This document shows positions 1-26,966 of a stretch of DNA of 26,966 bases, piece by piece; position 1 is the first letter of the stretch; each line of letters begins with the position of its first letter. The notes beneath the pieces were generated by a model that saw only the letters and a program-made list of their open reading frames with translations, was not told the DNA's origin and ran no database searches. This DNA is from a virus. The stretch is from positions 1-26,966 of the IMG/VR virus record IMGVR_UViG_3300025000_000368; one strand, 5' to 3'. The translations under genes were made by a program, and so were the position numbers.

Positions 1-126
1 AAGACTATCTATTTCGGCGAGGAATACTTTTTGCTGCAGAGTTAAGATTTTACACTCCCAAATTTCAATAGGAATCCAAATACCCTTTACTTTTCTTTTC
101 GGTTTATCTTGATCAAAAACTTCCAT
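1..126 (-). CDS. Helix-turn-helix replication protein, N-terminal part only
   Basis: Forty-two codons are visible from an ATG at 126 to the window edge, with no stop. The peptide contains KGIWIPIEIW, then LTLQQKVFLAEIDSL. That is the usual opening of phage helix-turn-helix or replisome-organiser proteins, in which a short basic tail precedes a winged-helix DNA-binding domain. The start is supported by GGAG nine bases upstream on the minus strand. It is the next gene after the primase-containing operon and in the same direction, which fits a replication initiator or helicase loader. A hairpin with a T-tract lies only 20 bases upstream of the start, so expression may be controlled in the leader. 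The family call rests on the N-terminus alone. Confidence 0.6.
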   Translation of the reverse strand, partial: MEVFDQDKPKRKVKGIWIPIEIWECKILTLQQKVFLAEIDSL

Positions 127-145
127 CCGCAAATCTCCATAAATG

Positions 146-205
146 AAAAATCCCCCTGGAAAATGAGGTCGCGCAGGTCGGTTACCTACTCATAATCCAG
201 GGGGA
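146..205 (-). terminator. Intrinsic terminator or attenuator hairpin in the leader of the left-edge gene
   Basis: A perfect 10-bp GC-rich stem pairs 196-205 with 151-160. It continues inward as 189-193 with 163-167 and 184-187 with 175-178. Read on the minus strand the last arm is followed at once by five T residues (150-146). It lies between the stop of the gene at 319 and the ATG at 126, so it would either end the upstream transcript or act as an attenuator for the downstream gene. Confidence 0.6.
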
Positions 206-237
206 TCAACAATTCAAACCGAATAAGAAGCGCGACC
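167..237 (-). promoter_or_regulatory. Alternative long-range pairing over the leader hairpin (antiterminator or pseudoknot)
   Basis: Two nested complementary segments span the terminator-like hairpin: 230-237 pairs with 167-174 (8 bp) and 217-222 pairs with 178-183 (6 bp). These pairings use the upper part of the terminator hairpin, while its basal 10-bp stem opens inside them and closes outside. The RNA could therefore switch between two folds or form an H-type pseudoknot. The complementarity is directly visible; a regulatory role is inferred. Confidence 0.4.
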
Positions 238-240
238 TTC

Positions 241-322
241 TTAATAGGATAATATAATTTAATTATATAAAAATTTAAATCTTTATTTTTGGTTAATTTA
301 AATTTTTATATTCTCCTATTAA
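241..322. repeat. AT-rich nested inverted repeat, possible origin or structural element
   Basis: A perfect 16-bp inverted repeat made only of A and T pairs 265-280 with 296-311 around a 15-base loop. An outer 9-bp repeat pairs 241-249 with 314-322. The outer arm overlaps the TAA stop of the gene at 319-531. The element lies between the primase operon and the truncated replication protein gene. That location and composition suit a DNA-unwinding element, but no iteron array or DnaA box was recognised beside it. Confidence 0.5.
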
Positions 323-531
323 ATGAACTGGTTAAGGTTATTTGGCGATGTCCCGGCCATTGTCTTTTCATAGGATATCTGATCCAAATAAATCCGGTCG
401 GCGTACTTTTTCGCCTCTTCATAACCGTGATCGCACTTCAAAACCGTAACCTTCTTGCCGCCATAATAAGATGATATTGTCCATTTCTCCCTCGTTTTGG
501 ATTCCTGTTTTTCTTCAATCTGGTCAGTCAT
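319..531 (-). CDS. Small hypothetical protein (70 aa)
   Basis: I do not recognise this protein. It is small, highly charged and lysine-rich at the N-terminus, with a middle segment WTISSYYGGKKVTVL, likely beta-strands, and a helical part beginning DHGYEEAKKYADRIY. No metal-binding or catalytic motif is evident. The start codon overlaps the stop of the primase gene as ATGA, and GGAGG lies eight bases upstream, so the two are probably translated together. It is the last gene before the untranslated stretch. Confidence 0.7.
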   Translation of the reverse strand: MTDQIEEKQESKTREKWTISSYYGGKKVTVLKCDHGYEEAKKYADRIYLDQISYEKTMAGTSPNNLNQFI

Positions 532-1469
532 AATCCCAAATCCTCCATCAAATGATTAGCATCTACCTGCTTCATCTTGCCTGGATCTGTTCTAAATCCA
601 TCCAGAATCTTGGTTTTGACTCCACGAAAATTTAACGCTGCTTCCAGTTTTCTGGCCTGCTCCTGGGCCTGATCTTCTGGATCAAAAAGTATAAAAAGCA
701 TTTCAAACTTACTCAATAATTTCACTTGTGCCAGGGTATATTTTATGCCAAATAAAGACAAAGCACCAAATCCCAACCGCCAGACATCCGTCACCCCCTC
801 GACAATAACCGCTCGCTTCCCATCTGACCGGCCATAACAGATTGTCTTGAGATTGATGATTTCCCGTTCCTCCGGGCAGGCCAGGTATTTCATTTTGTGT
901 CGTTCGGTAATATGTCTGCCCTGGAAAGAAACTACTTTATCATCCCATTCAATTGGTATGATGATCCGGTTACTGTAATCAATGATTTTCTGTTCTTTCC
1001 CTCTTCCAATTGATAGGGAGGAAATAGGTCCGGTCCCAAGAATCCCCCATTCCTTTTCAATATAATCTGGGTCAAATTTGCGTTTCTGGAGATATTTCCG
1101 ATGATGTTCTTGCAGAGGGCCGGTACCAGAGGGGTACTTGAAGCTGGACTTGATGAGTTTAATCTGGGCGTCTATAGATGGGCCGGACCCGCCTGAAAGG
1201 CGGTACTGGCGAAGTATCTCTTTAATTTGCGTGATGGGTTTCTGCAGGATTTCTTTCAGGACTTTGGCCGATTGGTGACCACCACAACGCCAGCAGACAA
1301 AAGCGCCGGCAAACTTACTCCGAGAATCAATACAATAACCGAGATGGAAGCCCGCATTACCATTACATAGTGGACACTCAATCTGCACCCAACCAGCGCG
1401 GCAATGCTTGTGCCCATGATCCCGATATTCAATATTGAAGTCTCGGTATAGTTTGATGATATCAATCAT
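528..1469 (-). CDS. DNA primase, CHC2-type zinc finger and TOPRIM
   Basis: A 313-residue primase-like protein expected to make RNA primers at the phage fork. The N-terminal zinc ribbon is visible as CPLC (32-35) and CWRC (59-62). A TOPRIM domain follows, with VIVEGVTD (221-228; Glu224, Asp228) and a metal-binding LFDPED (261-266). The protein is about half the length of bacterial DnaG and shows no helicase-interaction or helicase domain. An in-frame upstream ATG at 1565 exists, but the start at 1469 overlaps the preceding stop as ATGA and the protein then begins directly before the zinc ribbon. It sits among a SLOG protein, a SNF2 helicase and a replication regulator. Confidence 0.85.
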   Translation of the reverse strand: MIDIIKLYRDFNIEYRDHGHKHCRAGWVQIECPLCNGNAGFHLGYCIDSRSKFAGAFVCWRCGGHQSAKVLKEILQKPITQIKEILRQYRLSGGSGPSIDAQIKLIKSSFKYPSGTGPLQEHHRKYLQKRKFDPDYIEKEWGILGTGPISSLSIGRGKEQKIIDYSNRIIIPIEWDDKVVSFQGRHITERHKMKYLACPEEREIINLKTICYGRSDGKRAVIVEGVTDVWRLGFGALSLFGIKYTLAQVKLLSKFEMLFILFDPEDQAQEQARKLEAALNFRGVKTKILDGFRTDPGKMKQVDANHLMEDLGL

Positions 1470-1816
1470 GGGATATAAATGAAAACTGTTTTGTTTTCTT
1501 TTTTCATCAGATTTATCATATGTTTTGTTCCGTTTGATTGGCCATCCCAGATAGCAAGCAGACAATCTGCATATTTTGCCATTTCTGAGTTCCTTATATA
1601 TCCAGCAGAATTTCCATATCTTATCCAGTTTGCAGGAAATCTTTTTACGGGGATTGAAAATTTATTAGCGAATTTTTCTCCTAATAAATCGACACCTCGC
1701 GCTCCTCCACTTACAATTTGTTCAATATTATCTATGGAAATATTGTTTTTATGGATTGCCTTTCTGATCCATTTTATATCGGTAATTGTTCTGCTTCCAG
1801 CTATTATAAGTTTCAT
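1466..1816 (-). CDS. SLOG-fold protein of the DUF2493 / YspA-like type
   Basis: A 116-residue single-domain protein with the marks of the cpYpsA-related SLOG family: an N-terminal IIAGSR loop (4-9), the nucleotide-binding segment VSGGARGVD (35-43), and GYIRNSEM (72-79) followed by ADCLLAIWDGQSNGT. SLOG domains bind nucleotides or nucleotide-derived ligands; the substrate here is unknown. The gene is plainly AT-richer than the helicase and primase genes on either side and lacks a good ribosome binding site, which suggests later acquisition. Its stop overlaps the primase start as ATGA, so it may be coupled to primase translation. Confidence 0.8.
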   Translation of the reverse strand: MKLIIAGSRTITDIKWIRKAIHKNNISIDNIEQIVSGGARGVDLLGEKFANKFSIPVKRFPANWIRYGNSAGYIRNSEMAKYADCLLAIWDGQSNGTKHMINLMKKENKTVFIYIP

Positions 1817-1822
1817 ATTTTA

Positions 1823-3730
1823 TTATACTAATTTTTTCAATAAACCGGCCAATAAATCATCTTTTTCCGTTTCAATTCCATCCAAAGCTCCATCGAAAAC
1901 CTTCCTCTTTTTATCCAGCAGCTTTATTATATCATTTTCGATGGTTCCGTCAGCGATTAAATAAAAGGCATTCACCGAATCATGCTCTTGACCGATCCTG
2001 TACACGCGGTCTTCAGCCTGAGCGTGCTTGGTCCAGGTCCACCAGAATTCGACGGTACAAGTCGCCCTGGCGGCAGTAAGGGTGATTGCTTCAATGGCAT
2101 CCTTCCCGCCGATAAATAATCTTGCTTTCAGGTTCGGAGTATATTGTTCACAGGCGGTAGGATCACTTTTGTGCTTGTCCTGAACTACCCCGCAGGCATC
2201 ACATTTCTGGAATTCATAAACGGAAGTTTTAACCTTGGAGTGGACGGCAATCTTTTTGAATTGCTCCAATAGCATTTGCTGGATCTCTTGATGTTCGCAA
2301 AAAACCACCAGTTTATCATCCGTTTCAAGAAATTCCTCAATCCATTCATAAACTGCCGGCATCTTACTTTTCGCGCAGGCAAACTTCAATTTTTCAATCT
2401 GGACCATGGCTGCAGCCGGGTTATATTCAAAGGTCTGCATCCGGCCTTCATCATCTCTTTTCCAGTCTCGGTCAGCCCAGGCTTTGAATTCTTTCATGCC
2501 GGCAGCGTATATCTTTTCGTCATATTCAATCGGGATGATCGAACGGATCTTATCAGGGAGTTCCTTGAGAACATCGACCTTATTTCTCCGGATCATTATA
2601 TACTGCAGCTTTTCATATAATTCTGGGATATGGCTGGCCCCGGTTACGACCCATCCCCAATCTCCTTCATAAGCGCCACAATAGCGCTTGGCATAATCCC
2701 AATAGGAAGGGAAGAGCCAGGGGGAAAGAAGATTTACGGCGGCAAACAACTCGATAGGCCGGTTATCAAAAGGGGTACCGGACATGGCAATGAATTTTTC
2801 AATTGAGGTACCAAGGCTCTTGAATGCCTTTGAACGGTTGGCCTTGGGGTTTTTAATATAGTGAATTTCATCACCAATCAATACCTTGAAATCCGTAGCT
2901 AATAATACCGGTTCCCAGGCCTTGAGGATATCGTAATTGATTATTGTAACCTGCTCCTTGATCTTTTTGATACCAGGTTTCCGACCCTTACAAATAAAGA
3001 TTGATCTTCCCGGGAGCCAGATGTTTACTTCATTTCTCCAATTCAATTTTGATCCACCAGTTGTGACTATCAGGATCGGAGTTTCTTTGATGAGATGACA
3101 ATATGCAAGAGCCTGGACCGTTTTGCCGAGACCCATATCGTCCCCGAGTAAAGCCCGGCCGCCTTTTGCGTGGATGAAATTTACTCCTTCGTTTTGGTAT
3201 TCGCGGAGGGTTCCAGGCAGGCCGGGGGTCTCAATTCTATTGGTTAGAGTCGATGCTTTGCGGCAGACTTTTCGTTGCTTCCGGCGCAGATCCCGATGGA
3301 AAGAGAACCCCCATTCCTTGAGGTGGAGAAGATTATCAAGGGTAAATTGACAGCTATATGAATCATCGCTGGCCCGGTATCGTCGATTGAATAGTTGTTT
3401 GGTGCGGATGGCATCGGCTCGGTCATTGGTTTTCAGGCGGATTGAGATACCATCAAGCCAGGCGATTTTGTCATATTGCGAGGGGAGTTCTTTCTTTTCA
3501 GGAGAGGCAATAACTTCCAAGCCGGCCAACTTATCATGGTATTTCGGCAGTATTCTGGCGGCAGCTTGCAGCTGCGGATCAGAGAGCAAACCGGTTGATT
3601 CATATTGCCGCGCCAGGATTTTAAGGATCTTCCGCTCAGTACATTTGAAAACCTTATCTCCACCAAAAAGATGGAGAAGCGCGGCAATAGTATAGTCCGG
3701 ATCGGTCTTTATGAGTTGGCGGAGTTGCAT
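1823..3730 (-). CDS. SNF2-family DNA-dependent ATPase / helicase
   Basis: A 635-residue superfamily 2 ATPase of the SNF2 type. Motif I is LGDDMGLGKT (195-204), motif II is DEIH (287-290), motif III contains SGTP (317-320), and motif VI is QAEDRVYRIGQ (571-581). The first 170 residues contain a short beta-rich region before the helicase core. A Cys group (C510, C513, C527) lies inside the second RecA lobe and may be a degenerate zinc knuckle. The start at 3730 is chosen because it overlaps the previous stop as TAATG; an ORF extension to 3808 would run through that gene. Phage SNF2 proteins usually sit in replication or recombination modules, as here. The substrate is unknown. Confidence 0.9.
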   Translation of the reverse strand: MQLRQLIKTDPDYTIAALLHLFGGDKVFKCTERKILKILARQYESTGLLSDPQLQAAARILPKYHDKLAGLEVIASPEKKELPSQYDKIAWLDGISIRLKTNDRADAIRTKQLFNRRYRASDDSYSCQFTLDNLLHLKEWGFSFHRDLRRKQRKVCRKASTLTNRIETPGLPGTLREYQNEGVNFIHAKGGRALLGDDMGLGKTVQALAYCHLIKETPILIVTTGGSKLNWRNEVNIWLPGRSIFICKGRKPGIKKIKEQVTIINYDILKAWEPVLLATDFKVLIGDEIHYIKNPKANRSKAFKSLGTSIEKFIAMSGTPFDNRPIELFAAVNLLSPWLFPSYWDYAKRYCGAYEGDWGWVVTGASHIPELYEKLQYIMIRRNKVDVLKELPDKIRSIIPIEYDEKIYAAGMKEFKAWADRDWKRDDEGRMQTFEYNPAAAMVQIEKLKFACAKSKMPAVYEWIEEFLETDDKLVVFCEHQEIQQMLLEQFKKIAVHSKVKTSVYEFQKCDACGVVQDKHKSDPTACEQYTPNLKARLFIGGKDAIEAITLTAARATCTVEFWWTWTKHAQAEDRVYRIGQEHDSVNAFYLIADGTIENDIIKLLDKKRKVFDGALDGIETEKDDLLAGLLKKLV

Positions 3731-3936
3731 TACAATAAGGTCAAGGTTATGGGGATTGACTGGGATGAAACTTTTCCTTTTCTGCAGGCACCTTTTCTGC
3801 CAACCCAATAGGAATATACCGAATCGTCCGCCTTTTTAAATTGTCGATATTTCCTGGATTTGGAAGGCAGGATCTCGACAAGTCCCCTTGATTTTAAAAA
3901 TTCAATGACCTTTTCTTCCTTGGTTTGCTTTGCCAT
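3730..3936 (-). CDS. Small conserved protein upstream of the SNF2 helicase (68 aa)
   Basis: A basic 68-residue protein. An N-terminal helix-rich segment (EEKVIEFLKSRGLVEI) is followed by SRKYRQF and YSYWVGRKGACRKGK. This layout recalls small phage proteins found directly before SNF2 helicases, in which a short winged-helix-like start is followed by a beta hairpin ending in a basic tail. The last base of its stop is shared with the helicase ATG, so the two are very probably co-translated and may work together. GGTGGGGAT precedes the start. Function is unknown. Confidence 0.7.
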   Translation of the reverse strand: MAKQTKEEKVIEFLKSRGLVEILPSKSRKYRQFKKADDSVYSYWVGRKGACRKGKVSSQSIPITLTLL

Positions 3937-3945
3937 ATCCCCACC

Positions 3946-4461
3946 TTAATTCTGAAAAGTTGATCTGATTTGATTAAACGCCCGCTCGATCCCCCGGCCC
4001 TTGAATCCCATATCCCGCATGGTCCGTTCAATGGTCTTCCGGATATTGCCGGCAGAATTTCCCGCTGTGATATTGGTCATTTCCTTTGGTGACTCGAAAA
4101 TGATCCGCAATACCTGTTTTGCCTCGGCCCCAAGGGAAGAGAGGGATTCAAGAAATTCATATCGCTGGTGACCACTCGGCCTATGATCCGCTACATCAAC
4201 TTCCTCATTCGTTGCCGGGAACTTCTTCCCCTGGGTTTTCAAATACTGAACCATGGCATTCCGGCAGGTGGTATGAATTAAGGTGGATAATTCGCAACCA
4301 TGATCTGGATTGAATTTCTTGATTGCCCTCAGCATTGCAATAGTTCCTTCCGACTTGAGGTCATCAAATTCATGACCAGTTGTTTTGGCAAAGGACCAGG
4401 CGAGTTTGTTTACTTGGGAAATATGTTTTTCAACGAGCTGGTTGGTGTGATTGGGGGTCAT
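3946..4461 (-). CDS. Sigma-70 region 2-like transcription factor
   Basis: A 171-residue protein whose first 75 residues match sigma factor region 2: a helical start, then DDLKSEGTIAMLRAIKKF (33-50), NPDHGCELSTLI (51-62) and a following helix RNAMVQYLK. Region 2 binds the core polymerase clamp and melts the -10 element. The C-terminal half is helical and basic and may contain a divergent region 4, but no clear helix-turn-helix is readable. AGGAGA eight bases before the ATG supports the start. Its place in the early operon suggests a switch to later phage promoters; alternatively it is a sigma-derived DNA-binding protein without promoter activity. Confidence 0.7.
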   Translation of the reverse strand: MTPNHTNQLVEKHISQVNKLAWSFAKTTGHEFDDLKSEGTIAMLRAIKKFNPDHGCELSTLIHTTCRNAMVQYLKTQGKKFPATNEEVDVADHRPSGHQRYEFLESLSSLGAEAKQVLRIIFESPKEMTNITAGNSAGNIRKTIERTMRDMGFKGRGIERAFNQIRSTFQN

Positions 4462-4470
4462 TTCAATCTC

Positions 4471-4590
4471 CTAATACTGGGTTGTTGGTTCTTGCCGGGA
4501 AACATGGTCCTGATAATCCATTTCCCCGGCTATTCCAAAAAGAATCAGAAACAGGATGGCGACAACGATCTTAATAATTGAGCTGACCAT
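4471..4590 (-). CDS. Micro-membrane protein (39 aa)
   Basis: A 39-residue protein with one clear membrane helix: MVSSIIKIVVAILFLILFGI is followed by a short polar tail. GGTGGG lies just upstream of the ATG. The frame overlaps the end of the next upstream micro-protein by 20 bases in another frame, and its TAG lies beside the ribosome binding site of the sigma-like gene. The hydrophobic run flanked by polar ends, and the tight packing in the operon, argue for a real gene. A membrane role is likely; the actual function is unknown. Confidence 0.55.
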   Translation of the reverse strand: MVSSIIKIVVAILFLILFGIAGEMDYQDHVSRQEPTTQY

Positions 4591-4714
4591 ATCCCACCGC
4601 CTTGTTTTCGAGTTTCTGTTTGACTCCCATAATTTCCGGGGCATAGGTGATGAAGGAAATTATTATAACAAGAATGAATCCAACCATAAACCAAAAACCT
4701 GCTCGATTACTCAT
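4571..4714 (-). CDS. Micro-membrane protein (47 aa)
   Basis: A 47-residue protein with one membrane helix starting FWFMVGFILVIIISFITY and a polar C-terminal tail rich in Lys, Glu and Asn. A strong GAGGAGG lies six bases before the ATG, and the start overlaps the previous gene's stop. Together with the following 39-residue protein it forms a pair of overlapping single-span proteins. Such pairs in phages can be spanins, holins or membrane-anchored host-takeover factors. No lysis enzyme is nearby, so lysis is not the favoured reading here. Confidence 0.65.
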   Translation of the reverse strand: MSNRAGFWFMVGFILVIIISFITYAPEIMGVKQKLENKAVGYGQLNY

Positions 4715-4919
4715 GATTTTCCTCCTCAATAATATCGGATTGAGCCGCTAAATTTACGGCCCGTTGATAAGTAACTGATTTAAACAAATGGGCTAGATCG
4801 GCTTGGATTTTCTGCAGCCGCTCCCAATGCTCAACTAGGTCTGTGGCCGGAAGCCCACGCAGAATGGCTAGTTCAAGTTCGATTGCCGTTAAGTTCCAGG
4901 CCGGTGGATATTTCTTCAT
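4707..4919 (-). CDS. Small helical hypothetical protein (70 aa)
   Basis: I do not recognise this protein. It is almost entirely helical, with segments LTAIELELAILRGLP and VEHWERLQKIQADLAHLF. The start at 4919 is preferred over an in-frame ATG at 5018, because it overlaps the stop of the glycosylase gene as ATGA and the longer version would lie wholly inside that gene. Its C-terminus (IIEEENHE) overlaps the start of the following micro-membrane protein. Confidence 0.65.
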   Translation of the reverse strand: MKKYPPAWNLTAIELELAILRGLPATDLVEHWERLQKIQADLAHLFKSVTYQRAVNLAAQSDIIEEENHE

Positions 4920-5344
4920 AACCTTTCCCTTGCATATCTTGGTTTCTTGGGGAACTTCTCCGCAATCCGTTTTCTGTTCAGGGTCATTGCTTCCGGGGTC
5001 GGCTCGTAATCGTTCCAAAGAATATTATCAATCGTGGGCCAGACCATAAATTCACCAACAGGCCACATACTCCGCCTCGGCATTCCCCGCTGGGCAAGCT
5101 CATCCCTGATTGCTTCATACCGGCGATACAGGAATTTTAACTTATTGAAGAAGAATTTCATATGCCCTTTGCCGCCATCCGGATTATCTTCAGTCCTGAC
5201 GGTGTATTGTTTGGGGATCTGCTCCAAATCAATTACATACTTCCCGGCAACAATACCATTGGGGATTCTGGTTAGCTCGCGCCATTCAGCTATAAGCTGT
5301 TGGTCGCAAAGCTCGGCGGGTGGGACTATATTGATTCTGGTCAT
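4916..5344 (-). CDS. denV-like: Pyrimidine dimer DNA glycosylase, T4 endonuclease V (DenV) type
   Basis: A 142-residue protein that begins MTRIN, continues with AELCDQQLIAEWRELTR and later has HMKFFFNKLKFLYRRYE. This is the T4 endonuclease V pattern. In T4 the N-terminal amine of Thr2 and Glu23 perform the glycosylase and AP-lyase steps; Thr2, Arg3, Arg22, Glu23 and Arg26 are all present here at matching positions. The length equals the T4 protein. It should cut the glycosidic bond at UV-made cyclobutane dimers and start repair of phage or host DNA. AAGGA seven bases before ATG supports the start, which must be exact because the mature N-terminus is catalytic. T4 His16 is Gln here. Confidence 0.85.
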   Translation of the reverse strand: MTRINIVPPAELCDQQLIAEWRELTRIPNGIVAGKYVIDLEQIPKQYTVRTEDNPDGGKGHMKFFFNKLKFLYRRYEAIRDELAQRGMPRRSMWPVGEFMVWPTIDNILWNDYEPTPEAMTLNRKRIAEKFPKKPRYARERL

Positions 5345-5365
5345 GGGGAGTCCTTATTTTAAAGT

Positions 5366-5596
5366 TCAAAACCATGCAACAGGAGGAAGGGGTTTGCTAT
5401 CGACTGCGGCTAAAATTTTATTGATCAATTTCTTTCCGGTTAATTTTGGCTGTTTTGTTGCGGAGATGACTTTTCTTATTTCCCTTTTATCTCCCTCGCC
5501 AAAAATCCGATAGAATTGACCATCAATCCAAGCATGAACCTGCTTTTTTACAGTCCCGAATGCTTCGTTGCAAAGATATACCCGTTCGATATTCAT
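5366..5596 (-). CDS. Small hypothetical protein (76 aa)
   Basis: A 76-residue basic protein that I do not recognise. It starts MNIERVYLCNEAFGTVKKQVHAW, looks beta-rich for its first 35 residues, and ends in a helical, lysine-rich part (LTGKKLINKILAAVD). AAGGAG six bases before ATG supports the start. It is transcribed with the repair and replication genes. Confidence 0.65.
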   Translation of the reverse strand: MNIERVYLCNEAFGTVKKQVHAWIDGQFYRIFGEGDKREIRKVISATKQPKLTGKKLINKILAAVDSKPLPPVAWF

Positions 5597-5659
5597 GACA
5601 TTCTCCTTTGATTTGGTTAACCGGCTATCTCATCAGACCCAGGAGCCGAACCCTGGATG

Positions 5660-5675
5660 ACCGGCCGGAGCCGGT
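5660..5675 (-). other. Short GC-rich hairpin in an 89-base intergenic gap
   Basis: A perfect 6-bp stem (5660-5665 with 5670-5675) closes a four-base loop in the gap between two small genes. There is no T-tract after it on the minus strand, so it is not a standard terminator. It may be an mRNA stability or processing element; this is a guess from structure and place. Confidence 0.3.
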
Positions 5676-5685
5676 TTCGAAGTGG

Positions 5686-5856
5686 TTAATCTCTTTGTAA
5701 TCTTCCAGTTTTGGTTAATGAGCAGTTATGGCCTTTGATCTCAGAAAGAACAAAGCAGTGAGGGAGATTTGTTCTTTGTAAATGTTCTTTTACCTCTTTC
5801 CAGGATTTAACGATGATATTTCTTTCGTCCCCATATTTGACTATTTCCAATTTCAT
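5686..5856 (-). CDS. Small hypothetical protein (56 aa)
   Basis: A 56-residue protein with no recognised family. The first part (LEIVKYGDERNIIVKSW) reads as two beta-strands, then an amphipathic helix KEVKEHLQRT and a second strand pair. The ATG at 5856 is preferred to an in-frame TTG at 5868 because GGAGG lies six bases before it. It belongs to the early leftward operon. Confidence 0.6.
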   Translation of the reverse strand: MKLEIVKYGDERNIIVKSWKEVKEHLQRTNLPHCFVLSEIKGHNCSLTKTGRLQRD

Positions 5857-5904
5857 ACCATCCTCCAATGCCGGATTCCGCCGGGCTCGGTTGGGGGTTG
5901 TTAT

Positions 5905-6162
5905 TTAACTATATTTTTTAATATAATTTTGTAACATTTTTACCTGTTTTTTAGCGCTTGATCTGATTTCGCCATCATCTGAATTCAATTCATCATTTGA
6001 CATATGCCCACCTTCAAAATAGCAAGAAAGAACATAATTAGCCTCCGCTACCAGTTCTTCCCTACTATAATCTTCCATATCCCTATCATCATCATGTGAT
6101 ATGTTTTCCAGTGTTACTCGCAACTCGTCGATAGCCAATGCATCGGATAAACATTTCTTCAT
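5905..6162 (-). CDS. Small acidic hypothetical protein (85 aa), first gene of the early operon
   Basis: An 85-residue acidic protein with no recognised family. It contains DDDRDMEDYSREELVAEAN and a basic helical tail KKQVKMLQNYIKKY. The ATG at 6162 is preferred to the in-frame ATG at 6177 because AGGAGA then sits eight bases upstream. It is the first gene downstream of the strong minus-strand promoter, after a leader of about 160 bases, which is a typical place for a small early host-takeover protein. Confidence 0.65.
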   Translation of the reverse strand: MKKCLSDALAIDELRVTLENISHDDDRDMEDYSREELVAEANYVLSCYFEGGHMSNDELNSDDGEIRSSAKKQVKMLQNYIKKYS

Positions 6163-6332
6163 GGCCAATCTCCTCATTTAGTGTTTCGCCCTGAATGGGC
6201 TCGTCAGTCTGATCAAACAATCAAAGACACTATATCCGCTTCCTGGTGGGGCGCTCCTCAACTGGACCATCCCCGCCTATCGGGTTCTCGATTAACCTCC
6301 CCCTTTCCCTCTCAATCTTTATCTTATGTCTT

Positions 6333-6361
6333 ATAATAATATGCCCTGTACAGGATGTCAA
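6333..6361 (-). promoter_or_regulatory. Strong sigma-70 promoter for the leftward early operon
   Basis: On the minus strand a perfect -35 TTGACA (6361-6356) is followed by a 17-base spacer and a -10 TATTAT (6338-6333), five of six to consensus. It points into the early genes and lies in a 220-base gap between the HNH stop and the first early gene. The rest of the gap is an untranslated leader of about 160 bases with no gene I can support. Confidence 0.8.
6345..6354. promoter_or_regulatory. Palindrome inside the early promoter spacer, candidate operator
   Basis: The perfect 10-base palindrome CCTGTACAGG lies between the -35 and -10 boxes. A dimeric repressor bound here would block polymerase. 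No repressor gene is in the window and no second copy was noticed. Confidence 0.4.
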
Positions 6362-6385
6362 GAAAAAAACTAAAATCTTAATAAA

Positions 6386-6979
6386 TTATTCGTGTTTTTT
6401 GATGTATTGCAAAGCCGTTGAATTCATTTCACAATTTGGATAACCAAATTCGATTTCTGCTTTATGCCGAGCCTCAGCAGCCTCCAAAAGGGTTTTGAAA
6501 CTCCCGAGGCGGATGTTTTTGTTATTCCCTGATATATTTACAATGAATTTTTTTTCCTTTTCTGAATAGAAAACCCCCTTCACCCCAGTTTTGTTTTTTT
6601 TGCTGAGTTTTGAATTTTTTAAATTGCATGAATGGGATACTTCGCGGAGATTATCCCAGCGATCGTTTGTTTTTACTTGATCAATATGATCAACGATACC
6701 TTCTGGAAGGTATCCCTTCATATATAAAAATGCCGCTCTATTGTTTTTATAACTTTTACCGCTGAGATAGACTCCATTATATTGGTTGTCAATTACAAAG
6801 CCATTTTTGGTTAAAACTAATTTACCAGCCCCTTTCCATCGCTCGGGTTTATCGGCATATATTTCTTTCAGTCTATTGGCATGGACCTTTCCGTCTCTTC
6901 TTGTAAATATTCCGGTCTCTGGATCATATTTGTACTTGCGCTTTAATTCCCTTCGTAATTCAACTAAACTCTTTTTCAT
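6386..6979 (-). CDS. HNH homing-type endonuclease with AP2-like DNA-binding domain
   Basis: A 197-residue protein with an HNH core seen as DHIDQVKTNDRWDNLREV (97-114; His98, Asn110) and CNLKN (118-122), the pattern of HNH_3-type phage endonucleases. The C-terminal part, GVKGVFYSEKEKKFIVNIS with RLGSFKTLLEAAEA, matches AP2-like three-strand DNA-binding domains that often follow it. The start at 6979 is chosen because AAGGAG lies eight bases upstream; a longer reading to 7042 lacks this. The gene is AT-rich, stands alone with its own likely promoter, and lies at the junction of early and late operons, as expected for a mobile gene. HNH proteins beside terminase can also help packaging, but the AP2 domain favours homing. 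Confidence 0.85.
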   Translation of the reverse strand: MKKSLVELRRELKRKYKYDPETGIFTRRDGKVHANRLKEIYADKPERWKGAGKLVLTKNGFVIDNQYNGVYLSGKSYKNNRAAFLYMKGYLPEGIVDHIDQVKTNDRWDNLREVSHSCNLKNSKLSKKNKTGVKGVFYSEKEKKFIVNISGNNKNIRLGSFKTLLEAAEARHKAEIEFGYPNCEMNSTALQYIKKHE

Positions 6980-7012
6980 TTTTATTCTCCTTTTAAGCGA
7001 TAATATTGAAGC

Positions 7013-7042
7013 CTTATACCTCCATAATAATCTATTTTTCAA
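7013..7042 (-). promoter_or_regulatory. Candidate promoter of the HNH gene
   Basis: On the minus strand TTGAAA (7042-7037) is followed by 18 bases and TATAAG (7018-7013), about 30 bases before the ATG. The match is moderate and the region is AT-rich, so chance matches are likely. No convincing plus-strand promoter for the terminase operon could be chosen in the same gap. Confidence 0.3.
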
Positions 7043-7113
7043 TAATCATAAAGCATTTATTAAGATTATATAAAAAATTAATTCTCCTTTGATTCTTCGC
7101 AAATCTAATATAT

Positions 7114-7923
7114 ATGGTAAATATAAGGGGAAGGAAATTAACAAGAAATCTTCCACCCCAGAAATCCCGCTCCATATATATCAACCTCAACAAGTACAAA
7201 ATTATGGTTCGTCAATCCTCCCCAGGCCTCCAAAACACAATACAGAAGCCAACACTCAAGTATAAGCCCGCCGGCAAAGGCCCCATCAAGGCCACTCCCC
7301 TCCTGAAGATAAATCCCAATGATTCCACCGTCAAAAGGAAATGCGCCCGGAGATATAACAAGATAAATGAACTCCAAAGGCAGATAAAAGCAATACAAGA
7401 ACAGATGCACGCAGGGGTCGAGCCCATATATAAGAAGGATACCCATCCGGCATTGGCTTTGTCGTATTGTTTGTTGGGTTGTACGGATGAGAAGCTGGCC
7501 AGGCTGTTGGGGATTGAGGTTGAGACGTTACATAAATGGCGGGACGATGATGACGAATTTAATTATGCCATTATAGAGGGGCGTGAAGTAGCTAATGCAA
7601 ACGTGGCGAAAAGCCTTTATCATCGGGCATGTGGCTACAACCTGGAAGAGAAGGAATATCGCCAAGAATTCAAGAAGGATATCGATGGTAATATAGTCCG
7701 GGATGAGGAAGGTTATCCTATACGGGAGATCATACTTCATAAACTGGTAAAGAAACATATGCCGGCCGATGTTGCCAGCGCCAAATTCTTTTTGTGGAAT
7801 CGTACCAAAACGCTTCCCAAGGCCGAACAATGGAATGACCGCCAGGATATTGATATTACCACCGGCGACACCCCAATTGGTTCTGCGGTTATCATACTCC
7901 CCCAGAAGGAAATGGTTGGATGA
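7114..7923 (+). CDS. terS: Terminase small subunit
   Basis: A 269-residue protein preceding the large terminase. A helix-turn-helix is visible as LLGCTDEKLARLLGIEVETLHKW (about 123-145), with EFNYAIIEGREVANANVAKSLYHRA after it, the usual order of phage small terminases: recognition helix, then oligomerising helices. Small subunits form rings that find the packaging site and stimulate the large-subunit ATPase. The basic N-terminal 90 residues are longer than usual; the start is uncertain because no good ribosome binding site precedes 7114 or the in-frame ATG at 7204. The stop overlaps the large-subunit ATG as ATGA. Confidence 0.8.
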   Translation: MVNIRGRKLTRNLPPQKSRSIYINLNKYKIMVRQSSPGLQNTIQKPTLKYKPAGKGPIKATPLLKINPNDSTVKRKCARRYNKINELQRQIKAIQEQMHAGVEPIYKKDTHPALALSYCLLGCTDEKLARLLGIEVETLHKWRDDDDEFNYAIIEGREVANANVAKSLYHRACGYNLEEKEYRQEFKKDIDGNIVRDEEGYPIREIILHKLVKKHMPADVASAKFFLWNRTKTLPKAEQWNDRQDIDITTGDTPIGSAVIILPQKEMVG

Positions 7924-9308
7924 CAGCAGCAATGCCTCAACAAGAAGTAATTGAGATAAAACCCCAGGAGGGGCCGCAGACTCAGTTTCTTGCGTGTTGG
8001 GCAGATGTTGTTTTTTATGGTGGTTCGGCCGGAGGGGGAAAATCATTCGCCCTTCTGCTGGAACCCTTATATCACGTAAACAATTCCAAATTCGGTGCGG
8101 TCATTTTCCGCCGGACCACCAAACAGATTACTTCAGAAGGTGGGTTGTGGGATGAAGCCTCGGAGTTGTATCCGGCCATTGGTGGCAAACCGAATCAGAA
8201 TGAATTGTGTTTCCGATTCCCCTCCAAGATGGCAATTAGTTTTGCCCATATGGAGCACGAGAAGAATCGCTTGGACTGGCAAGGGTCGCAGATCCCGTTG
8301 ATTGGTTTTGATGAGATATGCCACTTTACCTGGAAGCAGTTTTCGTATATGCTTTCCCGGAACCGGTCCATGTCTGGTGTCCCTGGCCGAATCCGAGGAA
8401 CCTGCAATCCTGATCCTGATTCATGGGTCCGGAAGTTCATTGACTGGTGGATTGGTCCAGATGGTTTTGTTATTGCCAGTAGATCAGGTGTAATTCGCTG
8501 GTTTATTCTTCTTGGCGATGAAGTTATATGGGGTGATTCAAAACAAGAATTACTCGACAAATACAGTACCGCTGATGCGCCCGTTCAACCGCTCTCCTTT
8601 ACCTTCATCCGTTCAACGATCAATGATAATAAGATTCTCCTCCAGAAAGATCCGACCTATCTTGCAAAACTGAACGCTCTCCCCCGGGTTGAACGGGCGC
8701 AGCTTCTTGAGGGGAATTGGAATGTACGACCAACCGCCGGCAGTTATTTCAAGCGGACTGATTTTGAAATAGTGAGTGCAGTGCCGGCCGGAGCAAAAAG
8801 AGTTCGAGCATGGGATCTTGCCGGGACTGATCGAGATCCGGAAGACCGAAAGGCGAAGAAAGATGGCGGGCCGGCATATACCGCTGGGATCAGGATGGCC
8901 AAGGTTGCCGGGGTTTATTACATCGAAGATTCAACTCGTTTTCAAATTGATGCCAGTAAAGTAATCGACTCCATCAAGAATATTGCCAGCCAGGATGGTA
9001 AGTTGGTGCCGGTTCGATTACCGCAAGATCCTGGTCAGGCCGGTAAGAGCCAGGCAAAGGCCTTCGTCAAAGAATTGGCCGGTTATACAATAAAGACATT
9101 GCCGGTTACAGGCTCGAAAGAGACCCGGGCCACCCCATTGGCCAGTCAAGCCCAGGCCGGCAATGTAAAACTGGTACAGGGCGCGTGGAATGAAGCATTT
9201 TTGCTTGAGGCAGAAAACTTTCCGGAAGGCAAATTCAAGGATCAGGTTGATGCGGCTGCCGATGCCTTTGATGAATTGACTAATACAAAACGAGTAGGGA
9301 CGTGGTGA
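7920..9308 (+). CDS. terL: Terminase large subunit
   Basis: A 462-residue DNA packaging motor. The ATPase half has Walker A GGSAGGGKS (34-42), Walker B LIGFDE (127-132) and the coupling segment TCNPD (161-165). The nuclease half has WDLAGTDRD (298-306), QDPGQAG (369-375) and DQVDAAADAF (441-450), the three acidic clusters of the RNase H-like terminase nuclease. It should translocate DNA into the prohead through the portal and cut concatemers. The start at 7920 is coupled to the small-subunit stop; a second ATG at 7932 is possible. All key residues are present, so it looks functional. Confidence 0.95.
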   Translation: MTAAMPQQEVIEIKPQEGPQTQFLACWADVVFYGGSAGGGKSFALLLEPLYHVNNSKFGAVIFRRTTKQITSEGGLWDEASELYPAIGGKPNQNELCFRFPSKMAISFAHMEHEKNRLDWQGSQIPLIGFDEICHFTWKQFSYMLSRNRSMSGVPGRIRGTCNPDPDSWVRKFIDWWIGPDGFVIASRSGVIRWFILLGDEVIWGDSKQELLDKYSTADAPVQPLSFTFIRSTINDNKILLQKDPTYLAKLNALPRVERAQLLEGNWNVRPTAGSYFKRTDFEIVSAVPAGAKRVRAWDLAGTDRDPEDRKAKKDGGPAYTAGIRMAKVAGVYYIEDSTRFQIDASKVIDSIKNIASQDGKLVPVRLPQDPGQAGKSQAKAFVKELAGYTIKTLPVTGSKETRATPLASQAQAGNVKLVQGAWNEAFLLEAENFPEGKFKDQVDAAADAFDELTNTKRVGTW

Positions 9309-9312
9309 TATA

Positions 9313-9531
9313 ATGGCCAGTAATCCAGCGGCGAAACATCTTTATCCGGTATATCAATATTTCCAGTATGGTCATTTACCGGAGTCTTTACAGGTGACGG
9401 CCAGACTAGTTGCTGATCTGGCCGATATTATGATGGATGAACTACCAGATGGCCCGGAGAAAGCAGAAGGGTTTCGGAAACTACTTGAAGCGAAGGATTG
9501 TTTCATTCGGGCGGGGCTTAAAATACAATGA
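9313..9531 (+). CDS. Small helical-hairpin phage protein (72 aa), Acb2-like in layout
   Basis: A 72-residue protein with YQYFQYGHLPESLQ, then a helix ADLADIMMDELP, then GPEKAEGFRKLLEAKDCFIRA. This layout (an aromatic start, LP..LQ, a first helix ending in LP, an E-rich turn, and a second helix with an A.d..iRA end) is widespread in phages. It resembles the two-helix proteins annotated as the Acb2/Tad1 hairpin domain, whose founding members sequester cyclic oligonucleotide signals of CBASS and Thoeris. Homology is not proven here. It lies between large terminase and portal, and its stop overlaps the portal start as ATGA. Confidence 0.6.
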   Translation: MASNPAAKHLYPVYQYFQYGHLPESLQVTARLVADLADIMMDELPDGPEKAEGFRKLLEAKDCFIRAGLKIQ

Positions 9532-10949
9532 GACGTAATTCACCAGTTAAATTGACCGCCAATGAGAAGTCAGAGCAGATCCGTCGGGTAGCTCTGTATC
9601 GGGCACTGCAATCTGGCATTGTTGGTTCAAGACTCTCTTACGGCAATACCACCACTTTTGGAGGATTGAGGGATGTATATACCGCTCTCGGCTATCCTGG
9701 GCTCGACGGGATCAAATTCTCGGACTACTACCACCGCTACAGGCGGCAGGATATCGCCGGTAAGGTTATCGAAAAACCTGTTGAGGCGAGCTGGCGTCGT
9801 TTACCAATTGTACGCGGCACGGATGATAAGTCAGATGCCTACAAAGAGGCTTGGGAAGAGTTAGAAAAGCGACTGGGTATTTATAACATTCTGATTCGTG
9901 CTGATAAGGTTTCCGGCATTGGCCAGTATGGTGTTTTGCTGATGGGGTTTAATGACCAGGCAGAGAACCTTGGCCAGCCGGTAGAAAGTGCCAGTGAACT
10001 TCTGTATCTCCAGCCTTTCACCGAAGCAAACGCCCCCATTAAGCAATATGTAACTGATCCGAAAGACCCCAGGTTTGGCCTGCCTCTTACTTATGGATTG
10101 AGGATAGCCAACACCCCGGGTACAGCATCTACTCTGGAGACAACGGTTCATTACAGCCGGGTTGTCCATATAGTCGACAATCTACTTGAATCAAATGTAC
10201 TTGGTCTTCCCCGTTTGGAACGTATCTTTAATCGCCTGCTCAATATGGAGTTGATTGTTGGCGGTTCGGCTGAGATGTTCTGGCAAGGGGCCTTTCCCGG
10301 TATGGCATTTACGGCAGCAGAAGATACCACCATCCAACCCCAAGACGCTGCTGCCCTGGAAGAAGAGATCCAGAAGTACGTCCATAACTTGGAACGCTAT
10401 ATGAAACTCCAGGGCTTGGATGTAAAGAGCTTGGCCCCTGCCGTCGCTGATCCTACACAACATGGGGAACTCCAGCTGAAGATGATTTCCATTGCCACTG
10501 GTATCCCGAAGAGAATTCTTGAGGGCTCAGAGCGTGGGGAATTATCCAGCAGCCAAGATACAGAAGCTTGGGATGATCAATGCGATGGCCGGAGAAAGAC
10601 TTTTGTTGAACCCTGCATATTGCGGCCGGTGATTGATAAGTTGAATGCTTTTGGAATCCTGAAAGTGCCGGCTGGCGGATATGATATTGAGTGGCCCGAT
10701 TTGTCCGCCCCTAGTGATAAAGATAAAGCAGAAACAGGCAGAATTCGTTCTGAAGGGTTGTCTAAGTATCTCTCTTCTCCTGATGCTCAACTTTCCATGC
10801 CTCTGGAACAGTATTTGCTGGAGATTATGGAGCTGGCAGAAGATAAAGTAGAACGGATAATGACAGCGTTGAAAAGCTACATTCCTCCTATGGTTGCTGA
10901 TGACGGCCAGGGGGATGATGATCTTGAAGATAACATAATTGAGGAATAA
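9528..10949 (+). CDS. Portal protein, former DUF1073 (Acb1-like N-terminal) family
   Basis: A 473-residue portal, the dodecameric ring at the head vertex. Family marks include FSDYYHRYRRQDIAGKVIEKP (about 64-84) near the N-terminus, the block IGQYGVLLMGF, YSRVVHIVDN, and the C-terminal SIATGIPKRILEGSERGELSSS with an aspartate-rich following loop. This matches the portal family whose Pfam entry was renamed for its link to Acb1. Only the portal part is present; no 2H phosphodiesterase (Acb1) motif pair H-x-T was noticed. It follows large terminase and precedes the MuF protein, the standard order. The C-terminus ends in an acidic tail. Confidence 0.85.
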   Translation: MRRNSPVKLTANEKSEQIRRVALYRALQSGIVGSRLSYGNTTTFGGLRDVYTALGYPGLDGIKFSDYYHRYRRQDIAGKVIEKPVEASWRRLPIVRGTDDKSDAYKEAWEELEKRLGIYNILIRADKVSGIGQYGVLLMGFNDQAENLGQPVESASELLYLQPFTEANAPIKQYVTDPKDPRFGLPLTYGLRIANTPGTASTLETTVHYSRVVHIVDNLLESNVLGLPRLERIFNRLLNMELIVGGSAEMFWQGAFPGMAFTAAEDTTIQPQDAAALEEEIQKYVHNLERYMKLQGLDVKSLAPAVADPTQHGELQLKMISIATGIPKRILEGSERGELSSSQDTEAWDDQCDGRRKTFVEPCILRPVIDKLNAFGILKVPAGGYDIEWPDLSAPSDKDKAETGRIRSEGLSKYLSSPDAQLSMPLEQYLLEIMELAEDKVERIMTALKSYIPPMVADDGQGDDDLEDNIIEE

Positions 10950-10951
10950 CA

Positions 10952-11152
10952 ATGCCGAATCCATTTAGTACCCCAGACGATACAATTATCAGAACAAAAC
11001 TCCCGGTATTTGCTCCGAGGCGAATTATATCTGTGGCTGCATATACCGAATGGGTGCCTGATGATCCAAAGCAGCAGGAATATAGAAATTGGTTATATGG
11101 AACATTTGGAGTAATTGGCGGAAGTTTTGCTTTATGGAATTCGCAACAGTAA
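10952..11152 (+). CDS. Small hypothetical protein (66 aa)
   Basis: A 66-residue protein with no recognised family, containing APRRIISVAAYTEWVPDDP and a Gly-rich hydrophobic end, YGTFGVIGGSFALW. GAGGAATAACAATG gives a usable ribosome binding site directly after the portal stop. It is in the head gene cluster, so a minor virion or assembly role is possible. Confidence 0.55.
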   Translation: MPNPFSTPDDTIIRTKLPVFAPRRIISVAAYTEWVPDDPKQQEYRNWLYGTFGVIGGSFALWNSQQ

Positions 11153-11158
11153 ACTGAT

Positions 11159-12694
11159 ATGATATCTCTCTTCCTTACAAACTCGATTGACCCAACTCGG
11201 ACTATTACTCTCCGTAATAAGTTCGTGGCTGAGATGCGCAATCGGTTTGCCAGTTTAATGATAGATATCCGCCAGGCAGTAATAGAATTGGATGTTTTTG
11301 GTCTGATAGAGGAAACAAGAGTTACCGTAAATGCCAGTGGATTATCTTCCAAGCAATACGACTTCCCCAGGAATGACCAAAAAGTTGAAGCATTTGTCAA
11401 GTGGCTGAAAGCAAAGAACGAGGAGTATTTTTTTACAGATGGGAAGCAGGGTTTGAGGATGGCTTTTGATTTGATCAGTTCCAATCCCAACTCCGCTAGA
11501 TCCACCTGGATGAAATTATATATCGATAGTGCATACCAACAGGGGATCAGAAGGGCCAGGCAGGAACTCAGAAAAAAGGGGATAGAAATCGATGAAGGAC
11601 AACTCGGAGGAGAACCAATCGTTTCTGCTTTTAATGGCCCAGTTCATGCTGATCGTGTTGGTCTTATTTATACAAGAGCGTATTCCTCTCTTCAAGGTAT
11701 TACTGCGGAGATGGAGTCAGTGGTATCCGATGTCTTGGCAATGGGCCTGGCTGACGGCCGAGGACCAAGAGAAATTGCGCGACTATTGAATAAAGCGATT
11801 ACAGGCGATGGTACTGGCGCTGACTTATCGATTATAGATTCCCTTGGCCGGAAGATCCCGGCAAGACGAAGGGCGGAAGTACTGGCGCGTACTGAAGTTA
11901 TTCGGGCACATCACTCTGCCAATATTGGTGAGTACAAGGCTGCTGGCATTCTGGGGATCAATGTTCAGGTGGAGTGGCTGACTGCTGGGGATGATAGGGT
12001 ATGTCCTAAGTGTTCCCCGATGAATGGTAAGTTGTTTTTGATTGATGATGCAGAGTATATAATCCCGGCACATCCACAATGTCGGTGTGTGGCTTTACCG
12101 TATATTCCGGAGGATGAAGTGATTGTTGACGGATCAATAAAAAACGGGCAAACAGGATATGAAGATACAAGCCAATTACCACTGGCAATGTCAAGCAAAG
12201 CGAAGGATTTGGCAAATCCGAAATATCGGGATTTTTTAAAATTGCTTGCTTCTGATGGCGAAAAACAAGAAGTAATGCCAAAACTCGAAGAACTTTATAA
12301 TATTGTAACTTCTGATACATATAAATTAAAAGAGAAAGAAAAAGTATTTTTTGGCCTTGGTGGCGAACAATTTAAAAATATACAAGTTGGTGATAAATTC
12401 TCTGCGCTTGGCACTAGGTCAACCGCTTTTGAATTAAAAAGAGCTTTGGCGTATGGAAAAGATGGTGGTGTTTTTGAAGTAATTTTACCAAAAGGAACTC
12501 ATGCAGTTTATTCTGAAGTAATGGGAATAAAAGAATTGATGTTACTTCCTGGGAGTGAGTTTGAGGTTACAGAAATTTTAGAAAATGGAGTTCGTAAGTT
12601 AAAGTTGAAATCAGATGGGACTTCATATATAAAAGAATTAATGAAATTTCAAAAAGAACTCGATAAAATTGCAATCGATAATAAAAAGGAATAG
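11159..12694 (+). CDS. MuF minor head protein with C-terminal ADP-ribosyltransferase-like domain
   Basis: A 511-residue fusion. Residues about 150-315 are the MuF head-morphogenesis domain: LARTEVIRAHHSANIGEYKAAG (242-263), then VEWLTAGDDRVCPKC (271-285) and AHPQCRC (304-310), the Cys/His set of this family. MuF proteins are carried in the capsid in some phages. Residues about 385-485 resemble an ADP-ribosyltransferase: VFFGLG (396-401) where the family has an Arg-Gly, RSTA (420-423) for the STS block, VFEVILPKGT (438-447), and KELMLLPGSEFEV (458-470) for the ExE-LLPxGT block. Glu459 could be the catalytic Glu; the Arg appears lost. DNA for the last third is clearly AT-richer than the MuF part. 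No good ribosome binding site is seen before 11159. Confidence 0.75.
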   Translation: MISLFLTNSIDPTRTITLRNKFVAEMRNRFASLMIDIRQAVIELDVFGLIEETRVTVNASGLSSKQYDFPRNDQKVEAFVKWLKAKNEEYFFTDGKQGLRMAFDLISSNPNSARSTWMKLYIDSAYQQGIRRARQELRKKGIEIDEGQLGGEPIVSAFNGPVHADRVGLIYTRAYSSLQGITAEMESVVSDVLAMGLADGRGPREIARLLNKAITGDGTGADLSIIDSLGRKIPARRRAEVLARTEVIRAHHSANIGEYKAAGILGINVQVEWLTAGDDRVCPKCSPMNGKLFLIDDAEYIIPAHPQCRCVALPYIPEDEVIVDGSIKNGQTGYEDTSQLPLAMSSKAKDLANPKYRDFLKLLASDGEKQEVMPKLEELYNIVTSDTYKLKEKEKVFFGLGGEQFKNIQVGDKFSALGTRSTAFELKRALAYGKDGGVFEVILPKGTHAVYSEVMGIKELMLLPGSEFEVTEILENGVRKLKLKSDGTSYIKELMKFQKELDKIAIDNKKE

Positions 12695-12697
12695 CTG

Positions 12698-12961
12698 ATG
12701 AATATTAAACTAAAAAATGAGAAAAAATGTATCGGATGCCCTTATCTTCATCTTGAATTAAAAGGGGAGGATATTGATTCGGAATGTTCTAAATGTCTAG
12801 AGGGATATTGTGGTGGAGAAGACAGGAGATACTGTGACCCTTATTTATATAAAACTGACAATCCAAAGAAAAATAAATGGGTATGCCTAAAATACAAAAA
12901 AGATTTACGAACATGTGAAAAACCAGGAAGATTAGAAATATGTTTGAAAGAAAATAAGTAA
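12698..12961 (+). CDS. Cys-rich small protein, possible partner of the MuF-ART protein (87 aa)
   Basis: An 87-residue lysine-rich protein with many Cys: CIGCPYL, ECSKCLEGYCGGE, then further single Cys residues. The first two C-x2-C pairs could bind zinc or an iron-sulfur cluster. I do not recognise the family. It starts three bases after the MuF-ART stop and shares that domain's AT-rich composition, so both were probably acquired together. In MuF polymorphic toxin loci the next gene is often the immunity gene, which is the leading hypothesis here. Confidence 0.65.
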   Translation: MNIKLKNEKKCIGCPYLHLELKGEDIDSECSKCLEGYCGGEDRRYCDPYLYKTDNPKKNKWVCLKYKKDLRTCEKPGRLEICLKENK

Positions 12962-12972
12962 AGAGGACTAAA

Positions 12973-14217
12973 ATGAAAGAAATGCAATTAATGGTTGCTC
13001 AGGCAATTGAGAAAGGACCGAGCCTGAAAGTCCTGCAGCGACGGAGAATTGGTTCAGTTGAATATCAAATCTATCCCGTTGTGATGCTGGCAGAAGGCGT
13101 CCACCACGGGGTCGGCACTGATCCGGTTTATTATCCACCTCAAGTCCTGGAAGCATCGGTCCCACACTGGAATAATATGCCGGTTACAGTCGGTCACCCG
13201 GTTCTTTCCGATGGCACCCACGTCCTTTGCAACCACGACGGAACTATCCGGCAGGAATGGCAGGTTGGGTATGTGGCCAATGTGGTTTTTGATGGAGGTA
13301 AACTCAAGGCCGAACTCTTCCTCAATACAACCTTGGTCAGCCAGAAGTCTCCAAGCCTATTTTCCTTCATTGAGAACGGCGGCAAACTTGAGGTGTCTAC
13401 TGGACTTTTAGCCATGGATGATGGTCAGGCCGGGCAATGGAATTCCGAGCAGTACAGCGCTAGTATAGTCGATATGATCCCGGATCATTTGGCCCTGCTT
13501 CCCAATTCCACCGGGGCCTGCTCCTGGGATGATGGTTGCGGGCTGAGGGCCAATGAAAAAAATGTTATTGATATAACCAGTCTTTCAACGAAGTTTAATG
13601 ATGGCGATACCGCCGACAAAATCAATGCTATGGAGGAAACTATGGCAAAGACAGCAACGCCCGCCGACAAGGCAAAGTGCGCTGAGAAGGCGGTCACTCC
13701 CGCTGACAAAGCAAAATGTAAAGAAATGACGGTCAATCAAATGATCGAAAATAAGGACAATGCCTTTACTGAGGAAGACCGAGAATGGTTGACCGGCCTG
13801 AATGAAGTTCAGTTCAGTAAGGTATTGGTCAATGCCGAACCGAAAGAAATTATCAAGGAGGTTGAAAAGATCGTGGAAAAAGTCATCGACAATACCAAAG
13901 CAGCACCGACCACCCTGGCTGGCTGGCTGGAAACCGTCCCCACCGAGATCCGCTCCGTGGTCAACGCCGGCATGAAAGAACTTGATACCAAGCGGGCCTC
14001 CCTGATTGCCAAGATCACGGCCAATGAGCGGAATACTTTTAATGAGGATCAGCTCAAAGGCATGGATATGGGCATGCTCGAATCCATTTCCAATCTCCTT
14101 CCGGCTCCTGCCCCGAACTATTCCCTCCAGGCTCCTGCGGCACAGATTGCCAATACCGGTCATGTTGAGGAAGCATATATCCCAGTAACTCTTTCGGAGA
14201 ATCTTGGCAAGAAGTAA
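12973..14217 (+). CDS. DUF2213-type prohead protease and scaffold
   Basis: A 414-residue fusion. The N-terminal part (about 30-190) has the DUF2213 protease-like marks: VTVGHP (71-76, His75), SPSLFSFIENGGKLEVSTGL (126-145, Ser142) and PDHLALLPNSTGAC (170-183), giving a His/Ser/Asp set of the S78-like kind. The C-terminal part (about 255-414) is charged and helical with EIIKEVEKIVEKVID and a Pro/Ala-rich end, as expected for a scaffold domain removed after capsid assembly. AGAGGACTAAAATG supports the start. It lies just before the cement and major capsid genes, the usual place. Two 13-residue repeats with Cys link the two halves. Confidence 0.75.
   Translation: MKEMQLMVAQAIEKGPSLKVLQRRRIGSVEYQIYPVVMLAEGVHHGVGTDPVYYPPQVLEASVPHWNNMPVTVGHPVLSDGTHVLCNHDGTIRQEWQVGYVANVVFDGGKLKAELFLNTTLVSQKSPSLFSFIENGGKLEVSTGLLAMDDGQAGQWNSEQYSASIVDMIPDHLALLPNSTGACSWDDGCGLRANEKNVIDITSLSTKFNDGDTADKINAMEETMAKTATPADKAKCAEKAVTPADKAKCKEMTVNQMIENKDNAFTEEDREWLTGLNEVQFSKVLVNAEPKEIIKEVEKIVEKVIDNTKAAPTTLAGWLETVPTEIRSVVNAGMKELDTKRASLIAKITANERNTFNEDQLKGMDMGMLESISNLLPAPAPNYSLQAPAAQIANTGHVEEAYIPVTLSENLGKK
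13642..14217 (+). CDS. Probable nested scaffold protein (191 aa) from an internal start
   Basis: Within the protease/scaffold gene, in the same frame, codon 224 is an ATG preceded by GGAGG at 13632-13636 with a five-base spacer. Translation from here would give MAKTATPADKAKC and the whole helical C-terminal domain without the protease. This is the arrangement of lambda C/Nu3, where the scaffold is made in excess from an internal start. The site is a better ribosome binding site than the one of the full gene. Confidence 0.5.
   Translation: MAKTATPADKAKCAEKAVTPADKAKCKEMTVNQMIENKDNAFTEEDREWLTGLNEVQFSKVLVNAEPKEIIKEVEKIVEKVIDNTKAAPTTLAGWLETVPTEIRSVVNAGMKELDTKRASLIAKITANERNTFNEDQLKGMDMGMLESISNLLPAPAPNYSLQAPAAQIANTGHVEEAYIPVTLSENLGKK
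13657..13734 (+). repeat. Two tandem 39-base repeats coding for TPADKAKC units
   Basis: Residues 229-241 and 242-254 of the protease/scaffold both read TPADKAKC followed by five variable residues. The DNA copies differ at several third positions, so the repeat is not a recent duplication. It is the junction between protease and scaffold and may be a processing site or flexible linker. Confidence 0.7.
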
Positions 14218-14274
14218 TCAGTAATTGAAATTGATGTAGTAATCGAATAACAAAAATATAATGGAGGGCTACAA

Positions 14275-14766
14275 ATGGCCGCTACAAATGCAAAAACGAT
14301 CATCTTGATCGGACGAGGAATCCGGAAAGAGCGAGTGGCAAACGCCGCTATCACTCCGGGACATCTGGTTGAAGTTATGGCCACCGGGAAACTGCGAGTT
14401 CATGCAACTGCCGCCGGAAATGCGCAGAAGGCTTTCGCTATCGAAGACGATATGCAGGGTAAGTCGATTAATGACGCCTATGTTGCCAATACTCGCGTAC
14501 AGTACGAGGTCATGGAGCGCGGTGCTGAGATCAATGCAATTATTGCCAATGGCCAGAATATCGCTATCGGCGATCCTCTGCAGTCTGCTGGTGATGGGAC
14601 TCTGACCAAATACACGGCTCCGACTGAATCGGTATGGGATGATTCCAGTGCTGATACCACCCCGATTGCCGACAATTGTATCGTCGGTTATGCAATGGCA
14701 GCTGTTGATATGTCCGGTTCCAGTGCTGCTGATCCGACTGGTCGCTGTCCCGTAGAAATCGCGTAA
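14275..14766 (+). CDS. Capsid cement / decoration protein (DUF2190-like)
   Basis: A 163-residue beta-rich protein directly before the major capsid gene. The segments VEVMATGKLRVHATAAG, VMERGAEINAIIANGQNIAI and GDPLQSAGDGTLTK are typical of small capsid cement proteins, which bind the capsid surface after expansion and stabilise it. GGAGGG seven bases before the ATG gives strong translation, as expected for a protein made in hundreds of copies. The Ala/Gly-rich, low-Cys composition fits. The exact family is an inference from pattern and place. Confidence 0.7.
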   Translation: MAATNAKTIILIGRGIRKERVANAAITPGHLVEVMATGKLRVHATAAGNAQKAFAIEDDMQGKSINDAYVANTRVQYEVMERGAEINAIIANGQNIAIGDPLQSAGDGTLTKYTAPTESVWDDSSADTTPIADNCIVGYAMAAVDMSGSSAADPTGRCPVEIA

Positions 14767-14826
14767 TATTTCGCTGCCTGGTTGGTGGCATAAAAGTTTT
14801 TTGAGATAAACTCGTAGGAGGAAGCA

Positions 14827-15900
14827 ATGAATAAAACGTATGGAAATGCTGGGATTGAATTTATTCAGAATGGTGCCGGGTCTGGCCCCGTATCGCAGAA
14901 ACTGATGGCCGGTGGAATGTCTGTTGGCCTGCTCAAACCTTGGATTGGAACTGATGGCAATCCCTATGCCGTTGTCTATAATGGCGGACAGCCGCAGGTA
15001 GTCAGGGTCAACGCCGCCACTCTCCGGAAAGATGAGTGGAAGGAACTCGATTCCGCAGTTATGTTTGCTGCCCAGGAGCGTCTTGTTGGTGTAGCTGATC
15101 TGTATTCCCGGAATCTGGTATATCGGATTGGTAATGGTCTTGGAAAAACCGTTCTTGAGTATGAGGACATCTCCGAGCTTACTGCCGCTGAACTGACCAT
15201 GGATGCGGTTACTCCGAGCAAGAGGGATCGGCCCGAAACGACCCTGAAGTATTTGCCCCTGCCCATCGTCCATAAGGATTTCCAGTACAATATCCGGACC
15301 CTGACGGCTTCCAGGAATGGCAGCACACCCCTGGATACCACCACAGCCACCATGGCGGCTCGGGTTGTGGCAGAGAAGATCGAGGAGATGCTGTTTGCTG
15401 GCGTTTCTTCTTACGCTTACGGCGGCGGAACGATTTACGGGTACTTAGACCACCCCCAGGCCAACGACGTCACCTTGACGGCAAATTGGGACGCCTCCGG
15501 TAAGACTGGTGAGCAGATTCTTGATGATGTTCGGGAAATGAAACAGGCTTCCATCGACTCCCATTTCTACGGTCCCTGGGTTCTCTATGTGCCGACTTCG
15601 TATGAGACTGTTCTCGATGACGATTACAAGGCTGAATCCGATAAGACCATTCGTCAGCGTATCTTGGAAATCGCCGGCATTACTGAGGTCAAAGTCGTTG
15701 ACAAACTGACCGCCGATAACGTTATCCTGGTTCAGATGACTTCTGATGTTGTCAGGATTGTTGAAGGTCTGCCTCTTACTACGGTTGAGTGGACTGAAGG
15801 TGGCGGCATGACTACCAATTACAAGGTTATGACAATCATGGTTCCGCAGATTCGGGCTGATCAGAATGGCAACTGTGGTGTAACGGTACTGCACGCTTAA
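14827..15900 (+). CDS. Major capsid protein, HK97 fold
   Basis: A 357-residue protein with features of encapsulin-like phage capsids: LYSRNLVYRIGNGLGKT (about 97-113), a beta-rich region with LPLPIVHKDFQYNIR, ARVVAEKIEEMLFAG (the spine helix region), then GYLDHPQANDVTL, VLYVPTSYETVLDDDY and a C-terminal beta strand set. The order E-loop region, spine helix, P-domain, A-domain is that of the HK97 fold. TAGGAGG seven bases before ATG indicates high expression. A hairpin lies just after the stop. The encapsulin-like subgroup is my reading of the sequence; capsid identity is supported by position between cement and connector genes. Confidence 0.8.
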   Translation: MNKTYGNAGIEFIQNGAGSGPVSQKLMAGGMSVGLLKPWIGTDGNPYAVVYNGGQPQVVRVNAATLRKDEWKELDSAVMFAAQERLVGVADLYSRNLVYRIGNGLGKTVLEYEDISELTAAELTMDAVTPSKRDRPETTLKYLPLPIVHKDFQYNIRTLTASRNGSTPLDTTTATMAARVVAEKIEEMLFAGVSSYAYGGGTIYGYLDHPQANDVTLTANWDASGKTGEQILDDVREMKQASIDSHFYGPWVLYVPTSYETVLDDDYKAESDKTIRQRILEIAGITEVKVVDKLTADNVILVQMTSDVVRIVEGLPLTTVEWTEGGGMTTNYKVMTIMVPQIRADQNGNCGVTVLHA

Positions 15901-15903
15901 TCC

Positions 15904-15959
15904 GCGCCCACAGTGAATGCAAAATGATATTAGAATGGTGGGCGCAACTCACCATTCTA
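15904..15959 (+). terminator. Post-capsid hairpin with a mutually exclusive alternative
   Basis: A perfect 10-bp stem pairs 15931-15940 with 15950-15959 around a nine-base loop and is followed by TTTC. An alternative 8-bp stem pairs 15904-15911 with 15938-15945 and shares bases 15938-15940, so only one of the two can form. This may be a leaky terminator or mRNA-stabilising structure that keeps capsid transcripts above those of downstream genes. Confidence 0.5.
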
Positions 15960-15992
15960 TTTCATCAAAGATAACCAGCAAGGAGGGGTTCT

Positions 15993-16472
15993 ATGAACCT
16001 TTGTAAATATAGAAAGAAAGCAAAAACAGGCCGGCACTCTTTTAAGTATGAGGGGAAAAGATATTCGGTTGTGCCTGGAGATACAGTCGAAGTACCGGAG
16101 GGATTTCTTGGTTCCTTCGAAAAAGATTATGATTGTTTGACGGCGATCAAACCGATTCCCGAACCGGTAAAGATCCAAGCACCAATTGCCCCGCCGAAAG
16201 AACTCCATCTGATCCGGGTTCAGCGGGGAATGTATAATATTATCAATCCGGACAATCCCGATAAACCCCTGAATGACGCCCCGATGAAAAAGAAGGATGC
16301 CGAGGTGATCATGGGGAAGATGATGGAGATCCCCAAGACTGAAATTGTCGACCTTGGTACTCTGGGCTGGGATGCTCTGATCGGTATCATGGAAGAGGAA
16401 GGGATCGAGATCCTCGAAGAGTACGAAAGTGAAGATCAACTCCGAGAAGCAATCCTTGATGCCCGTGGCTGA
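15993..16472 (+). CDS. Hypothetical head-region protein (159 aa)
   Basis: A 159-residue protein of unknown family. The first 45 residues read as a small beta domain (HSFKYEGKRYSVVPGDTVEVP), followed by a Pro-rich linker (PIPEPVKIQAPIAPPKE) and a helical C-terminal part with LGWDALIGIMEEEGIEILEE and EDQLREAILDA, which recalls a small HeH/LEM-like helix pair. AAGGAGG before the ATG supports the start. The N-terminal part resembles small domains found in phage head-tail region proteins; a virion role is likely. Confidence 0.6.
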   Translation: MNLCKYRKKAKTGRHSFKYEGKRYSVVPGDTVEVPEGFLGSFEKDYDCLTAIKPIPEPVKIQAPIAPPKELHLIRVQRGMYNIINPDNPDKPLNDAPMKKKDAEVIMGKMMEIPKTEIVDLGTLGWDALIGIMEEEGIEILEEYESEDQLREAILDARG

Positions 16473-16510
16473 TTAAATAAATAAACCATTTAGTTACAAA
16501 GGATAATAAA

Positions 16511-16741
16511 ATGTCATATTCACTCGAAACCCCTTGTTGTAATTTTCATCCATCGACTCCACCAAATGATTGTCTTAAAAAAGACACTTGTACAGATCGG
16601 CATATTCTTTATGGGGCTGTTTGCGCAATACATCAAATGCCGTTTGGTGTTGGACATCTGGGCGCAGGTACGATAACATTAACCTGCAATAATAAAGTTG
16701 TAGCAGAATCAATGCCAAAAGAAAGATACGTCAAAGATTGA
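16511..16741 (+). CDS. Small Cys-rich hypothetical protein (76 aa)
   Basis: A 76-residue protein of unknown family with TPCCNFHP, C-x5-C and later Cys residues, then HQMPFGVGHLGAGTITLTCNNK. The Cys and His residues could form a metal site. AAAGGATAATAAAATG is a fair ribosome binding site. The gene is AT-richer than the capsid genes and stands at the left end of the sugar/sulfate modification block, one base before the DUF115-like gene. Confidence 0.55.
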   Translation: MSYSLETPCCNFHPSTPPNDCLKKDTCTDRHILYGAVCAIHQMPFGVGHLGAGTITLTCNNKVVAESMPKERYVKD

Positions 16742-16742
16742 T

Positions 16743-17405
16743 ATGTCGTTCTGGGAAATACCAAGGATTTGGCCTGAGTCGACTGTCTTCATTATCGGTG
16801 GTGGAGTCAGTCTTTTAAAACAGGATTTATCACTCATCCATAATCACCGAGTGATCGGAGTGAATCAGGCATATAAACTCGGGCCTTGGGTTGATGCCTG
16901 CTGGTTTGGTGACAAAGGTTGGTACGAAGAGAATTTACCGGCGATAACGGAGTATGGAGGGCTGATTGCTACTTGCGCAGCTACTCTTCCAGGACAGAGA
17001 AAAGTTAGGGTGAAATATGTTGGCAGAAGTAAACCATCTGGAATTGAGATCAAGAGAAGAAATGGTATTGCCTGGAATGGAAACTCCGGGGCTTCGGCGA
17101 TCAATTTTGCCTACTGGCTTGGAGCAAAAACTGTCGTCCTACTCGGCTTCGATATGCAGAACCCGGCTGATCCAAAGGATACGCAGTCTCATTGGCATAA
17201 CGACTATGAAGTCAGGTTCGACAAAAAAGCAGGAAGACTTCATGACCCATACCCAAAGTTTATGAAGTACTGGCCAGTAATAGCCAGGGATGCAAATCAG
17301 GTTGGATTGAAGATTATAAACGCAACAGTCGGCGGCGCTCTTGAAACATTTGAACGAAAACCATTAGAGGCCATATGTCAGGATTTATCAGCCCATACGT
17401 TGTAA
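16743..17405 (+). CDS. DUF115 / sialyltransferase-like Rossmann protein
   Basis: A 220-residue protein with VFIIGGGVSLL (15-25), a glycine-rich nucleotide-binding start, and NGNSGASAINFAYWLGAKTV (112-131) followed by VLLGFDMQ. The pattern SG.sA...A..LGak.v.LlGfDm is shared by DUF115 (Maf-type flagellin glycosylation) proteins and by GT42-type sialyltransferases. Its likely role is transfer or handling of a nucleotide-activated sugar. It overlaps the acyltransferase gene by 31 bases, so the two are co-translated. Exact donor and acceptor are unknown. Confidence 0.6.
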   Translation: MSFWEIPRIWPESTVFIIGGGVSLLKQDLSLIHNHRVIGVNQAYKLGPWVDACWFGDKGWYEENLPAITEYGGLIATCAATLPGQRKVRVKYVGRSKPSGIEIKRRNGIAWNGNSGASAINFAYWLGAKTVVLLGFDMQNPADPKDTQSHWHNDYEVRFDKKAGRLHDPYPKFMKYWPVIARDANQVGLKIINATVGGALETFERKPLEAICQDLSAHTL

Positions 17406-17872
17406 TTGACCAAGGGGTCAAGTTAGCTCTGACTACTAAAGTCTTCCATTTTGTTGTCCTTCGAGACAATGTGGAGATTGGCGAGAACTCGATTGTTGGT
17501 CATAATGTGGTGATTGAAAGGGATACCAAGATCGGCAACAATACGACGATTCAATCTCAATGCCATATCACCGCAGAAGCCACTATCGGTGACAATGTTT
17601 TCTTCGGTCCGGGAGTAGTAATGACCAATGAGAAGAACATTGCCAATCAGGGGAGAGCGGTTCCAAAGATTGAGCGGGCTATTATCGGCAATGGAGCTCG
17701 GATTGGGGCTGGTGCTGTGATTGCCCCTGGCGTAAATATTGGCGAGAATGCTTTCATTCATGCCAATTCTTTTGTAACGAAAGACATTCCGGCTGGTGAA
17801 GTTTGGGGAACGCCTCATGGTAAGAGTCGAGCAGTCAAGATTGGTACAGTGCCGGAGAGTGAATGGCTATGA
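17375..17872 (+). CDS. Hexapeptide-repeat acyltransferase
   Basis: A 165-residue left-handed beta-helix protein. Repeats of the form [ILV]-G-x4 are clear: VEIGENSIVGHNVVIERDTK, then IGNNTTI, IGDNVFFGPGVV, IIGNGARIGAGAVIAPG and VNIGENAFI, ending in VTKDIPAGEVWGTPHGK. This is typical of WbbJ/WlbB-type O- or N-acetyltransferases that modify sugars, working as trimers with acetyl-CoA. GAGG lies six bases before the start, which is inside the previous gene. The product fits addition of an acyl group to a sugar made or moved by the neighbouring enzymes. Confidence 0.85.
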   Translation: MSGFISPYVVIDQGVKLALTTKVFHFVVLRDNVEIGENSIVGHNVVIERDTKIGNNTTIQSQCHITAEATIGDNVFFGPGVVMTNEKNIANQGRAVPKIERAIIGNGARIGAGAVIAPGVNIGENAFIHANSFVTKDIPAGEVWGTPHGKSRAVKIGTVPESEWL

Positions 17873-18498
17873 TTAATCAGATCCCTTCAATAGTCGTTTG
17901 CCTTCGCTCTGGCGGTGATTATTACCCAGGCCATGTGAGAGCACTCGCAAGACAGATTGAACGCAATGCGACGATTCCTTATCGTTTTGTTTGCTATACA
18001 GATCAGGCTGATGAACTTCCGGAAATAGAGACGGTTGAACTTGAAAAGAATTATCCCGGCTGGTGGTCTTGCGTCGAACTTTGGAAACACCAAGGACCGA
18101 CAATTGCTATTGGCCTGGATACAATGATCCTGAAGAACATTGACGACCTTTTGAAAATGGTCTGTCATATCCCGGAAGATGATTTCTTTTTGCTTGATTC
18201 GTTCTTTCATCCGGGAGAATTTATCAATGGGATGCAGGCATGGAATGGAGATTGGTCCTGGCTGTATGATGAGTTTGACTTTGAGAAGGAATCAAAACTC
18301 CATCGTGGTGATGAAAATTACCAGATAAATGCTTTGCTGACCAAAGGGGTCGATTTAACAGCAATCCAAGAATACTTTGCCGGGATTTGTAATTACAAAC
18401 TCCATATTCGGAAGAACCTTGTGAAAGATCCGGGAATCATCATTTTCCATGGCGATCCCAAGCCCTGGCGGACGAATCTATGGAGGTTAGTGGAATGA
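17863..18498 (+). CDS. Glycosyltransferase, copy 1 of a tandem pair
   Basis: A 211-residue GT-A-like protein. It has HVRALARQIERN and PYRFVCYTD, then the diagnostic block PGWWSCVELW and IGLDTMILKNIDDLL (83-97), AWNGDWSWLYDEFDFEK and IIFHGDPKPW. The layout matches GT8-like nucleotide-sugar transferases, in which the central block is normally DxD; here the first Asp is Gly84 and only Asp86 remains. The ATG at 17863 has GGAG five bases upstream; an alternative ATG at 17869 overlaps the previous stop as ATGA. It is a clear paralog of the next gene. Confidence 0.7.
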   Translation: MAMINQIPSIVVCLRSGGDYYPGHVRALARQIERNATIPYRFVCYTDQADELPEIETVELEKNYPGWWSCVELWKHQGPTIAIGLDTMILKNIDDLLKMVCHIPEDDFFLLDSFFHPGEFINGMQAWNGDWSWLYDEFDFEKESKLHRGDENYQINALLTKGVDLTAIQEYFAGICNYKLHIRKNLVKDPGIIIFHGDPKPWRTNLWRLVE

Positions 18499-19142
18499 AG
18501 TCAACAATGCCGGTGTTTGCTTGTGTACTGAAGCTTGGGGGGGATTATATAGAAGAGCACGTCCGACTCCTTGCAGCGCAGGTACAAGCAAATACGACGA
18601 TTCCTTACGACTTCATTTGTTTTACAGACTCCAAGGAAAAGATTGATGGCGTCGTCTCTATTCCCCTGATTAATAACTGGCCAGGTTGGTGGTCTGTCCC
18701 TGAGGTTTTTCGGAATATTGGTCCGACTGTTGTAACTGGTATTGATACAATGATCCGTGGTAACATTGATGACTTATTTAAGGTGGCCACTGACTCTACA
18801 GAAAAAGATTTTTGGATGATTCGTTCTTTCAGACCACCAGTCAGAACTATCTCAGGAATTATGGCCTGGAATGGAGATTGGTCATGGCTGTATGACCAAT
18901 TTGATTATGAGAAATTTTCCAAGCAGCTTCGTGGTGAAGAAGATTATACGAATACCAAATTGAAAGAGAAACGAATCATCCCCAGGATATTACAAGACGC
19001 CTTCCCGGAGAGCATCTATTCATATAAGCGACATTGTTCTGGTGGAATATCTTCAAATTGTAAGGTGCTTGTTTTCCATGGTAAACCCAGGCCGTTTGAA
19101 GTCCCAACCCTTTGGCAAGAGATTGTAAAGGAGCATGCATGA
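18495..19142 (+). CDS. Glycosyltransferase, copy 2 of a tandem pair
   Basis: A 215-residue paralog of the preceding protein with the same blocks: HVRLLAAQVQAN, PYDFICFTD, PGWWSVPEVF, TGIDTMIRGNIDDLF (81-95), AWNGDWSWLYDQFDYEK and LVFHGKPRPF. Here too the DxD position is Gly-x-Asp (Gly82, Asp84). The start at 18495 is chosen because it overlaps the previous stop as ATGA and GGAGG lies eight bases upstream. The copies differ at most positions outside the blocks, so the duplication is old or the genes were acquired as a pair. Different sugar specificity is likely. Confidence 0.7.
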   Translation: MKSTMPVFACVLKLGGDYIEEHVRLLAAQVQANTTIPYDFICFTDSKEKIDGVVSIPLINNWPGWWSVPEVFRNIGPTVVTGIDTMIRGNIDDLFKVATDSTEKDFWMIRSFRPPVRTISGIMAWNGDWSWLYDQFDYEKFSKQLRGEEDYTNTKLKEKRIIPRILQDAFPESIYSYKRHCSGGISSNCKVLVFHGKPRPFEVPTLWQEIVKEHA

Positions 19143-19816
19143 AAGATCCGATTTTAGTAGTTGGTTGTGCCCGTTCTGGAACATCGATGACGGCAGGTAT
19201 GCTCAATATCTGTGGGGCTTTTGGCGGGGAGATGTATGGACCCAGTATTGATGCCCAGAAGGGGATGTTTGAAAATTGCAATCTCCGGAATGATATTGTT
19301 AAACCGTACCTGAAAAAGATCGGCGCCGACCCAATGGGCCAGAAGCCACTTCCGAACAATCGCCAGGTATTTGAAGTTTCCCAGCCGGAAGCAGATCACT
19401 GGAGAGATATCGTTCAGCGGCTTATGATGTCTCAGGGATATAAAAGTGGTGAATGGTTCTGCAAATGTACCAAGGCTGCTGGAATGTGGTATATGTGGCA
19501 TAAAGCCTTTCCAAAAGCTAAATGGATTATCATTCATCGGAATCATAAGGATATCATCAGGAGCTGCCAATTAACGAGATTCATGCGGGCTTACCGGGAT
19601 GAGGCTGGCTGGCAGTCTTGGATAGACCAGCACGAAAAAAGATTTGCAGAAATGCATACTGCTAAGCTGGATATCTTTGACTTCTGGCCTTCCCGACTTT
19701 GTGCTGGAGATTGGGATTATGCTAGGCAGTTGATAGAGAGTGTTGGCTTGGTATTCAACGAGCCTATGGTCAAAGCCTTTATCGAGCCGAAATGGTTCAA
19801 TGAGGAGGGCAAGTAA
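19139..19816 (+). CDS. PAPS-dependent sulfotransferase-like protein
   Basis: A 225-residue protein with ILVVGCARSGTSMTAGML (5-22), in which RSGTS (12-16) is the 5'-phosphosulfate loop, and WIIIHRNHKDIIRSC (129-143), where Arg134 and Ser142 are spaced as in the 3'-phosphate-binding motif (Arg, eight residues on, Ser). These are the two PAPS-binding motifs of sulfotransferases. It likely moves sulfate from PAPS to a sugar or other hydroxyl. AAGGAG six bases before the ATG supports the start, which overlaps the previous stop as ATGA. The last base of its stop is shared with the next, structural, gene. Confidence 0.75.
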   Translation: MKDPILVVGCARSGTSMTAGMLNICGAFGGEMYGPSIDAQKGMFENCNLRNDIVKPYLKKIGADPMGQKPLPNNRQVFEVSQPEADHWRDIVQRLMMSQGYKSGEWFCKCTKAAGMWYMWHKAFPKAKWIIIHRNHKDIIRSCQLTRFMRAYRDEAGWQSWIDQHEKRFAEMHTAKLDIFDFWPSRLCAGDWDYARQLIESVGLVFNEPMVKAFIEPKWFNEEGK

Positions 19817-20184
19817 TGCCTCGCGTAACTGACGCTGAAGTATTTGCTATTATTGATACCACTTTGACTGACATTGATGTTTTTATCAATACGGCAAATA
19901 TGATGGTAACTTCCTGGCTGGAAACGGCTGGTTTAACCGATGAAACCTTGAAGGAGATCGAACGGTATCTTTCCGCCCACGTCTTGAGCGTACAGGATCA
20001 GAGGACCAAATCGGTAAAAGTAGATACGCTTGGCGAAACTTATCAGGGGCAGTGGGGAATGGGGCTGAATGGTACCAGCTATGGCCAGATGGCAATTCTC
20101 CTGGATATTTCCGGAACTCTTGGGAAGATAGCCAAAAATGGATATAGCAAATCCGCTTCCCTGAATATGATAGGGTATCACTGA
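19816..20184 (+). CDS. Head-tail connector (adaptor) protein
   Basis: A 122-residue helical protein with IERYLSAHVLSVQDQRTKSV and GETYQGQWGMGLNGTSYGQMA, the pattern of small head completion or adaptor proteins that dock below the portal. GGAGG precedes the ATG, and TAATG overlap joins it to the sulfotransferase gene. It is the first of four genes in standard neck order. Confidence 0.7.
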   Translation: MPRVTDAEVFAIIDTTLTDIDVFINTANMMVTSWLETAGLTDETLKEIERYLSAHVLSVQDQRTKSVKVDTLGETYQGQWGMGLNGTSYGQMAILLDISGTLGKIAKNGYSKSASLNMIGYH

Positions 20185-20540
20185 TGAATCTCAGAAAGTT
20201 TTTCAATCAGAAAGCGGTTTACTGGGGATCACCAACCCCGGATGGGTATGGTGGATATACTTATGGTGATCCGATTGAAGTAGATGTTCGCTGGACTGTA
20301 AAGCAAGAGAAGTTTTTGACTTCTCAAGGCGCTGGAAATGGAGTTGAGGAAGTCATTTCCAGGGTTGTTGTTCTTTCTGAAACGGATTTTGATATGAAAG
20401 GTAGGATGGCCTTGATGTTATTGGCGGATGTCGATAGTAGCGGAACTCCAGAAACAGAAGATGCACTGACCATCGAAGGTTTTGAGAAGATCCCGACAAT
20501 CAAAGCAGATCAATTTTTACGAAAAGCATTTTTGGTATGA
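20184..20540 (+). CDS. Head closure (stopper) protein
   Basis: A 118-residue beta-rich protein starting MNLRKFFNQKAVYWGSP, with DGYGGYTYGDPIEVDVRW, GRMALM, EGFEKIPTIKADQFLRKAFLV at the end. This is the typical pattern of phage head-tail joining proteins with a small beta barrel that closes the neck channel. Its start shares one base with the previous stop as TGATG, and its stop overlaps the next start. Confidence 0.75.
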   Translation: MNLRKFFNQKAVYWGSPTPDGYGGYTYGDPIEVDVRWTVKQEKFLTSQGAGNGVEEVISRVVVLSETDFDMKGRMALMLLADVDSSGTPETEDALTIEGFEKIPTIKADQFLRKAFLV

Positions 20541-21001
20541 GTGAACTGAAAGGATTATCGCTGGTTTTAAAGAATTTGAACAAAGCCATTTCAGATATCG
20601 AACTCCATACCAAGGAAGGGTTGACCGAAGCTGCTCTGGTAGTAAAATACGATTCCGTTAAAGGAACTCCGATTGATCTTGGTAATCTCAGAAATAGTGC
20701 ATTCATTCTGGTAACAGATCAACGAGAAGATAATCCGACCCCAAACTTCACCGGATCTGATGCCGGCAAAATGGCAAGTGATCACTCAAGTCAGATAGCC
20801 GAAGGAAGAGGGATTGTAAATAAAGGAAAGCATAGATTTAACGCGATTGTAGGGTATACGGCCAATTACGCTTTGTGGGTTCACGAGATGCCGTCACATT
20901 ACAATTTTAATTCTGGTTCGAATAAGTTTCTTGAAAAGGCATTGTTTAAAAACAAAAATCGTATTCTTCAGATCCTGGTCAAGCACGCAAAATTGAGATG
21001 A
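20537..21001 (+). CDS. HK97 gp10-like neck / tail completion protein
   Basis: A 154-residue protein with an N-terminal helix (GLSLVLKNLNKAI), VKGTPIDLGNLRNSA, then VGYTANYALWVHEMPSHYNF and the C-terminal helix KFLEKALFKNKNRILQILVKH. The block VGYTa.YA.wVHE is the hallmark of the HK97-gp10-like tail-completion family, which joins the tail tube to the neck. It follows the closure protein and precedes the tail terminator. Confidence 0.8.
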   Translation: MSELKGLSLVLKNLNKAISDIELHTKEGLTEAALVVKYDSVKGTPIDLGNLRNSAFILVTDQREDNPTPNFTGSDAGKMASDHSSQIAEGRGIVNKGKHRFNAIVGYTANYALWVHEMPSHYNFNSGSNKFLEKALFKNKNRILQILVKHAKLR

Positions 21002-21002
21002 T

Positions 21003-21404
21003 ATGAACTCTCCTTCCAAAGATATAAAAGATTATCTGCTGAGTCAATCAGACGATTCCAGCTCGACGCTTGATTTTACTTTCGGGACAAATCTTTTTAT
21101 CTCTCTTTTGCCGGAAACATCAGTATTGGCTACGGCCATATTCGATACTTCAGGGATGACACCAGATCCAACCAATATCAGGAATCCAACCATCCAGATA
21201 TTGGTTCGAGGAAAGGTTGGTGGATACGAAACTGCTTGGGCAAAGATGGAAGCAATTATGGCCGAACTCCACGCTTTAGCAAATACGACGATAAATAATA
21301 CACTTTATATATTGATTTGGAAATTAACAGAACCATTTCACGTTGGGAATGATACACAAGGAAGACCTATTTTTTCGTGCAATCTGCGGATCAAAAGGGC
21401 GTAA
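21003..21404 (+). CDS. Tail terminator protein
   Basis: A 133-residue alpha/beta protein with PTIQILVRGKVGGYETAWAK, MAELHAL and FSCNLRIKRA at the end. It matches small tail-terminator or minor capsid proteins that cap the head-proximal end of siphovirus tails. Position between the gp10-like protein and the tail tube gene supports the call; the sequence alone is weaker evidence. Confidence 0.65.
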   Translation: MNSPSKDIKDYLLSQSDDSSSTLDFTFGTNLFISLLPETSVLATAIFDTSGMTPDPTNIRNPTIQILVRGKVGGYETAWAKMEAIMAELHALANTTINNTLYILIWKLTEPFHVGNDTQGRPIFSCNLRIKRA

Positions 21405-21428
21405 CAGTTAAAACAATAGGAGGACATT

Positions 21429-21848
21429 ATGTCAAATGCGGTATCTGGTGTAGGTACGACTTTTAAAAGATCGAACATGTTGAGCAGCGCGACTTTTGCA
21501 GCGATTGCAGAGATCAACAGTATCAAAGGGCCGGACAAGAAAAGAAATGTCATTGATGTTACCAGCCTGGATTCGACTGGTGGATATCGGGAGTTCATTG
21601 CTGCCTTCAGGGATGGCGGTCAGGTAGTAATGGATATGAACTTTACCCGGGATGGTTATGACGACATGAATGATGACTTCGAGATTGAAACTCTCGTTGA
21701 TTATCAGATCGTCTTCCCTGGATCAATTGGTACATTCGAGTTCTCCGGCCTTGTAACCGACATCGGCAATTCTATTCCATTGGACGATAAGATTACTATG
21801 TCAGTAACGATCAAAGTCAGCGGCCAGAGTGGATTCCAGTCCACCTAA
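21429..21848 (+). CDS. Major tail tube protein
   Basis: A 139-residue beta-rich protein with VGTTFKRSN, then KRNVIDVTSLDSTGGYREF, GGQVVMDMNFTRDG, FSGLVTDIGNSIPLDDKITM and VTIKVSGQSGF. This is the fold pattern of siphovirus tail tube proteins, which stack as hexamers around the tape measure. GGAGG precedes the ATG. A separate contractile sheath gene would normally lie before it and is absent. Confidence 0.85.
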   Translation: MSNAVSGVGTTFKRSNMLSSATFAAIAEINSIKGPDKKRNVIDVTSLDSTGGYREFIAAFRDGGQVVMDMNFTRDGYDDMNDDFEIETLVDYQIVFPGSIGTFEFSGLVTDIGNSIPLDDKITMSVTIKVSGQSGFQST

Positions 21849-21891
21849 AAAGTAGTTCAACCAGCAACAAATAACCAAGAAGAGGGAAAGA

Positions 21892-22293
21892 ATGAGCGAA
21901 AAAGTATTGGGTAAATTTGATGTACTGAAGGCCACCGAACTGAAGAGAGAATTGGTGCCTGTTCCTGAGTGGGGCGGTTCTGTTTGGGTCCAGGAGATGG
22001 ATGCCGCTACAAGAGATCGGTTTGATGCCTGGGTGGTCAAGAAGGAAAGTAATGAAGTCGGTGGGATGAGGCTCAGGGTCTTGATTGCAACGGTTGTTAA
22101 TGAAGATGGCACCTTGATGTTTTCGGATCTTGATATTCCGGATCTGATGAGCAAGTCTTCCAGGGCCACCAGTCGTCTTTCTGATGTTGGTATGAGACTT
22201 TCCGGAATGAATGAGGAGGCAGATGCGGCAACAACAAAAAACTCCGAGCCCGTTCCGAACGAAGATTCCTCTTCCGACTCTGTCGTGAACTAG
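21892..22293 (+). CDS. Tail assembly chaperone, short form (gpG-like)
   Basis: A 133-residue chaperone with VLKATELKRELVPVPEWGGS, VWVQEMDAATRDRFDAW, and a C-terminal polar tail ending in SVVN. In lambda-type phages the short form (gpG) and a frameshifted long form (gpGT) bring tape measure and tail tube together. The slippery site A AAA AAC lies 51 bases before the stop. AGAGGGAAAGAATG is the ribosome binding site. It follows the tail tube gene and precedes the tape measure, as usual. Confidence 0.85.
   Translation: MSEKVLGKFDVLKATELKRELVPVPEWGGSVWVQEMDAATRDRFDAWVVKKESNEVGGMRLRVLIATVVNEDGTLMFSDLDIPDLMSKSSRATSRLSDVGMRLSGMNEEADAATTKNSEPVPNEDSSSDSVVN
22236..22242 (+). promoter_or_regulatory. 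Programmed -1 frameshift slippery site
   Basis: The heptamer A AAA AAC has the X XXY YYZ form and is exactly in register with the chaperone frame (AAA Lys, AAC Asn). Slipping back one base moves ribosomes into a second frame that is open from 22215 to 22622. A 5-bp hairpin at 22261-22274 lies downstream but is too weak to be called a stimulator. Confidence 0.85.
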
Positions 22294-22622
22294 GATACCC
22301 GCACCCTGATTATCTACTCCAACACTTAACGGCAAGTCAGGTAGCGGAGTGGATAGCATATGCGGAGTTAGAACCGTTTGGGGCGGTACACGAATCGAAG
22401 TTGTTTGGAATGATTTGCGCAACGGTAGGGAATTTTTCAGTATTAGAAGGCAAGGATGAGGATACAGGGAAGAGAAGATACTGGGTGCCAGAAGACTTTG
22501 TCCCGAATCCTTTGATTGAACCGAAAATAGTTGAGAAAAAGAAGCAGACCCCGGAAGAGATGGCGGCAGCATTGAAATCAGCATTTGGTAGCAGAAAAAG
22601 TAAACAAAGGCGCAAGAAATGA
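22242..22622 (+). CDS. Tail assembly chaperone extension, made by frameshift (gpT-like)
   Basis: This frame has no start of its own near its left end. After the -1 slip it reads LCRELGYPHPDYLLQHL, TASQVAEWIAYAELEPFGAV and ends in a lysine/arginine-rich tail. The block LGYPHPDYLL..LT..Q.aEW.AY..LEPFG is the classic gpT/DUF4035 signature. The complete fusion would be about 243 residues, starting at 21892. The fusion binds the tape measure through the T part. The stop overlaps the tape measure ATG as ATGA. A later in-frame TTG at 22401 would lose half the domain and is not favoured. Confidence 0.85.
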   Translation, partial: LRARSERRFLFRLCRELGYPHPDYLLQHLTASQVAEWIAYAELEPFGAVHESKLFGMICATVGNFSVLEGKDEDTGKRRYWVPEDFVPNPLIEPKIVEKKKQTPEEMAAALKSAFGSRKSKQRRKK

Positions 22623-25348
22623 TCGATATTGGTTCATTGTATACCAGGATTGAGGCTGATACTTCCGGCTTGAATAAAGCCGAAACGAATATCGCCGCTT
22701 TTGCCAAACGAGCCGCTGGATACTTTGCTGGTATAGCCTCTGTTGCTGCTATCGGCGCCGCCATTAAAGAAGTTACCTTTGCCACAGCCAGGTTCGACAC
22801 ACTTGGTGTGGTGATGGAAGTAGTCGGCAAAAATGCTGGGTATTCAGCTCGGGAGATGGCCAAGTACGAGCAGGAGTTGCGGAAGACTGGTATCTCCATG
22901 ACTTCTGCTCGCGAGACTTTGACCAAGATGTCTCAGGCTCAGATTGATCTTTCCAAGAGTTCTGAACTTGCCAGGATAGCCCAGGATGCGGCGGTAATCG
23001 GCAATATCAATTCGTCAGAAGCATTTGAACGGATGATTATGGGTATCCGCTCTGGCGAGATTGAGATCCTTCGTACTATCGGGTTGAATGTAAGTTTTCA
23101 AAACTCTTATGTTGAAATGGCCGCATCTCTTCATAAGACAACAGCCGAATTGACAGAGAGTGAAAAAGCAACGGCCAGGATGAATTCGGTACTTGCTGAG
23201 GGGCCGAAAATAGCCGGTGCTTATGCTGGGGCGATGGAAACCCCAATGAAGAAGTGGTTGTCACTTCAACGTTATGTTGACGATATCAAAGTCAAATTAG
23301 GAGTTTTGTTTCAACCGGCTTTTGGAGTTCTTGTCGATTCTATTACAGACGGACTTAAAAAATTTGGTAACGTTCTTAATGAAACAAATTTAAAAGGTTG
23401 GGGAGAAAATATAAAGTCGGTTCTGGAAGGAACTATTGCTTTTGGGAAAGCGATTCAAGACCTTTCAAATGCATTAGGGACTCCAGGGATAGGTCAGCTT
23501 GCTATTGTTGGTGGGGTACTTGCCAAGTTTGGACCTCAAGCGGCTATTGCAGCCGCAGGGGTTTTGACTCTTAATAATGAATTGGAAAAGACGCAGACTG
23601 GGAGTATTCAGCAAGGGGCCAGGGCTTATAAAGGGTTTGCCGAAAACATTCAAAACTTGCTTGATGTAGCCGCTGGAACGAGGGATTTTAATACTGGCAG
23701 AATTCTTACTGAAGTTGAAAAAGTCGAAAGAAAAATTGCTGGACTAAAAAATCAAAAAGCTACTTGGTCGCTCTTTCCCGATCCTGGGGAGATGGAAAGG
23801 CAGGCCAGCATTGTAAAGGCTAAAATTTCTGAACTTGAGAAGTCTATTCTCGATGCCAAGATCAAGGATGCTATTCAGGAGAGTATTTCCGATCCTTGGA
23901 AGTCTGCTCCTCGTGAGGCCGCTATTGCTCAGAGAGCAATGGAAAACTCCCTGAAGTCTTTTAAAGACAATCAGACAAGATCCTTGAAGACTCTCCAAGA
24001 TGAATACGAGAAACACGCTGATGCTATAAAGAAGATTTCCGATGAAATAGCCCAGAATCAAATGTCTGGTGAAGAACTTATCCGTTCACTTCGACAGTCC
24101 GGGATGGATGATTTCTCTGCTTGGAAAGATATCAAGAAAGAGGCTCAGGAATATGAGCAGGCTGCAGAGAAAGCGGCCAAGGCAGGGAATTTTGACGAGG
24201 CTGTTAAATATGCCGATATGGCACAAGAGCGCTTTGTCAAATTGAATAAAGAAGTAAAGGAAGGGGATAAAACCCTCGTCAGTACAAAGCAGGGCGTTGC
24301 TGAGGCCATTGCTGGCGTTGAGCGAATGATCCAACTCAGGGATGAGGCCTTAAAAGGTAGCAAACAGATTGAGATAGATGCCGCAAATTCTGTAATTAAA
24401 GAAAGCAATTTTACTGTTGCTGCTCAACTTTTTGAAGATGTAAAAACCAAATCAAACGAAATAACAATGCAGACTTTTCCAGCTATGGGAGCTGCTTTTG
24501 ATAAGGCCTGGAAGGATGGGGCCAATTCGGCCAATGTTGTTTTTACAAATATAGATCAATCTCTCAATAAGACGGCCACCAAAGTCAGTGAAACTTTATG
24601 GGCTGTACCGAAAGATGCTGCTGCCGGTATAGAGACTGAGGTCAGAAAGATTGGGGAAACATGGACCAATGTTTCTGATACGGCAAAGAAGGGGTCAACT
24701 GAAAATGTCAAAATGCAAACCGCTGACTCCAAGAAAATTGTAGATAAAGTACAAGAAGTTGGAAAGGGTTGGGAAGGTGTTTGGGAATCGGCAACTAAAG
24801 CAGCGGAAGCATCAATTGATAAGATGTTGGATGGGATAAAGAAAGTCCAGACAGAAGCCTCCAAAATAAAGATCAGTGAGAAGTCGGCAGGGGGCTCCGT
24901 AGCAGGCTATATGCTCGGCGGGACTATCCAGGCCCTTAGATTCGGTGGACAAGCGGTACATGCAGCTGCAGGGCAGTACTTCCCCGGATATGGCGGAGGG
25001 GATAAGATTCCGATTATGGGGGAAGCTGGGGAAGTGATGATCCGGAAGGAAAGGCAGCGGGAAGTCGGTGTTGGAACGACTCTTGCTTATAACGCCGGTG
25101 ACTGGAAAACAGTGGTCCAGAATCTTCTCCCAAAACTCCGGATGGGTGGGCCTGTAATGCCGGGATTTCCTCGTCAGGCTTTTGCAATGGGTGGACCGAT
25201 TCAACAGGTATCCCAGGAATCGACTTCAGAGTCAATCAGAAAATACTTTATTGCCGGCAGTCCAGAACCGATAACAGTACGAGCAGATAATCGAAATGGG
25301 GATAGACTTTTCTCCGAACTTCAACGGAAATTCCATAGGAGATCATAA
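22619..25348 (+). CDS. Tape measure protein
   Basis: A 909-residue, mostly helical protein. The N-terminus (IDIGSLYTRIEADTSGLNKAE) is the usual tape-measure opening, followed by a hydrophobic helix (FAGIASVAAIGAAI). The 60-200 region is TMP-like (FDTLGVVMEVVG, LTKMSQAQIDLS). A second hydrophobic stretch occurs near 290-320, then long coiled-coil segments, and the C-terminus has GGDKIPIMGEAGEVMIRK, the common end motif. At about 1.5 angstrom per residue it predicts a tail near 135 nm. It determines tail length and may help DNA exit. No peptidase or lysozyme domain is visible. Confidence 0.9.
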   Translation: MIDIGSLYTRIEADTSGLNKAETNIAAFAKRAAGYFAGIASVAAIGAAIKEVTFATARFDTLGVVMEVVGKNAGYSAREMAKYEQELRKTGISMTSARETLTKMSQAQIDLSKSSELARIAQDAAVIGNINSSEAFERMIMGIRSGEIEILRTIGLNVSFQNSYVEMAASLHKTTAELTESEKATARMNSVLAEGPKIAGAYAGAMETPMKKWLSLQRYVDDIKVKLGVLFQPAFGVLVDSITDGLKKFGNVLNETNLKGWGENIKSVLEGTIAFGKAIQDLSNALGTPGIGQLAIVGGVLAKFGPQAAIAAAGVLTLNNELEKTQTGSIQQGARAYKGFAENIQNLLDVAAGTRDFNTGRILTEVEKVERKIAGLKNQKATWSLFPDPGEMERQASIVKAKISELEKSILDAKIKDAIQESISDPWKSAPREAAIAQRAMENSLKSFKDNQTRSLKTLQDEYEKHADAIKKISDEIAQNQMSGEELIRSLRQSGMDDFSAWKDIKKEAQEYEQAAEKAAKAGNFDEAVKYADMAQERFVKLNKEVKEGDKTLVSTKQGVAEAIAGVERMIQLRDEALKGSKQIEIDAANSVIKESNFTVAAQLFEDVKTKSNEITMQTFPAMGAAFDKAWKDGANSANVVFTNIDQSLNKTATKVSETLWAVPKDAAAGIETEVRKIGETWTNVSDTAKKGSTENVKMQTADSKKIVDKVQEVGKGWEGVWESATKAAEASIDKMLDGIKKVQTEASKIKISEKSAGGSVAGYMLGGTIQALRFGGQAVHAAAGQYFPGYGGGDKIPIMGEAGEVMIRKERQREVGVGTTLAYNAGDWKTVVQNLLPKLRMGGPVMPGFPRQAFAMGGPIQQVSQESTSESIRKYFIAGSPEPITVRADNRNGDRLFSELQRKFHRRS

Positions 25349-25728
25349 TGTCCATTTCACTTGGTGGTGTATCGCTTAATGATCATGTTTCCTGGAGAGG
25401 AAGATTCAATCAGTCTATCGTTTCTGGCAACGAAAGAGTAACGCTTGGTGGCAAGGTTATTCCTCAGCGTGGGCCTGCAGGTACTTCTGAAATAGTTCTT
25501 GAGGCTATTGAGGAAGACGATATCAGAAAGGGCTATTTTACCCAGGCGCAACTTACCTCCCTTGAGGCCTTCCGGCAGTCTGGTGAAACTATCTCCCTGA
25601 GTTATCATGGAGAGACAATAAATGTAAAGATTAAGATTGACGGCTTTGCTGTTGAAAAAACCCTGTGGCAATCGACTTTTACGGCTAACGAAAGATATAT
25701 TGGAACAATTACATTGATGAGGGCATAA
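25348..25728 (+). CDS. Distal tail protein (126 aa), unnamed family
   Basis: A 126-residue beta-rich protein with ISLGGVSLNDHVSWRGRF, ERVTLGGKVIPQRGP, FTQAQLTSLEAFRQSGETIS and LSYHGETINVKI, a pattern common in small proteins encoded after the tape measure. They are thought to be part of the tail tip. TAATG overlap joins it to the tape measure gene, and AGGAG precedes the ATG. The exact role is unknown. Confidence 0.65.
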   Translation: MSISLGGVSLNDHVSWRGRFNQSIVSGNERVTLGGKVIPQRGPAGTSEIVLEAIEEDDIRKGYFTQAQLTSLEAFRQSGETISLSYHGETINVKIKIDGFAVEKTLWQSTFTANERYIGTITLMRA

Positions 25729-26762
25729 TGCAGAATTCTGATCTAAAGGTTTATAAACAAAAAGCCAATGGCCGAATGGATGGTGCTGCTCCGGTTACCA
25801 GCGGAGTTGTTCAGAACGTTTTCCCTCATGTGACCAGCGCTCAGAGGACTGCTGGGTTTTTCGATTACAAGAAGACGTTCTGGAAAGTTGCTGATGATGC
25901 CGATGGAACTTTAATTGATCCTTCTGTTTATACCGATGCTCCAACCCTTTCGGCTACTGATTATGTGACTATGTTTTTGATGGGGCAGAGGGATGCCATT
26001 GAGGATTTGACTGGATATTCAACTGGTGCCGATACGGAAAGAAAATTCGGCACTGCCTATCTTGCAGAGAATATTACTGCTGGTGCTCAGACCATTGTCG
26101 TGGTCGTTAAAAATGCTGCTTTGGCTTCTGGTGCTGATTTGATTTTTGCTGATGGTGACAAGATCAAACTCACCGATAAAGCAACTGCCGATGCTCTGAC
26201 CGGAAATGAAGAAGTTTTGACCATTAATGGAACCCCGACTGTTGATGGTCTTGAAATTACAATTACGGTTGATGAGTTAATTGCCAATAATTATACTGCT
26301 GCTGGAACTCCGACTATTTCTTCTCCAAGGGTTTCAAGCCTGATTGTACCAACAGCGGATATAGAAACTTCTGTAACTACTCCGGTAGTTACGAGCACTG
26401 CTGGGACTCTTGATACATCGACTTATCCAATCATCCTTGATAATATTGGGACTGTTGATGAGGACTGGACGTTGACCTTTACTGATGCCACTCATTATTC
26501 ATTAACTGGCGATTCATTAACTGGGACGATTGGAACTGGAACAACTGGTGGTGATTTTGCTCCAAACAATACCACATTTACTAAACCGTATTTTACCATT
26601 GAATTGGAGGCGTGGGGTGGAACTTGGGAGGCTGGCGATACCGTCACTTTTACCACTCATCCGGCTGCTATTGGTATTGGTCAGAAGCGAGTTGTCCCTG
26701 CTGGGTCTGCCAGTTTAGCCAATAACAAAACCACTCAGGTGATTGTAGGAGAGGCCGTATAA
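25728..26762 (+). CDS. Virion structural protein of the tail region (344 aa)
   Basis: A 344-residue protein, Thr/Gly/Ala-rich and low in Lys and Arg, as in beta-sandwich virion proteins. The start MQNSDLKVYKQKANGRMDGA, and later VFPHVTSAQRTAG, DYKKTFWKVADDADGTL, FLMGQRDAIEDLTG and GNEEVLTINGTPTVDG, match a family of phage structural proteins seen next to tail-tip genes in siphoviruses. The middle (TVDGLEITITVDEL) reads as repeated beta strands, possibly Ig-like. TAATG overlap with the previous gene indicates co-translation. Function beyond a tail component is not known. Confidence 0.65.
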   Translation: MQNSDLKVYKQKANGRMDGAAPVTSGVVQNVFPHVTSAQRTAGFFDYKKTFWKVADDADGTLIDPSVYTDAPTLSATDYVTMFLMGQRDAIEDLTGYSTGADTERKFGTAYLAENITAGAQTIVVVVKNAALASGADLIFADGDKIKLTDKATADALTGNEEVLTINGTPTVDGLEITITVDELIANNYTAAGTPTISSPRVSSLIVPTADIETSVTTPVVTSTAGTLDTSTYPIILDNIGTVDEDWTLTFTDATHYSLTGDSLTGTIGTGTTGGDFAPNNTTFTKPYFTIELEAWGGTWEAGDTVTFTTHPAAIGIGQKRVVPAGSASLANNKTTQVIVGEAV

Positions 26763-26763
26763 A

Positions 26764-26966
26764 ATGGCTTCGAAGCAACATACACTCCGGATTTCAATTG
26801 CTCAGCCAAGGCGAAATAGAAATAATGATGATTTCGTTTTGCTTGAGCAAGATCCCTGGGAACCTCTCCTTGGGTATGTGACGAAGTTCGGAGTGTATGC
26901 AACTATAAATTCGATTCTTTTCCAGGAGGATGAACCCGAACCGAACTGTCCCCCTACGATTATTGA
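26764..26966 (+). CDS. Hypothetical tail-region protein, cut by the window edge
   Basis: Sixty-seven codons are visible from an ATG two bases after the previous stop, and no stop occurs before the window end. The peptide starts MASKQHTLRISIAQPRRNRN and continues with EQDPWEPLLGYVTKFGVYA. It is not recognised. AGGAGAGGCC about nine bases upstream is a fair ribosome binding site. By position it belongs to the tail tip gene set. Confidence 0.6.
   Translation, partial: MASKQHTLRISIAQPRRNRNNDDFVLLEQDPWEPLLGYVTKFGVYATINSILFQEDEPEPNCPPTII

Follow-up and report, generated by a model that had tools for sequence, protein, structure and literature searches.

The minus strand of the analysed stretch of viral DNA (the window, which is a linear source record of 26,966 bases) carries at 243-146 an element that is probably a structured, cis-acting, attenuator-type 5′ leader RNA of a phage replication operon, with folding, termination and regulation predicted from its sequence. 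Two interlocked pairings join its hairpins, compensatory changes preserve them among relatives, the members of one subclass share a loop E-like core, and the leaders stand before replication genes. In the window, the element and its flanks are laid out as follows.

279-251, minus strand: weak sigma70-like promoter match (TTTAAA, 17 nt, TATATT; 9/12 matches)
243-224, minus strand: 5′ hairpin P0, UAAGAAG[GUCGCG]CUUCUUA, with a 7-bp stem (243-237/230-224) and a hexanucleotide loop (236-231)
236-231, minus strand: 5′ side of contact 1 (kissing), which is the P0 loop; partner 173-168
222-217, minus strand: 5′ side of contact 2, UCGGUU, the strand directly after P0; partner 183-178
207-196/160-149, minus strand: S2, terminator-like stem, followed by the U run
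207-196, minus strand: 5′ arm of S2, GAUCCCCCUGGA
193-189/167-163, minus strand: inner helix of S2, AUGAG/CUCAU
187-175, minus strand: apical hairpin P3, AGGU[AACCG]ACCU, with stem 187-184/178-175
183-178, minus strand: 3′ side of contact 2, including the apical loop of the terminator hairpin
174-167, minus strand: segment GCGCGACC, between P3 and the 3′ strand of the S2 inner helix
173-168, minus strand: 3′ side of contact 1, within the loop region of the terminator hairpin
160-149, minus strand: 3′ arm of S2, UCCAGGGGGAUU
150-146, minus strand: U run, UUUUU, 3′ of S2
138-135, minus strand: GGAG, Shine-Dalgarno-like, found by reading
126-1, minus strand: truncated replication initiator gene with ATG at 126, assigned by identity to the L006 protein

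Read 5′ to 3′, positions 243-146 of the minus strand thus run through P0, UCGGUU, the S2 5′ arm, AUGAG, P3, GCGCGACC, CUCAU, the S2 3′ arm and the U run. The first-pass annotation had described a stem at 205-196/160-151 followed by five U residues, as well as pairings 237-230/174-167 and 222-217/183-178 interlocked with it. All of these are present in that strand order, and the stem extends to 207-196/160-149. It had also proposed an H-type pseudoknot; the two interlocked helices of such a fold are there, but the simple H-type topology has to be refined to a two-hairpin kissing-loop arrangement, because the 5′ strand sits in a hairpin loop of its own, that of P0. The P3 loop (183-179) is the partner of 221-217. 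Base 167 is used both in the inner-stem pair 189-167 and in the outermost kissing pair, so the named pairs are never all complete simultaneously.

The best interlocked helix pair of the window scored 50.5, whereas 200 dinucleotide shuffles had a mean of 28.4 and a maximum of 36.4, none of them equalling it; in six relatives, too, the interlock exceeded what shuffling produced. Ordinary folding of the element gave z = -4.5. The stable S2 stem together with 150-146 has the form of an intrinsic terminator or attenuator; S2 is missing from the output of a simple terminator scan because the loop limit of that scan is 8 nt. The proposed position before a truncated replication gene is borne out by the initiator open reading frame (ORF), which shares 81% identity with the L006 protein over 37 residues, the latter matching PHROG replication initiation families. 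Sigma70-like matches near the window leader occur at chance level, and the transcription start predicted at about 244 would tentatively place P0 at the 5′ end of the RNA. Directly upstream of P0, at about 240-320 of the minus strand, lies an AT-rich imperfect palindrome (UUAAUAGGA ... UCCUAUUAA), which could be a promoter, an unwinding element or a hairpin.

Contigs with the same locus were found by a primase scan, and five leaders including that of the window were compared. The window, L003 and L006 have one leader version in common. The leaders of L005 and L002 differ clearly in their letters and are followed by other rep genes, while the DNA upstream of them is nearly the same; this indicates that leader and rep were exchanged together. 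Contact 1 is 100% paired in all five relatives; both partners have changed at two pairs of its 6-bp core, and at one more when the contact is taken as 7 bp. Three versions of contact 2 occur, each completely paired without a mispair (UCGGUU/AACCGA, CCGAAAA/UUUUCGG and CCAGAA/UUCUGG). Three pairs of the P0 stem are changed on both sides, its outer pairs being absent in L005 and L002. S2 also carries double changes, and its inner helix reads GUGAG/CUCAC in L003 versus AUGAG/CUCAU in the window. In total, 11 pairs carry changes in both partners, compared with 3.6 after shuffling; not one of 500 shuffles reached this number, and the signal peaks clearly at zero slide. The covariation across homologs on which the first-pass annotation had staked its proposal was therefore found, with compensatory changes in both stem sets. 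L008 was rejected as a member: its topology is apparent by eye, but it failed the shuffle test (174 of 200).

Distant loci were fetched with a primase alignment and then with an initiator alignment. Scans for interlocked helices with a U run revealed an excess over shuffles that is concentrated before replication genes. Among these leaders, a subclass shares a core in the order S2, AGUA, a P3 helix of 3-6 bp with a loop of 6-10 nt, GAA, S2. The pair AGUA/GAA is the signature of the bulged-G (loop E, sarcin-ricin) internal loop, and the core is predicted from its letters to fold as such. When 1.09 Mb were scanned for AGUA/GAA hairpins followed by a U run, without regard to any upstream partner, 23 matches (15 distinct sequences listed) were obtained versus none in one shuffle, and an upstream complement was present for all 14 distinct loops of these hairpins. 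The upstream partner strand is usually the loop of a hairpin P0, as in UUUAUUGGU[GUACCCG]ACCAGUAAA and UUGUAU[AGCCUGG]AUACAA; L029, L160, L009 and L134 have a weak P0 stem or none, and the U runs of L045, L133 and L160 are weak even though members had been selected for U richness.

The loop E subclass comprises 18 distinct leaders, in which the mean score of a loop with its own partner is 17.1 versus 9.7 when permuted (0 of 20,000 permutations as high), and 17 of the 18 members rank their own P3 loop first among the 18 loops. Covariation within the hairpins is strong, in stems that had been part of the selection, and the energies of the second hairpin are uniform at -18 to -22 kcal/mol. Furthermore, viral contigs were searched with a DNA pattern that contains the core only and makes no use of rep or primase, which gave at least 83 matches. 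Among the matches listed, all 11 with stem and U run have an upstream P0 partner (scores 14-19), two with stem but without U run score 9.5 and 10.5 and lack a P0 partner, and the remainder have a mean partner score of 6.7. These 11 include repeats and known members, the new distinct ones being L201, L209, L237 and L244.

Upstream of 10 of 22 members there is a Bacteroidota-type -7 box (1.7 expected), which would put P0 close to the 5′ end of the RNA. The window group has GGAG and a sigma70-like box instead of the Bacteroidota-type -7 box, and by these sequence signals its host probably differs from that of the Bacteroidota-type members. In L042, L105, L134, L022 and L097, short ORFs start with an ATG in or beside the P0 arm; they are absent from the window group and may possibly encode leader peptides.

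To go beyond the loop E letters, about 1.1 Mb were scanned by architecture only, that is, for a 5′ hairpin whose loop is complementary to the loop of a U-run hairpin. At a score of at least 68, 31 matches were found versus 1.5 in shuffles. The window element, whose P0 loop is complementary to the terminator-hairpin loop before a replication gene, had the top score; most other top matches are leaders already named, and nearly all of the best lie directly before replication genes. The earlier view of a phage-specific regulator has to be given up, as the architecture also precedes replication genes in many unrelated phages. The window has AGUA without its GAA partner, and a search of the window with model R1 gave no match. 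Its tie to the loop E subclass lies in architecture and position rather than in sequence, and the two may share a common origin.

Most members are followed by an initiator-like gene (HTH_36, PHROG replication initiation). Exceptions are HNH or GIY-YIG genes (L022, L075/L077) and an unassigned gene (L209), with rep following in L022; in L006 the leader precedes an inserted gene and rep comes after. Such extra genes (HNH, GIY-YIG, nuclease-like) occupy L006 8409-8984, L022 6953-7342, L075 4232-5005 and L077 1606-2643, between leader and rep or directly 3′ of the leader, as if inserted. One leader copy was found per record in 11 of 11 records, all chosen for holding one. The distance from S2 and the U run to the initiator start codon is 10-25 nt in most members.

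Taken together, we propose a putative model for the leader. The RNA would start just upstream of P0, which would fold first; its loop would then capture the apical region of the emerging second hairpin, a region that in the window may also be captured by the strand after P0. The resulting kissing complex would sit atop a hairpin whose U run precedes the initiator start codon. This hairpin is most likely an attenuator, at which part of the transcripts would be terminated and the replication initiator thereby limited, and the kissing contact would set or switch the terminated fraction. The regulating signal might be a protein, a metabolite, a ribosome or an antisense RNA. More tentatively, these leaders might constitute a new and widespread class of phage regulatory RNA, in which a 5′ hairpin kisses a terminator-hairpin loop, often with a loop E motif, and which would act as a sensor or timer gating the replication operon and be exchanged together with diverse initiators.

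Several other explanations have to be weighed against this attenuator. An unregulated structural leader, in which a strong terminator or 5′-stabilising structure only fixes a basal initiator level or protects the 5′ end, would fit the uniform energies of the second hairpin, the position of P0 near the predicted 5′ end in several members and the failure to find a shared regulator. It is nevertheless unlikely, as the invariant AGUA/GAA core and the maintained tertiary contact exceed the needs of a plain terminator. Terminated leaders might instead accumulate with genome number and control copy number in trans, their loops kissing other transcripts to lower the initiator, with loop divergence preventing interference between related phages. 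The loop pairs do vary from one related phage to the next, in step with the rep module, and kissing RNAs control plasmid rep leaders (PMC10724649). However, both partners lie within one RNA, so cis pairing should win, and the stems vary as much as the loops, so drift accounts for the divergence; control in trans is thus quite unlikely.

Control at the level of translation, by a hairpin beside the start codon or by leader-peptide attenuation with a ribosome on a short ORF over P0, is distinctly unlikely as well. The nearness of the start codon to S2 in most members and the ATG and short ORFs at the P0 arm in several of them speak for it, but the window group has no such start codon, its initiator's Shine-Dalgarno lies outside the stem, and the CAUG/CAUG pattern is accounted for by the P0 stem. 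Very unlikely indeed is an element acting as DNA, such as an operator, origin hairpins or protein-binding inverted repeats, which the adjoining replication gene and the AT-rich palindrome might suggest: the U run and the loop E letters are strand-specific and therefore favour a function as RNA, G-U pairs are tolerated, and loop-to-loop complementarity has no simple role in DNA. Autoregulation by one Rep protein family is also unlikely as the sole explanation, because initiators of different families have the same leader. A resemblance in strand order to HDV-like ribozymes was considered and dismissed by reading, as P1.1 and the catalytic C have no room between the 3′ kissing strand and S2.

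In plasmids, it is classic for a leader RNA to control the first replication gene, whereas in lytic-type phages such control is, to our knowledge, hardly described. In the IncI-alpha, IncB and IncL-M plasmids, translation is activated by a pseudoknot and blocked by an antisense RNA, and their leaders are not known to contain a terminator hairpin or a loop E core; pT181 relies on stems that exclude each other, together with an antisense RNA. We know of no 5′ hairpin loop kissing a terminator hairpin in either the RepZ or the pT181 systems. These plasmid rep leaders are the closest in logic, namely the RepZ pseudoknot and its antisense RNA in IncI plasmids (Asano and Mizobuchi 1998) and the countertranscript-driven rep attenuator of pT181 (Novick 1989), both as cited in PMC10724649. 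As in IncI-alpha, IncB and IncL-M, the loop of a hairpin in the initiator leader pairs with a distal complement, with kissing and control of the initiator level, and as in pT181 a terminator-like hairpin lies in the leader of the replication initiator gene (PMC10724649). In the phage leader, unlike in IncI, the pairing partner belongs to the loop region of a terminator-like hairpin, and an antisense RNA is not known; unlike in pT181, the main strands of the two pairings are not shared. Minimum free energy (MFE) folds gave no shared-strand alternative of the pT181 preemptor/terminator type, and no mutually exclusive antiterminator stem is evident, in contrast to classical attenuators.

Loop-loop contacts are also found in the lysine, purine and guanidine-II riboswitches, of which the lysine riboswitch has in addition a loop E internal loop and control of termination. 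The phage leader, however, lacks a ligand-binding junction and conserved binding letters beyond AGUA/GAA, and it has no Rfam match: the covariance models gave no family at the element at gathering score and nothing meaningful at relaxed thresholds, in line with the first-pass failure to recognise a riboswitch class. The antisense systems of phage P4 (CI RNA) and phage P1 (c4) likewise involve the leader of a replication or immunity operon, with complementary segments and termination, but their RNAs are processed and act in trans; the present leader differs in having one cis pair at its 5′ end. No description of such a leader was found in the open-access literature. A search of GenBank phages by primase gave no relatives, and the relatives found by rep carry this gene within operons; six such records gave no convincing model match. 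A model search of 395 Bacteroidota genomes under strict filters, a weak test with no positive control, also gave none. These leaders represent one RNA architecture, which compensatory changes have preserved in phages whose initiators are unrelated. They offer a testable model of tertiary loop-loop contacts tuning intrinsic termination, and a searchable signature for the heads of replication operons in uncultured phages.

Other structured RNAs and genes were observed along the way. Before a replication gene of L010, at about 4633-4745, three mutually crossing complementary pairs occur in the order 1 2 3 1′ 2′ 3′. The phage contig L009, which carries a leader, also has a Twister-sister ribozyme at 1530-1600 (49 bits). 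On the minus strand, the window encodes a YspA/SLOG-like gene (1466-1816), a sigma-70 region 2 gene (3946-4461) and a pyrimidine dimer glycosylase gene (4916-5344), as well as a Type II hammerhead ribozyme (5619-5682; Rfam RF02276, 44.5 bits), which is also present in the relatives L002 (1552-1615) and L005 (1680-1743).

Follow-up and report, generated by a model that had tools for sequence, protein, structure and literature searches.

Organization of the locus

The window, i.e., the whole stretch of 26,966 nucleotides analyzed here (IMG/VR record IMGVR_UViG_3300025000_000368), carries five enzyme genes, named A to E, in an island bordered by a major capsid protein (MCP) gene and a head-tail connector gene:

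14827..15900, + strand: MCP (DUF6260/phrog_771; Pfam and PHROG match), left border of the island
15993..16472, + strand: g15993, small gene between MCP and A, with a homologue in 46 of 48 related islands (from the best 80 of 484 MCP matches)
16511..16741, + strand: orphan ORF of 76 aa, found elsewhere among the fetched loci only in the near-identical L002
16743..17405, + strand: gene A, Maf/GT42-like glycosyltransferase (phrog_4603), first recognised island enzyme (PHROG, predicted fold, synteny)
17375..17872, + strand: gene B, hexapeptide acyltransferase whose nearest solved relatives are sugar N-acetyltransferases (Pfam, solved-structure relatives)
17863..18498, + strand: gene C, glycosyltransferase, phrog_1962 (PHROG)
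18495..19142, + strand: gene D, glycosyltransferase, phrog_1962, with an alternative upstream start at 18480 (PHROG)
19139..19816, + strand: gene E, predicted PAPS sulfotransferase (Sulfotransfer_3), last recognised island enzyme (Pfam, fold, synteny)
19816..20184, + strand: DUF4054-like head-tail connector gene, right border of the island (weak Pfam match, 20.7 bits, cut-off 23.9)

As the first-pass annotation had described, all five ORFs are intact over 16743-19816 and joined by overlapping starts and stops: the starts of D (18495) and E (19139) overlap the preceding stop in an ATGA, and the connector gene start (19816) sits on the stop of E (TAATG). Its placement of the block between the capsid region and the connectors also holds, with the correction that two small genes (15993-16472 and 16511-16741) part the MCP from the block. 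Profile searches recognised neck and tail genes downstream of the connector gene at 19816. The GC content of the block (0.43-0.46) is similar to that of the flanking sequence and shows no step, which rules out a foreign island by composition.

All five genes are under purifying selection, with dN/dS values of 0.00-0.12 for A-E and of 0.03-0.05 for the MCP (window vs. four close relatives, a fifth and distant one having been dropped because its synonymous sites were saturated for A-E). The genes A-E are therefore more than chance ORFs, and together with their synteny these values rule out an annotation artefact.

Conservation of the island

A capsid-led scan used an MCP query alignment made up of E-bearing loci and retained the best 80 of 484 matches; 48 of these loci show the island end to end, and the 32 without a connector in view were excluded. 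Within these best 80 of 484 matches, gene A occurs in 48/48 end-to-end islands and E in 35/48 (the E profile registers any sulfotransferase that it recognises), and A is also present in 23 of the 32 excluded loci. Given the E-bearing query and the choice of the best 80 of 484 matches, the value of 48/48 speaks for the near part of the clade. The claim of the first-pass annotation that no such genes normally occur at this site is wrong for the clade; two cultured Pseudomonas phages, PAJU2 and U7, likewise carry an A-like gene in their head-tail region.

Collapsing the 48 end-to-end islands (from the same best 80 of 484 matches) at 90% MCP identity left 31, all of which have A as the first recognised enzyme; E was found in 24 of the 31 and was the last recognised enzyme in all 24. 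Between these ends, the islands from these matches differ in length (1.0-9.6 kb) and gene content; the genes located there are of glycan type and include, among the 25 of 48 families listed, glycosyltransferase, epimerase and dehydrogenase genes. Dereplication of the unrecognised island ORFs left 86, of which 73 were scanned and 13 short ones left out; their joint alignment mixes unrelated proteins and was used solely as input for the family scan.

In the E-led set (101 loci, not collapsed, so that one contig may count twice), 97 show the connector, and in 88 of them E ends at most 600 nt upstream of it; in the other nine the distance was 690-871 nt (five loci) or not measurable (four). The site is empty in phages with a more distant MCP, namely MaInes, Hardycor1 and Mannheimia 587AP2, and Citrobacter phage K1M has no annotated A-like gene adjoining its MCP.

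Enzymes encoded by the block

Gene A matches phrog_4603, annotated as alpha-2,3-sialyltransferase, over residues 18-213 of 220 (E 3.3e-34), and reaches 17.1 bits against the Pfam MptE-like Maf family (PF01973), below the cut-off of 34.6. Searches by sequence gave no meaningful match to a solved structure. The predicted model (pLDDT 96) superimposes on the Maf glycosyltransferase 5mu5 with Z 15.1 (rmsd 3.7, 192 residues), followed by the GT42 enzyme CstII with Z 12.4 (rmsd 3.6, 176 residues), and 5mu5 was the sole Foldseek match at E 1e-3 or better. The predicted fold of A is accordingly of the Maf/GT42 kind over most of the protein and closest by Z to Maf, a flagellin glycosyltransferase, although sequence identity is only 14% to 5mu5 and 19% to CstII. 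The stretches GGG-S, GVN, LLGFDM and HWH are conserved in the A family. Synthesis of a nonulosonic acid by the phage itself was dropped as a candidate, since NeuB was found in 0 of 38 records.

Gene B scores 98.6 bits against Pfam Hexapep (cut-off 27) and 80.3 bits against the NeuD/PglB/VioB acetyltransferase family TIGR03570, under the NCBIfam cut-off of 160.8. The acyltransferase class named in the first-pass annotation is retained; its acylated decoration is better read, from the nearest solved relatives of B, as probable N-acetylation of an amino-sugar nucleotide. Genes C and D are paralogues matching the glycosyltransferase family phrog_1962 (E 7.5e-25 and 1.5e-28, respectively), with no Pfam or NCBIfam match for either. 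In both, the first Asp of the DxD-like motif is missing (GLDT replaces DLDT in C), which counts against the explanation that we favor below.

Gene E scores 39 bits against Pfam Sulfotransfer_3 (cut-off 27), with no PHROG or NCBIfam match and no solved-structure match by sequence. Residues R12, S13, R134 and S142 are invariant in 23 aligned E proteins, and among 95 distinct E proteins loose patterns recovered a 5'-loop-like PAPS motif in 87 and a 3' R-x7-S-like motif in 92, which we take to be the 5' phosphosulfate loop and the 3' phosphate Arg/Ser motif. The predicted model (pLDDT 90) is most similar by Z to the tyrosylprotein sulfotransferases TPST1/2 and tick TPST (Z 15.4-16.1, rmsd 3.3-3.5, 187-196 residues; next class Z 13.1), whereas identity of E to TPST1/2 is 11-14% and ranking by Foldseek E-value places mycobacterial STF1 at the top (1.4e-4) and the TPSTs at ranks 2-14. 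From its sequence, E is assigned at family level to the PAPS sulfotransferases, with sulfate transfer as the predicted reaction. It had no match in 50,697 phage records, and the BFVD search returned a single match below 1e-3, without a name. Relatives of E also lie on three contigs of metagenome-assembled genomes (MAGs) labeled Deltaproteobacteria, Bacteroidota and Clostridium, which we suspect to be binned phage contigs.

Donor-making genes and candidate targets

Of 95 E lineages, 11 have an APS-kinase-like gene no more than 300 nt away from E; one such gene used as tblastn query matched 7 of 50,697 phage records. A KdsB-like gene was found in 8 of the 33 capsid-led loci showing terminase and portal (from the best 80 of 484 MCP matches; two of the eight are identical), in several relatives in the order terminase-kdsB-portal. 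All three KdsB-like genes tested passed the KdsB subfamily cut-off and one also the kdsB equivalog cut-off, and tblastn again matched 7 of 50,697 phage records. Since the record of the window carries neither an APS kinase nor a CMP-sugar synthetase/KdsB-like gene, and APS kinase was over the cut-off in 2 of 58 other virus records, most of these phages would rely on donors supplied by the host.

Among the structural proteins, g15993 may be a head accessory protein and a target of the enzymes. Searches against Pfam, NCBIfam and PHROG gave no match to it, and its identity with a known head fiber was rejected, eight relatives giving no named PHROG and only weak matches of unknown function (best E 8e-4). 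Its profile weakly matches the small gene of Hardycor1 and none of those of MaInes, K1M and Mannheimia. Counts of acidic-tyrosine motifs across 12 families of structural proteins showed no consistent rise in E-bearing vs. E-lacking phages, relatedness being ignored: means per protein were higher for g15993 (0.55 vs. 0.23) and MuF (0.82 vs. 0.45), were 0.14 vs. 0 for DUF4054 and 1.2 vs. 1.08 for the MCP, and were lower for the decoration protein (0.4 vs. 1.46), g20184 (0.35 vs. 0.92), the major tail protein (0.52 vs. 0.9) and the protease-like protein (2 vs. 2.67). Identification of a tyrosine-sulfation target by motif was dropped on account of these inconsistent counts.

Discussion

Families, predicted folds, synteny and the donor-making genes of relatives back the enzyme classes and the glycosylating and sulfating cassette put forward in the first-pass annotation. 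We consider it probable (roughly 0.6) that the block represents a variant of a modular cassette which glycosylates and sulfates a virion protein and which an uncultured phage clade carries in its late head operon. Soluble enzymes would be co-produced with the capsid and act in the cytosol, where A would place the first sugar directly on a phage structural protein (the MCP, the decoration protein or g15993 being candidates) from a CMP-activated donor, with CMP-Kdo as the leading candidate, and C and D would lengthen the chain. B would feed an N-acetylated amino sugar into the sugar-nucleotide pool, and E would transfer sulfate from PAPS to the end of the chain or to an exposed side chain; the benefit may lie in adsorption, particle stability or shielding. 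Besides the motif change in C and D, several results weigh against this reading: the empty site in phages with a more distant MCP, the dispensability of the P1 relatives of A and D in a screen, the inconsistent acidic-tyrosine counts, the lack of donor-making genes in the record of the window and the score of A below the Pfam Maf cut-off. A narrower version, in which a Maf-like A adds Kdo from CMP-Kdo, sometimes made with a phage KdsB, to a capsid-associated protein, while a TPST-like E sulfates this glycan or tyrosine residues of proteins and a phage APS kinase raises the PAPS supply in some members, appears rather doubtful in its full detail. We know of no description of a phage virion sulfated by a phage enzyme, nor of protein-linked Kdo, and in line with the novelty claimed in the first-pass annotation no account of glycosylation combined with sulfation in a structural operon was found in searches of open-licence papers.

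The same chemistry could serve the host surface, with LPS or capsule being altered during infection to exclude superinfection or to reduce the sticking of new particles to debris. The KdsB-like genes of relatives and the glycosyltransferase, epimerase and dehydrogenase genes of the islands also suit LPS chemistry, and late expression would presumably suit particle release; nonetheless we judge this outcome unlikely. TM-like windows occur in 8 of 325 island ORFs and in none of A-E, while the controls GtrA, GtrB and GtrC of P22 were each detected, so that no membrane export step was recognised and the membrane flippase and membrane transferase by a glycosyltransferase that mark gtrABC-type O-antigen conversion were not found. 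Of the 23 virus records of relatives, none yielded an integrase of the tyrosine type (PF00589), and neither did the record of the window; although such records may be fragments, lysogenic conversion of the P22 type seems less likely. The best fold match of A, moreover, is a protein glycosyltransferase. In the first-pass annotation the decoration had been placed tentatively on capsid, tail or host surface, and it is the membrane-bound route to the last of these that has become less likely.

Still lower is the probability that the transferases act on modified phage bases and shield the genome from restriction, even if DNA-hypermodifying phage glycosyltransferases are known (Pyle, 2024, cited in PMC12619734) and the available text of a virome paper reports glycosyltransferase- and sulfotransferase-based nucleotide modification in phages (PMC10829341). 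The block is located in the head operon, and the fold matches of A and E act on proteins, sugars or small molecules. The thymidylate-synthase family is a usual source of hydroxymethyl bases, and PF00303 was found in 4 of 25 records, as partial matches, and not in the record of the window; the PF12851 (Tet/JBP) search matched none of its controls. It appears equally improbable that the island is a landing site for host-derived auxiliary cargo with no joint product, as its variable middle might indicate: the fixed ends, the adjacency of E and APS kinase, purifying selection and the shared glycan-type theme argue for a common pathway.

Known phage systems offer partial parallels to the proposed virion cassette. 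In mycobacteriophages Che8 and Rita, glycosyltransferases were tied to glycans on capsid and tail tube, called a shield (Freeman, 2023; PMC11256854; PMC12619734). The likeness lies in phage glycosyltransferases linked to glycans of virion proteins; the available text on Che8 and Rita makes no mention of sulfation, of a Maf/GT42-like starter or of a site between MCP and connector, and in Maravista, a phage from the same cluster, it locates the glycosylation genes close to the 3' genome end. Phage P1 carries the genes pmgO-pmgP-ppp-pmgQ, of which pmgO matches the A profile (E 1.2e-31) and pmgQ both glycosyltransferase profiles (E 1.2e-46 and 7.9e-50), D being a relative of PmgQ; the pmg genes, however, lie elsewhere than at the MCP-connector junction, and P1 has no match to E. 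The hdm genes of P7 and a gene pair of Citrobacter phage phiNP belong in the same comparison. In U7 the A-like gene closely follows the MCP and directly precedes the head-tail adaptor, and in PAJU2 and U7 a methyltransferase gene follows it, but neither phage has a match to E or is among the 11 records matching the MCP of the window.

According to the available text of the respective sources, pmgO and pmgQ were nonessential in a knock-down screen of P1 (PMC10695390), and the function of sulfotransferases in phage genomes, where they are classed as auxiliary metabolic genes, is called unclear (PMC10580990). The cassette also hints at what pmgO and pmgQ, so far unexplained, may do in P1. Through the synteny described here, a family of sulfotransferases is connected with the virion operon and, for part of its members, with a gene for donor synthesis, so that a vague annotation becomes a pathway open to testing. 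Should the particles indeed be sulfated and glycosylated, the phage itself would control how these environmental phages are charged at their surface, adsorb and are recognised, and a cassette with constant ends and a variable interior would help to diversify particle surfaces; a sulfated sugar on the particle would then constitute a new kind of phage particle decoration.

Gene block and its conservation

A glycan-sulfation cassette in the head operon of this phage is real and conserved. The packaging-head-tail operon begins near 7.1 kb of the 26,966-base virus record and, read along the + strand, has the order terminase, portal, MuF-like, protease-like, decoration protein, major capsid protein (MCP) and two small genes, 3' of which lie the block A-E, then a DUF4054-like connector, neck and tail genes.

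1823-3808, - strand, SNF2-type helicase (Pfam), in the leftward gene block
3946-4461, - strand, Sigma-70-region-2-like factor (Pfam), in the leftward gene block
7114-9308, + strand, terminase
12698-12961, cysteine-rich 87-aa protein between the MuF and protease-like genes, without Pfam match
14827-15900, + strand, MCP
15993-16472, g15993, small gene between MCP and A
16743-19816, five-gene block A-E

The MuF-like protein (11159-12694) has a long C-terminal extension beyond its Pfam Mu-F domain (residues 189-312), ADP-ribosyltransferase-type by eye and without a Pfam match in that part.

Neighbours within A-E overlap or abut, with possible ATGA overlaps at C-D and D-E and TAATG at E-connector. 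The five-gene enzyme block proposed in the first-pass annotation is borne out, all its genes being intact and conserved (dN/dS 0.00-0.12 vs. four close relatives); in the same comparison E (0.00-0.03) is constrained at least as strongly as MCP (0.03-0.05).

With E as bait 31 loci were retrieved, and the order MCP - A ... E - connector recurs down to 34-50% MCP identity. In the reverse test an MCP profile built from E-bearing phages was the bait, and among the best 80 of 484 matches the island between MCP and connector was seen complete in 48 loci. The block's genes, which were to be sought in other phages, do recur in these islands: A in 48/48, E in 35, glycosyltransferases in 34 and B in 14, a g15993 homologue being present in 46 and no island lacking all of A, E, glycosyltransferase and B. 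Collapsing MCPs at 90% identity left 31 islands from the same best 80 matches (A 31/31, E 24/31, glycosyltransferase 24/31, B 9/31), in which the first recognised enzyme was always A (31/31) and the last E (24/24). The smallest island among these matches holds barely more than g15993 and A, and those of loci L080 and L084 solely g15993, A and E. Other island genes (73 scanned) encode methyltransferases, including TylF-type, family-2 glycosyltransferases, short-chain dehydrogenases, epimerases, transketolase-like proteins, UDP-glucose dehydrogenase and radical SAM proteins.

Among 50,697 phage records E had no match. A matches 66 phage records, among them P1 (pmgO), Caulobacter CcrSC, PAJU2 and U7, and D matches 31, P1 pmgQ and phiNP included. 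In CcrSC the A-like match lies in a gene run 3' of a tail gene, with one heptosyltransferase-family match and one annotated methyltransferase. According to the available part of PMC10695390, pmgO and pmgQ were nonessential in a CRISPRi screen.

Enzymes of the block

A belongs to phrog_4603 by profile match. The structure closest to its model (pLDDT 96) is that of the Maf glycosyltransferase 5mu5 (Z 15.1), followed by GT42 sialyltransferases (Z up to 12.4); A is named Maf/GT42-like rather than Maf because it falls below the Pfam MptE-like cut-off. B is a hexapeptide acyltransferase with sugar N-acetyltransferases as best solved relatives, below the NeuD cut-off. C and D are phrog_1962 glycosyltransferases sharing 42% identity and carrying GLDT, whereas P1 PmgQ carries DLDT at the same place.

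E matches Sulfotransfer_3, with conserved phosphosulfate motifs. The top Z scores of its model (pLDDT 90), 15.4-16.1, are all to tyrosylprotein sulfotransferases (TPSTs), the next class reaching 13.1; by Foldseek E-value mycobacterial STF1 ranks first. Glutamate E31 is nearly invariant and presumably lies near the site of the TPST catalytic glutamate, a site where other sulfotransferases also carry glutamate. Loci L015, L074 and L153 each hold two sulfotransferase genes.

Sulfate and sugar donor genes

Putative donor genes occur in related loci (L numbers) on other contigs.

L138 (same contig as L015), 10665-11159, short APS-kinase-like gene adjoining sulfotransferase
L012, L016, L134, L136, L137, L139, L143, L153, L155, L175, L191, likewise
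L049, 1745-2506, KdsB-like gene
L199, 1492-2223, KdsB-like gene
L200, 1420-2154, KdsB-like gene
L202, L203, L204, L205, KdsB-like genes

In 11 of 95 E lineages, E has a short APS-kinase-like gene as a same-strand neighbour no more than 300 nt away. These putative kinases are of ~120-165 aa, and the nine scanned cover PF01583 over approximately its N-terminal two thirds; a full-length APS-kinase-like gene lies elsewhere on the L051 contig. APS kinase exceeded the cut-off in 2/23 and 0/35 virus records, sets which include, of the short-form contigs, only that of L138. CMP-sugar synthetase was found in 5/23 and 2/35 and, where tested, is of KdsB (CMP-Kdo synthetase) type, three of three exceeding the subfamily and one the equivalog cut-off; these genes adjoin terminase or portal/MuF genes. 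By tblastn one APS kinase and one KdsB each found relatives in 7/50,697 phage records, and NeuB was found in 0/38 records. LR756500.1, a 462-kb uncultured phage record, matches A, the APS-kinase-like protein and KdsB at three different genome places.

A search of the window's record found neither APS kinase nor CMP-sugar synthetase, and CMP-Kdo as the donor of A is therefore our inference. CMP-Kdo is made by Gram-negative hosts, and supply by such a host would explain why many of these phages need no gene of their own.

Possible targets of the proposed modification

The cassette could act on the phage particle or the host surface, and most likely it modifies the particle. This reading is favoured because the island sits in the head operon, because TM-like windows occur in just 8/325 island ORFs (P22 GtrA, GtrB and GtrC, as control, were each detected), because tyrosine integrase was found in 0/23 of the relatives' virus records and not in the window's, and because both end enzymes, A and E, peak in Z with protein-modifying enzymes. 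A virion target is nevertheless not certain, since a search for sulfated-tyrosine motifs showed no consistent signal and the site is empty, despite related heads, in MaInes, Hardycor1 and one Mannheimia phage; in the annotation of Citrobacter K1M an A-like gene beside MCP is absent.

The available parts of PMC10580990, PMC10829341, PMC11256854, PMC10695390, PMC5241659, PMC10434257, PMC8290583 and PMC12619734 do not describe the cassette, nor does the literature searched, which consists largely of open-licence papers. Phage-encoded virion glycosylation is already known as a kind; what is new here is a predicted sulfation step, an island with two fixed ends, and genes for making the donors.
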